Source: Candidatus Acidiferrales bacterium (GTDB taxonomy: Bacteria > Acidobacteriota > Terriglobia > Acidiferrales > UBA7541). From it: a DNA stretch of 64,000 nt. The stretch lies in the NCBI GenBank assembly GCA_035934015.1, contig DASYYH010000008.1:1-64000 (forward strand), written 5' to 3'. A program made the position numbers and the translations under genes. Below the pieces are notes generated by a model. The model saw only the letters and a program-made list of their open reading frames with translations, was not told the DNA's origin and made no database searches. This document shows, one piece after another, positions 1 to 64,000 of this stretch (position 1 is its first letter; each line of letters opens with the position of its first letter).

Positions 1-257
<257 letters not shown>

Positions 258-462
258 AAAACTTTCCCAACCCGCTGCGTTTCGCGCAGACGCGTTAGCG
301 AAAGTTCGGCAACATCACTCGCACTACTCGAAACAGAGTTGTGGATTTGCCAGCTTCCTTCGGTTGCAAAGTTCGCAGTATTCGTGCGAACTGAAAATTT
401 CGGCTGCGCTTTTGGTTCGAGTTTTTCCAGCCTCGAACCTCTAGCTTCCAGCCTCTGATTTT
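258..462 (+). other. 23S-5S internal transcribed spacer
   Basis: This stretch of about 205 bases separates the 23S and 5S genes. I see no tRNA and no credible reading frame in it. It contains short inverted segments such as CTGCGTTTCGCGCAG (about 275-289) that probably belong to rRNA processing stems; that role is inferred. Confidence 0.7.
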
Positions 463-579
<117 letters not shown>

Positions 580-595
580 TTAAATTTTTGATGAA

Positions 596-630
596 GGCTC
601 CGAGTTTGAACAACTCGGAGCCTTTTTGTT
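596..630 (+). terminator. Intrinsic terminator of the rRNA operon
   Basis: An 11-bp perfect stem (GGCTCCGAGTT, 596-606, with its complement at 612-622) has a 5-nt loop and is followed by a T-rich tract. It lies 16 bases after the 5S gene, as expected for an rRNA operon terminator. Confidence 0.9.
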
Positions 631-672
631 TTGCGACTGTATTCGGCTTCGACTATTCTTTCACGGACGTAC

Positions 673-933
673 ATGAGCCGAAGCGAAAAAACGCTGGAAC
701 AAATTCTTCGCGGCACATCTGACGCAAACATTGCGTTTGCTGCAGTGCGTCAGCTGCTCTCGAATTTAGGTTTTGAAGAGCGCATCCGTGGAAGCCACCA
801 CATTTTCACGCACGAGGGCGTGGAAGAAATCCTGAATTTGCAGCCGAAGGGATCCAAGTGCAAACCGTACCAGATGAAGCAGGTCCGGTCTGTTATAATT
901 AAGTATAAGCTCGTGGAGGGGCGGCATGCCTAA
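673..933 (+). CDS. hicA: HicA-type toxin (mRNA interferase)
   Basis: An 86-aa protein with the HicA/YcfA double-stranded-RNA-binding-like fold signature. The motif GSHHIF near the middle contains the histidine used for RNA cleavage in this family, and the C-terminus is short and basic. Known family members are ribosome-independent mRNA interferases neutralised by HicB. I chose the ATG at 673; the frame is open 42 bases further upstream, but that extension reads into the rRNA terminator. It overlaps hicB by 8 bases, the usual translational coupling. Somewhat short of SD sequence; promoter not identified. It sits between two copies of 5S 3'-end sequence. Confidence 0.86.
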   Translation: MSRSEKTLEQILRGTSDANIAFAAVRQLLSNLGFEERIRGSHHIFTHEGVEEILNLQPKGSKCKPYQMKQVRSVIIKYKLVEGRHA

Positions 934-1135
934 GTACGAAGTTATTATTTACTGGAGCCAGGAAGACGAGGCGTTCATCGCGGAAGTGCCTGAACTCGCT
1001 GGCTGTGCCGCTGACGGAAAAACCTACCGAGAGGCCCTCACGAACGTCGAGATCATTATCAGAGAATGGATTGAAACAGCGAAAGAACTTGGCCGTGAGA
1101 TTCCCGCACCCAAAGGCCGTCTGGTGTTTGCTTAG
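926..1135 (+). CDS. hicB: HicB-type antitoxin
   Basis: A 69-aa protein matching the short HicB antitoxin (partial RNase H-like fold): MPKYEVIIYWSQEDEAFIAE at the N-terminus, then VPELAGCAADGKTY, EAL and IREWIETAKELG. It lacks a C-terminal DNA-binding domain, as is common in short HicB proteins. A strong SD (GTGGAGGGG) lies just ahead of the ATG inside the hicA 3' end. It should bind and neutralise the HicA encoded immediately upstream. Autoregulation is likely in other systems but cannot be judged here because no HTH is present. Confidence 0.86.
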   Translation: MPKYEVIIYWSQEDEAFIAEVPELAGCAADGKTYREALTNVEIIIREWIETAKELGREIPAPKGRLVFA

Positions 1136-1137
1136 TG

Positions 1138-1185
1138 AGGCCGATGATACCGCGTGGGAACATTGGTCGCCGACAGGATTAAATT
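1138..1185 (+). repeat. Truncated copy of the 5S rRNA 3' end
   Basis: Bases 1138-1185 repeat the 3' portion of the intact 5S gene (528-585). GGCCGATGATAC is identical, an internal stretch of roughly a dozen bases is missing, and GGTCGCCGACAGGATTAAAT differs from the 5S copy by a single base. The similarity continues into the downstream terminator. It cannot fold as a 5S rRNA because the 5' half is absent, so this is a remnant. Confidence 0.85.
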
Positions 1186-1193
1186 TCTAATGA

Positions 1194-1230
1194 GGGCTCC
1201 GAAGACTTCGTTCGGAGCCCTTTTGTTTTT
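1194..1230 (+). terminator. Intrinsic terminator after hicAB, duplicate of the rRNA terminator
   Basis: Stem GGGCTCCGAA (1194-1203) pairs with TTCGGAGCCC (1211-1220) and is followed by TTTTGTTTTT. It resembles the terminator at 596-630 and lies at the same distance from the 5S-like sequence, so it was probably duplicated along with it. Confidence 0.85.
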
Positions 1231-1253
1231 GAAATTGACGGCCCAGCGTGGAC

Positions 1254-1913
1254 TTATTGCTTGAACAGCTTGTCCATATAGGTCATCGAAATCGTCGTAT
1301 CGAAATAGAGCTTGGACGTCGTGCCATCTTTTGGATTCATAACCGTAAGAACGTCATAGTCCCGGTCGTTTTGCTTCGACAAAGCCTGTGACTGGGGTCT
1401 GAGACCGAGAGCATTCAATACATTGTATTCTTCTCGCACACAGATTACCTTATATGCCGAAGCGATACTCTTGCCGTCTCCCGAGCCGAGTATTGATTGA
1501 ATCAATCCAATGGCAATATCGTGTTGCTGTTGGGCGTGCCCGGCATCGTGCTGTGCCTGATACGCCAGATACGCCACGATATGCGCATCAATACTGACAT
1601 AATCCTCGTTCAACAGCACATTCGCAGCTTTTAGCGCTCCTTTGTAGTCTTTGGACTGTAGTTTTGAATTCATTTTCTTCACTGAATCCATGTCGACGTC
1701 AGAAGAGTATTTGGGGCTAGCAGCATAAGCCATTCGCAGTTGGCCATAGTTGACGTTCGGATCGCCGTTTCTGGATTCCTGCACGAGGTCGTCATAGGAT
1801 GGCGAGGATTGGGGCTTGCTCTGCGCAGCGACAGCGCTAGCAAACAATGTGATGAGAAATAATGCAGCCGCACCGCTCCGGCATTGAAAGGACTTTGTTT
1901 TTCTACGCGGCAT
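1254..1913 (-). CDS. Secreted DUF4919-like protein
   Basis: A 219-aa protein with an N-terminal signal peptide (basic start, hydrophobic AAALFLITLFASAVAAQS) and a mature part beginning SYDDLVQESRNGDPNVNYGQL, a pattern I associate with the DUF4919 family. The remainder is helical, with a TPR-like feel (DYKGALKAANVLLNEDYVSI). The molecular function of this family is unknown to me. The ATG at 1913 is preceded by GGAGGT at close spacing. It is transcribed toward the hicAB terminator and appears monocistronic. The family assignment is from memory of the motif and should be treated as moderate. Confidence 0.7.
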   Translation of the reverse strand: MPRRKTKSFQCRSGAAALFLITLFASAVAAQSKPQSSPSYDDLVQESRNGDPNVNYGQLRMAYAASPKYSSDVDMDSVKKMNSKLQSKDYKGALKAANVLLNEDYVSIDAHIVAYLAYQAQHDAGHAQQQHDIAIGLIQSILGSGDGKSIASAYKVICVREEYNVLNALGLRPQSQALSKQNDRDYDVLTVMNPKDGTTSKLYFDTTISMTYMDKLFKQ

Positions 1914-2055
1914 TCAGACCTCCGAATTTTGTGAGACACGCCGGCATGTGTCTCACGCTTTTCGTACGCATTGATAACCGATCGAACATCGATCTGCACG
2001 ATTCGCGGAGATATTGTCTCAAAGGTTTCTATCAAAAACCCTAAGCGGCGATCCT

Positions 2056-2631
2056 CTAGCGCACAATCGCCGCCATGGCGAGGCCGGCGAAAAACCAATC
2101 GAGAAGGCCATTGGCGATGTACGCGCAGGTATAGTTCGCCGGGAAGTTGTACCAGTTCCAATATTCGAGGCCGAGAAACACGACGGCGAAAAGTCCGGCG
2201 AGTGTGACGGCGAAGACGCGTTTCCAATACGAACTGACTCCGCCCGCGCCCATGGCGAGAATGCATGCAAGAAAGAATGCGCTGACGACATCGATGGCGA
2301 ATTCGCCGCCGAGCAGCTTGCTGTAATTCAGCGCCGTGCCGCCGGGCGAATAGACCACAATCCCCGTGGGGCCCTGCTGGTATTTCGCGGCGTAGGCGGT
2401 ATCGTCTGCATTCATTTGCTCCTTGGTGCGGCCGGGCGTCATATTGGGCGCTGGGAAATAGTAGAAGCCGGGCTCATGAATCAAGACGCGCATGGCCGGA
2501 AGCAGTAAGTTTTCCTGGGGAAGGGCCTTGACGCCAACCTGTCCCAATCCCAGCACGGTGTGCAAGAGAGAGCCGACGATAAAGACGACGATGCCACCAA
2601 CAAGGGCTCCCAAGAGAATTTTCTTCGTCAT
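2056..2631 (-). CDS. Predicted four-helix membrane protein, function unknown
   Basis: A 191-aa protein with an N-terminal transmembrane helix (LLGALVGGIVVFIVGSLLH), a periplasmic loop of roughly 90 residues containing APNMTPGRTKEQ, and three more hydrophobic segments (VVSAFFLACILAMGAGG, VFAVTLAGLFAVVFLGLEY, GLLDWFFAGLAMAAIV). I do not recognise a catalytic motif. The ATG at 2631 is chosen because GGAGG lies 9 bases upstream; a TTG three codons earlier abuts the SD and is unlikely. It is divergent from the M20 peptidase gene, sharing a 150-base intergenic region. Confidence 0.75.
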   Translation of the reverse strand: MTKKILLGALVGGIVVFIVGSLLHTVLGLGQVGVKALPQENLLLPAMRVLIHEPGFYYFPAPNMTPGRTKEQMNADDTAYAAKYQQGPTGIVVYSPGGTALNYSKLLGGEFAIDVVSAFFLACILAMGAGGVSSYWKRVFAVTLAGLFAVVFLGLEYWNWYNFPANYTCAYIANGLLDWFFAGLAMAAIVR

Positions 2632-2781
2632 GGCAGGCAACCTCCGATTGGCGCTGGACTATATTCCCAGCGAATGGCGAAAGCAAGTGCCAGGGGCAAG
2701 GCGAGTCTGCAATTGGCGCGCGCAGCCGATTCTGTTAGCCTCGCACGTCGCACAGATTTGCATGCGCGTCCAGGAGAAGCC

Positions 2782-4182
2782 ATGAAACTTTACCAATCGC
2801 TTTTGATCTTTGTGCTCGCTGGCTCGATTGCCGCCACGGCTGGCGCCCAACAGCAGACGCAGGACGAGCACAAGGTGGCGCATGATATTTACAAGCAACT
2901 GATCGAAACGAACACGACGGAATCGGTGGGCAACATGACCACCGCCGCGAATGAAATTGCCGAGCGGCTGCGCGCAGCGGGATTTCCCGCGAGCGACGTG
3001 ACCGTCCTGGGGCCAGACGCGCGGCATGGCAATGTGGTTGCCAGAATTCACGGCAGCGGTGCGCGCAAGCCGATTCTCTTTATCGCGCATCTGGATGTGG
3101 TGGAAGCGAATCGCGCCGATTGGTCGCTCGATCCATTCAAGCTGACGGAACAAGACGGCTTCTTTTACGGACGCGGAACGAGCGACATAAAAGACGGCGA
3201 CGCGATTCTGACCGCGAACTTCATCCGGCTGAAGGAGGAGGGTTACAAACCCGATCGCGATCTGATTCTGGCGCTGACTTCGGACGAAGAGGGCGGAGAC
3301 TTCAACGGAATTACGTGGCTGCTCGAAAAGCATCGCAATTTGATTGACGCGGAATACTGTATCAACACCGACGGCGGCGATTTCCAGCTCAAGGACGGCA
3401 AGCCGCTGCTGACTTCGATTCAAACCAGCGAAAAGCTATATGCCGATTACGAACTAAAGGTCTTCAACAAGGGCGGGCACAGCTCACTGCCCTCCCCTGA
3501 CAATGCCATCTACCATCTGGCAGGCGGCCTGATGCGGCTTTCGCACTATCAATTTCCGACGGAGTTCAACGAAACGACGCGCACATTTTTCGAGCGCATG
3601 TCGAAGATCGAGCAAGGAACGCTGGCTTCCGAACTGGCCGGAGCCGCCAAGAATCCACCCGATGCCGCGGCCATCCAGACGCTTTCGGAGTCGCCCTATT
3701 ACAACGCGCTGCTGCGCACGACTTGCGTGGCCACGCGACTGAGCGGGGGTCACGCGAACAACGCGCTGCCGCAGGACGCCAGCGCGATTGTGAATTGCCG
3801 CATTTTCCCGGGCGGCACGCAAGAAGAGACAGAAAAAACATTGGTGAAAGTGCTGGACGATCCGCAGATCAAAGTCTCGGCGATCGCGCCGCCGCATACG
3901 AGCCCCGCATCGCCGCTTCGAAAGGACGTGCTGGAAGCGGATGAGAAAGTCGTGGGAGAAATGTGGCCGGGCACGCCGGTGATTCCGACGATGGAAACCG
4001 GCGCTACGGACGGTTATCTGCTGCGCGACGCGGGAATTCCCACGTACGGCATATCGGGAGTCTTCATTGACATGAACGACGTTCGCGCGCACGGCCGCGA
4101 CGAACGTATTTTGCAGAGTTCGTTCTATGAAGGCGTGGATTTCTTTTATAGGTACATCAAGGCGCTGTCGTCCGGAAACTGA
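2782..4182 (+). CDS. M20-family metallopeptidase, secreted
   Basis: A 466-aa zinc-dependent amidohydrolase/peptidase of the M20/M25/M40 superfamily. A signal peptide (MKLYQSLLIFVLAGSIAATA) predicts export. Metal-site motifs are in order: HLDVV (H103, D105), GRGTSDIKDG with the bridging D135, SDEEGGD with catalytic E169 and metal ligand E170, and a later TDGGD. The dimerisation insert lies between about residues 210 and 330, and a C-terminal ETGATDG...HGRDER segment supplies the last ligands. The frame is open upstream, but the ATG at 2782 follows GGAGAAG and starts the signal peptide. Substrate is unknown; carboxypeptidase or dipeptidase activity is typical of relatives. Confidence 0.88.
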   Translation: MKLYQSLLIFVLAGSIAATAGAQQQTQDEHKVAHDIYKQLIETNTTESVGNMTTAANEIAERLRAAGFPASDVTVLGPDARHGNVVARIHGSGARKPILFIAHLDVVEANRADWSLDPFKLTEQDGFFYGRGTSDIKDGDAILTANFIRLKEEGYKPDRDLILALTSDEEGGDFNGITWLLEKHRNLIDAEYCINTDGGDFQLKDGKPLLTSIQTSEKLYADYELKVFNKGGHSSLPSPDNAIYHLAGGLMRLSHYQFPTEFNETTRTFFERMSKIEQGTLASELAGAAKNPPDAAAIQTLSESPYYNALLRTTCVATRLSGGHANNALPQDASAIVNCRIFPGGTQEETEKTLVKVLDDPQIKVSAIAPPHTSPASPLRKDVLEADEKVVGEMWPGTPVIPTMETGATDGYLLRDAGIPTYGISGVFIDMNDVRAHGRDERILQSSFYEGVDFFYRYIKALSSGN

Positions 4183-4198
4183 GCGCGCCAGTTTTCAA

Positions 4199-4843
4199 TC
4201 AGCGATGGGCAGGCGGAGGCGGAATTTTCTTGACGCGCGTGTAAACGGTTTCGAGCGTGGTGAGCGTGTTGTCCGGGCCTTCGCCGAGTAGTTTCACGCT
4301 GAAATGATCGTCATCGGATTGCGTGACGGTGACGCGGAGCGTTTGCCTTGCGCCATTCGGGCCGAGGAACGCGCCGGAATAACGCACGATCTTGCCGCTA
4401 TCGTCGGTGGAGCCATCCAGCACGAGGAACGCGGTTGAGCCGGTGTAAATCCAGGCGGCTTCGTACTGCTTGGAGCCGTTGTTATAGCCATAAAGTCGCA
4501 AGCCGGAATAAGGCTGGCCGAGGGAGTCGCCGGAATTGGTCTCTTCGAGGAAGCGGCCATCGAGAATGCTTTTGAGCGTGGCGGTTCCGGTGGATTGCTG
4601 CGGCTGAGCGCCGGTGGCATAGAGCGTAGTGACCGTCGTATATTCGCCGGCGCGCTTCATCAATTGCGCATGAATCGGGCCGGGAGTCGCAGCGGCGATG
4701 AGCGCCTGTTGCACGGCGTCCTGTTCCTGCTGCGAGGATTGCGGCGGATTTTGCGCGGACTGCGCATTGGCTGCTGTGGCTATGGCCAGAATGGCCAGAG
4801 TGACAGCGATTCTCGAAAGTGTTTGCCGCATTGTCCGATTCAT
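4199..4843 (-). CDS. Secreted DUF1579-like protein
   Basis: A 214-aa protein with a signal peptide (RIAVTLAILAIATAANAQ) and a beta-rich mature domain resembling DUF1579 (AGEYTTVTTLY, ILDGRFLEETNSG, YGYNNGSKQYEAAWIYTGS). Members of this family occur widely in soil bacteria; no activity is established to my knowledge. The ATG at 4843 has AAGGAG upstream; a longer open frame to 5005 lacks an SD and is not used. It ends 17 bases beyond the M20 peptidase stop in a tail-to-tail arrangement, and lies downstream of the MacA/ATPase pair on the same strand, with a gap of about 167 bases. Confidence 0.75.
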   Translation of the reverse strand: MNRTMRQTLSRIAVTLAILAIATAANAQSAQNPPQSSQQEQDAVQQALIAAATPGPIHAQLMKRAGEYTTVTTLYATGAQPQQSTGTATLKSILDGRFLEETNSGDSLGQPYSGLRLYGYNNGSKQYEAAWIYTGSTAFLVLDGSTDDSGKIVRYSGAFLGPNGARQTLRVTVTQSDDDHFSVKLLGEGPDNTLTTLETVYTRVKKIPPPPAHR

Positions 4844-5010
4844 TTTTCCGCTCCTTAATCCCTGCGCCGATTTTCCAGCCGCACGCGCGAATCGCCATCG
4901 TAATTTTAGAGATGAACCAGGATTTTGCCGCAGGGTTGCCTCTTGAAATCCGTTGGATTCGATTCCGCATCGAGAGAAGTGCGGATGCGGCCTGCGCGAC
5001 AGCATGAAGC

Positions 5011-5751
5011 TTACTTGATTTTTTCGTCTTTTTCGATTTTGCCGTCGCGCAGACGGATGACGCGATGCGCGTGCCGTGCGATGTCGGGTTCGTGTGTGAC
5101 GAGAATAATGGTGTTGCCGCTCTGATGCAGGCGCGCGAACAGAGCCATGATTTCCTCGCCGGTTTGGGAATCGAGGTTTCCCGTTGGTTCATCGGCGAGC
5201 AGAATCGAAGGATGATTCACGAGCGCGCGAGCGATGGCCACGCGCTGGCGCTGGCCGCCGGAAAGTTCATTGGGTTTGTGCATCATGCGTTCGCCGAGTT
5301 CGACCTGCTTGAGAGTTTGCGTGGCGCGTACGCGGCGCTCTTCGGCTGGCGTGCCGTTGTAAATCATGGGCAGTTCGACATTGTGAAGCGCGGTGGCGCG
5401 CGCGAGGAGATTGAAAGTTTGAAAGACGAAGCCGATTTCTTTGTTGCGAATGTAGGCAAGCTCGTCGTCGTCGAGTTCGCTGACAAGGCGCCCGGCGAGC
5501 CAGTAGTGGCCCTTGGTCGGGGAATCGAGGCAGCCGATCAAATTCATTAGCGTGGATTTGCCGGAGCCGGAAGGGCCCATGATGGCGGCGTATTCGCCCT
5601 TGCGAATCTGAAGGTTCGTGCCGCGAAGCGCATGCACTTCCTCCGTGCCCATCGTATAGGTCTTCCACAGGTCTTCGGTGCAGATGACAATGCCGGCATC
5701 AACGAGATCCTGCCGGAACGCCAGGGAAGATGTCGCTTCTTCAACTGCCAT
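5011..5751 (-). CDS. ABC transporter ATP-binding protein, MacB/LolD type
   Basis: A 246-aa ATPase with all ABC motifs: Walker [10 protein letters not shown] (59-67), Q-loop VFQTFNLL, signature [15 protein letters not shown], Walker [14 protein letters not shown] and H-loop VTHE. The sequence is characteristic of the MacB/LolD/FtsE group, which works with FtsX-type permeases in mechanotransmission. The ATG at 5751 has GAGGAG about 10 bases upstream. It follows the MacA-like adaptor gene by 85 bases on the same strand. No FtsX-type permease gene is adjacent; the next gene downstream is the DUF1579 protein. The specific substrate cannot be told. Confidence 0.93.
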
Positions 5752-5836
5752 GCGAATGTTGCTCCTCGAGATTCTCGCGCTCAGGCGAACAACGCGCTGC
5801 GTTCGCGCCAGCCAGCCTTCGCGTACGCAGAGGATA

Positions 5837-7246
5837 CTAGGAACTCGATTGATCCGTGATGACCGGAGCGGAGTTGTCGATTTTAACCGTCGCGCCGGAA
5901 CGAAGGGTACGCAGCGCTTTGTAGCTGCCGGTGACAATCTGGTCGCCGACTTTGAGGCCGCTGGTCACTTCGATGTTCGTGATGCCGGTGATGCCTGTCT
6001 GCACGGGAACGAAAATGGCTTTGTTGTTGCGAATGACAAAAACGCCCTGAACATCATCATTGCCCGTGGTTCCGTCCGGATTCGGCGCCGGCTTTGCAGC
6101 CGCCAGAGTGACATTGCCACCGGATTTTTGCTGCTCCTCTTCGGCCTTGAGCTCCGCGCGCGAGCGCACGGCGAGAGCCTGAATCGGAATGGTGAGCACA
6201 TCGGTGCGATGCGCGGTCTTGATTTTCGCGGTGCAGGAAAGGCCCGGGCGAATCAGCTTGGGAGGCGCATCGAGGCGCACATGGACTTTGAAATCGCGCG
6301 CTTCCTGGCTATTGGCGGAAGTTTCCTGCGTGGTGGCCAAACCGGAGGTGCGCAAAATGGCCTCTTCACCGACGTCGGCGACGTGGCCTTTGAAGGTCTG
6401 GTTCGGATACGCATCAATCGTGACGTCCGCAGCCTGGCCGACCTTGACGTTGGGGATGTCGGTTTCGTCGACCATGACTTCAGCGTCGACTTCGGACATA
6501 TCTGAGATGGTGAGGAGGTAGCTGCCCTCGGAATTTTGAATGCCGGGGACGACGTTTTCGCCGACCTTGACGGGAATAAACGTGACCACGCCGCTAATCG
6601 GCGCTTCGTAAGTCGTTTTGTCGAGAACGTCACGCAGGTGAACTTCGGTGGCAGCAGCCTGCGCCTGATTGTATTGAGCGACGGCAAGCTGATCGTGAGC
6701 TTGCTTTGCGCGAGCCTGATTTCCGGCGAGAGTGGCGGCCGCGGCTCCGTAGGCGGACTTGTAGGTGTCGTAATCGGACTTGGCGATCAAACCTTCCTTA
6801 TACAAGCCCTGGCCGCGGTCCCAGTCGTTACGAGCCTTTTCGAGATTGGCCTCGGACTGCTGCACATCGGCCTGGGCGGCAACGTCAGCCGACTGAGCGG
6901 ACTGCACGGCGGCCTGCATGGAGTCAATAGTGGCTTGCTGCGCCTTGACGTCCGCGGCGGGCTGAACGCGCTCGACGCGCAGGAGGACGGTGCCTTTCTT
7001 GACGACATCGCCTTCGTTCACGTCAATGTCGGTGATCTTGCCGAAGCCCTGGCCAAGCACGTTGGTGTAGTTCTGCGGCCGGATTTCGCCGGATGCGGTC
7101 ACAAGCGAGGTGATGTCTTGCTTCGCAGCAACGCCGGATTGCACGGTGACGGTGTCTCTGCCCGCCTGCTTGACACTGATAACAACTATGAGGAGGAGCG
7201 CGACAACGCCGACGACAATAAGAACTGTTCTTTTAGACTTCTTCAT
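5837..7246 (-). CDS. HlyD/MacA-type periplasmic adaptor subunit
   Basis: A 469-aa membrane fusion protein. It has an N-terminal membrane anchor ([19 protein letters not shown]), a lipoyl half-motif ([20 protein letters not shown]), a long coiled-coil hairpin of about residues 100-195 rich in Ala/Gln, the second lipoyl half ([20 protein letters not shown]), a beta-barrel domain and a membrane-proximal domain ending near GATVKIDN. Such adaptors bridge an inner-membrane ABC permease to an outer-membrane TolC-like channel for efflux or secretion. SD AGGAAAAGG precedes the ATG. It is the first gene of the pair with the MacB-type ATPase; no TolC homologue is in the window. Confidence 0.9.
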
Positions 7247-7714
7247 CGCCTTTTCCTATGAATTCCTTAGTCCACAAGAGAGGTGTTCCCACCCCTGAAC
7301 ATTAATACGATGCGGGGGGTCAAAAAGTTTCTGGCCAGGTCCTCCGAGGCTTAGACACGCAAGCGACCGCGAGCACCCCAGCTTGCCCAGCGAGCCGAAC
7401 CATCGATTTACCTGTCCGCGTGCGGAGCGATGGCTTCTCTATCATGGTAATCGAGCCTGGCTCACAAAACAAATTGTTGTTCCGAGGGATTTCCCATCTA
7501 TATAGACACGAAGAAGATAGTTTTGGTTTGCACAAAATCTAAAATATTTTTCGACGGGTTACCCATTGACCTGCAGGCGGCAGATTTTGAGAATGGCAGG
7601 CAACCCACATATATGGCACGGGAATCTGAACCGGGTAAGCGTCAGTAGCGGTGAAGGTTAGCTTGACGGGTGTCCTGAGGGGGACTAGAATTTGACATCC
7701 GGGGGAGTTCCCTA
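7247..7714. other. Divergent intergenic region between macA-like and GWxTD genes
   Basis: These 468 bases separate two divergent genes. I find no coding sequence that looks real. The right end holds the promoter described at 7663-7691. The AT-rich block at about 7480-7560 (TAAAATATTTTTCG) could bind a regulator, but no defined operator was recognised. Confidence 0.6.
7663..7691 (+). promoter_or_regulatory. Sigma-70 promoter for the GWxTD gene cluster
   Basis: TTGACG at 7663-7668 and TAGAAT at 7686-7691 are separated by exactly 17 bases. Predicted transcription start is near 7698, giving a leader of about 17 bases that contains GGGGGAG ahead of the ATG at 7715. Confidence 0.75.
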
Positions 7715-9409
7715 ATGAAACGCGGTCGCGGGCTATCTATCTTTGCTATTTTCTCCTTCTGCTGTGCCCTTCTTATTCCCGCCATCGTACATGCCCAGGA
7801 TCAGGATCAGCAAGAAACACAGCAGGAAATCGACGCCAAGGCCAAGGCAAAAGCGCAAAAGAAACGGGAAAAGGATCTGGAACGAGAACTCCTGCCCGTC
7901 TACAAGGAATGGCTCAACGGGCCGGTTTCCTACATCATTACAGCGGAGGAGCGCGCTGCCTTCCTGCAACTGGAAACCAACCAGGAGCGCGATAACTTTA
8001 TCGAGAATTTCTGGCAGCGGCGGAATCCGGACCAGGACTCCGCGGATAACACGTACAAAGAGGATTATTACGAGCGGATTGCGTACGTCAACGAGAGGTA
8101 CTCCTCGGGCGTGCCGGGTTGGAAGACGGATCGCGGGCGCATCTACCTGATGTGGGGCAAGCCGGATGAGGTGGACTCGAACCCGGCGGGCGGCCCTTAT
8201 ACGAGACCCGCAGAAGAGGGCGGCGGCGAAACGACGACCTATCCGTTTGAAGACTGGCGCTATCGATACTTGCCGGGAATCGGTGAAAACGTGATTCTGG
8301 AATTCGTGGATCCTTCAGGCACGGGCGAGTATCACCTGACGACGGACCCAAGCGAAAAAGACGCTTTGCTGTATGTGCCGGGCGCGGGCTTGACGGATCT
8401 GGAAGCCATGGGCGAATCGTCGAAGCTCGACCGCTTTAAGAATACCGATGGCACGCATGATCCTGTTCCGATGGGCGGGCCGGGCTCAGCCCCGGAGTAT
8501 ATGAACGAGTTCACGCGGCTGGATTTGTACTCGAAGATCTGGACGCCGCCGCCGGTGAAATACAAGGACCTTGAAGAGGATGTGGACACGCACTTGACGA
8601 CGAACCAGATTCACTTTGACTGCCACACGGATTTCCTGCGTGTCACGGATGATGCGGATCTGGTTCCGATTACGATTCAAATTCCCAACAAAGACTTGAG
8701 TTTTCAGGATAAGAACGGAGTGCAGACGGCGACGCTGCATCTGTTTGCGCGCATCACGAGCGTGAGCGGGCGAGTCGTGGAAACGTTCGAAGACTCGATC
8801 TCCGCGGATACGCCGGATTCGCTGATGCAGCAGTATTTGAAGGGATTCAATATCTATCAGAAGGAAGTTCCGCTGAGCCCCGGGCTCTACCGGCTGGACG
8901 TGGTGGTGAAAGACATCAACAGCGGCAACCTGGGCGTGATCAACACTGGCTTGCATGTGCCGCGATTCCAGGATGACCAATTGGCAGCCAGTTCGATGAT
9001 TCTGGCGGATGAAATGCAGAGAGTTTCGTCACGCGACATCGGCCTGGGAGAGTTTGTTATTGGCGATTTGAAGATTCGGCCCAAGCTCGACACAACGTTT
9101 AAACAAAACGGGCAGATGGGTTTGTTCTTGCAGATTTACAATCTCAAGGTCGACCCGAAAACCAACAAGGCGAATGCGATTATTCAGTATGCGGTGGTCA
9201 ACAATTTGGATAACCGTACAGTCCTGAACTTCTCGGAGAGTTCGCAGCAATACAATCAGCACGGCGAAGAAATGTGGATCGAGAAAGTTCTGGACCTCAA
9301 ATCGCTGGCACCCGGACAATACAAACTCAAAGTGCAGATAACGGATAACGGCGACAATCAGATCATTACTCCCTCGGCGGACTTTACGGTGAAGGCCGCG
9401 ACGAATTGA
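7715..9409 (+). CDS. GWxTD domain-containing secreted protein
   Basis: A 564-aa exported protein with a signal peptide (LSIFAIFSFCCALLIPAIVHAQ), a charged Gln/Lys-rich coiled segment at about 27-55, and the GWxTD domain. The motif itself is GWKTD at 135-139, followed by GRIYLMWGKPDEVD. The C-terminal half (about 280-560) is beta-rich, consistent with two Ig-like modules. GWxTD proteins are abundant in Acidobacteriota and Bacteroidota; their role is unknown, although they often sit near regulatory or surface genes. The gene has its own promoter and is followed after 19 bases by a carboxypeptidase-regulatory-domain gene, suggesting co-transcription. Confidence 0.88.
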   Translation: MKRGRGLSIFAIFSFCCALLIPAIVHAQDQDQQETQQEIDAKAKAKAQKKREKDLERELLPVYKEWLNGPVSYIITAEERAAFLQLETNQERDNFIENFWQRRNPDQDSADNTYKEDYYERIAYVNERYSSGVPGWKTDRGRIYLMWGKPDEVDSNPAGGPYTRPAEEGGGETTTYPFEDWRYRYLPGIGENVILEFVDPSGTGEYHLTTDPSEKDALLYVPGAGLTDLEAMGESSKLDRFKNTDGTHDPVPMGGPGSAPEYMNEFTRLDLYSKIWTPPPVKYKDLEEDVDTHLTTNQIHFDCHTDFLRVTDDADLVPITIQIPNKDLSFQDKNGVQTATLHLFARITSVSGRVVETFEDSISADTPDSLMQQYLKGFNIYQKEVPLSPGLYRLDVVVKDINSGNLGVINTGLHVPRFQDDQLAASSMILADEMQRVSSRDIGLGEFVIGDLKIRPKLDTTFKQNGQMGLFLQIYNLKVDPKTNKANAIIQYAVVNNLDNRTVLNFSESSQQYNQHGEEMWIEKVLDLKSLAPGQYKLKVQITDNGDNQIITPSADFTVKAATN

Positions 9410-9428
9410 AAGGACGGGAGGTAGACGC

Positions 9429-11159
9429 TTGGCAAATGCGCGCATCATCGGTCTGGCGGCCCTGGTTTTTGGGTTAATCGCCGTGGGCATTTCGCCCACG
9501 TCGGCCGAATCTCGCGACGGGCGAATTGCGGGAGTCGTGCTGGATGGTTCGGGTGTGCCGCAGATGGGAGCGACGGTCGTGATCACGGCCGAATCGCTGC
9601 TGACCGGCGACCCGGTTCAATTGCTCACCAATGAACGCGGACACTTCGCCACGCCGGCGCTCGAGCCAGGGCTGTATACGCTGCGCGTGACGCTCGCGGG
9701 TTTCCTGCCGACGCTTGCTTCGAATGTCCGCGTGAGCAGCAGCCGGACGACGAGCGTTGAAATCGAACTTGGCTCGATGTTGAGCGGTCTCACGGACCTG
9801 CGACGCCGCCCGAATCAGCATCCACAGGAAGGCGAGTGGGGATGGGTCCTGCGGACGTCGCCCGGGACGCGGCCGATCCTTCGCTGGCGCGATGACGGTA
9901 TCCTGCTTTCGGGCGCCGGAGAATCAAGCAGCGCGGAGAACCTGGAAGAAAATCATCGGCTGCGAAGCCGTGTGGACGTGACTTCCGGCGTTCGGCCAGG
10001 AGCAGCCACCAGTTTTTCTGATTCGCCGGCGACTACGGTTGCTTATGACGAGAGCGTGGGAGCGACAGGCCAACTGCTGATTGCCGGCCAGTTCAGCTAT
10101 GAAAGCGACACGTCGAATGGCGGCTTCGCCACGGTTTGGCTGCCGCAGGGCGATGCCAAATTTGGACCGCGAACGAGTTTGGCGGTGCGGCAATCGCGCC
10201 TCGGCCCCAACGGCCCTGTCTTCCGCGGGTTGCGGCTGGATCAAGAGGGCACGCTAGCGCTGACCGACAACGTGACGCTGCGATACGGCGCCGAATATCT
10301 CCTGACCGGACTTGGGAGTGACAATACTGCGGGTTTGCGTCCGCGCGCGGAGATTGCCGCGAGACTCGGCGGTGGCTGGGAAGCTTCGGCTGTGGTTGCT
10401 TCCAGACCGTGGCCGGAATCCAGTCCGGAAGCGACAGCTCCGATGGAGTCGGCGCTGGATTCGATCGACGAGTTTCCAACCATGCTTTTCCGCAATGACC
10501 GTCCGGTCCTTGAGGACGGCTGGCACGAAGAGCTCGCCGTCGAGCATATTTTCCGCCGGCACAGCCGCGTGATGCTCTCGGCCTTCCATGACCAATCAAA
10601 AGACACGGCCGTCTTCGGCCAGGGCGCGTCCGTGAGCGGCAACCCCAATTTCCTGCAGGACTTCTTCACGAATGGCTTTGCATACGACGCGGGAAATTCG
10701 AGCTCCTGGGGAATGCGGGCGGCCTACCAGCAGAAATTTTCGAAGGATTTATCGACGACTCTTGTATATGCATATTCCGGCGCGCTCTCTCCCACCGCGG
10801 ATCCTTCCACGAATCAGGAATTACGGACTTTGCTGGCGACGACGTATCACAGCAGCATCGCAGGATCGGTTTCCTCGAAGGTTCCGGTGCTCGGCACAGA
10901 GGTGACGACAGGATACAAATGGATTGGCGGAACGGTGGTTTCCCGGCAGGATGAGTATGGCGAAGCGCTCTTCCAATTGGACCCATACTTCAACCTGGTG
11001 GTCCGCCAGCCGATTCCGTGCCTGCATCATATGGAGGCAGTAGCCGACTTCGGGAATCTTTTGGCGCAAGGGTACGTTCCGATGACGACGCGGGATGGCA
11101 ATCTGGTGATGGTGGCGGCGTATCGGACATTTCGCGGTGGTGTGAGTCTGCAGTTCTAG
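9429..11159 (+). CDS. Carboxypeptidase-regulatory-like domain protein, probable outer-membrane barrel
   Basis: A 576-aa exported protein. After a signal peptide (GLAALVFGLIAVGISPTSA) comes a carboxypeptidase regulatory-like beta-sandwich (about 30-115: IAGVVLDGSGVPQMGATVVI, GHFATPALEPGLYTLRVTLAGF). The rest is beta-rich with alternating hydrophobic residues and ends GGVSLQF, a typical C-terminal beta-signal for outer-membrane insertion. It resembles a TonB-receptor-like barrel without a recognisable plug. The start is TTG at 9429: GGGAGG lies 6-7 bases upstream, and the nearby ATG at 9436 is out of frame. It is linked to the upstream GWxTD gene by a 19-base gap. Ligand unknown. Confidence 0.78.
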   Translation: MANARIIGLAALVFGLIAVGISPTSAESRDGRIAGVVLDGSGVPQMGATVVITAESLLTGDPVQLLTNERGHFATPALEPGLYTLRVTLAGFLPTLASNVRVSSSRTTSVEIELGSMLSGLTDLRRRPNQHPQEGEWGWVLRTSPGTRPILRWRDDGILLSGAGESSSAENLEENHRLRSRVDVTSGVRPGAATSFSDSPATTVAYDESVGATGQLLIAGQFSYESDTSNGGFATVWLPQGDAKFGPRTSLAVRQSRLGPNGPVFRGLRLDQEGTLALTDNVTLRYGAEYLLTGLGSDNTAGLRPRAEIAARLGGGWEASAVVASRPWPESSPEATAPMESALDSIDEFPTMLFRNDRPVLEDGWHEELAVEHIFRRHSRVMLSAFHDQSKDTAVFGQGASVSGNPNFLQDFFTNGFAYDAGNSSSWGMRAAYQQKFSKDLSTTLVYAYSGALSPTADPSTNQELRTLLATTYHSSIAGSVSSKVPVLGTEVTTGYKWIGGTVVSRQDEYGEALFQLDPYFNLVVRQPIPCLHHMEAVADFGNLLAQGYVPMTTRDGNLVMVAAYRTFRGGVSLQF

Positions 11160-11347
11160 TCCCTGAATTTGGTATACCGATTGTGGAATACGATCTACAG
11201 AATCCTGGAAGTCTTCGGTGTGCGCCCTGCGACATCGGCTTAAGCCAAAGATTTAGAAGACATTATGTCTTGGCTGAGTTACCATCTTTTGGAATATGAC
11301 GTGCTGAGTATTTGGGGGATTAGTGTCGTTGTTCTTAGGCGCTCTGG

Positions 11348-14167
11348 ATGAATGACAGCATACGAACGCGTCTGGTAGCGGCAGTTCTGGCATTTCTGAC
11401 TGTCGCGGCGGTCGTTTTCGGCGTTTTGAACTACCGACAGCGATCGCAATTTGCCATGCCGGACGACGGCGTAACCTGGCTGGACACTTCCTCTGGCGTT
11501 CAGGCGTGGCGTGTGGAGGCCAATTCTCCGGCCGTGCGTGCTGGAATTCACGCCGGAGATACAGTTCAATCCGTCAATGGCGTCCACATAGAACGCGCGC
11601 CGCAGGTGACGCAGCAATTGTGGCGTGCCGGCGTATGGTCGCGAGTTGAGTACCGACTGACGCGCAATGGCATAGCATTCGAAGCGAACCTTGTCACGGC
11701 GCCAGCGGAACGCCCCAGCCTGATCTGGAATAGCTTCGGCATCCTGTCGTTACTGTATCTTTTCATTGGTCTTTTTATTTTCATTCGCCGCTGGTCGGCG
11801 CCGCGCGCGATTCATTTCTATCTATTTTGTCTGGTTTCCTTCATTTTTTACGCGTTCCACTACAGCGGAAAGCTGAATTCTTTTGATTGGACGATTTACT
11901 GGTCGAATGTTGCCGCTCTTCTGCTGCAGGCTGCGCTGCTGGTGCATTTCGCGCTGGTCTTTCCGCAGAGGCGCGTGCGGAATCTCAAGCTCTGGCTCGC
12001 GGGGGTTTACGCTGTTCCGCTGGCATTTCTCGCGCTGCATGTCAGCGTAGCGTCTGGCACGCTGGACCTGATGCCTTCGATCGAGAGCCGCTTCTTTCTC
12101 GACCAGGCAGAATTCGCGTATTGGGCCGCGTACTTTCTGGTTGCGGCGTTCATTTTCCTCGATAGCTATCGGCGGGCGCCGAGCGGGCTGGTGCGGCAAC
12201 AATTGAAGTGGGTCACCTTCGGCACATTCGCAGGCGTCGTGCCATTTCTGGCGTGTTACATCGTTCCCTTCCTCATGGGCATCGTGCCCTCGGGCTGGAT
12301 GACGGCTTCGGCTTTCTCGCTTGTCCTCATCCCTCTGTGTTTTGGCTACGCCATCATTCGCTATCGCTTGATGGATGTGGACATCATCTTCAAGCGCGGG
12401 CTTGCCTATACGCTAGCCACTGCGGCTGTTGTCGCGGTGTATTTCGCCGTGGTGGCGATGATCGGCTTGCTGTTTCATTCGACGGGTTCGGTGGGCACGG
12501 TGGGAACGCTCATCGCTATCGTTGTGGCCGCAATTCTCTTCCAGCCCGTGCGCGACTGGATGCAGGCGCGGCTGGATCATTTCTTTTATCGCGACCGGCT
12601 GAATTACCGTCGTACGCTGATCGAATTTGGCCGCACATTGACAAACGAAGTGCGCATCGATCCCCTGCTGGGTTCCGTGCTGGACCGCATCTCGCAAACT
12701 CTGCTTGTGGACCGGCTGGCGATTTTCCTGGAAGATCCCGCTAAGCCCGGGACGTTCCTCTTTTCGCGCTCGCTTGGGTTCCACGCCGAATCACGCTTGG
12801 ATTTGAGTTTCTTGAATCTGGCGGAGCGGCCGGCGCTGGCGCAGACGTGCTTGTTCTTCGAATCGGCGCGAAGCTCGAGCGAATCGGAATCCGTGCGGCG
12901 GACGCTGGAAATTCTTGGGCTGAATTACTTCATCTCCTGCCGCTTCCGCGACCGCATTGTGGCCGTGCTGGGGCTGGGCAAAACCGTCGACGGCGATTAC
13001 CTGAGCAGCGACGACATCGAACTGCTGGATACGATCGGGAGCTATGTGGCCATCGCGATCGAAAACGCGCAACTGTACAACTCGCTCGAGCAAAAGGCGA
13101 CGCAGATCGAGCGGCTGAAGGAATTCCACGAGAACATCATCGAATCGCTCTACATCGGCGTGCTGACCGTGGACCTCGAAGACCGCATCGAATCGTGGAA
13201 TCCGCAAATGGAGAGGATGCTGGGCATTTCTCGCAATGAAGCGGTGACGCATACGCTCGACGAGATATTGCCGGCGGATTTGGTGGCGGAGATGGCTTCG
13301 CGCTCGAGCGACGAACGCGTGGCGAGCATCTACAAATTCCGCCTGTATAACCGCGATGGCCGGCGCTACGTCGTCAATGCGTCGTTCGCACCGCTGATCG
13401 GCAAGAACGGCGAACGGCTGGGGCGGCTCATCCTGCTGGACGACATCACGCAGCGCGTGCGGCTGGAAGAGCAGATGGTGCAAAACGAGAAACTGACATC
13501 GCTCGGCTTGCTGGCGGCGGGCGTGGCGCATGAAGTGAATACGCCGCTTGCCGTGATTTCGAACTATACGCAGATGCTGGCCAAGCAGATTCCCGCCGAA
13601 GATTTGCGGCAGAAGACGATTGACAAGATCGTGAAGCAGACTTTCCGGGCCAGCGAGATCGTGAATAATTTGCTGAACTTCTCGCGCACGGGCGGCGCGG
13701 AGTTCGTGGAAGTGAGCCTGAACACGATCATCGATGAAACTCTCACGCTGGTACAGCACCCCTTCAAGACGGCGCGAGTCAACGTGATTCGCAATTTCGG
13801 AGAGCAATTACCGCTTGTCCTGGGATCGACGACGCGGCTTCAGCAGGTTTTCCTGAATCTTTTCATGAACGCGCGCGACGCCATGCCGGATGGAGGAATG
13901 CTGGAAGTGCGCACGTTTGCGCAGAATGGCTCGGTTGAGGTGGAAGTGACGGATACGGGAATCGGCATCCGTCCGGAGCATTTGCACCGCGTTTTTGATC
14001 CATTTTTCACGACAAAATCTTCGGGTCGGGGCACAGGATTGGGACTTTCCGTCAGCTACGGCATTATCAAAGAGCATGCGGGAAAACTGGAAGTACGGTC
14101 GACGCCGGAAAAAGGGACTTCGTTCCGGCTCGAGTTCCCCGTAGCAAAGAGGGCTGTGCATGCCTAG
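11348..14167 (+). CDS. Membrane sensor histidine kinase with PDZ, GAF and PAS domains
   Basis: A 939-aa sensor. An N-terminal transmembrane helix (about 9-27) leads to an extracytoplasmic PDZ-like domain (about 45-118; GIHAGDTVQSVNGVHIE). It is followed by seven or eight further transmembrane segments (about 130-400), a GAF domain (about 430-575), a PAS domain (about 595-705), a HisKA domain with GVAHEVNTP (phospho-acceptor H728), and HATPase_c with N-, G1- and G2-box motifs (MNARDAMPDGG, DTGIGI, GRGTGLGLSVSYGI). It overlaps the downstream NtrC-type regulator by 8 bases, so they almost certainly form a two-component pair. Stimulus unknown; the PDZ suggests sensing of an exposed protein C-terminus, by analogy only. 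Confidence 0.93.
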   Translation: MNDSIRTRLVAAVLAFLTVAAVVFGVLNYRQRSQFAMPDDGVTWLDTSSGVQAWRVEANSPAVRAGIHAGDTVQSVNGVHIERAPQVTQQLWRAGVWSRVEYRLTRNGIAFEANLVTAPAERPSLIWNSFGILSLLYLFIGLFIFIRRWSAPRAIHFYLFCLVSFIFYAFHYSGKLNSFDWTIYWSNVAALLLQAALLVHFALVFPQRRVRNLKLWLAGVYAVPLAFLALHVSVASGTLDLMPSIESRFFLDQAEFAYWAAYFLVAAFIFLDSYRRAPSGLVRQQLKWVTFGTFAGVVPFLACYIVPFLMGIVPSGWMTASAFSLVLIPLCFGYAIIRYRLMDVDIIFKRGLAYTLATAAVVAVYFAVVAMIGLLFHSTGSVGTVGTLIAIVVAAILFQPVRDWMQARLDHFFYRDRLNYRRTLIEFGRTLTNEVRIDPLLGSVLDRISQTLLVDRLAIFLEDPAKPGTFLFSRSLGFHAESRLDLSFLNLAERPALAQTCLFFESARSSSESESVRRTLEILGLNYFISCRFRDRIVAVLGLGKTVDGDYLSSDDIELLDTIGSYVAIAIENAQLYNSLEQKATQIERLKEFHENIIESLYIGVLTVDLEDRIESWNPQMERMLGISRNEAVTHTLDEILPADLVAEMASRSSDERVASIYKFRLYNRDGRRYVVNASFAPLIGKNGERLGRLILLDDITQRVRLEEQMVQNEKLTSLGLLAAGVAHEVNTPLAVISNYTQMLAKQIPAEDLRQKTIDKIVKQTFRASEIVNNLLNFSRTGGAEFVEVSLNTIIDETLTLVQHPFKTARVNVIRNFGEQLPLVLGSTTRLQQVFLNLFMNARDAMPDGGMLEVRTFAQNGSVEVEVTDTGIGIRPEHLHRVFDPFFTTKSSGRGTGLGLSVSYGIIKEHAGKLEVRSTPEKGTSFRLEFPVAKRAVHA

Positions 14168-15653
14168 AGGATCGATACTTGTCATTGACGACGAAGTGGA
14201 GATTCGCGAAGGGCTGCAGGCTCTTCTCAGCTCGGAAGATTATATTGTGACCGAAGCAGAGACAGGCGAAGCGGGCCTAGCGCGCCTGGAAGACCGTCCG
14301 TTCGATTTGCTGCTGCTCGACGTCAGCCTGCCGGACCGCAACGGGCTCGACCTGCTGCGCGAAATTCACAGCCGCGACCCGCATCTTTCCATCATTTTGA
14401 TTACCGCGTTTGGCTCCATCGACATGGCGCGCGCGGCCTTCAAAAATGGCGCGCAGGACTACATTACGAAGCCGTGGTCCAATGACGAATTGCTCGCACA
14501 GGTGTCGATTGCCATCGAAGGCAGCCGCTTGCGCGAAGAGAATGTGCAGCTCAAGCGCGCGCTCAAGGAACGGTATAACTTCCCGAATATCGTCGGCAAA
14601 AGCGAAAAGATGCTGGCGGTGCTCGATCTGGTGACGCAGGTGGCTCCTTCGCGCTCGACTGTGCTGATCAGCGGGGAAAGCGGCACGGGAAAAGAGCTGA
14701 TCGCCAAAGCGATTCACGCGGCTTCGACGCGCGCGGAAAAACCCTTTGTACCCGTGAATACCGGTTCGATTCCTGTCGACCTGCTCGAATCGCAGCTTTT
14801 TGGCCACGTGCGAGGCGCGTTCACGAGCGCGGTGAGCTCCAAGAAGGGGCTTTTCGAAGTGGCGGATCAGGGAACGATTTTCTTCGACGAAATCAGCACG
14901 ATCAGCCCGGAGACGCAAGCCAAGCTTCTGCGCGTGATTCAAGAGCGCGAATTCATGCGTCTGGGCGCGACGGACACGATCAAGGTGGATGTGCGCATCA
15001 TCGCCGCGTCGAATGAGGATTTGCTTTCGCTTGTGCATGCGGGGCGTTTTCGCGAGGACCTTTACCATCGCTTGAACGTCATCAAAATTGCCCTGCCGCC
15101 ACTGCGCGAACGCAAGGAAGATATTCCGCTGCTTGTGCACCGGTTCATCGAGCACTTCTCGAAGGACAACGAGAAGCCGCTGCGGCATTTTTCGCATTCC
15201 GCGATGCGCGTTCTGGTGGATTACGACTGGCCGGGAAACGTGCGCGAGCTGGAAAACGTGGTGGAGCGCGCGATTGTCTTATCCACGCAGGATACGATGG
15301 ATCTGGATTTGCTTCCGGAAAACGTGCGCAGCCGCGAGGTGGCGAAGGGCGTACGGCTGCAGCTCGCGGAATTTTTGCCGCCGATGCCCGGCGAATCAGG
15401 ATCGCGTCCCAGCACGCGCTCGCTCTTTGAGATCCTGGAAGAAGTCGAGCGGCGAATCATCCTCGACATGCTGGAACATTCCAATTGGAACCAGACCGAG
15501 GCCGCGGAGCGCTTTCAGATTCCCCTCTCAACGCTCAACCAGAAAATCAAGCGCCTGGGCATCGAAACGCGGCGGCGCAACAATCCCGCGCGCGGTGCCG
15601 CGGCGGCCGGTTCGCAGTATTCCGATGCCGCGAATTACACCGCCTCGAAGTAA
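14160..15653 (+). CDS. Sigma-54-dependent response regulator, NtrC family
   Basis: A 497-aa regulator. The receiver domain has acidic D10/D11 and phospho-acceptor D54 (LLLLDVSLPDRNG). A central AAA+ domain carries Walker A GESGTGKE (172-179), Walker B IFFDEI, and an arginine-finger region ending FREDLYHRLNV. A Fis-type HTH (NQTEAAERFQIPLSTLNQKI) is near the C-terminus. The sigma-54-contacting loop reads GAFTSA (219-224) instead of GAFTGA. The start codon lies inside the kinase gene, 8 bases before its stop. It should activate sigma-54 promoters upon phosphorylation by the kinase; I did not find a convincing sigma-54 site within the window. Confidence 0.94.
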   Translation: MPRGSILVIDDEVEIREGLQALLSSEDYIVTEAETGEAGLARLEDRPFDLLLLDVSLPDRNGLDLLREIHSRDPHLSIILITAFGSIDMARAAFKNGAQDYITKPWSNDELLAQVSIAIEGSRLREENVQLKRALKERYNFPNIVGKSEKMLAVLDLVTQVAPSRSTVLISGESGTGKELIAKAIHAASTRAEKPFVPVNTGSIPVDLLESQLFGHVRGAFTSAVSSKKGLFEVADQGTIFFDEISTISPETQAKLLRVIQEREFMRLGATDTIKVDVRIIAASNEDLLSLVHAGRFREDLYHRLNVIKIALPPLRERKEDIPLLVHRFIEHFSKDNEKPLRHFSHSAMRVLVDYDWPGNVRELENVVERAIVLSTQDTMDLDLLPENVRSREVAKGVRLQLAEFLPPMPGESGSRPSTRSLFEILEEVERRIILDMLEHSNWNQTEAAERFQIPLSTLNQKIKRLGIETRRRNNPARGAAAAGSQYSDAANYTASK

Positions 15654-15682
15654 ATCTCCCTTGTAGTCTGAATCTGCGCGAG

Positions 15683-16231
15683 TTACTTCGCCGTCCCGGC
15701 CGCTTTCCAGCCGCGCGGCATAAGCGTCGTAGTCAAATCCAGGCCGGACAAATCGACGCCGGTCAAATCCGTCTCGCGCAGGATGGTGGTGGTCACATCC
15801 GCGCCTTGCAACTGCGCGCCGCGGATATTCGCGTAGCGGAAATTGGCCGCGCGAAGATTGGCACGGCGCAGAATCGCGCCGCTCAGGTCCGCGCGGAACA
15901 ATTCCACGCCGCCGAGCTGCGCTTCGGTGAGATCCGCGCCGGCGAAAATCGTTTCCGTCAAATCGCAGCCCCGCAAATCGGCGCGCTTCATATTTGCTTT
16001 GCTGAAATCGGCGGCACCCAATCTGGCGTCGCGGAGGTCGGCTCCGGCAAGATTGGCGCCGTGGAAAAGCGCGTAGGCGAGGTTCGCGCCTTGAAGGTTG
16101 ATATCCGCCAGATCCGCGCCGGAAAAATCCGCGCGTACTCCGCCTTCCTGCCCCTTCGTGAATTTCACGTGCGATTCGATAATTTCCGAGACTCGCTTGC
16201 CATTATGACGAACACTTTTCGGAGATTTCAG
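15683..16231 (-). CDS. Pentapeptide-repeat protein, probable CTG start
   Basis: A 182-aa protein whose core (from about residue 33) is a run of A(D/N)Lxx pentapeptides such as ADFSGADLADINLQGANL, expected to form a right-handed quadrilateral beta-helix. Function cannot be assigned; some relatives mimic DNA and protect gyrase. The first ATG/GTG/TTG in frame is a GTG at 16168 without an SD. In frame 63 bases upstream is a CTG at 16231, preceded by a perfect AAGGAGG (16237-16243) at 5-base spacing. The intervening residues (VSEIIESHVKFTKGQEGG) resemble the usual lead-in of this family. I therefore place the start at the CTG. Confidence 0.75.
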   Translation of the reverse strand: MKSPKSVRHNGKRVSEIIESHVKFTKGQEGGVRADFSGADLADINLQGANLAYALFHGANLAGADLRDARLGAADFSKANMKRADLRGCDLTETIFAGADLTEAQLGGVELFRADLSGAILRRANLRAANFRYANIRGAQLQGADVTTTILRETDLTGVDLSGLDLTTTLMPRGWKAAGTAK

Positions 16232-16453
16232 ATCTGCCTCCTTCTCTCTTAGCAGGTTTCTGTGCCCCCGTATTTTACTAGAAATTGGGCCGCTTCTTTA
16301 CCTTGCGATTTATCCCTACCGCGATTTCTGTGGTAAGTTGGTTGTAGTAGTCAGCGCGTCCATCGAGGTTGGGCCTTGCGGCTTGCGGCGGTTTCCTTCC
16401 GGCATGCGGTTTGCGATGTAATCTCCGGGCTTCGCGCGCGTGCGCTGATTTCC

Positions 16454-17491
16454 ATGAGATGGGTTTTACTTGCGGTCGTCTTCACGACTACGGCGGGAAT
16501 TTTGGCCGCGGGAGTTGTTATGCCGCACCTCTCGCTGGCCCAACAGGATCAGGAAAACTCCGAAGAGATCGTCGCGAATCTTTACGCTGGGCGAGTCGTC
16601 GTGGGCGTGGCGAAGGACGGAATCGTGGTCGCTACGCTCGAAAACCCGATTGAGCCTGGAACGCGGCCGCCGATGATTGTTTCTCTGGCCAGCGAAGGCA
16701 TTGCCGTCGTTCTAGGCGCGGGCGATTGGTGGCTGCCCGACGAACAAAAAGAACTTGCGCGGCTGGACCAGGAACTGCCCCGGCTCCCTGCCATAGGAGG
16801 AGGGGTTGAGGCGCCGCATCTGACGACGGGCGCGGGGGAAGACACAGGAGAGGCGACAGACATCGAGAGGCTCGCGGACCGCGTGCGCGTCCGGCTGGAC
16901 CAAATTGCGCGCCATATTCATGGGGACCTGCATCTCGGCGAGGACGAGCCGATTCTCGAAATTGTTCTGGCGGACTACGCGCAGGATTACGGCCCGGAGG
17001 TCTGGCTCATTTCCTATTCGCTGAAGCAGGAACCCGAGCAAGGAGATTTTTGGCAGACGCGCGCGCTTCAGCCGCAATATACCCAGTTGTGGCCACCGGA
17101 AAAGGGCGCGGCGCAAGGACTCGTGGAAGTGAGTTATCCGACTGTGCCGACGAACGACACGCTCGAAACGCTCGTGGCTGCCGGCGATTCGCGCATCAAC
17201 GCGGCGATTTCCGCGGCTCCGGGCATGCGCGCCATTTCAGAGCAAATTCTGGATGGCAAGATCGAAAAGTTGCAGGCGGTGGACGTTGCCGCATTTCTCC
17301 GCACTTCGCTGCAAGCGAGTGCCCCTCCGAATGCGCGAATGATCGAAGCGGAAGTGAACAAGGATATGGGAGTCGGCTGGTTCATTGCCCCGCCGCCCGA
17401 AGTTCCGCTGCCGGGAAGCGAATCGGCGCGCCCCGCGAACGCGCCGAGCCTGGTGCATCCTGGTAAGCCAACAGGCCCGGGCGAATTCTGA
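16454..17491 (+). CDS. Secreted or membrane-anchored hypothetical protein
   Basis: A 345-aa protein of unknown family. The N-terminus is a signal peptide or anchor (MRWVLLAVVFTTTAGILAAG). The body has an early beta-rich module (GRVVVGVAKDGIVVATLENP, SEGIAVVLGAGDWW), a helical middle (IERLADRVRVRLDQIARHIH) and a Pro-rich tail (PPPEVPLPGSE, GKPTGPGEF). ATG at 16454 is chosen because it starts the hydrophobic signal; the open frame from 16376 would put 26 residues in front. It converges on purE with a 29-base gap. No catalytic motif was seen. Confidence 0.7.
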   Translation: MRWVLLAVVFTTTAGILAAGVVMPHLSLAQQDQENSEEIVANLYAGRVVVGVAKDGIVVATLENPIEPGTRPPMIVSLASEGIAVVLGAGDWWLPDEQKELARLDQELPRLPAIGGGVEAPHLTTGAGEDTGEATDIERLADRVRVRLDQIARHIHGDLHLGEDEPILEIVLADYAQDYGPEVWLISYSLKQEPEQGDFWQTRALQPQYTQLWPPEKGAAQGLVEVSYPTVPTNDTLETLVAAGDSRINAAISAAPGMRAISEQILDGKIEKLQAVDVAAFLRTSLQASAPPNARMIEAEVNKDMGVGWFIAPPPEVPLPGSESARPANAPSLVHPGKPTGPGEF

Positions 17492-17520
17492 AATTCGGCG
17501 AATAACCTGCAAAAGCAGAA

Positions 17521-18048
17521 CTATTTTTTCTCGGCGATTTCACGCTTCAACCGCGCACTCTTCTCCGCGACGCCGGCGTCGAGTTCTTTCTTATAGTCCG
17601 CGAGCCTGCGGGCGATTTCCGCGTCCGACAGAGCGAGAATCTGCGCGGCGAAAATTCCGGCGTTCGTTGCGCCTGGCTTTCCGATGGCCATCGTTGCCAC
17701 GGATACGCCGCCTGGCATTTGCACGGTGGAAAGCAAAGAATCCATGCCATTCAGCGAAGTGGAGGGCATCGGCACGCCGATGACCGGCAGCGTGGTTAGC
17801 GCCGCGACCACTCCGGCCAAATGCGCTGCGCCGCCTGCGCCGACAATGATGGCTTTCAAACCGCGCCTGGCCGCTGTTTCGGCATATTCCGCAGCACGCG
17901 CGGGCGAACGATGCGCGGAGACAACTTCGACTTCAAATCCGATGCCGAATTTTTCCAGCATGCGGCCGGCCTCGGCCATCACCGGATAATCGGAATCCGA
18001 GCCCATGATTACGCCTACAAGTGCTTTTGCATTTTGCTTTGCCGCCAC
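17521..18048 (-). CDS. purE: N5-carboxyaminoimidazole ribonucleotide mutase (PurE, class I)
   Basis: A 175-aa protein with the hallmark PurE motifs: VGVIMGSDSDYPVM at the phosphate-binding N-terminus, SAHRSP with the catalytic histidine, and GAGGAAHLAGVVAALT. It converts N5-CAIR to CAIR in de novo purine synthesis. No purK gene is adjacent. It lies 78 bases downstream of purD on the same strand, so the two are probably co-transcribed. The C-terminal helix is Lys/Glu rich (KKELDAGVAEKSARLKREI). Length fits class I enzymes. Confidence 0.96.
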   Translation of the reverse strand: MAAKQNAKALVGVIMGSDSDYPVMAEAGRMLEKFGIGFEVEVVSAHRSPARAAEYAETAARRGLKAIIVGAGGAAHLAGVVAALTTLPVIGVPMPSTSLNGMDSLLSTVQMPGGVSVATMAIGKPGATNAGIFAAQILALSDAEIARRLADYKKELDAGVAEKSARLKREIAEKK

Positions 18049-18126
18049 CTCGCCTCCTTTAAGGATGGAATTTTGCTTCTGCGTGCTGCGTTACAGTGGA
18101 TTCAGGATTCTTTTTGCGCCCTCTGC

Positions 18127-19422
18127 TCAACGGCGAGCCACTTCACCCTCCGCGCGGTCCATTTCGCCGCCGATGTCCCCGCGATACTGCATTCCTTCAA
18201 ACGAAATCTTTTTTGCCTCGGCATAGGCGCGCAGACGCGCTTGCGCGAGGCTTTCGCCAGCCGCCGCGACGGTGAGTACGCGGCCGCCATTGACGCGATA
18301 TTGGCCATCGAGTTTCCGCGTCCCGGCGTGAAAAACGGTTGCAGAGGATGATTTTTCCCGGCTCGGCAGGCCGGAAATTTCTGCGCCCATTTTCGGCTTT
18401 TGCGGATATCCTTCGGCGGCCAGGACAACGCAGCAACTCGCTTTTGGCTCCCACGACATTTCCGCGCTTGCCAAGCGTCCCTTGGCGGCTGCGAAAAGCG
18501 CCTCCGCCAGATCAAAATTCATGCGCATCACCAGCGCTTCGGTCTCCGGGTCGCCAAGGCGGCAATTGAATTCCAGGACTTTGGGGCCCGCCGGAGTCAT
18601 CATCAGCCCGAAGTACAAAAATCCGCGGTAGGGTGTGCCGTCGTTGGCCATGCCTTCAATGGCTGGACGAACGATCTTTTCCTGGATTACACGCTCCATT
18701 TCCGCGGACAGCAGCTCGTCGCTCGAAATGGCGCCCATGCCTCCTGTGTTTGGCCCGGCGTTTCCGTCGCCAACGCGTTTATAGTCCCGCGACGCTGCTA
18801 GCGGGGCGAAGCGGTCGCCATCGGTCAAAACAATATACGAAAGTTCGGGACCCTGGAGACATTCTTCGATAATCACGTGATTGCCGGCGGCTCCGAAGTC
18901 GTCGCTTTCCATGAGGCGAGTGATGAACGTCGCCGCTTCGCCGGCGGACGACGTCACCAAGACACCCTTCCCTGCGCATAGGCCGTCTGCTTTCACGACC
19001 ACGGGCATGTCTGCATTGACCAGCGCTTCGCGAGCTTTCGCCGCGGAATCGAACGTGCCGTAGGTCGAAGCTGTGGGAATTCCATGCCGGCGCATGAACT
19101 CCTTGGCGAAAATCTTGCTGCCCTCCAGTCGCGCGGCGCCGCCCGACGGACCGAGGAGAAGCAGGTCGTGCCGGGCAAATTCGTCCGCAATGCCCAGAAC
19201 AAGCGGCTGCTCAGGCCCGACAACAGTCAAGTCCGCGCGAAGGCTTTCAGCAAGCGCAGCGAGAGCGTCTACGTCAGAGGTTTTTGCCACGACGCATTCC
19301 GCGTCTTGTGCGATGCCATCGTTTCCGGGCGCGCACCAAATGCGCTCCACGCTTGCGCTCTGGCGCAATTTCCAGACGAGCGCGTGCTCGCGTCCGCCTC
19401 CGCCAATCACAAGAATCTTCAT
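18127..19422 (-). CDS. purD: Phosphoribosylamine-glycine ligase (PurD)
   Basis: A 431-aa ATP-grasp ligase that makes glycinamide ribonucleotide from phosphoribosylamine, glycine and ATP. The N-terminus MKILVIGGGGREHALVWKL and motifs VVGPEQPLVLGIADEF, VVKADGLCAGKGV, GPELSYIVLTDGD, AGPNTGGMGA and VLEFNCRLGDPETEA are all characteristic. The ATG at 19422 begins the canonical N-terminus; the upstream open frame to 19530 is not part of the family. It is the first gene of a purD-purE pair and is divergent from the CPBP protease gene. Confidence 0.96.
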   Translation of the reverse strand: MKILVIGGGGREHALVWKLRQSASVERIWCAPGNDGIAQDAECVVAKTSDVDALAALAESLRADLTVVGPEQPLVLGIADEFARHDLLLLGPSGGAARLEGSKIFAKEFMRRHGIPTASTYGTFDSAAKAREALVNADMPVVVKADGLCAGKGVLVTSSAGEAATFITRLMESDDFGAAGNHVIIEECLQGPELSYIVLTDGDRFAPLAASRDYKRVGDGNAGPNTGGMGAISSDELLSAEMERVIQEKIVRPAIEGMANDGTPYRGFLYFGLMMTPAGPKVLEFNCRLGDPETEALVMRMNFDLAEALFAAAKGRLASAEMSWEPKASCCVVLAAEGYPQKPKMGAEISGLPSREKSSSATVFHAGTRKLDGQYRVNGGRVLTVAAAGESLAQARLRAYAEAKKISFEGMQYRGDIGGEMDRAEGEVARR

Positions 19423-19529
19423 TCGCTTAAAGTCAGCAAGCCACGATAAAGCGCGCGTCTGCGGCGTGTCAACACTGCGTTTCCCATCGCCCGCGCAGGC
19501 GAAAAACGGCATAATAGCGCGCCGCTCCA

Positions 19530-20246
19530 ATGCACTGGGATTACGTTCTCATTCTCGGCGTTCTGGGTGTTGCGGTTCCGTGGCGCAGCACTGTGCGCGT
19601 GCGGGAATTGCTGGGCCAGCCAGCACTGGCCTCCTCCGAACGCGTTTTGCTCTACGCATCGACGATCTTATTTCAATGGACTTTGACCGCCGTGATTCTC
19701 TGGCGGTGCTATGTGCACGGCACTTCGCGATTGGCGCTCGGCTTTGCCTTCCCAGAGCCGCTTCGCGCCTTGTGGATCAGCGCTGGACTTTCGATCGCTC
19801 TCGTCTTCAATCAAATTTACGGAATTCGCCGGCTTATTTCTTTTCCTCCCGAAAAACGCGGCTTGATATGGAGGCTTGCGGAAAAACTCTTGCCCCGCGA
19901 GCCCCGCGAAGCCATCCTTGCGGTGTTTCTGGCGGCCACGGTGGCAATCTGCGAGGAAATTATTTTCCGCGGCTTTGTCGAGACTATCTTTCAGCGCGTC
20001 CTGCATGACTCGGTGGTTGCCGGAGCGATCGTTTCAGCTGCATTTTTCGCCGTAGCGCATCTGTATCAAGGAAAGAGGGGACTAATAACTACATTTATAG
20101 TTGGTATTGTCTTTTCCGCCGTGCGGATTTTCTCTGACAGTTTGGTTCCATGCATCATCGTCCACTTTATCGTGGACATTTCGGCTGGAATTGTCGTGGC
20201 CAGAGGGATGGGGATTTCTATGTGGGCCGGGTCGAGCGTTAGCTAG
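19530..20246 (+). CDS. CPBP family intramembrane metalloprotease
   Basis: A 238-aa polytopic membrane protein with the three Abi/CPBP motifs: CEEIIFRGF (EExxxR), FFAVAHLYQG and CIIVHFIVD. These supply the glutamates and histidines of the active site, as in the Rce1 superfamily. About six to seven hydrophobic helices span the sequence. Relatives process prenylated proteins in eukaryotes, or act in bacteriocin immunity or signalling in bacteria; the substrate here is unknown. The start ATG at 19530 lacks a good SD. It is followed 37 bases later by rsmG on the same strand. Confidence 0.87.
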   Translation: MHWDYVLILGVLGVAVPWRSTVRVRELLGQPALASSERVLLYASTILFQWTLTAVILWRCYVHGTSRLALGFAFPEPLRALWISAGLSIALVFNQIYGIRRLISFPPEKRGLIWRLAEKLLPREPREAILAVFLAATVAICEEIIFRGFVETIFQRVLHDSVVAGAIVSAAFFAVAHLYQGKRGLITTFIVGIVFSAVRIFSDSLVPCIIVHFIVDISAGIVVARGMGISMWAGSSVS

Positions 20247-20283
20247 CCTTTATCGCGATGATATCGCGCGAGTTAGGCAGATT

Positions 20284-20910
20284 ATGAACTTTGAGGAAAT
20301 GCGCAGAATCTTGGAGCCATACGGGACCTCCGTCTCCGAGTCGGAATCCGCAAAAATCCGCGCCTATATTGAGTTATTGACGGCCTGGAATCGCAAGATC
20401 GCTCTTACGGCCGTGAAATCGGAAGATGAGATTCTGAGATTTCACTTTGGCGAGAGCCTGTTTGCCCTGAAAAAGTGGTCCATAGAAAAAGGTCGGCTAG
20501 CCGACGTTGGTACGGGAGCTGGTTTTCCGGGTCTGGCGCTCAAAATCGTGAGACCGGAACTCAGAGTGACGGTTATCGATCCCAATAAAAAGAAGTGCGC
20601 CTTTCTGCACGAAGTGGTTCGCGTTCTTGAGTTTCGCGATGTGGAGATTCAGCCCACCAGTTTTGAGGCCGTTTCGATTGAGGCTGGGGCGCTTTCCTGC
20701 GTCACATCTCGCGCCTTGGGAGTGACGCCGAAGTTCCTGAGCTGGTCCAGGAGCAAACTTGACGCGGCAGGGCGAATCTTGCTGTGGATCGGCAAAGACG
20801 ATTGCCGCGACCTGCTCGCGGTCTCTGAGTGGAGTTGGGGCGAGCCGACGCTCATTCCTGGTACGTCGAACAGGATGATTCTAGCTGGGACACCGAAAAA
20901 TCCCCACTGA
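20284..20910 (+). CDS. rsmG: 16S rRNA (guanine527-N7)-methyltransferase RsmG
   Basis: A 208-aa GidB/RsmG methyltransferase that uses S-adenosylmethionine to make m7G527 in 16S rRNA. Motifs: LLTAWNRKIALTAV, FGESLFAL, and LADVGTGAGFPGLALKI (SAM-binding loop), then VIDPNKKKCAFLHEV and SRALG. ATG at 20284 matches the family N-terminus; the open frame further upstream overlaps the CPBP gene and is not used. It lies immediately before two parS sites and parAB, which fits the frequent rsmG-parA-parB gene order near bacterial origins. Confidence 0.94.
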   Translation: MNFEEMRRILEPYGTSVSESESAKIRAYIELLTAWNRKIALTAVKSEDEILRFHFGESLFALKKWSIEKGRLADVGTGAGFPGLALKIVRPELRVTVIDPNKKKCAFLHEVVRVLEFRDVEIQPTSFEAVSIEAGALSCVTSRALGVTPKFLSWSRSKLDAAGRILLWIGKDDCRDLLAVSEWSWGEPTLIPGTSNRMILAGTPKNPH

Positions 20911-20911
20911 A

Positions 20912-20927
20912 TGTTCCACGTGGAACA
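20912..20927. promoter_or_regulatory. parS centromere site 1
   Basis: TGTTCCACGTGGAACA is a perfect 16-base palindrome and one symmetric change (C for T, G for A) from the classical consensus TGTTTCACGTGAAACA bound by ParB. It sits 2 bases after the rsmG stop and upstream of parA. Confidence 0.93.
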
Positions 20928-20967
20928 TTTCTACCAGATTCTCCTCTTAGTTTTGATCAAACTGCAT

Positions 20968-20983
20968 TGTTCCACGTGAAACA
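20968..20983. promoter_or_regulatory. parS centromere site 2
   Basis: TGTTCCACGTGAAACA matches the consensus parS at 15 of 16 positions. It lies 40 bases from site 1 in the same rsmG-parA gap. Two sites so close would let ParB load here and may also repress parAB. Confidence 0.93.
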
Positions 20984-21040
20984 TATTGCAACGCGAAATA
21001 TCGTTCTGCTAAATTCGCTCACGACGTGCGAGGTTGAGCC

Positions 21041-21847
21041 GTGGGCCGCATTATCGCGATCGCCAATCAGAAGGGTGGCGTTGGGAAGACAACGACAGCA
21101 GTAAATCTCAGTGCGTCGCTCGCCGCGCAAGAGAGGCGTACACTGGTCATAGATTCTGATCCGCAGGCAAACACGACGGGCGGTTTGGGATTTCCGAAGG
21201 ACCCGACGCGACGGACTCTCTATAACGCAATCATTCTCGATGAACCCGCCGAGCGCGTCATCATTCCATCACAGGTTTCTGGTCTCGATGTCATCCCATC
21301 GGATAAGAATCTCGCGGGCGCAGCGGTGGAACTCGTCAACTCCGAAGAAAGGGAGTTCCGACTCAAGAGATTTGCGGAATCCATTCGCGACCGCTACGAT
21401 TTCATTCTCATTGACTGTCCCCCGGCGCTCGACCTCCTGACCATCAATGCCTTGGCCGCGAGCGACGCGGTATTGGTTCCGATCCAATGCGAATACTATG
21501 CTATGGAGGGAGTTGCAGAGTTGCTCGATACGCTCATGCGGCTGCGCCGAACGATCAATCCGGCACTGGCAGTCGAGGGAATTCTTCTGACGATGTACGA
21601 CGACCGGACGACGCTCTCAAAACAGGTTGCTGCGGATCTCAGGAGTTTCTTCGGGGCGCAGGTATTTGAAACCGCGATCCCAAGAAACGTAAGGCTAGCT
21701 GAAGCACCAAGTTACGGAAAGCCAATCATATTCTACGACATACATAGTAAAGGTGCCGAGAGTTATATCCAACTCGCGAAGGAGGTTATCACAAATGACC
21801 AGAAACGCTCTGGGGAAAGGGCTCAGCGCGCTCATTCGGGAGCCTGA
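21041..21847 (+). CDS. parA: Chromosome-partitioning ATPase ParA (Soj)
   Basis: A 268-aa deviant-Walker ATPase. It has KGGVGKTT (11-18) with the signature lysine, VIDSDPQANTT for the A' motif, and LIDCPPALDLLT. It moves ParB-parS complexes on the nucleoid. The start is GTG at 21041, giving the canonical GRIIAIANQKGGVGK N-terminus, with GAGG upstream. Its last 53 bases overlap the start of parB. The length and lack of an N-terminal HTH indicate the chromosomal type rather than a plasmid ParA. Confidence 0.95.
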   Translation: MGRIIAIANQKGGVGKTTTAVNLSASLAAQERRTLVIDSDPQANTTGGLGFPKDPTRRTLYNAIILDEPAERVIIPSQVSGLDVIPSDKNLAGAAVELVNSEEREFRLKRFAESIRDRYDFILIDCPPALDLLTINALAASDAVLVPIQCEYYAMEGVAELLDTLMRLRRTINPALAVEGILLTMYDDRTTLSKQVAADLRSFFGAQVFETAIPRNVRLAEAPSYGKPIIFYDIHSKGAESYIQLAKEVITNDQKRSGERAQRAHSGA

Positions 21848-22748
21848 AGCTGGGGCTCCGGCAACTCCTGTTGGCAAGGTCGGCGGGACGACTGGGGCAC
21901 AGGCGACCAGTGCAGTGGCTGGAGCGGCGGTAGCCCCTGCGCGGGTTCCTGAGCGAACTGATGGCGATTCTGTCTTGCAAATCGACATCGACGTGATTGA
22001 GCCGAGCCCATACCAACCGCGCACGCGCTTTTCGCAATCCGCGCTTGATGAATTGGCCCAGTCCATTGCGCGGACTGGAATTATCCAGCCCATTGTCGTG
22101 CGCAGAAACGGGGCGCGTTTCCAGCTTCTCGCGGGCGAGCGGCGCTGGCGCGCCGCGCAACTTGCCGGAATGCACAAAGTTCCGGCGGTGGTTCGAGACG
22201 TAACGGATGAGAAGGCGATGGAAATCACGCTGGTTGAAAATCTCCAGCGCGAGGACCTCAACCCTATCGAGCAGGCGACCGCTTATGACCGGCTGATCCA
22301 GGAGTTTCACCTGACGCAAGAAGAAGCAGCGATGCGAACGGGGAAGGATCGCGTGACAGTGGCGAATGCGCTGCGACTCCTGCGGCTTGAAGCACCCGTC
22401 AGGGAACTCGTGGAGGACGGCCGGTTGAGCGCAGGGCACGCTCGTGCATTGCTGGGGATCGAAGATGCGAGGCTGCGGCTAGAAACTGCCAAGCGCGCGG
22501 CCCGCGGCAATTTGACCGTGCGAGCGATTGAGCGCTTGGCGACGCGCCGACGGCAGCGTGGCGCGACTCAGCCGCTGGGCGGGCAGATCGATGCAAACAC
22601 GCGGGCGGCGATTGAGGAGCTGCAGCGCGTCCTGGGAACGCGTGTTTCCGTTCGCCCGCGCACCGCGTTGCGCCCAGGAGAGCTTGTTATCGAATACTAC
22701 AACGACACCGATTTGGACCGTATTTACAGGCTCATTGCTGAGAGATAA
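21795..22748 (+). CDS. parB: Chromosome-partitioning CTPase ParB (Spo0J)
   Basis: A 317-aa ParB. The N-terminus RNALGKGLSALI is the ParA-stimulating peptide. The ParB/Srx domain has SPYQPRTRFSQSALDELAQS and the CTP-binding GERRWRAAQLAG box. It then has the central HTH (LTQEEAAMRTGKDRVTVANA) and a C-terminal dimerisation domain (YYNDTDLDRIY). It should bind the two parS sites upstream of parA. ATG at 21795 is chosen because AAGGAGG ends 9 bases upstream and the N-terminus matches the family. This places the start 53 bases inside parA in another frame. Confidence 0.95.
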   Translation: MTRNALGKGLSALIREPEAGAPATPVGKVGGTTGAQATSAVAGAAVAPARVPERTDGDSVLQIDIDVIEPSPYQPRTRFSQSALDELAQSIARTGIIQPIVVRRNGARFQLLAGERRWRAAQLAGMHKVPAVVRDVTDEKAMEITLVENLQREDLNPIEQATAYDRLIQEFHLTQEEAAMRTGKDRVTVANALRLLRLEAPVRELVEDGRLSAGHARALLGIEDARLRLETAKRAARGNLTVRAIERLATRRRQRGATQPLGGQIDANTRAAIEELQRVLGTRVSVRPRTALRPGELVIEYYNDTDLDRIYRLIAER

Positions 22749-22783
22749 TTACGGATGTTTCCTCTTTGAGCGGGAGGCATCCG

Positions 22784-23203
22784 ATGGCTTCGAAGTGGCT
22801 GGGCGGGCGTTCCAACGGCTCTTCCGAATGGGCCGGATTTATTGATCACAGCGTGAGCTTTGAAGGCAAGCTCAGGGTCGGCGGAATGTTTCGCGTCGAC
22901 GGGCAAGTGAAAGGCGACATCACGTCCGAGCATGGATTGCTGCTCGGGGAAAACGCGAAGGTTGAAGGCCAGATCCACGCGAACGATGTGACGATTGCCG
23001 GGCGATTCGACGGGCAGATTTTCGCGAAGCAGCGCGTCGAAATTCAGCCGAAAGGCGTAGTGACGGGCGAAATTCACGCTCCCTGCCTGGTGATTCATTC
23101 CGGCGGTGTACTCGACGGTCAGTGCCACATGCTTTCCGCAGCGACGCAAGCCGAAGAGGCTCACACCATTGCTATTCCCATCCGGTCGGCGGTACAAAGC
23201 TGA
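22784..23203 (+). CDS. Bactofilin, polymer-forming cytoskeletal protein
   Basis: A 139-aa bactofilin. The core has the repeating beta-helix pattern ISxGxxxxGxIxxxGxVxIxG: FIDHSVSFEGKLRVGGMFRV, DGQVKGDITSEHGLLLG, KVEGQIHANDVTIAGRFDGQ. Short flexible tails flank it. Bactofilins assemble without nucleotides into membrane-associated filaments that position cell-wall or partitioning proteins; in Myxococcus they interact with ParABS. Start ATG at 22784 follows GGGAGG. It lies 35 bases after parB on the same strand, so a parA-parB-bactofilin operon is likely and a link with ParABS positioning is plausible. Confidence 0.9.
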   Translation: MASKWLGGRSNGSSEWAGFIDHSVSFEGKLRVGGMFRVDGQVKGDITSEHGLLLGENAKVEGQIHANDVTIAGRFDGQIFAKQRVEIQPKGVVTGEIHAPCLVIHSGGVLDGQCHMLSAATQAEEAHTIAIPIRSAVQS

Positions 23204-23219
23204 AAGACGCACGGCGCTG

Positions 23220-23747
23220 TTAGGGCTTCGCAGGCTTGATCTGCTGTAGCAGAGAGAAGAAACTCGCAGCGTAGTCTTTTGGCCCGCTGTAGTCCGCTGA
23301 AGTCAGCTCCTTCGGAACGATGCAAGAAATCCACACGTTATTGGGACTAGCAGAGGAGTCGAACGTCCAGCACAGCCCGTCCGCGCCGGCAATCTCGAGA
23401 GTTCGCTGACCGCTGGGCAGGTATCCCTTTCCCTTCATTACCAGGGCTTCGGACTTTGCGTATACATCGGACTGAAAATGATACTGGCGCGTAAAGTGAG
23501 AAGGTTCGAAAACGACCACCGGATGCGGCAGCCAGGAAAGCCGCGTCATTCGCTCGACAGTCATATCTTCACCCTGGCTGCGCGCAAACCATTCAAAGGG
23601 AACATTGACCTTCCAGCCGCGAAAAGTGACAGTCTCTCCATGCGCAACATGCCAGGCTGCAGAGACGACTTCGGGAAGGAACACGGCAACGGCAAAAAGT
23701 GCAAAAGCAGCTGCCATTTTCGTGTTTCGCGTGCGAGACGAAGTCAT
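23220..23747 (-). CDS. Hypothetical protein with N-terminal membrane segment
   Basis: A 175-aa protein with one hydrophobic N-terminal helix or signal (MAAAFALFAVAVFLPEVVSA) followed by an exported domain with VTFRGWKVNVPFEWFARSQG and a conserved-looking C-terminus (DYAASFFSLLQQIKPAKP). I recognise no family. One possible disulfide pair (C in GADGLCWTF and WISCIVP). It is convergent with the bactofilin gene (16 bases between stops) and divergent from selD. Confidence 0.65.
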   Translation of the reverse strand: MTSSRTRNTKMAAAFALFAVAVFLPEVVSAAWHVAHGETVTFRGWKVNVPFEWFARSQGEDMTVERMTRLSWLPHPVVVFEPSHFTRQYHFQSDVYAKSEALVMKGKGYLPSGQRTLEIAGADGLCWTFDSSASPNNVWISCIVPKELTSADYSGPKDYAASFFSLLQQIKPAKP

Positions 23748-23824
23748 ACAATGATTTTACACTTCGCGCGATAGCAAATAAATGGTGGCCGTTGCGTTTG
23801 TGCCTGATTTGTGCCGGCGCGGCG

Positions 23825-23830
23825 TATAAT
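23825..23830 (+). promoter_or_regulatory. Possible -10 element for selD
   Basis: A perfect TATAAT lies here, but no good -35 is seen 16-18 bases upstream. Start of transcription would be near 23837, before both candidate selD start codons. Confidence 0.4.
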
Positions 23831-23869
23831 TGTTCGCTTTCGATTTTTGGAATGAGGAGAAAAGCGTCC

Positions 23870-24931
23870 TTGGCGAACCCCGTGCGATTGACGTCGGCGG
23901 CCAAGGCTGCGGGTTGAGCGGCCAAGCTGAGTCCAGGTCTTTTGGACTCCGTGCTGCGCCGCTTACCACGGCCGACTGATGCGAATCTTCTTGTTGGTTT
24001 TGAAACCAACGACGACGCAGGCGTGTATCGACTGAGGGATGACCTCGCGCTGGTTCAAACCGTCGATTTTTTGACGCCGATCGCCGACGATCCGTTTACG
24101 TTCGGTCAAATCGCCGCGGCCAATTCACTGAGCGATATTTACGCCATGGGCGGCAAGCCAGTTTCGGCGCTTTCGATTGTGGGATTTCCGCCAGATGGCG
24201 ACGCAGCTGTGCTGGAACAGATTTTGCGCGGTGGGTTATCGAAGATGGATGAAGCGCGCTGCACGATTCTGGGCGGACACTCCGTGCGCGACGAGGATTT
24301 GAAATTCGGATACGCAGTGACGGGAATCATCGATCCGAAGAAAATCTGGCGCAACGTCGGCGCGCGGCCCGGTGATGTCTTGATTCTGACGAAGCCGATC
24401 GGCACGGGAGTCGTCGCTACGGCGCTCAAGGCTGGGAAGGCAGGAGCGGAGGCTGTGGACGCGGCGAATGCGTCGATGGCGCGGCTGAATTGCGGCACAG
24501 CGGATGCACTGCACGAAATCGAAGCGACGACAGCGGACGGCTCTGCGGTTCATGCCGTGACGGATATTACCGGCTTCGGGCTGCTTGGCCATGCGAGAGA
24601 AATGGCGGCGGGGAGCAATGCATCGTTCCGGATCGATTCAGCGAAAATTCCTTTTCTGCCGGGTGCACGCGAGGCGGCAGGCGGCGGTTTTTTCGCCGGC
24701 GGACTGAAAAGCAACCGTGAGTTCATTGAGTCGTGCGTCGGCTTCGCGGGCAATGTGTCGGAGGAAATTCGTGCTTTGCTGTTTGACCCGCAAACATCGG
24801 GTGGGTTTCTCTTCGCCATTGGACGCGAGCACGCCGCGGCGGCCTGTGCAGCGCTCGAACGCCACGCCGTGCGCGGCGCAGAAATCGGCGAGGTCGTCGC
24901 GAAACGATCGCCGCTCATCGAAGTCGTATAG
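23870..24931 (+). CDS. selD: Selenide, water dikinase (SelD), itself a selenoprotein with in-frame UGA
   Basis: A 353-aa SelD that makes selenophosphate from selenide and ATP. The frame reads ANPVRLTSAAKAAG-UGA-AAKLSPGLLDSVLRRL, placing the stop codon TGA at 23915-23917 exactly where SelD proteins carry catalytic Cys or selenocysteine (motif G-U/C-AAK). The reading frame is the same on both sides and continues with NDDAGVYRL, MGGKPVSALSIVGFP, GGHSVRDEDLKFGYAVTG, TDITGFGLLGHAREM and DPQTSGGFL, all SelD motifs. A SECIS-like hairpin follows the UGA. I chose TTG at 23870 (GAGGAG 9 bases upstream); an in-frame ATG at 23852 is the alternative (359 aa). Ordinary ORF calling splits this gene at the UGA. 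Confidence 0.93.
23915..23949 (+). promoter_or_regulatory. Bacterial SECIS element with recoded UGA
   Basis: TGA (23915-23917) is followed by stem GAGTCC (23929-23934) pairing with GGACTC (23944-23949) around the loop AGGTCTTTT. The loop begins 17 bases after the UGA and contains AGGUCU, the same loop text I recall from the Escherichia coli fdhF SECIS bound by SelB. Short stem, but spacing and loop fit the bacterial type. Confidence 0.82.
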
Positions 24932-25003
24932 CGCGTGCGTGGGCATCTCGCGGCCGATCGAATGCCGCGCAGGCACTTCGTGTAAACTATTTTCGATTCG
25001 GTT

Positions 25004-26212
25004 ATGGATCCTGTTACACACGGCATTGCCGGCGCGCTAATCGGCAAATCATTTTTTTCGAAGCGCAACGCACGCGTGGCGATTTTTGCGGCGACGCTCG
25101 GCGCGGTTTTTCCGGACGTCGACATTTTCGTTGATGCTGCTTCGCACGATCCGTTGGCGATTGCACGGTACCACCGCGGATTCGCGCATTCGTTTGTGGG
25201 ACTGCCGATTTTCGCCGCGGCGCTCGCATGGCTCACGCGCGCCGGCGTTATCTGGTATGCGAAGCGGACGCGCCGCGAGATACGCTGCCCATCCTTCGCG
25301 ATGCTCTTTGTGATTTATGCCGCGGGCATCGCGAGCCACATTATTCTCGACGGGTTTACGTCTTTCGGGACGCGCTTGCTCAATCCGTTTTCAACGGATC
25401 GCGTCGCTTGGGACTGGCTTTTTATCATCGATTTTGTTTTCACCGCGCTTCTGCTTGTCCCGCAGCTCATCGCGTGGGTGCACGACGATCCTTCTGTAAG
25501 CCGTAAGCGTGGCGGCGCGATGTTTGTTTTTTTTGCAATTCTGGCGCTCGGCGCATGGGCGCTTGCGGGGGCAGCCGGATTTCCATTTTCACTGGGGGTA
25601 GTCGCGATTGCGGTGGCAATTTTCATGGCGCTCTGCTTTCTGCCGGCGCGCGGACACTGGGGAAGCCGTATCGGCCGCGCGAGGTGGTGCCAGGCTGGAT
25701 TTGCGGTCGCATGCGCTTACGTGATTGCCTGCGGCGTGGCGCATCACGTCGCGATGGACCGCGTGCGGGCGTTTGCCGATAGCCATCATGTGGATATCGA
25801 AAGGATTGGCGCGCTTCCGCTTCCGCCGTCGATGCTGGATTGGAATGGGATGATTCTGACGCCGACGGGAGTTTATCAATCGAGTTTTTCGTTGCTGAAT
25901 TCACATGATGCGAATTTTCATTTTGTCGCTGATTCGCCGTCGAACCAATTCATTGCTGAGGCAGCGCGGCTCGAGCCGGTGCAGACTTATCTTTGGTTTG
26001 CACGCTTCCCGGTGGTTCGTTATTTCGCCGTCGGCGACAGGAATATAGTTGAATACGCGGACCCTCGTTTTTTCGAAGGCAGTGAGCGCGGGCCGACGCC
26101 TTTCACCTTTGGAGTGATTTTCGACGCACAAGGTAAATTGCTGCATTACGGCTGGATTCAGCGCGGGCCAAACTTTCCACGTGGCGGGTCAAAGGCGGAC
26201 AAGACACAATGA
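25004..26212 (+). CDS. YdjM-like inner-membrane metal-dependent hydrolase family protein
   Basis: A 402-aa membrane protein of the YdjM/DUF457 family (annotated as membrane-bound metal-dependent hydrolase). The N-terminal part has MDPVTHGIAGALIG, FPDVDIF, YHRGFAHS and ASHIILDGFTSFGTRLLNPF, with the histidines and aspartates conserved in this family. Several transmembrane segments lie between residues about 95 and 245, and the C-terminal 160 residues form an exported domain. Activity has not been firmly shown for these proteins. It overlaps the phosphoesterase gene by 4 bases (ATGA), implying translational coupling. Confidence 0.85.
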   Translation: MDPVTHGIAGALIGKSFFSKRNARVAIFAATLGAVFPDVDIFVDAASHDPLAIARYHRGFAHSFVGLPIFAAALAWLTRAGVIWYAKRTRREIRCPSFAMLFVIYAAGIASHIILDGFTSFGTRLLNPFSTDRVAWDWLFIIDFVFTALLLVPQLIAWVHDDPSVSRKRGGAMFVFFAILALGAWALAGAAGFPFSLGVVAIAVAIFMALCFLPARGHWGSRIGRARWCQAGFAVACAYVIACGVAHHVAMDRVRAFADSHHVDIERIGALPLPPSMLDWNGMILTPTGVYQSSFSLLNSHDANFHFVADSPSNQFIAEAARLEPVQTYLWFARFPVVRYFAVGDRNIVEYADPRFFEGSERGPTPFTFGVIFDAQGKLLHYGWIQRGPNFPRGGSKADKTQ

Positions 26213-26805
26213 AAATCCAAATTTTCAGCGACATTCATGGTGATTTGAACGCGCTGGAAAAATGCCTGGCGAACTCCGCGGACGTTTACATTGTCGCGGG
26301 AGATCTGGCTACATTCGGGCACGGATTGGAGCGCTGCGGACCGCTGCTCCAAAAATATGGCGAGCGAGTGTGGGTGATTCCCGGCAACCACGAAAACGCT
26401 GAGGACATCGAGAAATTTTGCGCGCGCTTTGGACTTGTCAATTTTCACCATAAGGCGCGACAGCTTGGCCCAATGCACTGGGCGGGGCTCGGCTATAGTA
26501 ACATCACACCGTTCAATACGCCCGGGGAATACACCGAAGAGCAAATCGCCGAGACACTCGAAAAGTTTCGCGACCTTACGCCGCTTTACCTGGTCGCGCA
26601 TGTGCCGCCGCACGGCTCGAAGCTCGACGAATTTGCGCCAGGCAAACATGCTGGAAGCACGGCGCTGCGCGGATGGATCGAACGCGAGCAGCCTGAGATG
26701 CTTTTCTGCGGACACATCCACGAATGCGCAGGAAAGAGTGACCAGATTGGCCGCACGCGCTGCTTCAACGTCGGCAAAGCGGGCTATCTTCTCGAACTGG
26801 CCTAA
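26209..26805 (+). CDS. Calcineurin-like metallophosphoesterase
   Basis: A 198-aa phosphoesterase. Motifs in order: DIHGD (metal ligands), GDLATFG, GNHEN (catalytic), HVPPHGS and GHIHE. This is the complete two-metal site of the YfcE/MJ0936 group, which hydrolyses phosphodiesters. Substrate unknown. It overlaps the YdjM-like gene by ATGA. It converges on yidC with a GC-rich hairpin in the 53-base gap. Confidence 0.88.
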   Translation: MKIQIFSDIHGDLNALEKCLANSADVYIVAGDLATFGHGLERCGPLLQKYGERVWVIPGNHENAEDIEKFCARFGLVNFHHKARQLGPMHWAGLGYSNITPFNTPGEYTEEQIAETLEKFRDLTPLYLVAHVPPHGSKLDEFAPGKHAGSTALRGWIEREQPEMLFCGHIHECAGKSDQIGRTRCFNVGKAGYLLELA

Positions 26806-26817
26806 GACACAAAGATT

Positions 26818-26852
26818 GCGCCCGCAATTGAACAGACGGATAGCGCGGGCGC
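26818..26852. terminator. GC-rich hairpin between convergent genes
   Basis: GCGCCCGC (26818-26825) pairs with GCGGGCGC (26845-26852) around a 19-base loop. It lies between the ends of the phosphoesterase gene and yidC. No long T-run follows on either strand, so terminator function is uncertain. Confidence 0.4.
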
Positions 26853-26858
26853 GCAGGG

Positions 26859-28613
26859 CTACGCTTTGAGCGGCTTATTTTTGAAGGGACTGCGTGAGGG
26901 AAGCGGATCGCTTTTGTTCAAATACAATTGCTGCAGGATGCCGACGACGCTGCTGGTGAAAATATAAAGAACCAGTCCGCTGGAGTAAAAAAAGAAGAGA
27001 AATCCGAAGGCCAGTGGCATCAGCGCCATCATTTTCTGCTGTGCAGGATCGACGGTCGGCGTTGGCGTCATCTTGGTCATGAAGTACATCGCCGCAGTCA
27101 TCAGGATTGGCAGAATGTAATAAGGATCACGGGCCGAAAGATCGTGAATCCATCCGATCCAGGGCGCGTGGCGGAGCTCGATCGAATACTGCAACATGCG
27201 ATAAAGAGCAAACCAGATCGGGAATTGAACCAATTGCGGCAAACAGCCGGAAATCGGATTCGCGCCTTCTTCCTTATAGATCGCGGACATCTCCTCTTGC
27301 ATTTCGCGCCGCCGTGGATCGCGCAACGAATACTTCTTGTATTTTTCCTGGAGGGCCTTGATGCGCGGCATGGCTTTCTGCATGCGCTTGGTGGATTGCC
27401 AGCCCTTTATTTTGAGTGGAAAGAGGGCCATGTTGATGACGATGGTGAGCAGAACGATGGCCCAGCCGTAGTTCGGCACGTACTTGTAAATCCAATTCAG
27501 AGTCCACAGCAGTGGCTTGGCGATAAAGCTCATATAGCCGTATTGCACCAGACCTGTCAGCGGCGGATTCAGATGGTCGAGTTGCGAAAATTCCTTCGGG
27601 CCGACGTACAGGCGCGTATTCCATGCGCCGGGTGCCTGCGGCCCAGCGGCCATTTCCACGACAGGCTGTTGCGAAGTTTTGCCGTCTTCCGTGAGGTTTT
27701 GATATTGCGTCCAATCCCACAGAGCGATTCCCGGCTGAGGCGACAGAAAGGCCGCGGTGAAGAACGTATCCTCGATGCCCGCGGCGTCCATATAGCCTGA
27801 GACTTGCACAGGAATTTCGGGATGATCTTTCACGCCGAGTTTCTTGTATGTCAGCGGCACGACTTTCTGATTTTCGCTGTAAAAAACCTGCGTGAGCGCG
27901 GCCGCATTGGGGACCGACTGGTCACCGAATCCGCCGCGCCAGGAAATGCCAAACGGGATGGGTTGCTTGTCAAACGAAGCGGAAACGTCCAGCTCGACCT
28001 CGTAATTCGCGGCGAATTTCAATGCCTTCACGATATGGAGATGGCCATTGCTCCACTCGAAAACGATTTCCACGGGCGCTTGCAGTGTGGCGCCGTTTGG
28101 AACCGGTGTTTCAACGGCCGCTTTTGACGATCCGGAAACCGGGGCAGTGACACGCTGCGTGACAACATAGGACCCGGAGTTTGCCACCGCGTCGAGTTTC
28201 GGGTCGTCAAGCCAAACGGAGAGCGGCCATGCGTTGAGCTGCTTTGCCGCCGCGGAATTCACCAATTCAAGCGGCTTCGGTGGAGTTTCATTGTTGCGGT
28301 ATTTCTTGAGCTTCCAACTGCGGACCACGCCGCCTACGTTCGACAATTCGACGCGGTAAAGTCCGCTCTCGACGGCGACAGTTTCTTCGCCATTCGCTTG
28401 CTGCACAGGAATTGTCGTCTGCTGCGTAGCCGGTGCTGAAGAAGACGCTATAACGGGCCGCGAAGGCTGTCCGGGCGCTGGCTGCTGCACATTAGTGGGA
28501 GGATTGGTTTCAGGCGGCTTCTGCGGGACGGGCGGCTTGAAAAAACGCGACCAGAGGATCAAAACGGCGGCCATCAAAATGATGGCCAGGCCCATTCGTT
28601 GCTCGTCGCTCAT
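26859..28613 (-). CDS. yidC: Membrane protein insertase YidC
   Basis: A 584-aa insertase of the Oxa1/YidC family. The N-terminal helix (LAIILMAAVLILWSRFF) is followed by a large periplasmic beta-supersandwich domain (about 80-340) and five C-terminal helices (from GLVQYGYMSFIAKPLLWTLNWIY). The conserved Arg lies near ALFPLKIKGWQSTKRMQ, and the cytoplasmic hairpin contains EKYKKYSLRDPRRREMQEEM. The large periplasmic domain marks the Gram-negative form. ATG at 28613 lies 2 bases after the yidD stop; a TTG at 28619 has a better SD spacing and would overlap yidD. Last gene of the rpmH-rnpA-yidD-yidC series. Confidence 0.96.
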   Translation of the reverse strand: MSDEQRMGLAIILMAAVLILWSRFFKPPVPQKPPETNPPTNVQQPAPGQPSRPVIASSSAPATQQTTIPVQQANGEETVAVESGLYRVELSNVGGVVRSWKLKKYRNNETPPKPLELVNSAAAKQLNAWPLSVWLDDPKLDAVANSGSYVVTQRVTAPVSGSSKAAVETPVPNGATLQAPVEIVFEWSNGHLHIVKALKFAANYEVELDVSASFDKQPIPFGISWRGGFGDQSVPNAAALTQVFYSENQKVVPLTYKKLGVKDHPEIPVQVSGYMDAAGIEDTFFTAAFLSPQPGIALWDWTQYQNLTEDGKTSQQPVVEMAAGPQAPGAWNTRLYVGPKEFSQLDHLNPPLTGLVQYGYMSFIAKPLLWTLNWIYKYVPNYGWAIVLLTIVINMALFPLKIKGWQSTKRMQKAMPRIKALQEKYKKYSLRDPRRREMQEEMSAIYKEEGANPISGCLPQLVQFPIWFALYRMLQYSIELRHAPWIGWIHDLSARDPYYILPILMTAAMYFMTKMTPTPTVDPAQQKMMALMPLAFGFLFFFYSSGLVLYIFTSSVVGILQQLYLNKSDPLPSRSPFKNKPLKA

Positions 28614-28615
28614 GC

Positions 28616-28936
28616 TCAACGCGCAACTCCTGAGGTGTGCTGTTCCAACGAATGGGCGGTTACGGATGCGTGGTTCGAATCTTCATTCAGGCTCTCGCCA
28701 GGCCAAATTTCCGGCAACGGATCGTATCCGCCAGTGGAAAAAGGACGGCAGCGCAGCAGCCTTTTCGCCCCCAGCCAGATTCCACGCGCCGCGCCAAATC
28801 GCTCGATGGCTTGATGCGTGTAGTGAGAGCAGGAGGGTTCGAACTTGCAGTTGCCGCCAAAGAAAGGCCCCAGGAAAACCTGATATACGCGCACGAGAAA
28901 GAGCGCGAGCCACCGCGCGGCGCGTTTCGGATTCAC
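28616..28936 (-). CDS. yidD: Membrane protein insertion efficiency factor YidD
   Basis: A 106-aa YidD. The diagnostic core is LVRVYQVFLGPFFGGNCKFE followed by PSCSHYTHQAI and CRPFSTGGYDPLPE. The three conserved cysteines are present. Start GTG at 28936 overlaps the rnpA stop as GTGA, so translation is coupled. The longer open frame to 29260 lies within rnpA and is not used. The C-terminus extends about 25 residues beyond the usual end. It assists YidC-dependent insertion. Confidence 0.93.
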   Translation of the reverse strand: MNPKRAARWLALFLVRVYQVFLGPFFGGNCKFEPSCSHYTHQAIERFGAARGIWLGAKRLLRCRPFSTGGYDPLPEIWPGESLNEDSNHASVTAHSLEQHTSGVAR

Positions 28937-29295
28937 TCTGCCGCTCGCTTCTCGCGAGGAATCAGCGAAAGCAGTTCCGCTTCGATTTTCGCGAACTTCA
29001 GCGTGGCCACGGTTTTGCTTGGATGAATCACGATATCCCACCCGGCGGGCATCTCCTCGCGATGCAACCGCAAAATCTCTCGAATGCGCCTTCGGATTCG
29101 ATTGCGCAACACGGCATTGCCCAGCGCTTTCTTCACGCTCATGCCGAAACGGTCGCGCGCGAGCCCATTGGGTCGCACGAAAATCACAAAGGTCTGATTC
29201 GACCGCCGGCGGCCTCCACGGTAAACAGCTTCGTACTCCGCTCGCCGTACCAGCCGCCATTCGCGCGGCAAATTCCGGCGCAGGCGCTTGGGCAC
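28933..29295 (-). CDS. rnpA: Ribonuclease P protein component
   Basis: A 120-aa basic protein subunit of RNase P. The motifs are LVRRAEYEAVYRGGRRRSNQ, FVIFV and the RNR signature KKALGNAVLRNRIRRRIRE. It binds the P RNA and aids tRNA 5' maturation. I place the start at the GTG at 29295, which gives normal length. The frame is open to a GTG at 29391, inside rpmH, and an extended overlapping start cannot be excluded. It is flanked by rpmH upstream and yidD downstream. Confidence 0.9.
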   Translation of the reverse strand: MPKRLRRNLPREWRLVRRAEYEAVYRGGRRRSNQTFVIFVRPNGLARDRFGMSVKKALGNAVLRNRIRRRIREILRLHREEMPAGWDIVIHPSKTVATLKFAKIEAELLSLIPREKRAAE

Positions 29296-29329
29296 TGCAT
29301 CGCCGCTCTCTCGATTGGCTTTCGGGCGC

Positions 29330-29470
29330 TCAGACGCGGGTAAGGCTGTGGCGTCCCTTTTTTCTGCGTCGGGCAAGAACTTGTTGTCCACTCTTGGTTT
29401 TCATTCGCGCGCGGAATCCGTGCTTCTTGTGGCGGCGGCGAACATGCGGTTGAAAAGTGCGCTTCGGCAA
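29330..29470 (-). CDS. rpmH: 50S ribosomal protein L34
   Basis: A 46-aa protein, [20 protein letters not shown] continuing to [17 protein letters not shown], unmistakable L34. The start is TTG at 29470 with AAGGAG (29478-29483) 7 bases upstream. It is the first gene of the rpmH-rnpA-yidD-yidC order seen near many bacterial origins. A strong promoter lies about 100 bases upstream. Confidence 0.97.
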
Positions 29471-29566
29471 CGATTCTCTCCTTACATGGCGCTTTCCCGC
29501 GCCTGGCTCAGTTTATTCGCAGGAGCGCACGCTCTGCTCACTGCAATTTCGATGACCCAAATAGGT

Positions 29567-29595
29567 AGTGTATGCGACCCTCCAAAATGGGTCAA
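29567..29595 (-). promoter_or_regulatory. Sigma-70 promoter for rpmH
   Basis: On the minus strand TTGACC (29595-29590) and TACACT (29572-29567) are separated by exactly 17 bases. Transcription should start near 29560, leaving a leader of about 90 bases before the rpmH TTG. Confidence 0.7.
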
Positions 29596-29638
29596 GGAAT
29601 CCTGGCCGGTGTGAACGGAATTTGAAATAAAGCGGGAG

Positions 29639-29941
29639 TTACTGCAGACGCTGCGTTTTGGCGTCGAAGCCGACGAGCGAATCGAAGATCGCCAGCACGT
29701 GGCGGCGATATTCGAGCATACGCTGGAAAACGACGCGCTGTTCCGGCTGGCGCGTGGCCTCACGATCCCACTTCGCCAGCACGGCGGCAGGGACTTCAAT
29801 GTCGCGGCGAAGCTCTTCGGCGGAATGGCCACGGAGGAAGAGGCCGTAGAAGAAGGCCGCCTCGCGCTGCGGGAATTCGAGCTCGCGCAGAGGGTGGTCC
29901 AGGACCACTTGGATCGCTGCCGGATTGAGCTGTGTCGCCAT
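29639..29941 (-). CDS. Small HTH-like protein upstream of rpmH
   Basis: A 100-aa protein of unknown family. The middle reads RGHSAEELRRDIEVPAAVLAKW, which resembles a simple helix-turn-helix of the transposase/terminase-small-subunit type (G-x-S-A-E-E-I...V...V-x-x-W). The rest is helical. I chose ATG at 29941; a GTG at 29974 is in frame, but a possible promoter (TTGACG, then TAAACT 16 bases on) overlaps that start. It lies 80 bases after the L13e-like gene (47 if the GTG is used) and about 170 bases upstream of rpmH on the same strand. Confidence 0.6.
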   Translation of the reverse strand: MATQLNPAAIQVVLDHPLRELEFPQREAAFFYGLFLRGHSAEELRRDIEVPAAVLAKWDREATRQPEQRVVFQRMLEYRRHVLAIFDSLVGFDAKTQRLQ

Positions 29942-30021
29942 AGAGCGAAAGGGCAGTTTACCGATTTCGGTCACAACGTCAAGAGTACGGGTACCTATAT
30001 TGAGCGTAAGAAGAAAGCTGC

Positions 30022-30291
30022 CTAGTAGCGGGTCCGGCTGGCGCGCAGGAACATCTGGAGTGCGGTGACATTGGCCTGATCGCTACCTACACGGAGGGCA
30101 TCCACCGGTAAACCAAGGACTTCGGCCTGTTCCAGGCTCAATCCAGCATCGTCAAGTTCCGCTAGACTATAGCCTTCGGCGGGAATCAAGCGATTCCGCG
30201 CCGATCGGTCCACGGGCCGAGGCGGCTGCACCGCCGTGCCGCGCTTGCGGATGCGGTTGAAAAAATCGTCCCAATCTCGGCGGACCCACAT
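30022..30291 (-). CDS. Ribosomal protein L13e-like domain protein
   Basis: An 89-aa protein. The C-terminal half (GYSLAELDDAGLSLEQAEVL then GLPVD and QANVTALQMFL) matches, residue class by residue class, the eukaryotic/archaeal L13e signature G(F/Y)SL-EL--AG-----A---G(I/L)-VD-----QANV--L. The N-terminal half (MWVRRDWDDFFNRIRKRGTA) is basic and unrelated to anything I know. GGGGGAGG lies 5 bases before the ATG at 30291, so translation looks strong. It stands upstream of the HTH-like gene and rpmH. A role in ribosomes or RNA binding is inference only. Confidence 0.7.
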   Translation of the reverse strand: MWVRRDWDDFFNRIRKRGTAVQPPRPVDRSARNRLIPAEGYSLAELDDAGLSLEQAEVLGLPVDALRVGSDQANVTALQMFLRASRTRY

Positions 30292-30534
30292 TGGATCCTC
30301 CCCCTTACCGTCGCAGTTCTTAGATGCGGTTTTTCGATACAGCGTCGCAGGCGCCATGTCCTCATGTCCTGTGGACTGCGCGTGCTAGTGCCGTGAATTG
30401 TAACCCCCGCTGTCAAGAAAAGTCGTTCAGCGTGAGGTCGTGTTTCGATATGGTTAGGAACCATTCCGACACACGAATTTTGGGCCATTTTGTCCTCCGA
30501 ACGGCACGCGGATCTAACCGGTCGCCGCCGTGGC

Positions 30535-30543
30535 TGGTATACT
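30535..30543 (+). promoter_or_regulatory. Extended -10 promoter of thiI
   Basis: TGGTATACT (TG at 30535-30536, TATACT at 30538-30543) is an extended -10 element. No clear -35 is visible, as expected for this type. The predicted start near 30550 is about 26 bases before the thiI ATG. Confidence 0.55.
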
Positions 30544-30575
30544 GAAACCAACGCATTGCAAGGGAATTGTGGGGC

Positions 30576-31829
30576 ATGACGCAACCTGCGGTTGTCATTC
30601 ATTATCATGAACTGTGGCTGAAGGGCCGCAACCGGCGATATTTTGCCTCGCAGCTTTCCCGGGCTGTGCGCGCAGGTTTGGAAGGAATCCCGATTGAAAA
30701 AGTGGAACGGCCGAACGACCGCATCGTCGTGCGCCTCGGGAAAGGGGCGTCGCTCGAAGAGGTGCTTGCGCGCGTGGCGAGAATTACCGGCTTGGCCTAC
30801 TACGCAGTTGCCCAGCCGGTCGAACTGGACCTCGGTGCGCTGTGCCGCGCGGCGTGGAAGGAAATCGAGCCGCTGCAGTTTTCGACATTCGCCATTCGCG
30901 CGCGCCGCAGCGATAAATCCTTTCCCCATCCTAGCTCGGAAATCGAGAGAGTTGTGGGGCGCTACGTGGAAGACCAGCTTGCCGCTGCTGGCCGCCGTGC
31001 GCGCGTGAAATTGAACGATCCAGACGTCACCTGCCGAATCGAGATCACCTCGGGTCCCGCGCTGGTCTACGCGCGGAAAATTCCCGGTCCAGGCGGACTG
31101 CCAGCAAACACGGCGGGAAAGATGATGTGCCTGCTTTCCGGAGGATTCGACTCCGCCGTGGCTGCATACCAGATGATGAAGCGCGGCGCGCATCTTTCGT
31201 TCGCTCATTTTTACGGAACGGGCGCGCGGCCCGGCGAATCGTCCGTGCACGTGGCGCGCGGGCTCGTGGAGAAGCTTGTGCCTTGGCAATTTACGGCGAA
31301 GCTCTATCGGGTGCCGTTCGAGGCCATTCAGCGCGAAATTGTTCGCTATGCGCCGGAGAATTGCCGCGTGCTGCTCTATCGGCGAATGATGCTGCGAATC
31401 GCCGAAGTCTTGGCGAAGCACGATCAGGCGCTGGCACTGATCACAGGCGACAGTCTGGCGCAGGTGGCGTCGCAAACGCTGCGCAACATGATCGCCGTGG
31501 AAGCAGCGGCGAAGCTGCCCGTTTTTCGCCCGCTGGTGGGAACAGACAAAATGGAAATCCTGGAGATCGCGCGAAAAATCGGGACGTACGATATCTCTTC
31601 CGAACCATTCCACGATTGCTGTCCGATTTTCCTGCCGCGCAGCCCTGTGCTGCACGCGAGCGCCGCCGAGTTGGATGCCGCGGAAACGAAACTTGACGTG
31701 CCGCAGCTTGTGCAGCAAGGCGTGAGTTCGGCGATGCTGGAACATTATCGCTATGCCGCCGGGCGCGTGGAACGCAAGGAAGTCCCGCCGCGTTCACAGA
31801 AGCTGAAGCAAGATGCGGCAATCGCGTAA
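30576..31829 (+). CDS. thiI: tRNA 4-thiouridine sulfurtransferase ThiI
   Basis: A 417-aa ThiI. An N-terminal ferredoxin-like/THUMP region (to about 170) binds tRNA. The PP-loop ATPase motif is LLSGGFDSAVAAY, followed by YGTGARPGES, ALITGDSLAQVASQTL and the C-terminal Cys motif HDCCPIFLPRSP. It adenylates U8 of tRNA for thiolation and can feed thiamine thiazole synthesis. The protein lacks the C-terminal rhodanese domain of the Escherichia coli enzyme, as in Bacillus-type ThiI. ATG at 30576 follows an AAGGGA-type SD. It converges on argJ with 39 bases between stops. Confidence 0.94.
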   Translation: MTQPAVVIHYHELWLKGRNRRYFASQLSRAVRAGLEGIPIEKVERPNDRIVVRLGKGASLEEVLARVARITGLAYYAVAQPVELDLGALCRAAWKEIEPLQFSTFAIRARRSDKSFPHPSSEIERVVGRYVEDQLAAAGRRARVKLNDPDVTCRIEITSGPALVYARKIPGPGGLPANTAGKMMCLLSGGFDSAVAAYQMMKRGAHLSFAHFYGTGARPGESSVHVARGLVEKLVPWQFTAKLYRVPFEAIQREIVRYAPENCRVLLYRRMMLRIAEVLAKHDQALALITGDSLAQVASQTLRNMIAVEAAAKLPVFRPLVGTDKMEILEIARKIGTYDISSEPFHDCCPIFLPRSPVLHASAAELDAAETKLDVPQLVQQGVSSAMLEHYRYAAGRVERKEVPPRSQKLKQDAAIA

Positions 31830-31868
31830 GCCGCACGCTGCGATTCCAATCTATTTTCCTGCGGGATT

Positions 31869-33080
31869 CTAGCTGCGGTAACTGGCGTTGATGCGCACAT
31901 AGTCGCCGGTGAAATCGCACGTCCAGACGCGCGCGTGGCCGCGGCCAGCGTGCAAATCCACGACAATCGGGACATGCTTCGCGAGCAATTTGCGATGCGC
32001 AGCACGTTCGCCAAACGGATGCGCAACGCCATTGCGGCACATCAGGATGCCGGCCATGCGAACTTCTACCCGCTGAGGATCGAAATGCACTCCAGCGCGC
32101 CCCGCTGCAGCCAGGATTCGCCCCCAGTTTGGATCTCCGCCGGCGAGCGCGGTCTTGACGAGAGGCGAATTAGCGATGGTTCGGGCGATCTGATCCGCCA
32201 CGCGATCGGATGGCGCGCCGCGAACCTCGATTTCGACCACGCGATGGGCGCCTTCGCCATCCGCGACGATTTGCAGCGCCAGCGAGTGGCAAACGGATTC
32301 GACCGCTGCACGAAATTTCTTGTAAGTGGCAGTGCCCGCGCGAATCGCGGGAGCGCCGGAAGCGCCGTTGGCAAGCAGCGCGAGCGTGTCGTTTGTCGAT
32401 GTATCGCCATCGACGGTGATGGAATTGAAGGTTCCCGCGACGGCTTCGCGCAGCGCGCGAGAGAGAACAGCAGGCACCGCAGCAGCGTCCGTCACGATGA
32501 AGGAAAGCATCGTGGCCATATTCGGATGAATCATTCCCGCGCCCTTGGCGCAGCCGAGGACGCGCACAGTCTTGCCGCCAATTCGGCAATTCGCTGCAGC
32601 CCATTTGGGACGCGTGTCCGTGGTCATGATGGCGCGCGTAAGTAGGGCGAAGGAAGCAGGATGCTCGGAACGATTTGTACTAAGCACGGGAATTGTCCGG
32701 AGGATTCGCTCCACGCGAATGGGCAAGCCGATCACGCCTGTCGAACAGACAAGGATTTGTTCCGGCTGGCACCCGAGTCTTTTCGCGGTCACAACTGCGG
32801 TCCTGCGCGAAGCTTGCAATCCCGCGGTTCCGGTGACGCAATTGGCGTTTCCGGAATTGACTATGATCGCGCGCATCTTGCCAGCCGATTTACGCAAATG
32901 CGCCTGCGACACGACCACCGGTGCGGCCTTGACGAGGTTGGTCGTAAACACGCAAGCGGCCGCGGCTGGCGTTTCGCTGACGATCAGGCCCAGATCAAGT
33001 CCTGATTTTTTCAGTCCGCAGCCGACAGCGGAAAACGAGAAGCCGCGAGGCAGGAGCAACGTGGAGATTCGCGATTTCAT
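31869..33080 (-). CDS. argJ: Glutamate N-acetyltransferase / ornithine acetyltransferase ArgJ
   Basis: A 403-aa ArgJ, which transfers acetyl from N-acetylornithine to glutamate. The self-cleavage and nucleophile motif is KGAGMIHPNMATML, and other family motifs are SGNANCVTGTAG, STGVIG and DGDTSTNDT. The precursor cleaves before the Thr into alpha and beta chains. It overlaps argA by ATGA and is the last gene of the arg operon. With both argJ and argA present, the acetyl group can be recycled and topped up. Confidence 0.96.
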   Translation of the reverse strand: MKSRISTLLLPRGFSFSAVGCGLKKSGLDLGLIVSETPAAAACVFTTNLVKAAPVVVSQAHLRKSAGKMRAIIVNSGNANCVTGTAGLQASRRTAVVTAKRLGCQPEQILVCSTGVIGLPIRVERILRTIPVLSTNRSEHPASFALLTRAIMTTDTRPKWAAANCRIGGKTVRVLGCAKGAGMIHPNMATMLSFIVTDAAAVPAVLSRALREAVAGTFNSITVDGDTSTNDTLALLANGASGAPAIRAGTATYKKFRAAVESVCHSLALQIVADGEGAHRVVEIEVRGAPSDRVADQIARTIANSPLVKTALAGGDPNWGRILAAAGRAGVHFDPQRVEVRMAGILMCRNGVAHPFGERAAHRKLLAKHVPIVVDLHAGRGHARVWTCDFTGDYVRINASYRS

Positions 33081-33589
33081 GCGGCCGGAACGGGCGACGC
33101 GACGTTATCAAGAATGGACAATGCGGAGCGCTCGGGCAGAACATTGGCGATGACAGCGATCAGACGGCAACGACGAGCCTTTGGGCAAACCGAACAGTCG
33201 CGCTCGATTTTTTCCGGCAGCGTCCGGCGCGAGGAGGCTGCGAAACCTTGATGCTCGAAAAATGCAGGCGCATGCGTGACAGCAAAGACGCGGGCAATCC
33301 TTCTGCGCCGCGCATCCAGAAGGGCGAACTGCACAAGACGCGCGCCGAGGCCCCGCCCGCGAATATCCGGGCTCACGGCCAGCGAGCGGATTTCCGCGAG
33401 ATCCGGCCCGTAGCTTTCCAGTGACACGCAGCCGACGATTTGAGATTTTTCTTCGAGGACAAGGAAGCTGGAAACGCGCTCACGCACGTTTTCTTCCGTG
33501 CGCGGCAGCAAAATGCCCTGCGCGGCATAGTACGCGATGAGCGCGTGAATCGCTGCAGCATCGCCGGGACGCGCGCGCCGCGACCTCAT
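33077..33589 (-). CDS. argA: GNAT-type N-acetylglutamate synthase ArgA (short form)
   Basis: A 170-aa GNAT acetyltransferase: RRARPGDAAAIHALIAYYA, SYGPDLAEIRSLAVSPDIRG and acetyl-CoA loop RGRGLGARLV, then FAVTHAPAFFEHQGFA. This matches the short, kinase-less NAGS proteins that make N-acetylglutamate. It has the C-terminal CSVCPKARRCRLIAV segment typical of this group. ATGA overlaps link it to argH upstream and argJ downstream, supporting the arginine assignment over a generic GNAT. Confidence 0.9.
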   Translation of the reverse strand: MRSRRARPGDAAAIHALIAYYAAQGILLPRTEENVRERVSSFLVLEEKSQIVGCVSLESYGPDLAEIRSLAVSPDIRGRGLGARLVQFALLDARRRRIARVFAVTHAPAFFEHQGFAASSRRTLPEKIERDCSVCPKARRCRLIAVIANVLPERSALSILDNVASPVPAA

Positions 33590-34995
33590 ACCAATTTCTC
33601 CTGCGCGGCGAGGCGAATTTTCGCTTCGTCAAGAGCCGCGCGAACGGCATTTGGCGCCGTCCCTCCTGAGGCGCTGCGGCGCGCCAGCGAGCCATCGACC
33701 GTCAGCGCCTGCGCAAAATCCGCGCCGAAAGCCGGCGAATATTTTTTCAGCTTTTCGACTGGCCAGTGGCCGAAACCCCGCGCATCGCCTTCCGCGTCGC
33801 GAACAAGCTTGCCGATGATTTCGTGCGCCTGCCGGAATGGAACTCCCCGCGCGACGAGGTAATCGGCGGCTTCCGTCGCCGTCAATGCCGGGTCCTGGGC
33901 TGCGGCGCGGAGTTTCGCAGCATCGAATTTTGCCGCGGCGATGGCTCCTGCCGCAATGCGCGTCATCGCCAGTGCTTCATCGTGCGCGCCGAATAATGGC
34001 TCTTTGTCTTCCTGCAAATCGCGCTGATAGCTCGTCGGTAATCCTTTCATCGTGACCAGCAAAGCGATGAGCGCTGCCGTGACGCGGCCGGATTTTCCGC
34101 GAATCAGCTCCCATGCGTCTGGATTTTTCTTCTGCGGCATCAGGCTGCTGCCCGTCGAATATTCGTCCAGCAAAATGACGAAGCCGAAACCGGGCGACGC
34201 GAAAAGAATCATGTCTTCCGCGAGGCGCGAAAGATGGCTGGCGAGAACCACAAGCGCGTAAAGATAGTCGAGCGGAAAATCACGGCGGCTGACGGAGTCG
34301 AGACTGTTTCGCGTGACGCGCGCAAATCCCAGCTCATTGGCCATGGCGCGGCGATCCACCGGGAAAGCGCAGCCCGCCAGCGCGCCCGAGCCGAGCGGGC
34401 ATGCATCGGAAGTGTTCACGGCAAACGCCAGGCGATTGAGATCGTGGAAGAACCCCTCCGCATGCGCAAGCAGGAAATGCGAAAGCAGAATCGGCTGCGC
34501 CAGTTGCATATGCGTCATGCCGGGCATGGGCACGCCGAAATTGGCCTCTGCCTGAGCGAGAAAGGCCTCGATGAGCGCGGCCACTGCGGCGCGCGTTTCT
34601 CTGGCAGCGAATTTGACGAACATGCGAAATTCCGTGACCACCATTTCGTTGCGGCTGCGTCCCGTGTGGAGCTTCTGTCCCAGAGGCCCAAGCATTTCCG
34701 TCAGCGTGGATTCAACGAAATGATGCACATCTTCCGCGTTCGACGCATCGAGCCACTTTGGCTCAGCAAGGGAGCGCCTTTCAATCTGGTCGAGCGCAGC
34801 CAGGATTTGCCTGGTTTCATCGTCGCTCAGAATGCCGACTTTTTCCAGGCCGCGCGCCCAGGCGCGGTCGAGCTGCAGCTCGAAGGGAAGCAGCCGGCGA
34901 TCGAAGCGAAAGGAGGCTTCGAAATCGTAGAATGCCTGGTCTGGAGCGCGGTCGAACCGCCCGCCCCACATTTTCTTCTGTGCCGCTTCGCTCAA
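33586..34995 (-). CDS. argH: Argininosuccinate lyase
   Basis: A 469-aa fumarase/aspartase superfamily lyase that splits argininosuccinate into arginine and fumarate. Signature [12 protein letters not shown] is present with the catalytic Ser. Others are [27 protein letters not shown] and [16 protein letters not shown]. The start is TTG at 34995, overlapping the argG stop as TTGA; an ATG at 34971 is 8 codons in. The open frame to 35583 overlaps argG and is spurious. Confidence 0.96.
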
Positions 34996-36185
34996 CGCGC
35001 CTCGCTCTCCATGGGAACCGTGATCGGCAACGCGAAAAGATTGATGAATCCTTCGGCGTCCTTCGGGTTGTAGCCAGTCATTGTGAAGCTCGCCAAATTC
35101 GTGCGATAGAGTGAATAGGGCGACTTGCGCGACGTGACATCGACATTGCCCTTGAACAGGCTCAGCCCAACCGAGCCCGTGACGCGGCTCTGCGAGGATG
35201 CAAAGAATGCGTCGAGCGCCTCGCGCAACGGAGTGAACCACATTCCGTAATAAACCATTTCGGCATAGCGCAGCGCCAAATGCTGCTGGTAATGCAGCGT
35301 CTCGCGGTCGAGACAAAGGGATTCGAGCTCGCGATGCGCGATGACGAGCAAAGTGCCCGCCGGCGTTTCGTATGCGCCGCGCGATTTCATGCCCACCAGG
35401 CGATTCTCCACAATGTCCATGCGTCCCACGCCATTTTTCGCGGCGATGTCGTTTAGCTCTTCGAGCAAGGCCAGCGCGCCGAGTTTTTTCCCATTCACCG
35501 AAACCGGAACACCACTTTCGAAGCCGATTTCGACTTCCGCAGGCGCGTTCGGCGCAGCCGCTGGCGAAACCACCCACTGCCACATGGCTTCTTCGGGCGC
35601 GTTCGCGGGATCTTCCAGGCGTCCGCCCTCGTGGCTCAAATGCCAGATGTTGCGGTCGCGGCTATAAATGTTTTTCGTAGTTTGCTCGATGGGAATATTG
35701 TGTTCGCGCGCGTAGGCGATGGCGTCCTCGCGCGAATTGATTTTCCATTCGCGCCATGGCGCAATGATTTTCATTTCCGGCGCGATGGCTTTCACGGCGA
35801 GTTCGAAGCGCACCTGGTCGTTGCCTTTGCCCGTGCAGCCGTGGGCCACGGCGTCGGCGCCGACTTTGCGGGCGAGTTCCGCCTGGCGCCGTCCTAGGAT
35901 CGGCCGTGCGAAGGAAGTGCCCAGCAGATACTTGTGCTCGTAGACCGCGCCGGCGCGCAGTGTCGGCCAGATGTAGCGCGTGATGAATTCTTCGCGCAGG
36001 TCTTCGACGTAAGCCGCGCTTGCGCCGGTGGCAAGTGCCTTGCGGCGTGCCGCTTCCAAATCTTCTTTCTGTCCGAGGTCGCCGATCATGGCGACGACTT
36101 CACAATGATAATTTTCCTTCAGCCACGGAATGATGATGGAGGTATCGAGCCCTCCGGAATATGCCAGGACAACTTTTTTCGCCAA
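34992..36185 (-). CDS. argG: Argininosuccinate synthase
   Basis: A 397-aa N-type ATP pyrophosphatase that joins citrulline and aspartate. [18 protein letters not shown] holds the PP-loop. [26 protein letters not shown] and [14 protein letters not shown] are typical. The start is TTG at 36185, 6 bases after a clean AAGGAG and 10 bases after the argF stop. The upstream open frame to 36281 lies in argF. It overlaps argH by TTGA. Confidence 0.96.
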
Positions 36186-36195
36186 CGGTTTCTCC

Positions 36196-37143
36196 TTAGC
36201 CAAGCAGGGTGAGCAAAATTGCTTTCTGAATGTGCAAACGGTTTTCCGACTGATCAAAGACGATGGAACGCGGGGAATCAATGACGCCCCCCATGACCTC
36301 CGAACCGCGGTGCGCGGGCAGGCAGTGCATGAAAACGGCGTTTGGATCAGCGTGCTCCATCAGGGATTCGCTTATCTGGTAGGGCGCAAAGACTTTCTCG
36401 CGCGCGGCCGCTTCGTTCTCCTGGCCCATGCTGGCCCAGACGTCGGTATAAATGGCCTGTGCGCCGGCGACGGCCTCCTCCGGCGAGCGAAGGATCTCGA
36501 TTTTTCCACGCGTTTCGCGTGCCGCACGCCGCGCATCGGCGACGATGGCCGCATCCGGTTCGTAGCCCTCCGGCGTTGCGACGCGCACATGCGCTCCCAG
36601 CCGCGCGCCGAGCATCATCAGCGAATGGCACACATTATTTCCATCGCCCACGTAGGCGAACTTCATGCCGCGCGCGCTGCCGAAGCGCTCCTCGAGCGTA
36701 AAAAAATCAGCGAGCGCCTGGCAGGGATGATAGCGATTGGAAAGCGCGTTGATGACCGGAATCGAAGCATTTTGCGCCAGTTCCTCGAGGACGCTTTGTT
36801 CGAAGACCCGCGCGACGATGCCCTGCACCCAGCGGTCGAGATTTTTCGCAACGTCGGCAACCGATTCACGTTCACCGAGGCGCGATTGCGTGTGATCGAG
36901 AAACACCGCGCCGCCACCCATGCTGGCGATGCCGACTTCAAACGTCACGCGCGTGCGCAGCGACGGCTTTTCGAAAATCATGGCGAGGAAGCGTCCTGCA
37001 AGCGCGCTGCGATATCGTTCCGGACGCGCTTTGATGTCCGCCGCGAGATGAAAAAGTTCGCGAATCTGAGCCGGGACCCATTCGGAGCCGGTCAAAAGAT
37101 CGTGCGTTAGAGGCGCAACGGTTGGAGCAGCGGCGACGGCCAT
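36196..37143 (-). CDS. argF: Ornithine carbamoyltransferase
   Basis: A 315-aa transcarbamylase that makes citrulline from ornithine and carbamoyl phosphate. The carbamoyl-phosphate loop reads [12 protein letters not shown] (SLRTR in place of the usual STRTR). Other motifs are [34 protein letters not shown] and the ornithine-binding [11 protein letters not shown] at 37143 lies 2 bases after the argD stop. The 68-codon open frame upstream is inside argD. Confidence 0.94.
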
Positions 37144-37145
37144 GA

Positions 37146-38483
37146 TTACCTCGCTGCGGCGCTCGCCTTCGCGTGCGCCGCCTCTTCGAATTTGAAATTT
37201 TGCTGCGTGTGTCCGGTTTCGGCCGGCTTCCATGCCTTCTTTGGAGCTTTTTCGAGCGCCACTTCCAGTTTCTTCAAGAATTCGCGCACATCCTGCGAGC
37301 GGATATTGAACGGCGGCAGAAAACGCAGAATGTGTTCGTGCGTGCAATTAATGATCAGGCCGCGCCGCAAGGCCTCTTCGGCAACTGGTGCGCCTTCGAT
37401 GGCCAAATCCAAACCGAGGATGAGGCCTTCGCCGCGAATTTCGCGAATGAAATCGAAGCGCAACCGAAGTTTCTTGAAGCCGGCCTGCAATTCCTCGCTG
37501 CGCGCTCTGATGTTTTCGAGCAGTTTCTCTTTCTCGATGACCCCCAGAAATTCCAGTGCAGCAGCACAGACCAGCGGTCCGCCGCCGAATGTCGTGCCAT
37601 GAATCCCGGGAGTCAGCGCGGCGGCAAATTCTTCGCCTGCGATAAACGCGCCCAGCGGCAGTCCGCCGGCCAGCGGCTTGGCGACCGTCACGACGTCGGG
37701 CTTGGCGGAGAAGCGCTGATATGCGAATTTCAGGCCCGTCCGCCCGAGCCCGCATTGAATTTCGTCGGCAATCATTACAGCGCCTTGTTGCGTCGCGAGC
37801 TGGCGGGCGCGCTGCCAAAAAGCTTCGCTGACCGGATAAATCCCGCCCTCGCCCTGAATCGTCTCAATGACGATGGCACAAACCATGTCGTCGAATTTGC
37901 TCTCGAGATCTGCCAAATCGTCGAACCGCACAAACTCCGCGCCGGGCACGAGCGGCTCGAAAGGCTCGCGATATTTCGCCGGATACGTAATGGAAACGGC
38001 TCCGAACGTCCGGCCATGGAAAGAATTCTCCAACGCCAGAAACCGCGTCTTGGGTCTTGCTCCCGCCACACCGTTTTTCTTTGCGTATGCGCGCGCCAGC
38101 TTCAGCGCGCCTTCGATGGCCTCCGTGCCGCTGTTCGTAAAGAAAACACGATCCAAGCCGGACCACTCCGCGAGTTTGCTCGCCAGTGGCCCCTGAAAAG
38201 GATTGTGAAACAAATTCGAAAGATGAATCGCGCGGGCCGCTTCTCGGCGAATCACACGCACCAACGCCGGATGCGAATACCCGAGCGCGTTGACCGCAAT
38301 ACCTCCGAGAAAATCGAGATAGGCCTTGCCGCGCGCATCGTAGAGGCAGCAGCCTTTGCCGCGCACAAATACGATTTCCGGCCGGCGATAGGTGCCGACG
38401 AGATGCTGATCGGCTTGGCGCAGCGCACGCGTCGCGTTGAATTTTGGCGTTTTTGGAGATGCCTTGGCTGTCTTCCGCGTCAT
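37146..38483 (-). CDS. argD: Acetylornithine aminotransferase
   Basis: A 445-aa class-III PLP aminotransferase that makes N-acetylornithine from N-acetylglutamate semialdehyde. Motifs: FLGGIAVNALGYSHPALV, FFTNSGTEAIEGALKLAR, GEGGIYPVS, ADEIQCGLGRTG, and the PLP lysine in VAKPLAGGLPLGAF. The N-terminal 15 residues are Lys/Thr rich, and a 40-residue C-terminal tail is longer than usual. It lies 8 bases after argB. Confidence 0.95.
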   Translation of the reverse strand: MTRKTAKASPKTPKFNATRALRQADQHLVGTYRRPEIVFVRGKGCCLYDARGKAYLDFLGGIAVNALGYSHPALVRVIRREAARAIHLSNLFHNPFQGPLASKLAEWSGLDRVFFTNSGTEAIEGALKLARAYAKKNGVAGARPKTRFLALENSFHGRTFGAVSITYPAKYREPFEPLVPGAEFVRFDDLADLESKFDDMVCAIVIETIQGEGGIYPVSEAFWQRARQLATQQGAVMIADEIQCGLGRTGLKFAYQRFSAKPDVVTVAKPLAGGLPLGAFIAGEEFAAALTPGIHGTTFGGGPLVCAAALEFLGVIEKEKLLENIRARSEELQAGFKKLRLRFDFIREIRGEGLILGLDLAIEGAPVAEEALRRGLIINCTHEHILRFLPPFNIRSQDVREFLKKLEVALEKAPKKAWKPAETGHTQQNFKFEEAAHAKASAAAR

Positions 38484-38491
38484 CGTCTTTC

Positions 38492-39322
38492 CTATCGAGC
38501 CGCGCGGGCCGCGAGTTTGGTTTCCACGAGAGGAGGCATCCCCAGAATGCGTGTCCCAGGGCCTTTAGCCCCTTTCGTGGCGGAGAGAAGCGCGTGCTGG
38601 CGTGTGCCACCAACGATGCGCACCTGGCTCACTCCGCCTGCAAGCGCTCTTTTTGCCGCTTCAAGCTTCAGAATCATGCCGCCAGAAACTTTGCTGTGTC
38701 GGATCAAGTCTTCGACATCTCCGGCCGTGACTTTATCCAGCACTTTTTCGCCGTCGAGAACTCCTGCGACGTCCGTGAGGTAAATCAGCCGGTCCGCCTG
38801 GCAATACTCCGCCGCTGCCGCGGCCATGTGGTCCGCATTGATGTTGTAGAGCTCTCCATCCGAGCCCAGGCCGAGGCAGCACGCTACAGGAACGATCGCC
38901 GCACGCCAGAGCGAGCTAAAAAAATCGACGTTCACGCCGGTCAAATAGCCGACGTAGCCCAAGCCGCCCGCATCGCCTTCGTGAATCATCGGCTCGGCCG
39001 TGAAGCACGCCGCATCAGAGGCGCAAATGCCTACCGCCGTCTGCCCCGCAAGCGAAATAGCTCCCGCCAGGCGTTTATTGAGCAGGCCGGCGAAGACCAT
39101 CACCGCGGCATCGCGCGTTTCGCGGTCCGTGACGCGCAGTCCGCCGACGAAACGGCTTGTGATTCCCATGCGCGCCAGTGTGGCTGTAAAGATCTTGCCG
39201 CCGCCATGAATCACCAGCAATTCGTGGCCGGCCTTGGCGAGGTCGGCAATCTGCCGCGCCAGCGACTTCACCGCCGCTTCGTCGTCAAGCAGCGCTCCCG
39301 CGATCTTGATCACAAGTCTCAT
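38492..39322 (-). CDS. argB: Acetylglutamate kinase
   Basis: A 276-aa amino-acid kinase that phosphorylates N-acetylglutamate. The start MRLVIKIAGALLDDE is the phosphate-binding strand-loop. HGGGKIFTATLARMGITSRFVGGLRVTD and the nucleotide-binding LIYLTDVAGVLDGEKVLD with GGMILKLEAAKRAL are conserved. It overlaps argC by ATGA. An N-terminal helix for arginine inhibition is absent, suggesting control lies elsewhere (inference). Confidence 0.95.
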   Translation of the reverse strand: MRLVIKIAGALLDDEAAVKSLARQIADLAKAGHELLVIHGGGKIFTATLARMGITSRFVGGLRVTDRETRDAAVMVFAGLLNKRLAGAISLAGQTAVGICASDAACFTAEPMIHEGDAGGLGYVGYLTGVNVDFFSSLWRAAIVPVACCLGLGSDGELYNINADHMAAAAAEYCQADRLIYLTDVAGVLDGEKVLDKVTAGDVEDLIRHSKVSGGMILKLEAAKRALAGGVSQVRIVGGTRQHALLSATKGAKGPGTRILGMPPLVETKLAARAAR

Positions 39323-40353
39323 ATCAGCCCCAGCGATTCAGAGTGGTCATGCATGAGATTAAAATTTTGTACCGCCTGCCCCGCCGCGCCTTTGCCGAGA
39401 TTGTCCAGGCACGCAACGACCACCAGGCGCTCGCCCGATTCATCGAGCACGAAACCGATGTCGCAGAAATTCGTCCGCGAGACGTGCTGCAATTCCGGCA
39501 GTTTTCCTGCCGCCCAGACGCGAACCATCGGCCGCCCGGCATAGAACTTGCGGTAGAGAGCTTCGACTTCATCCGCGCGCCGCGGCTCGTTGAGCCAGAC
39601 GTACAGCGTCGAGAGAATTCCGCGCTCGAGAGGAAGCAGATGCGTGGTGAAAATCAGCTGCTCGCCCGGAATGCCGGAATGCTCGATCACTTCCGGCGTG
39701 TGGCGATGCGTGAAGACGCCATAGGCGCGGAAATTTTCATTCACTTCGACGAAATGCGTATCGCGCTTCGGCTCTTTGCCCGTGCCGCTGACCCCGGATT
39801 TGCAGTCGCATACGACGCCGCGGCCAGCGTGAGTCCAATTCGCTTCGGCCAGCGGCCGCAGGCCCAAAATCACGGACGTTGGATAGCAGCCCGGATTCGC
39901 AACCAACTTCGCGCCCGGGAGGTGACTGGCATAAAGCTCCGGCAGCCCATAGACAGCCTGATTCAATGCCGCACCATCTGGCGCAGGTAGCTTGTACCAA
40001 CGCGAGAAAATCTGCGCTTCGCGAAAGCGGAATGCGCCACTCAGATCGACAACGCGGACGCCCGCGCTCACAAGTTCGGGAACAAGCTCGAGCGAAGCCT
40101 CGTGAGGCGTGGCGAGAAACACGGTCGCCGTACCGCTCTTCACAATGGCGTCCACTGATAGCGGGCGGCACGAAGCCTCGCCCCATCCGCGCAATTGCGG
40201 GAAAATCTCCGTAAGGCAGCGCGCCGTCGCGCCATCGCCGCGAAGATAAAAGGTCGGCTTTTCGATTTTCGGATGCCGCAGCAGAAGTCGCGCCAGTTCG
40301 AATCCAGCGTAGCCGGTTGCTCCGACCACTGCGACCCGCGAGGGGTCATTCAT
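39319..40353 (-). CDS. argC: N-acetyl-gamma-glutamyl-phosphate reductase
   Basis: A 344-aa NADPH-dependent dehydrogenase, type 1 ArgC. The Rossmann start is VAVVGATGYAGFELARLLLRHP, and the catalytic Cys is in ANPGCYPTS. KSGVSGTGKEP and HRHTPEV supply further conserved residues. ATG at 40353 overlaps the argR stop as ATGA. It is the first biosynthetic gene of the operon. Confidence 0.96.
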   Translation of the reverse strand: MNDPSRVAVVGATGYAGFELARLLLRHPKIEKPTFYLRGDGATARCLTEIFPQLRGWGEASCRPLSVDAIVKSGTATVFLATPHEASLELVPELVSAGVRVVDLSGAFRFREAQIFSRWYKLPAPDGAALNQAVYGLPELYASHLPGAKLVANPGCYPTSVILGLRPLAEANWTHAGRGVVCDCKSGVSGTGKEPKRDTHFVEVNENFRAYGVFTHRHTPEVIEHSGIPGEQLIFTTHLLPLERGILSTLYVWLNEPRRADEVEALYRKFYAGRPMVRVWAAGKLPELQHVSRTNFCDIGFVLDESGERLVVVACLDNLGKGAAGQAVQNFNLMHDHSESLGLI

Positions 40354-40799
40354 CGGAACAATTCCTCCATACGCTTTTGGATTGCCGCGCGCGCCGTGCG
40401 CGAAGGCGTGATGATCAGAACCGTATCGTCACCCGCGAGCGTGCCGGCGACTTCCTTCCAGTGCTCGCCATCCACGGCAGCGGCAAGAGGCTGCGCGCCG
40501 CCGGGCGGAGTTTTCAGAACAAGCATGTTCTGCGCCGGTCGCACGTCGAGGAGAAAATCCCGCAGCGCCCGCGCAAGCTGCGGCACAGGCGCAGATTCTT
40601 CCGCGGCGGCGCTCAAGGGACGGTAACCTTCCGCGGTTTTTACCAGCCGCAGCTCGCGCAAATCGCGCGAAAGCGTAGCCTGCGTCACGCGCATGCCCAT
40701 CTGATTGAGCTTGCGGCGCAGGTCGTCTTGGTTGGCCACCGGCTCCGCGCCGACGAGCTTCAGAATCTGCCCCTGGCGGAATCGCTTGTGCGTACTCAT
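40350..40799 (-). CDS. argR: Arginine repressor ArgR
   Basis: A 149-aa ArgR. An N-terminal winged HTH (RQGQILKLVGAEPVANQDDL, then MGMRVTQATLSRDLRELRLV) precedes the C-terminal arginine-binding hexamer domain (ALRDFLLDVRPAQNMLVLKT, TLAGDDTVLII). In-frame ATGs exist at 40835, 40805 and 40799. The first lies at the predicted transcription start, so 40805 or 40799 is more likely; I use 40799. It heads the arg operon and should repress it together with itself when arginine is plentiful. Confidence 0.93.
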   Translation of the reverse strand: MSTHKRFRQGQILKLVGAEPVANQDDLRRKLNQMGMRVTQATLSRDLRELRLVKTAEGYRPLSAAAEESAPVPQLARALRDFLLDVRPAQNMLVLKTPPGGAQPLAAAVDGEHWKEVAGTLAGDDTVLIITPSRTARAAIQKRMEELFR

Positions 40800-40820
40800 C
40801 GCCATTTGGCCAGCTGTTTG

Positions 40821-40842
40821 AATATGCATGCTCATGCATATT
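40821..40842. promoter_or_regulatory. Probable ArgR operator (ARG box)
   Basis: AATATGCATG-CT-CATGCATATT is a 22-base palindrome with perfect 10-base arms. It overlaps the downstream edge of the -10 and the predicted transcription start of the arg operon. It is AT-rich with TGCAT arms, loosely like the ARG-box half-site TGAAT; identification as ArgR operator is inferred from position. Confidence 0.7.
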
Positions 40843-40869
40843 TATACGAGAGCAGGAAGGGCGTGTCAA
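40841..40869 (-). promoter_or_regulatory. Near-consensus sigma-70 promoter of the arg operon
   Basis: Minus strand: TTGACA (40869-40864), 17-base spacer, TATAAA (40846-40841). Eleven of twelve consensus positions match. Transcription should start near 40834. Confidence 0.85.
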
Positions 40870-40920
40870 CACAGAAATGCAGGAGTTCATCCGGGCGATG
40901 TCCTCGGAGGAAACGGACGT

Positions 40921-41283
40921 TTAAGGCCGTGGTCCGACATTCGGCGGAACAAACGCGAACGCCACGGGAAGCTTCGACGGAACTGCACGGCCATCGAATT
41001 TCGCCGGACGGAACTTCCATTTCTTGACCGCCGTGAGAGCCGTTTCCGTGAGCGACGGAATTCCACGAATCACTTTCACGGACTCGACGTTTCCGTTCGC
41101 GCTGATATTCACTTCGAGCACGACGGTGCCCCAGGAAACGCTCGTGATCGGATACACCACATCCGCAGTCATGAGAATCTGCGGCGGTTCGAATTCGGGC
41201 CGTTTTTGCGCCTGCGCGTTCAAAGCGGCTGGAGCGAGAGCGCTCAGGAGAACCACAGTGGCGAACAAGATGATGCGGCGCAT
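40921..41283 (-). CDS. Short TonB C-terminal-domain protein
   Basis: A 120-aa secreted protein: signal peptide (IILFATVVLLSALAPAALNA) then a single TonB_C-like domain (GTVVLEVNISANGNVESVKV, LTETALTAVKKWKFRPAKFD). It lacks the N-terminal anchor and Pro-rich linker of true TonB, so it may be a stand-alone periplasmic domain. Such one-domain proteins are common in Acidobacteriota. GAGGAGG precedes the ATG. Function unknown. Confidence 0.82.
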   Translation of the reverse strand: MRRIILFATVVLLSALAPAALNAQAQKRPEFEPPQILMTADVVYPITSVSWGTVVLEVNISANGNVESVKVIRGIPSLTETALTAVKKWKFRPAKFDGRAVPSKLPVAFAFVPPNVGPRP

Positions 41284-41431
41284 AGTGCCTCCTCTGTCTT
41301 TATTTAGTTAGATGAATTGGCGCGTATCGCGGGTACACCACGGCAAGCCGTTTTCCTGAAACTTGACAGTGCGTCGCCGAATGGGTTTTGCTTGCTGCTG
41401 ACTTAAGCGTTCAGCTTCGGAAAGGAATGGC

Positions 41432-42628
41432 ATGCCTCAGCAAGTTGTCCAGCGACGCTCCCGCGGCTTCATCTGCGTGAATGCGCATCCGGAGGGCTGT
41501 CGCCGCAATGTCGATCGGCAAATCGCGGCAATCGGTTCTCAGGGGCGGCCTCCGCGGCGCGGGCCTCAAAATGTGCTTGTCATCGGTGCCTCGACGGGCT
41601 ACGGGCTAGCCTCGCGTATCGCTGCCGCGTGGGGGTTCGGAGCAAAGACTTTGGGTGTTTGCCTTGAGCGTGCGCCGGAAGGAAACAAGACGGCGACAGC
41701 CGGCTTTTACAACACAGCCGCTTTTCATGAAATGGCCCGCAAAGACGGGCTTTTCGCCGCCAGCGTGAACGCCGACGCTTTTTCGGATGAGGCAAAGCGT
41801 GCAGTCGGCGACATTGCGCGCAGGGACATACAAAAATTCGACTTGATTATTTACAGTCTGGCTGCGCCGAAGCGCATTCATCCGCGTACGGGCGCGTCGT
41901 ATAGCTCGGTTCTGAAGCCGATCGCCCAAGCATTTTCGAATAAAACGGTAGAGCTAGATTCTGAAAAGGTCAGCGAAGTGAAGATCCCGCCTGCGACGGA
42001 GCAGGAAATTGCCGACACAGTTGCGGTGATGGGCGGCGAAGATTGGAAGATGTGGATCGACATGCTCATGGAGCATGAACTGCTTGGCGAGCGCACTCGC
42101 ACACTGGCGTATTCCTACATCGGGCCGCAAATGACCTGGCCGATTTATCGCGACGGCACAATCGGGCGAGCGAAGAAAGACCTTGAACGCGTCGCGCACG
42201 AACTGGACTCACGTTTGCGAAACCAGCTGGGCGGCGAGGCGCGCATTGCCGTGAACAAAGCGATTGTCACTCAGGCTTCCGCTGCGATTCCCGTCGTTCC
42301 GCTTTACATGAGTTTGCTTTTTCGCGTGATGAAGCAGAAGGAACTTGACGAAGGCGCACTCGAGCAGATGCGCCGCCTCTATTTCGATTTTCTCGCGGAA
42401 GATGCGACTCCTAAGTACGACGGCGAGGATCGCATTCGCCTGGACGACCGCGAGATGCGCCCCGACGTGCAGACGGAAGTCAGTTCGCTATGGCCGAGAG
42501 TGACGACGGAGAATTTGCGCGAACTGAGCGATTTTGCCGGATTTCAAAGAAACTTCCGCTCGCTCTTCGGATTCGAAGTGGATGGAGTGGACTATTCCGC
42601 GCCGGTGGAAACCATGCTGTCGTGGTAG
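41432..42628 (+). CDS. fabV: Trans-2-enoyl-ACP/CoA reductase FabV
   Basis: A 398-aa FabV of the short-chain dehydrogenase superfamily, catalysing the last step of each fatty-acid elongation cycle. The dinucleotide-binding motif is VLVIGASTGYGLASRIAAAWGFGA, and the Y-x8-K catalytic pair is Y239/K248 in PIYRDGTIGRAKK. Motifs IYSLAAPKR and GGEDWKMWIDML are family-specific. FabV proteins are typically insensitive to triclosan. GGAA-type SD before the ATG. It seems monocistronic. Confidence 0.95.
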   Translation: MPQQVVQRRSRGFICVNAHPEGCRRNVDRQIAAIGSQGRPPRRGPQNVLVIGASTGYGLASRIAAAWGFGAKTLGVCLERAPEGNKTATAGFYNTAAFHEMARKDGLFAASVNADAFSDEAKRAVGDIARRDIQKFDLIIYSLAAPKRIHPRTGASYSSVLKPIAQAFSNKTVELDSEKVSEVKIPPATEQEIADTVAVMGGEDWKMWIDMLMEHELLGERTRTLAYSYIGPQMTWPIYRDGTIGRAKKDLERVAHELDSRLRNQLGGEARIAVNKAIVTQASAAIPVVPLYMSLLFRVMKQKELDEGALEQMRRLYFDFLAEDATPKYDGEDRIRLDDREMRPDVQTEVSSLWPRVTTENLRELSDFAGFQRNFRSLFGFEVDGVDYSAPVETMLSW

Positions 42629-42660
42629 CGCGCCGCGACTAACCTTCGTCGCTTCGAGGC

Positions 42661-43155
42661 TTAAAAGTGAAAAACGAGTCCTGTGGAGATTCGTCCATCG
42701 ACTGACGTGGATACCAGATTTCCCGTGGGAATATCCGCCTGAATCAGGCGGATCGAGAGCAAGTCGTTTATGCGGAGGTCCGCGCCGCCGCCAAGCACCA
42801 CACTGAAGTGATTGCCAATTTCTCCGGGAATGCTGAGTCGCGTGTCGCCAAGCAGGACATGCACGAATGGGGAAATGCGTTTCTTCAAGCGCAGCTCCGG
42901 CCCCACATAATATCCATGAATATTCATGTTTTTTGTTCCGAGGATCGTGCCGTAATTCGCGCTGAAGTCCGCTTTGACTCCCAAATAATCGCTGAATTTG
43001 TATTCGACGGAACCTTCCCACCCATTCATGGAAATATTAGAGGGATTTTCGTCAACGCGTAGTAAAGAGTAGCCCGTGAACACGTCAATTCTCTGAGCCT
43101 GTGTTGCCAGTGGCGCCGCCAAAAATAACCCAAAGATGAGAGCAATCTTGCGCAT
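42661..43155 (-). CDS. Opacity-type outer-membrane beta-barrel protein
   Basis: A 164-aa protein with a signal peptide (RKIALIFGLFLAAPLATQAQ) and eight predicted beta-strands of alternating polarity (IDVFTGYSLLRVDE, YKFSDYLGVKADFSANYG, GYYVGPELRL, ISPFVHVLLGDTRLS). It ends with F (GRISTGLVFHF), the outer-membrane insertion signal. GGAGG lies 8 bases before the ATG at 43155. It resembles the OmpA-like/porin family of small barrels; ligand unknown. Confidence 0.8.
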   Translation of the reverse strand: MRKIALIFGLFLAAPLATQAQRIDVFTGYSLLRVDENPSNISMNGWEGSVEYKFSDYLGVKADFSANYGTILGTKNMNIHGYYVGPELRLKKRISPFVHVLLGDTRLSIPGEIGNHFSVVLGGGADLRINDLLSIRLIQADIPTGNLVSTSVDGRISTGLVFHF

Positions 43156-43381
43156 TGTGCTTGCCTCCGTTGTGCGCGAGTCACAGCCAGGCAAGGAATG
43201 GCTCTTTTTCGCGTGGATGCGCGCGGCGGATTCGCCTGCGGTTCTGACCCCAGAATCAGACTAACGCAGAATTCCAGCGCAAGAGCGGCCTTGCTTGCGC
43301 ATGTGCGCAGACGTGCAACCGATCAGGACGGAGTTCTCGATGTAGAAATCGAAGATAGCGTGAGCAGGTGCAACAGGTTAC

Positions 43382-46291
43382 TCAGAGGAGCGATTCGCCT
43401 GCGCCTTGGGCGATGACTTCACGCGTTTCATCACGCAAGCGGACGATTTCGTGCCAGTCGCTTTCTCCTGCGCGAGGATAAATGAGCGGTCCGAAGGTTA
43501 TGGTGACGCGTCCGGGCTTCGGCAGATATGTTTTGTCGCGCAGCAGTTCGCGTGCGCCGCGCAGCGCAATCGGGCAGATTGGCCGTCCCGTGTCCACCGC
43601 GGCTTTGAAGGCTCCCAGTTGAAAGGGCCGGATGCCGGGAATCTCGGTAAATGTTCCTTCGGGATAGATGACCACGGAGTCGCCCTGGCGCAGCGCTTCG
43701 TTCACTTCCTCCGCCTGCGCGATGCGCGCCTGGGCGCTTGCGCGCTCAAAGGCAAAATGTCCGCTGCGTCTGGCAATTAAATTGACAAGCGGCATAGACG
43801 CGATTTCTCCCTTGGCCACGTAGCGCGCACGAGCGGGGAGAATCGCGAGCAGCGTCAGAATATCCAGATAGCTCGAATGATTGGGTGCAAAAATCCACGG
43901 CGCAGAGTGCGTCCATTCGCTGAGCACTTTTGATCCTTCGATCTGAACGCGAATCGCCGCGAGCCGAAGCAGAATGCGCGACGCTCTATGAACGACTCCT
44001 GCGGAGAAATTGCGGCTCCGCGTCGGAATCAAAAATGCCCAGACCAGGAATGTTGCGATGCCAAAAAGGGCGAGCGCGTAAACGCCATAGAGAATTTCAG
44101 TGCCGCGGCGGCCTACCTTCTTCGCCGCGGAAACGGCTCGCGGGAAGGCGCCATGCGCCAGCAGTTTGCCGATTTGCAACCACGCGGGCGCCGGCGCCTT
44201 AGTGAGCTTTCCCTCGAGATACAGCTTGCGCGTCTCGCTGCGGCGGAGCTTTCCGCTCGAGGTCTTTGGGATGGAATGGGCGGGAATAATCACAACGATA
44301 TCGGGCGGAAGCCCCAGCGCCTCGCTGACTTCCCGCGTAATGTCTTGCGCAATTCGTTCCTGCTCCCTTAGGTCGCGCGCTTCGGCCGCGACGGCAAGTC
44401 GTTCGGTGCCGCTCGTTTTGTCGGGTACGCCGAACGCGACCACGCATCCGGTGCGAACACCCTTGACGCGTCCGGCGATTTCTTCGATCTCCTGGGGATA
44501 AAGGTTATGTCCGCCCTTGATGATGATGTCTTTGGCGCGGCCCGTGATGTAAACCTCGTCATCGGCAAGGTAGGCGAGGTCGCCGGAATCGAGCCAGCCA
44601 TCTTCGCGCACCAGTTCGCGCGTTGCTTCAGGATTTCTGTAATAGCCGGAGGTAGCCGAAGGCCCGCGAAAAAACAACCGGCCTTCAACCCTCTCGCCGG
44701 CGTCTTGCCCTGCAGCGTTCACAATGCGCACTTCCATTTGCGGCAAGGGTTTGCCGGCGGAGACAAATTCGATGACACTCGCCGTATCATCCGCCACCGA
44801 AATTGCGCGTCCCTCATTCTCAAATCGCGTTCGATTGATCTGGTCCACTCGCGCTCCGCTGCCCACTGCCGGCGCTGCCACGCCAAGCGAGGCCTCGGCG
44901 AGGCCATACACCGGCAATAGAGCCTCGCGACGAAATCCATACGGCGAGAATTTCTCGACAAAGCGATCGATTGTTTCGGCGCGAACAGGCTCGGCGCCAT
45001 TCAGCGCCGCGCGCCAGGAGCTCAAATCCAGTCCTTTGATATCTGTCTCTGCAATTTTTCGCACGCAAAGCTCATACGCGAAATTTGGCGCGGGACTTAG
45101 CGTGCCTCGATGATTGTGGATCGCCCAGAGCCATCGCTCCGGCCGGCTCAGAAACGCAAGAGGCGAAAGTATGGCAACGGGAATCCTGGTCGCCAGCGGG
45201 ACAAACCACGCGCCGATCAGTCCCATATCGTGGTAGAGCGGCAGCCAGCTCACGGCCACATCATCCTCGTGGATGTGGACGGCTTCCCGCATAGAACGAA
45301 TATTCGCAAGCAGATTCACGTGCGTCAGGACAACACCCTTCGGATTGCCTGTAGAACCAGACGTGTATTGCAGCAGTGCAATCTCATCGGCGCGGGCACG
45401 GTGTGACGCTATCTCCACGGGGCGAGTCTCCGATTCGGGCGGGGCGACAGGGCCACCGGATGAAGCCAGGCGCTCGGCCGTCACCACTGCGCGCAGCGAT
45501 TTCACTTGCGGTTCGAGCAGCTTCGCCACGCTCTCTGCCCGCCGAAACGTGACGAGCAGCCTCGCCTCGGCATTTCGCAGAATTGCCGCCTGCCGCGCTG
45601 CATATTCTTCAATGCGATCGGCGCGAAATGGTGGGTAAATTGGCACGGGAATCGCCCCGGCAAGCAGAGTGCCGGCGAACGTCCAGAAGAACTCCGCCGA
45701 GGTCGGCAGCATGATGGCGACCGTCTGACCCGGAGCAATTCCGCGGCGAGTTAGCTCCGCGGCAACGGCCGTAGCGCGCGTGAAGAGCTCACCGCAGGTA
45801 ATCGTGCGCGCGCCGCCGTCTTCTTCGCAGAGGTAAATATGCGCTGCATCGGCATCTGCGCGACCGCGGATGCCGATGATTTCCGTCAGCGTTTCCGCGC
45901 GGGCAAGTTTTTCGCGCAACTCTTCAGCGATTCCTTGGCAGCCAGCTTGCCGCACGACGTTCGGCGCCGCGCTGACGGCATCATAATGGCTGTCACTTTG
46001 TGCGCGGCCGGTTTGCTGCAGCACAGCTTGAGCCAGATCCGAAACCGTGTCTGCCTCCGCGACCACCGTTTCCGGGAGGTGTACGGAAAAGTATTTGTCG
46101 AGCCGCAGCATCAGTTCGACGCGCTCCAGGCTGCCCAGTCCTAAGTCGCGTTCGAGATGGGCTCCAGACTCCTTGCGGGCAAACTCTTCAAGCGCTCCTG
46201 GATTACCGAGTTCTCCCAGAAGCTGCTCGACAATCTCCCGGATGGCTTGCTCGGCGGTGGCGCGTTCGAGTTTTGTTGCAGAGGAGCTCAC
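43382..46291 (-). CDS. Fusion: acyl carrier protein - fatty-acyl-AMP ligase - lysophospholipid acyltransferase
   Basis: A 969-aa three-domain protein. Residues about 5-85 are an acyl carrier domain with the phosphopantetheine site DLGLGSLERVEL (S54). About 130-700 is an adenylate-forming ligase: YTSGSTGNPKGVVLTH, YHDMGLIGAW, YGLAEASLG, DSGDLAYL and PKTSSGKLRRS with the catalytic lysine. YHDMGLIG and YGLAEA resemble fatty-acyl-AMP ligases. A hydrophobic helix at about 745-775 leads to a PlsC-type acyltransferase with NHSSYLD (HX4D) and YPEGTF. The likely job is to activate a fatty acid, load it on the built-in carrier and transfer it to a lysophospholipid. Start GTG at 46291 has a weak SD; the frame is open to 46510. 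Confidence 0.88.
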   Translation of the reverse strand: MSSSATKLERATAEQAIREIVEQLLGELGNPGALEEFARKESGAHLERDLGLGSLERVELMLRLDKYFSVHLPETVVAEADTVSDLAQAVLQQTGRAQSDSHYDAVSAAPNVVRQAGCQGIAEELREKLARAETLTEIIGIRGRADADAAHIYLCEEDGGARTITCGELFTRATAVAAELTRRGIAPGQTVAIMLPTSAEFFWTFAGTLLAGAIPVPIYPPFRADRIEEYAARQAAILRNAEARLLVTFRRAESVAKLLEPQVKSLRAVVTAERLASSGGPVAPPESETRPVEIASHRARADEIALLQYTSGSTGNPKGVVLTHVNLLANIRSMREAVHIHEDDVAVSWLPLYHDMGLIGAWFVPLATRIPVAILSPLAFLSRPERWLWAIHNHRGTLSPAPNFAYELCVRKIAETDIKGLDLSSWRAALNGAEPVRAETIDRFVEKFSPYGFRREALLPVYGLAEASLGVAAPAVGSGARVDQINRTRFENEGRAISVADDTASVIEFVSAGKPLPQMEVRIVNAAGQDAGERVEGRLFFRGPSATSGYYRNPEATRELVREDGWLDSGDLAYLADDEVYITGRAKDIIIKGGHNLYPQEIEEIAGRVKGVRTGCVVAFGVPDKTSGTERLAVAAEARDLREQERIAQDITREVSEALGLPPDIVVIIPAHSIPKTSSGKLRRSETRKLYLEGKLTKAPAPAWLQIGKLLAHGAFPRAVSAAKKVGRRGTEILYGVYALALFGIATFLVWAFLIPTRSRNFSAGVVHRASRILLRLAAIRVQIEGSKVLSEWTHSAPWIFAPNHSSYLDILTLLAILPARARYVAKGEIASMPLVNLIARRSGHFAFERASAQARIAQAEEVNEALRQGDSVVIYPEGTFTEIPGIRPFQLGAFKAAVDTGRPICPIALRGARELLRDKTYLPKPGRVTITFGPLIYPRAGESDWHEIVRLRDETREVIAQGAGESLL

Positions 46292-46539
46292 AAGAAATCT
46301 TCGCTGCGCCGAACGTCGCGCAGTATTCCGCTTGCTGGCTGGGACGAGGCTATCACTCCGCCGACGCGGCTTCAACAAGCGAGGCCTGCCTAAATCTCTC
46401 CTCAAAAATCTCCTCTGAAACGCGCCGGCTTTCGTGGCCGTCTGTAGCGGCGTGTGAGTGCGTGCTGTGATAGCCTCTGGTGTGGTGTCCGCCGTTTTTC
46501 GCGGGCCCAATCAGCGAGGAATTCGGGAGGGTGAGTTCG

Positions 46540-49500
46540 ATGAAGCGATTCCACGTTCGTTCCATTCGTTTTGCTCCGTTTTTTTCCGCCGCGTTGCTGC
46601 TGGCGTTCGTATGGATTTGTCTGCCAGTAGCGAATGCACAGGGTCAAGCCGCACCGCAGACGGTGGAGTCCGCAACCGCGGGCCTGAAAATGCGCGCCAT
46701 CGGTCCAGCAATTATGGGTGGCCGGATTGACGATCTCGCCGTGGACCCCACTGATCCCGAGACAATTTATCTCGGCGCCGCGGCGGGCGGTGTTTGGAAA
46801 TCCACCGACGGCGGAGCGACGTGGAGTTCCACGTGGAACAACGAACCGAATCCCTCGATTGGCGCGCTCGCCGTTGCGCCTTCGAACCCCTCCACCGTCT
46901 GGGTAGGAACAGGCGAGGCCAACAATCGGCAGAGCGCATCCTGGGGCGACGGCGTTTACAAGTCGACCGATGGCGGTAGCACCTGGACACACATGGGTCT
47001 CGACGACACTCAGGCAATTGGCCGCATCGTAATTGACCCCGCGAACGCCGATGTCGTGTACGTGGCCGCCGTCGGCCATCTCTGGGGCTCGAATGAGGAG
47101 CGCGGGCTTTTCAAGACCACGGACGGCGGCAAGACCTGGAACAAAGTTCTTTACCTCAATGTGGACACCGGCGTCACCGACGTGGCCATCGATCCACAGA
47201 GCCCCACGACTCTCTATGCCGCTGCTTACGAGCGCCGCCGCACAACTTGGGGATTCAATGGAGGCGGCCCGGGAAGTGGAGTCTACAAGACCACCGATTC
47301 CGGCGCGACCTGGACCAAGCTGACCAATGGTCTGCCGACTGGCGATGACGGCAGGATCGGCCTCGCCGTTTACCGCAAGAATCCCAATATCGTCTACGCT
47401 CTGATTCAAAACGCCAATGGCGGCGTCTTCCGCAGCGAGGATAAAGGCGCGACGTGGACGAAAATGAGTTCTGACGACCCGCGCCCGTCATATTTCAGCC
47501 AGATTCGCGTCGATCCTAATAACGACCTGCGCATCTGGATGGGTGGCGTCGAGATTTCCTACTCCGAGGATGGCGGAAAGAGCTTCACCACGCAGCGCGT
47601 CAAGGACGTGCACAGCGATTTTCACGCCATCTGGATTGACCCGGAAGATTCGAGTTACATGCTGGTCGGCTGCGACGGTGGAATTTACGAAAGCCGCGAC
47701 GCCGGGCGCGACTGGGATCACCTGAACGTTATGCCACTCGGCCAGGCGTATGAAGTGGGCTACGACAATCAGCAGCCGTATCACGTCTGCGCCGGTTATC
47801 AGGACAACGCCGAATGGTGTGGTCCGAGTCGCACGTGGTTTGCCGGAGGCATTCCCAATAGTGACTGGTTCATGGTTGGCGGTGGTGACGGTTTTTATGT
47901 GAAGCCGGATGCTGAGGACCCGCAGACAGTTTATACCGAATCACAGGATGGCAATGTCCAGCGCCGTGATCTTCGCACCAACGAAGCGCTAAACATTCGA
48001 CCAGTGCCGAAGGAAGGCGACCCGCCGTATCGCTTCAACTGGAATTCACCTCTGCTCATTTCCATGCACGACCACAACACGATTTATTACGGCGGGAATT
48101 TTCTCTTCAAGTCCACCGATCGCGGCAACAGTTGGACGAAGCTCGGCGGCGACTTAACCACCGGCGTGGACCGCAACACGCTGCCGATTCTGGGTCAGCT
48201 TCCGACGAAAGACACGCTTTCGCTCTACGACGGCGTCGAATGGTATCCCACAATCACCACGCTCGATGAATCGCCGGTGAACGCCTCTGTTCTCTGGGTT
48301 GGCACCGACGATGGCAATCTGCAAGTTTCACGCGACGGCGGACAGAATTGGAAAAACATAGCGAGCCGCGTCCCCGGCGTGCCTCAAGGCACCTACGTTG
48401 GGCGTGTCGTGGCCTCGAAATTCAATGAAGGCACGGCTTATGTAGCCTTCGATGGGCATCGCAAGAACGATTTTCACGTCTATCTCTTCAAGACCACGAA
48501 TTACGGCGAATCCTGGAAGTCCATTTCCTCCGGCATCCCGGAGGACACGGGTACTCTGCACGTGATTCGCGAGCATCCGAGCGATCCCAACGTTCTCTTC
48601 GCCGGAATGGAGTTCGGCGCGTATTTCTCCGTGGATGGCGGCGAACACTGGAACAAGATTGGCATGGGCCTGCCCACTGTGCCCGTGGATGATATTCAAG
48701 TCCAGCCTCGCGAAAACGATCTTATCCTCGCGACGCATGGCCGTTCGATTTACATTCTCGACGACATGACCCCGCTGCAGAAACTGAACTCGCAAGTACT
48801 CGGGGAAAATCTGCATCTCTTTCCTGTTCGCAACACCATCGCCTGGCATATCTATCAGAATCGCTGGTTCGAGGCGCAGCAGGTCTTCCTCGGACCGAAC
48901 CCTCCGGATGGCGCGCTCATCGACTTTTACCTGAAGGCGAAGCCCGCGAAGGGAACAAACCTAAAAATCACCGTGCTCGATTCTTTCGGCAAAGAGATTC
49001 GCGAGATCGACGATACAAAGGCGGAGGCGGGCATCAATCGCGTCAATTGGGATTTGGCCTACGATCCGCCGGTGAAACCGACTCCCGAGCAGCTTGCCGC
49101 GCAGTCGCAGGGTTTCTTCGCCGGCGGGCCACGCGGCCCCATGGTCGACCCTGGAACTTACACAGTAAAGGTTTCCCTCGGGGACGATTCTCAGACACAA
49201 ACCGTGCGGGTTATGGAAGATCCCCGCATTCAGATCAGCGACGCAGATCGCGCTGCGCGCCATGACTTGGTCATGCAGCTCTACGCTCTCTACAAGACCG
49301 CGGATGAAGGTCAAAAAACTGTCGCGGGCCTGAAGAAGTCCCTCACCGACACGCTGGCTGCCTGGAAAAAGCCCGGCGCTCCGAAGATTCCGGACGACAT
49401 CCAGAAGCAAGCGGAAGCGCTTTCCAAGAAGGTCAACGATATCAGCGACAAATTCATTTCTGCGGCGGGATTCGGCAGCGCCGGCGGTCCTTTGCACTAT

Positions 49501-49746
49501 ACGGCTCCGCCTCTCCCGATGCGCATTGGTCGGCTGATGTTCCAGCTCGAAGGCTATTCCGCTGCGCCGACACAGCCGGAAAAAGATGAGGCCGCCGCCG
49601 TCACGCAGGGGCTGAGCCAGGCGATGGACGTTGTTCATGGTCTCGTGAATACGGACCTCGCGAACTTGAACAAGGCTCTGAACAATGCGGGCGTCCCGCA
49701 CATCACGATTGAAACGGTGCAACCGCAAAGAAGGCGCGGCGAATAG
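46540..49746 (+). CDS. Secreted BNR/sortilin-like beta-propeller protein
   Basis: A 1068-aa exported protein. The signal peptide (FFSAALLLAFVWICLPVANA) is followed by repeated BNR/Asp-box motifs (S-T-D-G-G-x-T-W): KSTDGGATWSS, KSTDGGSTWTH, KTTDGGKTWNK, KTTDSGATWTK, RSEDKGATWTK, KSTDRGNSWTK and KTTNYGESWKS. These predict one or two beta-propellers over residues 40-740, like VPS10/sortilin or glycosidase-like proteins. The C-terminal 300 residues have an Ig-like module (DPGTYTVKVSLG) and a helical end. No glycosidase catalytic residues are recognised. GGGAGG precedes the ATG at 46540. A terminator follows 200 bases downstream. Confidence 0.85.
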   Translation: MKRFHVRSIRFAPFFSAALLLAFVWICLPVANAQGQAAPQTVESATAGLKMRAIGPAIMGGRIDDLAVDPTDPETIYLGAAAGGVWKSTDGGATWSSTWNNEPNPSIGALAVAPSNPSTVWVGTGEANNRQSASWGDGVYKSTDGGSTWTHMGLDDTQAIGRIVIDPANADVVYVAAVGHLWGSNEERGLFKTTDGGKTWNKVLYLNVDTGVTDVAIDPQSPTTLYAAAYERRRTTWGFNGGGPGSGVYKTTDSGATWTKLTNGLPTGDDGRIGLAVYRKNPNIVYALIQNANGGVFRSEDKGATWTKMSSDDPRPSYFSQIRVDPNNDLRIWMGGVEISYSEDGGKSFTTQRVKDVHSDFHAIWIDPEDSSYMLVGCDGGIYESRDAGRDWDHLNVMPLGQAYEVGYDNQQPYHVCAGYQDNAEWCGPSRTWFAGGIPNSDWFMVGGGDGFYVKPDAEDPQTVYTESQDGNVQRRDLRTNEALNIRPVPKEGDPPYRFNWNSPLLISMHDHNTIYYGGNFLFKSTDRGNSWTKLGGDLTTGVDRNTLPILGQLPTKDTLSLYDGVEWYPTITTLDESPVNASVLWVGTDDGNLQVSRDGGQNWKNIASRVPGVPQGTYVGRVVASKFNEGTAYVAFDGHRKNDFHVYLFKTTNYGESWKSISSGIPEDTGTLHVIREHPSDPNVLFAGMEFGAYFSVDGGEHWNKIGMGLPTVPVDDIQVQPRENDLILATHGRSIYILDDMTPLQKLNSQVLGENLHLFPVRNTIAWHIYQNRWFEAQQVFLGPNPPDGALIDFYLKAKPAKGTNLKITVLDSFGKEIREIDDTKAEAGINRVNWDLAYDPPVKPTPEQLAAQSQGFFAGGPRGPMVDPGTYTVKVSLGDDSQTQTVRVMEDPRIQISDADRAARHDLVMQLYALYKTADEGQKTVAGLKKSLTDTLAAWKKPGAPKIPDDIQKQAEALSKKVNDISDKFISAAGFGSAGGPLHYTAPPLPMRIGRLMFQLEGYSAAPTQPEKDEAAAVTQGLSQAMDVVHGLVNTDLANLNKALNNAGVPHITIETVQPQRRRGE

Positions 49747-49948
49747 CAAGAGCGTCAAACCGCGAATTATCTGGAGGATGAGCGACGGAAAACGACCGGT
49801 ACGTTGGTACCAGAACCGATTGAACCTTCTGGTCTATCGACGCTCCCGGGACGTCAAGGCAGAATCACAACTGTTCGAGGCCCTGCGATGCGCCCCCCGC
49901 GTCATTTGGGTTTCGAAATTGTCTGCACCTCCATCACCCCATGCCCAC

Positions 49949-49980
49949 GGCGGCCGGCACCCCCACCGGCCGCCTCTTTA
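49949..49980 (+). terminator. Intrinsic terminator after the BNR-protein gene
   Basis: GGCGGCCGG (49949-49957) pairs perfectly with CCGGCCGCC (49966-49974) around CACCCCCA, followed by TCTTTATTTTCTTT. Confidence 0.85.
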
Positions 49981-50054
49981 TTTTCTTTAGTGCATGTTGA
50001 TCGCGTGGCGGCTCAAAATTCGCGGTATCGGCCAGGACGACATCCAAAGCAGGT

Positions 50055-50078
50055 AAGGCCCCGATTTCTCGGGGCCTT
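50055..50078. terminator. Perfect hairpin without clear T-run
   Basis: AAGGCCCCG (50055-50063) pairs with CGGGGCCTT (50070-50078), loop ATTTCT. It lies 80 bases after the end of the minus-strand zinc-ribbon gene. Reading on the minus strand it is followed by ACCTGCTTTG, a poor T-tract; role uncertain. Confidence 0.45.
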
Positions 50079-50158
50079 CCACAGATTCATGTGACAGAGC
50101 TTCTCGTACCTGCGGCTGCGGGGACGTTCGCCGCAACCAAACTTTCCACGAAAATCTC

Positions 50159-50359
50159 TCAGCGCGCCCGCGGCCGGTAGCTCAATTGCAGTCTCGGCCG
50201 CATGCGCAGGTGCGGTGTCAATGGCGGAGGCACGTTTCGCAGCGGTGAACCGCAATTCGAACATCGCTCCGCAAACGCCAGATCGACGCGCAGCCAGTGC
50301 CCGCGCGCTGCGCACTCCGGGTTTACGCACTGTACCGTGCGGCCGGGCAAATACGCCAT
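50159..50359 (-). CDS. Small zinc-ribbon protein
   Basis: A 66-aa protein with two Cys pairs, CVNPEC and CSNC, separated by about 22 residues: QCVNPECAARGHWLRVDLAF and ERCSNCGSPL. This is a zinc-ribbon knuckle arrangement. The C-terminus is Pro/Arg rich (PPPLTPHLRMRPRLQLSYRP). GGGGGAG lies 6 bases before the ATG at 50359, and a promoter is present 95 bases upstream. I do not know the family; nucleic-acid or protein binding is plausible. Confidence 0.7.
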   Translation of the reverse strand: MAYLPGRTVQCVNPECAARGHWLRVDLAFAERCSNCGSPLRNVPPPLTPHLRMRPRLQLSYRPRAR

Positions 50360-50453
50360 TTGACTCTCCCCCGATCTCGAAGTCAAAGCGTCCGGCGCCG
50401 CGATTCCCCCACGGACCACACGCGTCGGTCGCGCCATCGAAGAATCGCCGTGG

Positions 50454-50482
50454 ATTCTGCGCGCACCGGACTTGTGTGTCAA
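50454..50482 (-). promoter_or_regulatory. Promoter for the zinc-ribbon gene
   Basis: Minus strand TTGACA (50482-50477), 17-base spacer, CAGAAT (50459-50454). A consensus -35 with a moderate -10. Predicted leader is about 90 bases. Confidence 0.55.
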
Positions 50483-50604
50483 GAAGAAAGAACACCATAT
50501 ATGGTATGGACGTTGCAGAGCTTCCCTCTGCCATTTTTCTCCGCCAAGTTCTGGCCAGGCGTCTGCTTGCCCGGCGTTCACGGATCCGCCACACGCGATT
50601 CAAG

Positions 50605-50633
50605 TTGAGGGATTTGCCAGCCTCTTCTATAAT
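50605..50633 (+). promoter_or_regulatory. Promoter for the PpiD-like gene
   Basis: TTGAGG (50605-50610), 17-base spacer, consensus TATAAT (50628-50633). Transcription should start near 50640, some 24 bases before the GTG start codon. The rest of 50360-50663 shows nothing else besides the divergent promoter. Confidence 0.75.
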
Positions 50634-50663
50634 TGTTTGATTTGTTGTGGGAGATGACAGTCA

Positions 50664-52592
50664 GTGCTGAAGAATCTGAGCCAGAGCAAGACAGCAGTCA
50701 AAATCGTCCTGGGCGGAGTTTTGCTCTTGATTTGCGGCGCGATGGTCATCACTCTCGCTCCCACTTCGCCTCTCGGCACAGTCGGCAGCCCTGATGCCGT
50801 GGCCACCATCGGCGGAGAAAACATAACCGCCGTTGACGTTCAGCAGGAATTTGCCCAGCAGACGCGTGGTCAGAACGTGCCTCCGGTTCTTCAGGGGATT
50901 TATCTGCGCCAGGTGCTGGACCAGATGATTTTCAAGCGCGTCCTGGCCATGGAAGCCGACCGCTTGGGCATCCAGGTTACCAATGACGAGATCACCCAGC
51001 GCATCAAACAGCTTCTTCCCACGGCCTTTATCGGCGACACTTGGGTCGGCGCCGACCGCTATGCGCAGGAAGTGCAAATGCGCACGGGCATGTCCGTGCC
51101 GCAATTCGAGGATTACGTGCGCACGGCGCTGCTCATGGAGAAGTTCAAGGATTTGGTTACAGATGGCATAACCGTTTCTCCCGGGGAATTGCAGGAGCGC
51201 TATCGCTGGCTCAATGAAAAGGTTCAGCTCGAGTATGCCGAGATCCAACCATCAGCGCTCGAATCCGCAATTAGTCCTACCGATGCCGAGCTCTCAGCTT
51301 ACTTTGCCAAGAATCAATCCAAATACCAGGTGCCTGAACGGCGCTCTGCCAAGTATGCCCTTCTCGATCTGAACCAATTGAAGCAATCCATTAAAATTAG
51401 CGACGCGGACATCCAGACCTACTACCAGCAGAATATCGGCGAATACAAAGTTGAAAATCGTATTCACGTCGAGCACATCAGCTTTAATACTCTCGGCAAG
51501 ACGGACGCCGAAGTCGCGCTCGCCAAGCAGCAAGCACAAAAGATTGACGATCAAGCGAAGCACGGCACGAATTTCGAGGATCTTGCCAAAAAGTACTCGG
51601 AAGATACGAACAGCAAAGCCAAGGGCGGAGACATTGGCTGGATCGTCGCCGGCCAGACCGCGCCTGCCTTCGAGAAGGCCGCTTTCGGTCTGCAGAAGGG
51701 GGGCGTTTCAGATGTCGTCCAGACGCCCTATAGCTTTGACATTATAAAGGTCGTCGATCGCGAAGACGCGCATACCAAAGCTCTTGCCGAGGTCCGCGAT
51801 TCCATTATCCAGACCCTGACGCAAGAGAAAGTGAACGACGAGGAAACGGCCATCTCCGACAAGATGGCCGCAGCCATCCGGCAATCCAATCATCAGCCGA
51901 TCGACGCCATTGCAAAAGAATTTAATCTCGAAACGGGTGAAACGCCGCTTGCGGACCTGAATGGTTCCGTCGGCGATTTAGGCAATTCGCAAGACCTCAA
52001 GGAAGCCCTGTTCTCATTGCATCAGGGGGAATTGAGCCAGCCGATTTCGATTGATCGTGGCTATGTCATCATCACGGTCGATAAGACTGTCTCCGCGCAT
52101 CAGGGGACGCTGGCTGAGGTTCACGATCGCGTACTCGCCGACTACCGGCAGGAAAAGGCTCAAGACCTTGCCTTACAGAAGGCCACGGACCTGGCCAAGC
52201 GCGTCAAAGCGGGCGAGCCGCTCGACAAAGTTGCCAAATCGCTTGGTTTCGACGTCAAGACCACCGATCCCATCACGCGCACGAGCCAGGTCACGGATCT
52301 CGGACCCGCGAAGGACCTAGAAACGGCGTTTAGTATGTCCGTGGGTCAATCCAGCGAGCCTGTGCAGGTTGCAGGAAACTGGATCGTGTATCAAGTAAAG
52401 TCGAAGCAAGAGGTGAATCCCGACGATTTTGCGAAGGCCAAGGCCGATCTCGAGCAGCAAATTCTCACCGATAAGCAAAATGTCGCCTTCGAGGCCTTCC
52501 ACGATGCTCTAATGAAGCGCTATCAAGAGCAAGGAAAGCTCGTCTTCAACGAAGCAAATTTGAAGGTTCTCACAACTCCAGCATCTAGCTAA
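50664..52592 (+). CDS. PpiD/SurA-type periplasmic peptidyl-prolyl isomerase
   Basis: A 642-aa membrane-anchored chaperone. An N-terminal helix (IVLGGVLLLICGAMVITLA) anchors a SurA_N-like domain (about 45-210), a parvulin domain (about 265-365; HISFNTLGKT, GGDIGWIVAGQTAPAFEKA, VQTPYSFDIIKV) and a second, more degenerate PPIC-like domain (about 430-560). This is PpiD architecture, acting on outer-membrane and secreted proteins leaving Sec. The start is GTG at 50664 with GGGAG about 10 bases upstream. It has its own near-consensus promoter. Confidence 0.9.
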   Translation: MLKNLSQSKTAVKIVLGGVLLLICGAMVITLAPTSPLGTVGSPDAVATIGGENITAVDVQQEFAQQTRGQNVPPVLQGIYLRQVLDQMIFKRVLAMEADRLGIQVTNDEITQRIKQLLPTAFIGDTWVGADRYAQEVQMRTGMSVPQFEDYVRTALLMEKFKDLVTDGITVSPGELQERYRWLNEKVQLEYAEIQPSALESAISPTDAELSAYFAKNQSKYQVPERRSAKYALLDLNQLKQSIKISDADIQTYYQQNIGEYKVENRIHVEHISFNTLGKTDAEVALAKQQAQKIDDQAKHGTNFEDLAKKYSEDTNSKAKGGDIGWIVAGQTAPAFEKAAFGLQKGGVSDVVQTPYSFDIIKVVDREDAHTKALAEVRDSIIQTLTQEKVNDEETAISDKMAAAIRQSNHQPIDAIAKEFNLETGETPLADLNGSVGDLGNSQDLKEALFSLHQGELSQPISIDRGYVIITVDKTVSAHQGTLAEVHDRVLADYRQEKAQDLALQKATDLAKRVKAGEPLDKVAKSLGFDVKTTDPITRTSQVTDLGPAKDLETAFSMSVGQSSEPVQVAGNWIVYQVKSKQEVNPDDFAKAKADLEQQILTDKQNVAFEAFHDALMKRYQEQGKLVFNEANLKVLTTPASS

Positions 52593-52877
52593 CTATAACA
52601 AATTATTAGCTTTATAATCGGAGCCCTCGCTGTGATTTTGTGCTTGCTTCCCCCATTCCCGTCGTCTAGCATATTTCTTCTGCAGCGCAAGGCCCTGTAG
52701 CCAACGGGGCGCGGTCGACCGAGATACCTCGTCCTGCCCGTTTGTACGACCTACGGATGGAATGATGAGAGTTGCCGATTCCGACGAGTCATCAGGTCTC
52801 TCCTTCGGTTACAAAAAGTGACATTCAAGACTAGAGAATCAAACGATCAGACGGCTTCCCCAGAACTGAGGACCATT
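52593..52877. other. Intergenic region after the PpiD-like gene
   Basis: These 285 bases contain no recognised RNA or convincing terminator. An open frame at 52818-52877 in phase with the next gene is considered non-coding because the SD lies further downstream. Confidence 0.5.
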
Positions 52878-53309
52878 ATGAGCCAGAATCAAAAGACGAT
52901 CATTCACCGCAACGAGTACCGTTGCTGCATAGAAGTCAATCAGAACGGAAGATATTCCGTTCGCATTCAGGCCGCCTTTGGGCGCGAAACGTGGTCTTTG
53001 CCTGTCTTCTTTCTTGTGTCGTCGTTTGACGTTGCGATGAAGAAGCTGGAAGAGGCCCTTCAGCTCTTGCAGAAGAACGAGGATCGCCTTTGGTTTTGGG
53101 GCGTCGAGCGCAGTGACGACCCCAAGCTCACGGGCGAAATGCTCGCCGAGCTTGGCTTGCATTTTGACCGCCGCCGCGATTTTCCGCGCCGCGCTGCGAG
53201 TTTCGTGGTCCCGGCCCGCCGGCCGGTCTCGGCATTTCGTTTGGCACAGGCGCGCCACATACTGGCGGAGTCCATCAGTTCGGGCAGAACGGCCCTGGCA
53301 AGCGACTGA
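52878..53309 (+). CDS. Hypothetical cytoplasmic protein
   Basis: A 143-aa protein of unknown family. The N-terminal 100 residues are mixed alpha/beta (HRNEYRCCIEVNQNGRYSVR, SFDVAMKKLEEALQLLQKNE, LWFWGVERSDDP). The tail is Arg rich (FDRRRDFPRRAAS, FRLAQARHILAES). GAGG lies 6 bases before the ATG at 52878. The DNA around it is less GC-rich than neighbours. No signal or membrane segment. Confidence 0.62.
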   Translation: MSQNQKTIIHRNEYRCCIEVNQNGRYSVRIQAAFGRETWSLPVFFLVSSFDVAMKKLEEALQLLQKNEDRLWFWGVERSDDPKLTGEMLAELGLHFDRRRDFPRRAASFVVPARRPVSAFRLAQARHILAESISSGRTALASD

Positions 53310-53388
53310 TCCTGGTGCGTTGACGACCGTCTAGCCGCGCAGTTTTCGCGCAGGATTTGAGCCTTCGGGTGTCCGTCCGCTCCCTTGG

Positions 53389-53664
53389 CTATTTCGAACG
53401 GATAATCACTTCGCCGTGCGCGACCACATGGTCATTGATGGATAGTTGATATTTGTAGGATCCTGCGACAATCCCCGCGCGAGGCGCCCCGCTCATCAAT
53501 CGCATCCCGGCGGGCGCCTCGAAGACGTTCGAAGAAAAGGGGCATCGCTGCGGATCGAATTCCACGCGCAGTTTTCCGCCAGCCGCAAACCATGCGACCT
53601 GGTCGCCGCTCTCGACGACCACGACTTCCGGCAAGGCTCCAACGAACACGAGTTTTTCGGTCAT
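53389..53664 (-). CDS. Small cupredoxin-like hypothetical protein
   Basis: A 91-aa beta-rich protein: PEVVVVESGDQVAWFAAGGK, FDPQRCPFS, AGSYKYQLSINDHVVAHGEV. The strand order resembles a cupredoxin fold (xVxVxxGDxVxW ... GxYxYxxxxN), but the copper-ligand set His/Cys/His/Met is not evident. No signal peptide is seen from the ATG at 53664. The frame stays open to 53850, so a longer form overlapping the kinase gene end is possible. It lies downstream of the hybrid kinase on the same strand. Confidence 0.55.
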   Translation of the reverse strand: MTEKLVFVGALPEVVVVESGDQVAWFAAGGKLRVEFDPQRCPFSSNVFEAPAGMRLMSGAPRAGIVAGSYKYQLSINDHVVAHGEVIIRSK

Positions 53665-53770
53665 ATTTTCGCGCGCCGGCAATAATTCTTCCGGTGCGAG
53701 CCTCGAAACATAGCATACCGTCTTGCGATTTACACGCTTTGTGCTTGCCCCCAGGCAAAGTCCGCATCGC

Positions 53771-55804
53771 TCAGTTGCTATAAATCGCGAGCTGACCGAG
53801 TATCTCCCGCAGGCGCGCCAGCGTAAATGGCTTCGGAAGGATCGGGACACCCTCGAGTTCGACCTGGGCTTTGTCTGAATCCGCCAGGTTGCCGGTCATG
53901 AGCAAAAACCGCCGCGCAAGCTCAGGCCTTCTCTCGCGGAGTTTGCGCAGCACGGAAAGGCCGTCGAGCCCCGGCATCTTCAAGTCGCACAGAACAGCAT
54001 CAAAGTCGACGCCCTCCAAGTGCTTCTCCAGTTGCGTGGAATCTTGCAACGTGACGACCGTCGCTCCGGATTTGCCGAGGACCGTCGAAACCAAATTGAG
54101 AATGTCAGACTCATCGTCAATCACAAGAAATCGCTGCGATGCGCCCGGGTCCGCGGCCACCAGCTTTTCCTCTCTCTGCCAGTTTTTCTCCTCGGAGACC
54201 GCTGCCTGTCCGTCACCGAGAAGCGGCAGCAGCACGCACATTTTTGTGCCCTTGCCCGGTTCGCTTTCGACAGTGATTTCTCCCTGATGTTGTTCAACGA
54301 TGCCGTGGCAAATGCTCAGCCCGAGCCCTGTTCCTTTTCCGCTTTGTCGACTCGTAAAAAATGGATCGAAAATATGATCGCGAATTTCTGCGGGCATGCC
54401 GCATCCGTCATCCTCCAAGGAGATTCGCGCCTTGCCGCAAACGATCCCGCACTCCAGGCAAATCTCGCCTCGCTCCCGTGAGTCTCGAATCGCTTGTTCC
54501 GCATTCAAGGCCAGTTGCAACATCACCTGCAGCAGGGAATCCGCATCGCCATTAATCCAGATTGGATTTTCCCCACGCGTATAGCGAATCTGGACGTTAT
54601 TCGCGGCCAGCTGATAAGAACGCACCTCGAGCAGACGATCCGGAATGACCCGTAGGTCCATACGGTGCAGCTTTTGCGGCGCACGGCGGGAAAATTGATT
54701 CAGGCTCGCGACTACGCGCCGCAATCTCAGCGCTTCGACGCGAATGGTCTGGACATGCTCGCGCGTTGCAGATTCGAGCTTGGGGTGCGATAGGACTACC
54801 TCACTGAACCCTAGAATGGAGGTCAGCGGGTTATTGATCTCGTGCGCAACGCCGGAGACCAATTGTCCCAGCGAGGCCAGCTTTGCCGCCCGCAAAAGAT
54901 CTTTGTGGGCCGCTTCGAGCTGCGTCGCGCGATGGCGGACTTTTTCTTCCAGTGAGTCGCGCATGTCGCGAAGCTCCGCGGCCATGGACAAGAACGCCGT
55001 GGTCACCGACCCAAGCTCGATGGTGTCTGGCACCTCGCCTTTGACGTCCAGATTTCCGCTTTTTACTTCCATCACCATGCGCCGCAATTGGTCGAGGGGG
55101 TTCCAAATGTGCCGGCGCCGCACATGGTGAAAATACAAAAGAATCAGCACAGGGAAAAAACCAAGAATCAGCACGAATGTGCGTACTAGCTCGTTGTAGT
55201 GGTCCATGCGGCTCGTAGCATTCGTCAAGTCCTCGAATTGCTTTTCCTGAATCAGGCGAAGGGCATCTTGGATATTCCCCTCCTCGATTGGAATCTGTTC
55301 GGAGGCAGCGTCGTCCGCTTTCGAAACGTTTTGTATCGACGCGAGGTGATCCGTGATCCGCAATAGGCGGTTTTGCCACGGTGCAATCGTTTTCGCTTCT
55401 TGCTGGCTTTCCGCTGGCGAAGATGGATCTTCCAATTGTTTTTCTATGGTGCGAAGCTCGATGGCAGAATTTCGGTATTCGACGAGCAAATCTGGCGTAC
55501 ATGTGCCATAACAACGCCAAAAGCTTAGGATCGTTAGATCGAACGCCGCCCGGTATTTAGAGTGAAGCTCGATCCGCCGGTGAAGCGTTGTGAGAGTAGA
55601 GCCTACCGCGGACCTCATTAATATTGTCGCCCCCATAACAGCAGTCATGAGAATCAGTGCGAGAATGACGGCAGCGCCTTCCATCAGGATGAACCGGCTC
55701 TGCATCAACGTTGGTTTCGGAGTTAGACGAGGCCGCAGGTCATCTGAGGAAGGCTGAGGGGTAGGGACACGTGGAGCCATGTCTTGATGCGTCGCACATT
55801 GCAT
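53771..55804 (-). CDS. Hybrid sensor histidine kinase with C-terminal receiver domain
   Basis: A 677-aa hybrid kinase. Two transmembrane helices (about 41-63 and 208-226) flank a helical periplasmic sensor domain of the four-helix kind. It is followed by HAMP, a coiled coil (LRDMRDSLEEKVRHRATQLE), HisKA with GVAHEINNPL, HATPase_c (DDGCGMP, GKGTGLGLSICHGI) and a receiver with DAVLCDLKMPGLDG and LPKPF. The receiver may act as a phosphate sink or internal relay. ATG at 55804 has no strong SD; 55780 is an in-frame alternative. It has no adjacent response-regulator gene. Confidence 0.92.
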   Translation of the reverse strand: MQCATHQDMAPRVPTPQPSSDDLRPRLTPKPTLMQSRFILMEGAAVILALILMTAVMGATILMRSAVGSTLTTLHRRIELHSKYRAAFDLTILSFWRCYGTCTPDLLVEYRNSAIELRTIEKQLEDPSSPAESQQEAKTIAPWQNRLLRITDHLASIQNVSKADDAASEQIPIEEGNIQDALRLIQEKQFEDLTNATSRMDHYNELVRTFVLILGFFPVLILLYFHHVRRRHIWNPLDQLRRMVMEVKSGNLDVKGEVPDTIELGSVTTAFLSMAAELRDMRDSLEEKVRHRATQLEAAHKDLLRAAKLASLGQLVSGVAHEINNPLTSILGFSEVVLSHPKLESATREHVQTIRVEALRLRRVVASLNQFSRRAPQKLHRMDLRVIPDRLLEVRSYQLAANNVQIRYTRGENPIWINGDADSLLQVMLQLALNAEQAIRDSRERGEICLECGIVCGKARISLEDDGCGMPAEIRDHIFDPFFTSRQSGKGTGLGLSICHGIVEQHQGEITVESEPGKGTKMCVLLPLLGDGQAAVSEEKNWQREEKLVAADPGASQRFLVIDDESDILNLVSTVLGKSGATVVTLQDSTQLEKHLEGVDFDAVLCDLKMPGLDGLSVLRKLRERRPELARRFLLMTGNLADSDKAQVELEGVPILPKPFTLARLREILGQLAIYSN

Positions 55805-55981
55805 GCCAAAGGAAAATGAATCGCCGCTGAAGGCTCTTGTACTTGCGGAGGCCTAACGAGGCGCTAGTTCGGATTTGGCCCGAATGGGAAATAGGTGCAC
55901 CGCTATGGCACAGCCACGGCATTAGTTTCTTGAGCTGGGTTCACCCAAGGCGATTTCGCTTTGCGTTCTCTGCCACCCGCA

Positions 55982-57853
55982 TCAGGACTGACCCAGAATC
56001 GCCTCGGTTATATGTCGCGCCGATATGCCGAACGCATCGATCAGCTCTTCGGGTTTGCCTGAGTGCGGCATTCCATTTACGGCAAGTTTCGTATATTTCT
56101 TGGGTGCTGTTCCGGCCTCCACTAATGCCGGAATCACTGCTTCTCCCAAACCGCCCTCCGGATAATGATCCTCCACGGTGACAAGGCAGCCGCCTGCGGC
56201 ATTCAATTGCCTGGCAATTTCTTTTCCATCAATCGGCTTGACGCAATACAAATCCAAAACACGAATGCTCACGCCATGATTCTTCAGTTCCTCACACGCC
56301 TTCAACGCTTCATGAACGGTAATCCCTGCCCCAATCACCAAAGCACGATCGTTTTCGCTTTGCCGCAAGACCTTGAATCCCGGCACAGGGAACTTGTCCG
56401 CCGCGGAATAGAGCAAGGCCGTCTTCGGCCGCGATGTGCGAATGTAGGTAATTCCCGGAAGACGCGCGGCTTCTTCCGTAAGCCGTTCCGCCGAATACGC
56501 ATCTGAAGGATATAAAACCACGGAGCTGTGAATTGCCCGGAATGCGGCGATGTCTTCCAGCGCCATCTGCGACGGCCCATCTTCGCCAATCGAAACGCCG
56601 CAGTGCGATCCGCAAAGTTTGATGGGACTGCGGCTGATTGCCGCCATGCGCACCTGGTCGTACGCGCGCGCGAGGAAACACGCAAAGGATGAAAGGAATG
56701 GCACTTTGCCGCGCGCCGCCAGGCCCACGCCAACGCTGACCATATTTTGTTCCGCGATGTACCCCTGATAGAAACGCTCCGGATACGCGTTGCCAAAAAT
56801 CTCGGCGAAAGTGGAGTTCTTTACATCGCCATCCACAGCCACCACGTGTGGATTGATCGCTCCAATTCGCTTCAGGGCGGCTCCGTATGCTTCGCGCGTC
56901 GCCACCAAATCATCCGACTTGTAGCTCGGCGCAGGCAGTTCGGCGAAATCCGGCGGCTGGGGCAAATTGGTTCTCTCGTAGGAGCGGCCGGAATCGGCGG
57001 ACACGTCAATTGGCCCGCCCATTTCTTCGATGGCCTTCGCAAGCTGCTCCTTCGAAAGCGCCTTGCCATGCCAGCCGTCTTTGTCAGCTAGGAAGCTGAC
57101 GCCATGACCTTTGAGCGTGCGCGCAATGATTGCCTGCGGGCGGCCTTTCGCCGCTTTCGCGCGATCCAGAGCAGCCAGAATCGCGGCGATGTCATGTCCG
57201 TTGATCACTTGGGCGTCCCAGCCTTCAGATTCGAATTTTCTGCGATAGATTTCCGTGTCGTGCTTGTACATCGTCCGATCGCTCTGGCCCAGGGCATTGA
57301 TGTCCGCAATGGCAATCAAATGATCGATCGCGTAGTGTCCTGCGAATGCCGCGCCTTCCCATACGCTTCCTTCCGCCAGCTCGCCGTCGCCCAGCAGGAC
57401 GTAGACGCGCGTGTCAAGCTTATCCATCCTTGCGCCAATCGCCAGACCTGCGCCGACCGAGAGCCCCTGGCCCAGCGAGCCTGTTGCGGCGTCAACGCCC
57501 GGAATCCGCGGCGTCGGATGGCCTTCCAGTTCGCTTGAAAATTGCCGCAGCGTCATCACGCGCGAATCGGGAAACACGCCCGCTTCCGCCAGTGCGGCAT
57601 AAAGCAGCGGTGCCGCGTGTCCCTTGGAAAGAACGAAACGGTCGCTCTCCGGTCCATTCGGATTCTTCGGGTCGAATTTCATGGCGTAGAAAAAAACGCC
57701 CGCTGTGAGCTCAGCTGCGGACAGGCAGGACGTTGGATGGCCGGAGCCCGCGGCAGTTGTGGACATCATCGACAGAATCGCAAGCCGCCGGGCCTTCTCG
57801 CGGATCGCATCAATCGTCGATGAAGACGGGGCTGGCTGTGACGTTACACTCAT
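55982..57853 (-). CDS. tkt: Transketolase
   Basis: A 623-aa thiamine-diphosphate enzyme moving two-carbon units between sugar phosphates in the pentose phosphate pathway. SGHPTSCLSAAELTA, GHAAPLLYAALAEAG, the TPP motif GDGELAEGSVWEGAAFAGHY, GHDIAAILAALD, the Pyr-domain catalytic Glu in YIAEQNMVSVGVGLA, and GEDGPSQMALED are diagnostic. The length and sequence style are closer to the shorter, animal-type transketolases than to the 660-aa Escherichia coli type. GGGGGAGG precedes the ATG. It appears monocistronic. Confidence 0.94.
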   Translation of the reverse strand: MSVTSQPAPSSSTIDAIREKARRLAILSMMSTTAAGSGHPTSCLSAAELTAGVFFYAMKFDPKNPNGPESDRFVLSKGHAAPLLYAALAEAGVFPDSRVMTLRQFSSELEGHPTPRIPGVDAATGSLGQGLSVGAGLAIGARMDKLDTRVYVLLGDGELAEGSVWEGAAFAGHYAIDHLIAIADINALGQSDRTMYKHDTEIYRRKFESEGWDAQVINGHDIAAILAALDRAKAAKGRPQAIIARTLKGHGVSFLADKDGWHGKALSKEQLAKAIEEMGGPIDVSADSGRSYERTNLPQPPDFAELPAPSYKSDDLVATREAYGAALKRIGAINPHVVAVDGDVKNSTFAEIFGNAYPERFYQGYIAEQNMVSVGVGLAARGKVPFLSSFACFLARAYDQVRMAAISRSPIKLCGSHCGVSIGEDGPSQMALEDIAAFRAIHSSVVLYPSDAYSAERLTEEAARLPGITYIRTSRPKTALLYSAADKFPVPGFKVLRQSENDRALVIGAGITVHEALKACEELKNHGVSIRVLDLYCVKPIDGKEIARQLNAAGGCLVTVEDHYPEGGLGEAVIPALVEAGTAPKKYTKLAVNGMPHSGKPEELIDAFGISARHITEAILGQS

Positions 57854-57971
57854 GAATCCTCCCCCAGGCGAGTCTATCGCCGATTTTACTACTGTCCCTT
57901 AAACCGAACCCGCGAAATGACGCTTCTTTAGAGAAAAAAAAGCTATCGCAAGAATGCCATGCGACCGGTGT

Positions 57972-59189
57972 CTAATTCACTTCGCGTCCAAATTTGATTC
58001 CGTGCGCCTCGGGACCAAGAGCGACGGTAATCGCCCCGGCGACAAGTACAATCGCTGCGAAAATTCCCATGGCATGTCCATAGTTGATCCGCTTTGCCAA
58101 GTACGCTTCGATGGTTGGACTGAAAGACGCGATCAGCACTCCCAACTGATAAGCAAACCCCGGGAAAAAACCCCGCAGCCTGTCTGGCGAAAGCTCATTG
58201 ATGTGCGCGGGGATCACGCCCCACGCGCCTTGCACCATGAATTGCATGAAGAACGCGCCGACTAGAATCACAGCAAAGTTCGGCGCAGCGATCCACGCAG
58301 GAATCAATACAACTCCCGAAACGAGGGCCAGGATCATAGCGCGACGGCGTCCACGGCGATCGGAATAAAGGCCCACGAGAATCCCTCCGGTTATTGCGCC
58401 AACCATCGACATCGCTGCGACCAATGCTGTGGTGCCCGTAGAATAGCCACGCTGGGACTGAAGGAACGTCGGGTACAAGTCTTGTGTTCCGTGGGAAATG
58501 AAATTCACCAATGCCATGAGCGCCACGAGATAGACGAAACGCTTCCAATTTTTGAAAATAGCCTTCCTGTAGGACTGCCAATCGCTGCGTGCCGCCGTTT
58601 CTGTCCAGGCGGCGCTCTCTTTCACTTTCAGCAAGATGAAAACCGTCAGCAGAGCGGGCAGCGCGCCGACAAAAAACATCGCTCGCCAGCCAAAATGAGG
58701 AAAGATCAGCCAGTACGCCACGGCCGCAAGCAAGTTGCCAAGCGCATAGCCTTCCTGCAGCAAACCTGAAATGACTCCACGCCATTCCGCAGGGACGGAT
58801 TCCAATGCCAGCGAAGCTCCCACGCCCCATTCGCCTCCCATGCCGATTCCGTAGAGCAGTCGCAGAACAATGAAGACCGAGTAGCTGGGCGCGAATCCGG
58901 AAAGAACCTCGATGACTGAGTAAAACAGGATATCAATGATCAAAGGCAGGCGGCGCCCAAAACGATCCGCAAGGAGTCCAAAAATGAAGGCGCCAATCGG
59001 ACGCGTAAAAAGACTGGCGGCGACAGCGAAAGTGATGTCAAGGACGCTGCGGTGAAATTCTTTGCCGATCGGCACAACGATAAACGTCAGCACGAAAAAA
59101 TCGAACGCATCCAGCGTCCAACCGAGGAAGCAAGAGATCACAGCATTTCGTTGGTTCGCGCGATCGGCGAAGGATCCCGTACCCGTCAT
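57972..59189 (-). CDS. MFS transporter, sugar-acid/sialate family
   Basis: A 405-aa major facilitator with 12 predicted transmembrane helices. Family loops are LLADRFGRRLPLI (between TM2 and TM3) and GLYSDRRGRRRAMI (TM8-TM9). GIGMGGEWGVGASLALESVP in TM4 and FDFFVLTF in TM1 are typical of proton-linked carboxylate or sialate symporters such as NanT and JEN-type proteins. Substrate cannot be fixed. It starts 53 bases after mreD on the same strand and takes the place where mrdA/rodA are usually found. Confidence 0.87.
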   Translation of the reverse strand: MTGTGSFADRANQRNAVISCFLGWTLDAFDFFVLTFIVVPIGKEFHRSVLDITFAVAASLFTRPIGAFIFGLLADRFGRRLPLIIDILFYSVIEVLSGFAPSYSVFIVLRLLYGIGMGGEWGVGASLALESVPAEWRGVISGLLQEGYALGNLLAAVAYWLIFPHFGWRAMFFVGALPALLTVFILLKVKESAAWTETAARSDWQSYRKAIFKNWKRFVYLVALMALVNFISHGTQDLYPTFLQSQRGYSTGTTALVAAMSMVGAITGGILVGLYSDRRGRRRAMILALVSGVVLIPAWIAAPNFAVILVGAFFMQFMVQGAWGVIPAHINELSPDRLRGFFPGFAYQLGVLIASFSPTIEAYLAKRINYGHAMGIFAAIVLVAGAITVALGPEAHGIKFGREVN

Positions 59190-59242
59190 GTTCGGGCGCG
59201 AATGTTAGGCTAAGGGAAGCGAGAACGCAATCGAAGGAACGG

Positions 59243-59758
59243 CTATTTTCGCAGGCGATCTAAGCCTGCAAACAAAAACACTGCGATCACCGCATTGACG
59301 GTCGACGCGATCAGCAGGTGGACGCTGAAGAATGGCACCGGACGGTCGAGCAGAAGATGGCATGTGAAGGCATAAATGATCTGGTGGACGTGAAAAAAAA
59401 GGAACATGAGGATGAGCCGGCTGAGGGGATGTTCCGTATCGAGTCGTGCCCCGACCGACGATGCCAGATAGCCGATGCATCCTTTGGCAATCCCGTAGAG
59501 GCCGATCGGCGCGAGGCTCAAGCCGTCTTGCAGAAGGCCCACGATCACGCCCAAAAACAGTCCCGAAACCGAATTCCTGCGGCTCAATCCGAAATAGACA
59601 ACCGCCAGCAGCGGCAATTCCAGCACTTGAAAACGCGGCGTGAATTTATTCAGAAACGCTTCCGTGACCAGTGCCAGAAAACACACGATGATCACAGTGC
59701 CGCCGTAGAATTTGTGAACTTCGATGTGTTGTGTTTCGGAGTCGATTCGGACCGTCAT
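59243..59758 (-). CDS. mreD: Rod shape-determining protein MreD
   Basis: A 171-aa membrane protein with about five helices, matching MreD: EVHKFYGGTVIIVCFLALVT, VYFGLSRRNSVSGLFLGVIV, GLLQDGLSLAPIGLYGIAKG. It is part of the elongasome with MreC and MreB. It lies 25 bases after mreC. The assignment rests on topology and position, since the family is weakly conserved. Confidence 0.88.
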   Translation of the reverse strand: MTVRIDSETQHIEVHKFYGGTVIIVCFLALVTEAFLNKFTPRFQVLELPLLAVVYFGLSRRNSVSGLFLGVIVGLLQDGLSLAPIGLYGIAKGCIGYLASSVGARLDTEHPLSRLILMFLFFHVHQIIYAFTCHLLLDRPVPFFSVHLLIASTVNAVIAVFLFAGLDRLRK

Positions 59759-59783
59759 CGGTTCTCTCGCATCATGCGCGCGC

Positions 59784-60806
59784 TCACTGCTGCTCCTGCG
59801 GCGGGTTCGTTCCCGTCGGTTTTTTCACGGGAGCCGCGGACTTCGTTTCTTTCGAATTATGCGCCGGAGCAGCATCGCTCGGTGCAACGGGAGTGGAGCT
59901 CTTCGAAATGATAGGTGGGGTCAGGGCATTCGCACCGGAACCTGTTACGGGAGCCCCAGCCGCCTCACTCGGCCGCGTCGTCAGCGGTTGTTGCGTCAGC
60001 AGCACCAAAACTTCTTCCAGTCTGTCGAGATGCGCCGCCGGCTGCACTTCAATGGTTTGAAATGGCAATCCGGATTTCGTCGAAACGACGGTGCCAACCG
60101 GAATATCTTTGGGAAAGATGCGGTCTTCTCCGGAAGTCAGGACCTTTTCTCCGTCCGGCACTTTTTCGTCACTGGTGACGTAGTCCATCCAAAGCAATGG
60201 ATCGCCGGTTCCTTTGACCACTCCATGCGTTCGTGTGTTGGCCAGCAGTGCGCCAACGCCGCTCTCTTTGTCGCTGATGAGCAGCACTTGCGAAGTGGAG
60301 GAAAGCGCCTCGAAAATTTTGCCCACTGCTCCATCGGGTGTGATGACTGCCATGTTCTTGCGGATTCCTTCCCGCGCTCCCCGATTGATGAATATCGTCT
60401 CGCTGGTGGAATCCGCGCCGGCTCCAATCACCTCAGCCGCGACCATCGCTATGCTGGCATTCGCTTGCCGGAAGCCGAGCAAGCGCGAGAGACGCTCCGC
60501 CTCGGCGGAACGGCCTTCGAGCTCCTGATTCTTCAGGCGAAGCTGTTCGACTTCCTGAGTGAGTTGCTGGTTTTCCGTGTGCGCGTGGCGCAGGTCGATG
60601 TAACCGTACCAGACGCCCGCGATTTTCGAAATGCCATAAGTGCCCGCGCGCTGCAAGGGCGTCAGCAGCTCGATGGACCAAACGCGAATCAGCAGCACGT
60701 GGCGTTCGCCTCGCGTCTGCTTGACCTGAAAAGCAAGCAACAGCACCTGCGCCAGAGTTACAGCGACAAGGAGAACCAGCGGCCGGTGGCGGGCAGGGAC
60801 ATCCAT
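59784..60806 (-). CDS. mreC: Rod shape-determining protein MreC
   Basis: A 340-aa protein. One N-terminal transmembrane helix (LVLLVAVTLAQVLLLAFQ), a coiled coil (about 75-115; ENQQLTQEVEQLRLKNQELE) and the beta-rich MreC domain (VIGAGADSTSETIFINRGAR, GVVKGTGDPLLWMDYV, GIFPKDIPVG-like text). The last 80 residues are Pro/Ala/Thr rich and disordered (APVTGSGANALTPPIISKS). It links periplasmic PBP2 to MreB. Between mreB and mreD with short gaps. Confidence 0.93.
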   Translation of the reverse strand: MDVPARHRPLVLLVAVTLAQVLLLAFQVKQTRGERHVLLIRVWSIELLTPLQRAGTYGISKIAGVWYGYIDLRHAHTENQQLTQEVEQLRLKNQELEGRSAEAERLSRLLGFRQANASIAMVAAEVIGAGADSTSETIFINRGAREGIRKNMAVITPDGAVGKIFEALSSTSQVLLISDKESGVGALLANTRTHGVVKGTGDPLLWMDYVTSDEKVPDGEKVLTSGEDRIFPKDIPVGTVVSTKSGLPFQTIEVQPAAHLDRLEEVLVLLTQQPLTTRPSEAAGAPVTGSGANALTPPIISKSSTPVAPSDAAPAHNSKETKSAAPVKKPTGTNPPQEQQ

Positions 60807-60941
60807 AATTTTTTAGAGGCTTAGGGCTGGAACCTCGAAACTTAAAAGTCGCGAAATCTCAATTCCGCGGGTGGCGCTGCGTTCCTTCGTGAACTCAGCG
60901 CCATCCCCAAAACTAGCTTACGTTCTCTTGCCTGCCGCTCG

Positions 60942-62036
<1,095 letters not shown>

Positions 62037-62056
62037 TTACCTTTTCGATGCCAATG

Positions 62057-63334
62057 CTATGGAACGACGATCGCCTTGCGGACAATCCCTGTGCCGCCTC
62101 TGCGATCTTGTCCCGTAATCACAATGACATGCGGCCCCGACGTCATCGGCTGCGTGAAGTGCCGGAATGTTCCATCGGGCTCGATATCCGCCACCGGCTC
62201 GCCATCGATAATCAGTGCGGACCCAGGCTCCGTGCGCCCAATCACTTCGACAACCTTGCCGTGGAATTCGATATCGTCCACTTCCAGCAGCATACTCTGC
62301 TCTTTGTCCTGCTCCACCAGAGTAAACTTGGAAGCTCCCGCCGGCTCGCTTTCCGTTCCTTTGGCGTCAATGGCCTTCACGGTCCAAAAATATTCTCCGG
62401 CGGGCAATCCGGTGACTTCCACGGCCGTGTCCGTTGTCCGCTTATCCGCGAGCACACGATTAAACATCGATGTGTCGCCGATTTCCAGTTCGTATTCGTG
62501 CGCTGAATCCACGGCCTGCCATTCAAATCGAATCGGCGTGGTTTTCGGATCAGCCACAATAATTGGCTGTAGATTCACAGGCTGGACCAGATTCGGCGGC
62601 GCCAGAACGTCCGTCTTGGTGATGGGTCCGCTTCCCGTGAATGATGCGCGCTGCCATTGCGTCACCTGCACCTGCTGGCCATCATGCTGCACTTCCGCCG
62701 CGCCGGCCGCCACAGTAATCTGGTTTTGCTTTGTGCCGGGGTCCGTTCTCACGTCAGCGCGGCTGTTCTCATGCAGCGATGCAACAGCATCCTGAAATGA
62801 AACTTCCGCTTTCGACCCTGGAATCTGCCAGGTTCCTGTCGTCAGGTCCACCGCACCGGAGCTGATATGCATACCAACGCTCGATGCGCTATTCTGCGGC
62901 ACGAAAATCTCCTCAACGGTCACGAGCGTATCAGCTTGCACGGTATACGTCGTACCGTCTGCGAACGCAATGCGCGCCACGCCGTCTGGTCCCGTTTGGA
63001 TCAAGTCGCCTTTCTCAAGCGTCAGTGAGTAGTCCGCAGTTGTCCACTGCACGGAATTCACTCGCTTCACTTCAACTTTTCCGTCGAGGTTCACAAATCG
63101 CGCGCCGCGCATATTCGTCGCGCTCGCGCTTGTGTCTTTCGGCTCCAACACCTTGGTGATGTGCCGCACGAGTCCGGCAAAAGAATCGGGGAAGACCAGG
63201 TAGCCTGCGGCGGCAAACAGAATGAAGAATGCGAGAACGTAGAGAAGTACTGTGCGGTATGTAACCGTATGCCAGTAGACCTCTACTTTATTGATCTTTG
63301 GCCGGTTCGCGTCGGTGATTTTTGGCGTCGTCAT
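62057..63334 (-). CDS. FecR-domain membrane protein upstream of mreB
   Basis: A 425-aa protein. A single transmembrane helix (VLLYVLAFFILFAAAGYLVF, about 29-48) is followed by a FecR-like domain (about 80-230: LTLEKGDLIQTGPDGVARIA, FADGTTYTVQADTLVTVEE) and then fibronectin-III/Ig-like modules (about 255-340; FEWQAVDSAHEYELEIGDT, GLPAGEYFWTVKAID), ending with a beta domain. FecR normally signals to ECF sigma factors, but none is present here. It precedes mreB by 77 bases on the same strand, so a link with the cell-envelope machinery is possible. Confidence 0.8.
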   Translation of the reverse strand: MTTPKITDANRPKINKVEVYWHTVTYRTVLLYVLAFFILFAAAGYLVFPDSFAGLVRHITKVLEPKDTSASATNMRGARFVNLDGKVEVKRVNSVQWTTADYSLTLEKGDLIQTGPDGVARIAFADGTTYTVQADTLVTVEEIFVPQNSASSVGMHISSGAVDLTTGTWQIPGSKAEVSFQDAVASLHENSRADVRTDPGTKQNQITVAAGAAEVQHDGQQVQVTQWQRASFTGSGPITKTDVLAPPNLVQPVNLQPIIVADPKTTPIRFEWQAVDSAHEYELEIGDTSMFNRVLADKRTTDTAVEVTGLPAGEYFWTVKAIDAKGTESEPAGASKFTLVEQDKEQSMLLEVDDIEFHGKVVEVIGRTEPGSALIIDGEPVADIEPDGTFRHFTQPMTSGPHVIVITGQDRRGGTGIVRKAIVVP

Positions 63335-63553
63335 CCTAAAATTCAGCTAATTTGCGAATCTAGCATACGGGTTGGGGCCTTTCAATACAGCGGCGCGTAA
63401 GTTGCGAAATTGCTAATACTTGCCCGGAAGTACAGGGTGGGGGACCCGCCGGACGCTGGCCCCTCGGCCTTAGGAGTTGCAGTCGCCTTCGTTCTGTCCG
63501 TCAAGCTCGTGATAGGATTCCGGCAGGCGCCCTCAAGAAGTGCGCCGTGAAAT

Positions 63554-64000
63554 ATGGACGCAAAGCGTCAACTCTTGCGGCTTACCTTGGCTACTCTGGC
63601 GTATCGAGCCGGAAAAGCGCTTCGCGGCGCACCTGAAAACTTCGCCGAATTTCGTGTTTCTGAAACGACGCGCACTCCTGGCCAAATTCTGGCGCATCTC
63701 TGCGACCTCATCGATTGGGGTGTTTCCATGGCCACGGGAAAAGAGGAATGGCACAATTCTGCGCCGATGCCTTGGGCGCAAGGCTCCGAACGATTTTTTG
63801 CAGCGCTCAAGAAATTCGATGATTGTCTCGCCTCTGATTCATCGCCGAATGCGCCTGTCGAAAGGCTGTTCCAGGGTCCTATCGCCGATTCGCTAACGCA
63901 CGTCGGGCAAATCGCCATGCTGCGCCGATTGGCGGGTGCACCGGTTCGCGCTGAAAACTATTCTCGCGCCGAAATTACTATCGGCCGTGTCGGCGCGGAT
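63554..64000 (+). CDS. DinB-like protein (partial, runs off the right edge)
   Basis: The frame is open from ATG 63554 to the end of the window (149 codons). The sequence MDAKRQLLRLTLATLAYRAG... with TPGQILAHLCDLIDWGVSMA and LTHVGQIAMLRRLAGAPV has the helical-bundle pattern and the spaced histidines (AHLCDL, THVGQ) of the DinB/YfiT superfamily, which binds a metal. The C-terminus is missing. Function unknown. Confidence 0.72.
   Translation, partial: MDAKRQLLRLTLATLAYRAGKALRGAPENFAEFRVSETTRTPGQILAHLCDLIDWGVSMATGKEEWHNSAPMPWAQGSERFFAALKKFDDCLASDSSPNAPVERLFQGPIADSLTHVGQIAMLRRLAGAPVRAENYSRAEITIGRVGAD

Follow-up and report, generated by a model that had tools for sequence, protein, structure and literature searches.

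Does a bacterium of the Acidobacteriota encode a homologue of L13e (eL13), a protein that is elsewhere found in the ribosomes of archaea and eukaryotes, and what might such a protein do there? The question is raised by a small open reading frame in the stretch of 64,000 nucleotides analyzed here (the window), which belongs to a Candidatus Acidiferrales bacterium. In the 2011 table of PMC3056875 the number of bacterial hits for the L13e family (PF01294) is 0, and PMC3353972 treats L13e among the archaeal ribosomal proteins. A literature search covering titles and the openings of abstracts, with few subscription journals, returned no paper on a bacterial L13e among the matches listed. A conserved stand-alone bacterial homologue of eL13, together with a second use of the domain next to DruE-like helicases, would bear on the origin of domain-specific ribosomal proteins and on the question whether the ribosomes of bacteria are able to incorporate proteins of this kind.

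Organization of the locus

The gene and its surroundings comprise the following features:

30022..30291, minus strand: coding sequence of the eL13-like protein (P0001, 89 aa), from the reading of the ORF, its relatives and HMM/PDB matches
30297..30304, minus strand: Shine-Dalgarno-like sequence GGGGGAGG, 5 bases 5' of the P0001 ATG, read directly
30247..30282, minus strand: codons 4-15 of P0001, predicted N-terminal helix (AlphaFold2 model and alignment)
30178..30228, minus strand: codons 22-38 of P0001, PPRPV...NRLIP, aligning with archaeal eL13 in its N-terminal segment (sequence, profile and structure alignment)
30043..30174, minus strand: codons 40-83 of P0001, L13e core GYSLAELDDAG...LGLPVD..R......NV..L (PF01294, NF008914, profile, alignment)
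29639..29941, minus strand: P2, downstream gene of 100 aa (ORF)
30567..31829, plus strand: presumed thiI homologue, divergent neighbour of the P0001 gene (ORF; named from the sequence)
29330..29470, minus strand: presumed rpmH (bL34) (ORF; named from the sequence)

The initial annotation described a product of 89 aa with a strong Shine-Dalgarno sequence, and this was borne out by the minus-strand reading, with GGGGGAGG 5 bases before the ATG. An alternative in-frame ATG further upstream would give a protein of 111 aa. The shorter form is the better one because similarity among the relatives begins only at about M1-W2. The gene order is the divergent thiI, the P0001 gene and P2, followed by rpmH, rnpA, yidD and yidC. 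Judging from the sequences, we take thiI to encode a tRNA 4-thiouridine synthetase, and rpmH and the three genes beyond it are likewise named from their sequences. No known RNA leader or riboswitch was found between 28500 and 31000 at E <= 1. A consensus scan of the minus strand revealed no sigma-70-like site between thiI and the P0001 gene; one such site lies between the P0001 gene and P2.

Sequence similarity and predicted fold

An HMM search against PF01294, as suggested by the initial annotation, returned P0001 with 18.6 bits (E 0.0018), which is below the Pfam gathering score of 24.9. The NCBIfam model of archaeal 50S L13e (NF008914) gave 35.2 bits and an E value of 7.1e-9, again under its cut-off (equivalog, 96). 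When the sequences of the PDB were searched with phmmer, the top match of P0001 was an archaeal eL13 (9e6q_AH), with E 6.7e-7 over 63 residues without a gap. A profile was built from 22 selected loci of the P0001 family, leaving aside near-duplicates, hits outside the family and L044, which is truncated. Its top match among the PDB sequences was also archaeal eL13 9e6q (E 6.5e-11), and eukaryotic eL13 chains were matched as well, at best with E 1.1e-6. All 22 rows match both PF01294 and NF008914 at E <= 1, the best E values being 6.9e-5 and 1.8e-11, respectively.

A short helical pattern, GFSxxELxxAG (GYSLAELDDAG in P0001), forms part of this similarity, and the resemblance to L13e might be a chance one that is restricted to it. 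The repeats of IcmE/DotG fit the pattern too: they rank second to eL13 both for P0001 (E 3.7e-6) and for the family profile (5e-9), and for a small related protein from another class (G009) they rank first (5.6e-6), with the best eL13 at 0.0023. The short motif alone is thus not specific. However, no individual IcmE stretch is significant by itself, and the G009 protein matches NF008914 at E 3.8e-11. Against chance also stands a shuffling control, in which P0001 scores 33.9 bits with the eL13 segment and the best among 2000 letter shuffles reaches 10.2. Furthermore, a profile of the second half of the family, from which the motif is absent, still finds eL13 with E 3.2e-5, behind a repetitive 'CAP REPEAT' chain (2.9e-6). 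The similarity is therefore not confined to a low-complexity helix pattern. Together with the fold match described below (Z 9.8), these computed results speak strongly against the chance reading, which we consider very improbable indeed, and by the sequence comparisons the resemblance of P0001 to L13e is homology.

The AlphaFold2 model of P0001, calculated from the family alignment, has a pLDDT of 72.7, with residues 41-80 at 77-86. Foldseek identified 58 matches to the PDB at E <= 1e-3, and the 50 listed of these 58 all come from PDB entries of ribosomes or pre-60S particles. The eL13 of Pyrobaculum calidifontis (9e6q_AH) ranks first in VIA-align, with a Z score of 9.8 and an rmsd of 1.5 Å, where a Z below about 13 may mean merely an arrangement that is common in helical bundles. 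This alignment covers 68 residues with 38% identity and model residues 22-89. Sequence and fold results agree on eL13, and P0001 is predicted to have the eL13 fold. The L13e-like domain proposed at the outset thus stands on profile matches, the shuffling control and the match of the predicted fold, and by sequence and model P0001 belongs to the eL13 (L13e) fold family as a bacterial representative.

Comparison with archaeal and eukaryotic eL13

Archaeal eL13 (NF008914, PF01294; 9e6q chain AH) and P0001 share the core fold, the N-terminal segment and the signature G-S-EL-G-VD-R-NV-L, and P0001 is 41% identical to the 9e6q segment. The archaeal protein has 157 aa in contrast to the 89 aa of P0001, which remains under the NF008914 equivalog cut-off. 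In eukaryotic eL13 (RPL13) the core is the same as in the P0001 family, but the chains among the matches listed have 162-270 aa, with long parts on either side of the core.

For the comparison of single residues, 12 sequences were picked by hand, namely archaeal eL13, six members of the P0001 family, the G009 protein and four DruE-linked domains. In the numbering of the 9e6q segment, all 12 rows agree in G19, E24, L25, G29, D43, R46, N53, V54 and L57. Within the 22-row family alignment R67, N74 and L78 are invariant and V75 nearly so; all four are common to archaeal eL13. Two arginines set the family apart. The arginine of GRGF and the leading one of VDxRR occur in the eL13 segments of archaea and fungi that were compared, whereas both are replaced in 22/22 family rows, none of which has R or K at the corresponding positions 39 and 66. 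The second R of VDxRR (R67) and the N are kept in every row. Hallmarks of the family are the conserved W2 and W7, the nearly invariant F10 and the RPPRP segment. The N-terminal helix with the W-W-FF pattern (codons 4-15) is conserved across the bacterial family in the 22-row alignment and lies outside the eL13 match; the model is of low confidence here (block means of pLDDT 61-62). The net charge ranges from +1 to +5 across the 22 rows (+2 in P0001), which is low for a ribosomal protein. The median pI of 34 family sequences is 9.98, with a range of 8.38-11.28 (exact duplicates and L004, L006, L008, L010, L011, L012, L014 and L044 were excluded).

Distribution, loss and selection

The family profile was applied to a sample of 250 genomes of the class. 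It matches 49 of the 56 genomes of the window's family, 56 being the count among the genomes listed in kinship order, seven of which are without a match; a further 180 genomes of the sample that lack a match fall outside this listing. Among the 194 class genomes outside the family a single one matches, weakly (E 0.008) and with an internal stop. In a set of 61 relatives a homologue of P0001 was detected in 31, that is, in 31 of 37 family genomes and in 0 of 24 others. A scan of contigs, sensitive to close relatives only, named at least 11 near relatives, all of them Acidobacteriota MAGs; two bear the label Candidatus Acidiferrales, another Terriglobia and another Candidatus Sulfotelmatobacter. 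Within a single family of the Acidobacteriota the gene is near-core.

The seven family genomes without a match, among those listed, are five of genus g131 as well as G214 and G415 (79% complete). None of the five genomes of g131 has a match. At the one g131 locus that was read (G213; L104:5907-6400), thiI and P2 adjoin and a remnant of the L13e gene is not detectable, so the gene has undergone a clean natural loss there. Dispensability in one genus, the small size and the ribosomal protein fold would suit a stress or hibernation factor linked to translation and bound to the ribosome only in some conditions. However, the neighbourhood of the P0001 gene gives no hint of stress, and we regard such a role as improbable.

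Selection was estimated from five congeneric genomes. For the P0001 gene dN/dS was 0.012-0.027 and finite in 6/10 pairs, with dS saturated in the remaining four; since five of the six pairs have dS values of 1.7-2.6, only the pair at dS 0.43 is well measured (dN/dS 0.012). The corresponding values of P2 were 0.048-0.086 in 6/10 pairs and 0.085 in the pair at dS 0.43. The P0001 gene is under strong purifying selection. The window genome holds one good match of the P0001 type, the other match having an E value of 0.046, and it yielded no match for 23S rRNA.

Neighbouring genes

The neighbourhood was compared in 48 of the family genomes with a hit, using at most about 1.5 kb on each side, which contig ends cut short in some. 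A divergent thiI is present in 34 of them; P2 lies close by in 23, and rpmH does so in a single one, the window's own. When only loci with at least 1.2 kb of upstream sequence are counted (43/48), thiI is found in 31; with at least 1.2 kb downstream (44/48), P2 is found in 20. Two loci without thiI (L076, L080) have argJ about 1.2 kb upstream. The initial annotation had placed the gene two genes upstream of rpmH and proposed a survey of this position in Acidobacteriota. The position holds for the window genome but not as a conserved linkage (1/48), so that the proximity to rpmH is local to the window genome and a functional link with rpmH was rejected. P2 occurs in 48/61 relatives, some of them from families in which the L13e gene is absent, and is widespread in the class. 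With its presence near the gene in only 23/48 genomes, it was also dismissed as a dedicated partner. Linkage to thiI, P2 and rpmH is partial or rare, and none of these neighbours is therefore a dedicated partner. The P0001 gene sits outside any ribosomal protein operon. The conserved P2 protein begins with FPQREAAFFYGLFLRGHS and its model is all-helical (pLDDT 85.6). It matches nothing in Pfam, and the PDB holds no fold match to the model below E 3.2.

L13e domains beside DruE-like helicases

In the class of G168, 7/148 genomes match the profile of the 12-row alignment, and the five strong ones all belong to genus g70. In these five genomes (G168, G184, G537, G565 and G608) the domain is part of a long ORF, twice in G608. 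The large ORFs ending in the L13e domain are located as follows:

L101:755-3163: large ORF of G608
L057:6805-10695: large ORF of G184
L056:2241-6596: large ORF of G168

At the three loci tested (G168, G184 and G608:C134) the domain is the C-terminus of ORFs of 802-1452 aa, which overlap helicase ORFs, and each helicase ORF matches DruE of PADLOC. At G608:C134, where there are two ORFs, this match lies on the upstream one. The ORFs at G608:C111 are of the same layout as the three DruE-matched loci. In G184 a ZorA-like gene adjoins the L13e-ended ORF, and the large proteins of G184 and G168 also match the sigma-70-like MzaA in PADLOC. The 802-aa protein of G608:C134 gave no PADLOC match, and P0001 had none at E 0.01. 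These loci are possibly an unrecognised Druantia-like defence locus. The main text of PMC12458937, on YprA-family helicases, contains neither 'ribosomal' nor 'L13'.

The 802-aa protein of G608 passes the PF01294 cut-off (28.9 bits vs 24.9), and its L13e domain matches archaeal eL13 with E 1.2e-10. GRGF and VDxRR are both retained in it. No relative of this protein was found on plasmids, and its domain appeared only at E >= 3 there and at E >= 5 in phages. The domain is common to these proteins and P0001, but in the former it forms the C-terminal part of ORFs of 802-1452 aa at putative defence loci. Since it ends large proteins beside DruE-like helicases, L13e in bacteria need not be ribosomal.

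It is therefore well conceivable that the eL13 fold of P0001 is in non-ribosomal use. The protein would then be a small nucleic-acid-binding or protein-docking adaptor, such as a regulator or the cofactor of some helicase or RNA-modifying enzyme, and its conserved surface would bind another partner. The three loci with DruE-like helicases would agree with such an adaptor, as would the loss of two typical eL13 arginines, the low net charge and the frequent divergent arrangement with thiI (34/48). However, the P0001 gene stands alone and has no constant partner (P2 in 23/48, thiI in 34/48, with P2 also widespread by itself), and the whole eL13 domain is kept together with its N-terminal segment.

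Possible role at the ribosome

The reading that we tentatively favour, though short of an even chance, is that P0001 acts at the large ribosomal subunit, or during its assembly, as a small accessory factor that binds rRNA. It is favoured because of the homology to eL13 and because the best fold matches are all ribosome or pre-60S chains. This accessory factor and the non-ribosomal adaptor are nearly even. The single good match in the genome, retention in 49/56 of the family genomes listed, the low dN/dS and the loose ties to neighbours fit a housekeeping protein. In favour of the accessory factor we also count R67, N74, L78 and V75, common to archaeal eL13, and the basic pI. Against it count the non-basic residues in place of the GRGF and VDxRR arginines with the low net charge, the scores below both HMM cut-offs, the position outside a ribosomal protein operon and the occurrence of the L13e domain in non-ribosomal proteins of Acidobacteriota. 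A further point against it is that the eL13 cluster partners eL15 and eL36 are not known as bacterial proteins. In yeast, eL13 belongs to an eL8/eL13/eL15/eL36 cluster on domain I of the LSU rRNA, according to PMC4671574.

For the accessory factor we infer that it binds RNA, that it is located at the ribosome and that its N-terminal helix has a role. Docking on rRNA would involve the eL13 core (GFS-EL-AG-LGLPVD-R-NV-L) together with the RPPRP segment before it, and the bacterial W-W-FF helix would take the place of contacts between archaeal eL13 and other parts. The gene can be lost, as the locus of genus g131 shows. That P0001 is a true bacterial eL13, present in the 50S subunit of the Acidobacteriota family in nearly stoichiometric amounts and acquired from archaea or anciently retained, seems unlikely. 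If it were, these bacteria would carry a ribosome with a protein of archaeal/eukaryotic type.

L13e-like genes outside the family

In samples of the phylum Acidobacteriota, the single query P0001 matched 8/199 genomes, mostly weakly, NF008914 matched 5/199 and the family profile 6/396, the window's own genome included. Two genomes of family f11, in another class, contain small stand-alone L13e-like genes:

L058:6697-6888: stand-alone L13e-like gene of G009
L102, about 5555-5650: stand-alone L13e-like gene of G562

The G562 gene is probably broken, either truncated or frameshifted. The profile of the 12-row alignment matches 2/162 genomes in the class of G009. Treated as chance were the matches in G000:C16, G087, G088, G024 and G026 (the latter four with E 0.0025-0.0052) as well as those in G197, G424, G178, G000:C27, G676 and G706. 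In 14 control genomes outside the Acidobacteriota no match to NF008914 was found; with an E limit of 10, PF01294 gave one match, in Deinobacterium chartae and below the cut-off. Viral contigs, plasmids and phages contained no relative of P0001 or of its profile, and carriage by mobile elements was rejected on these grounds. One genome of the window's family carries a further L13e-like copy, interrupted by an in-frame TGA (G203:C10:44173-44358), which is perhaps a decayed paralogue.
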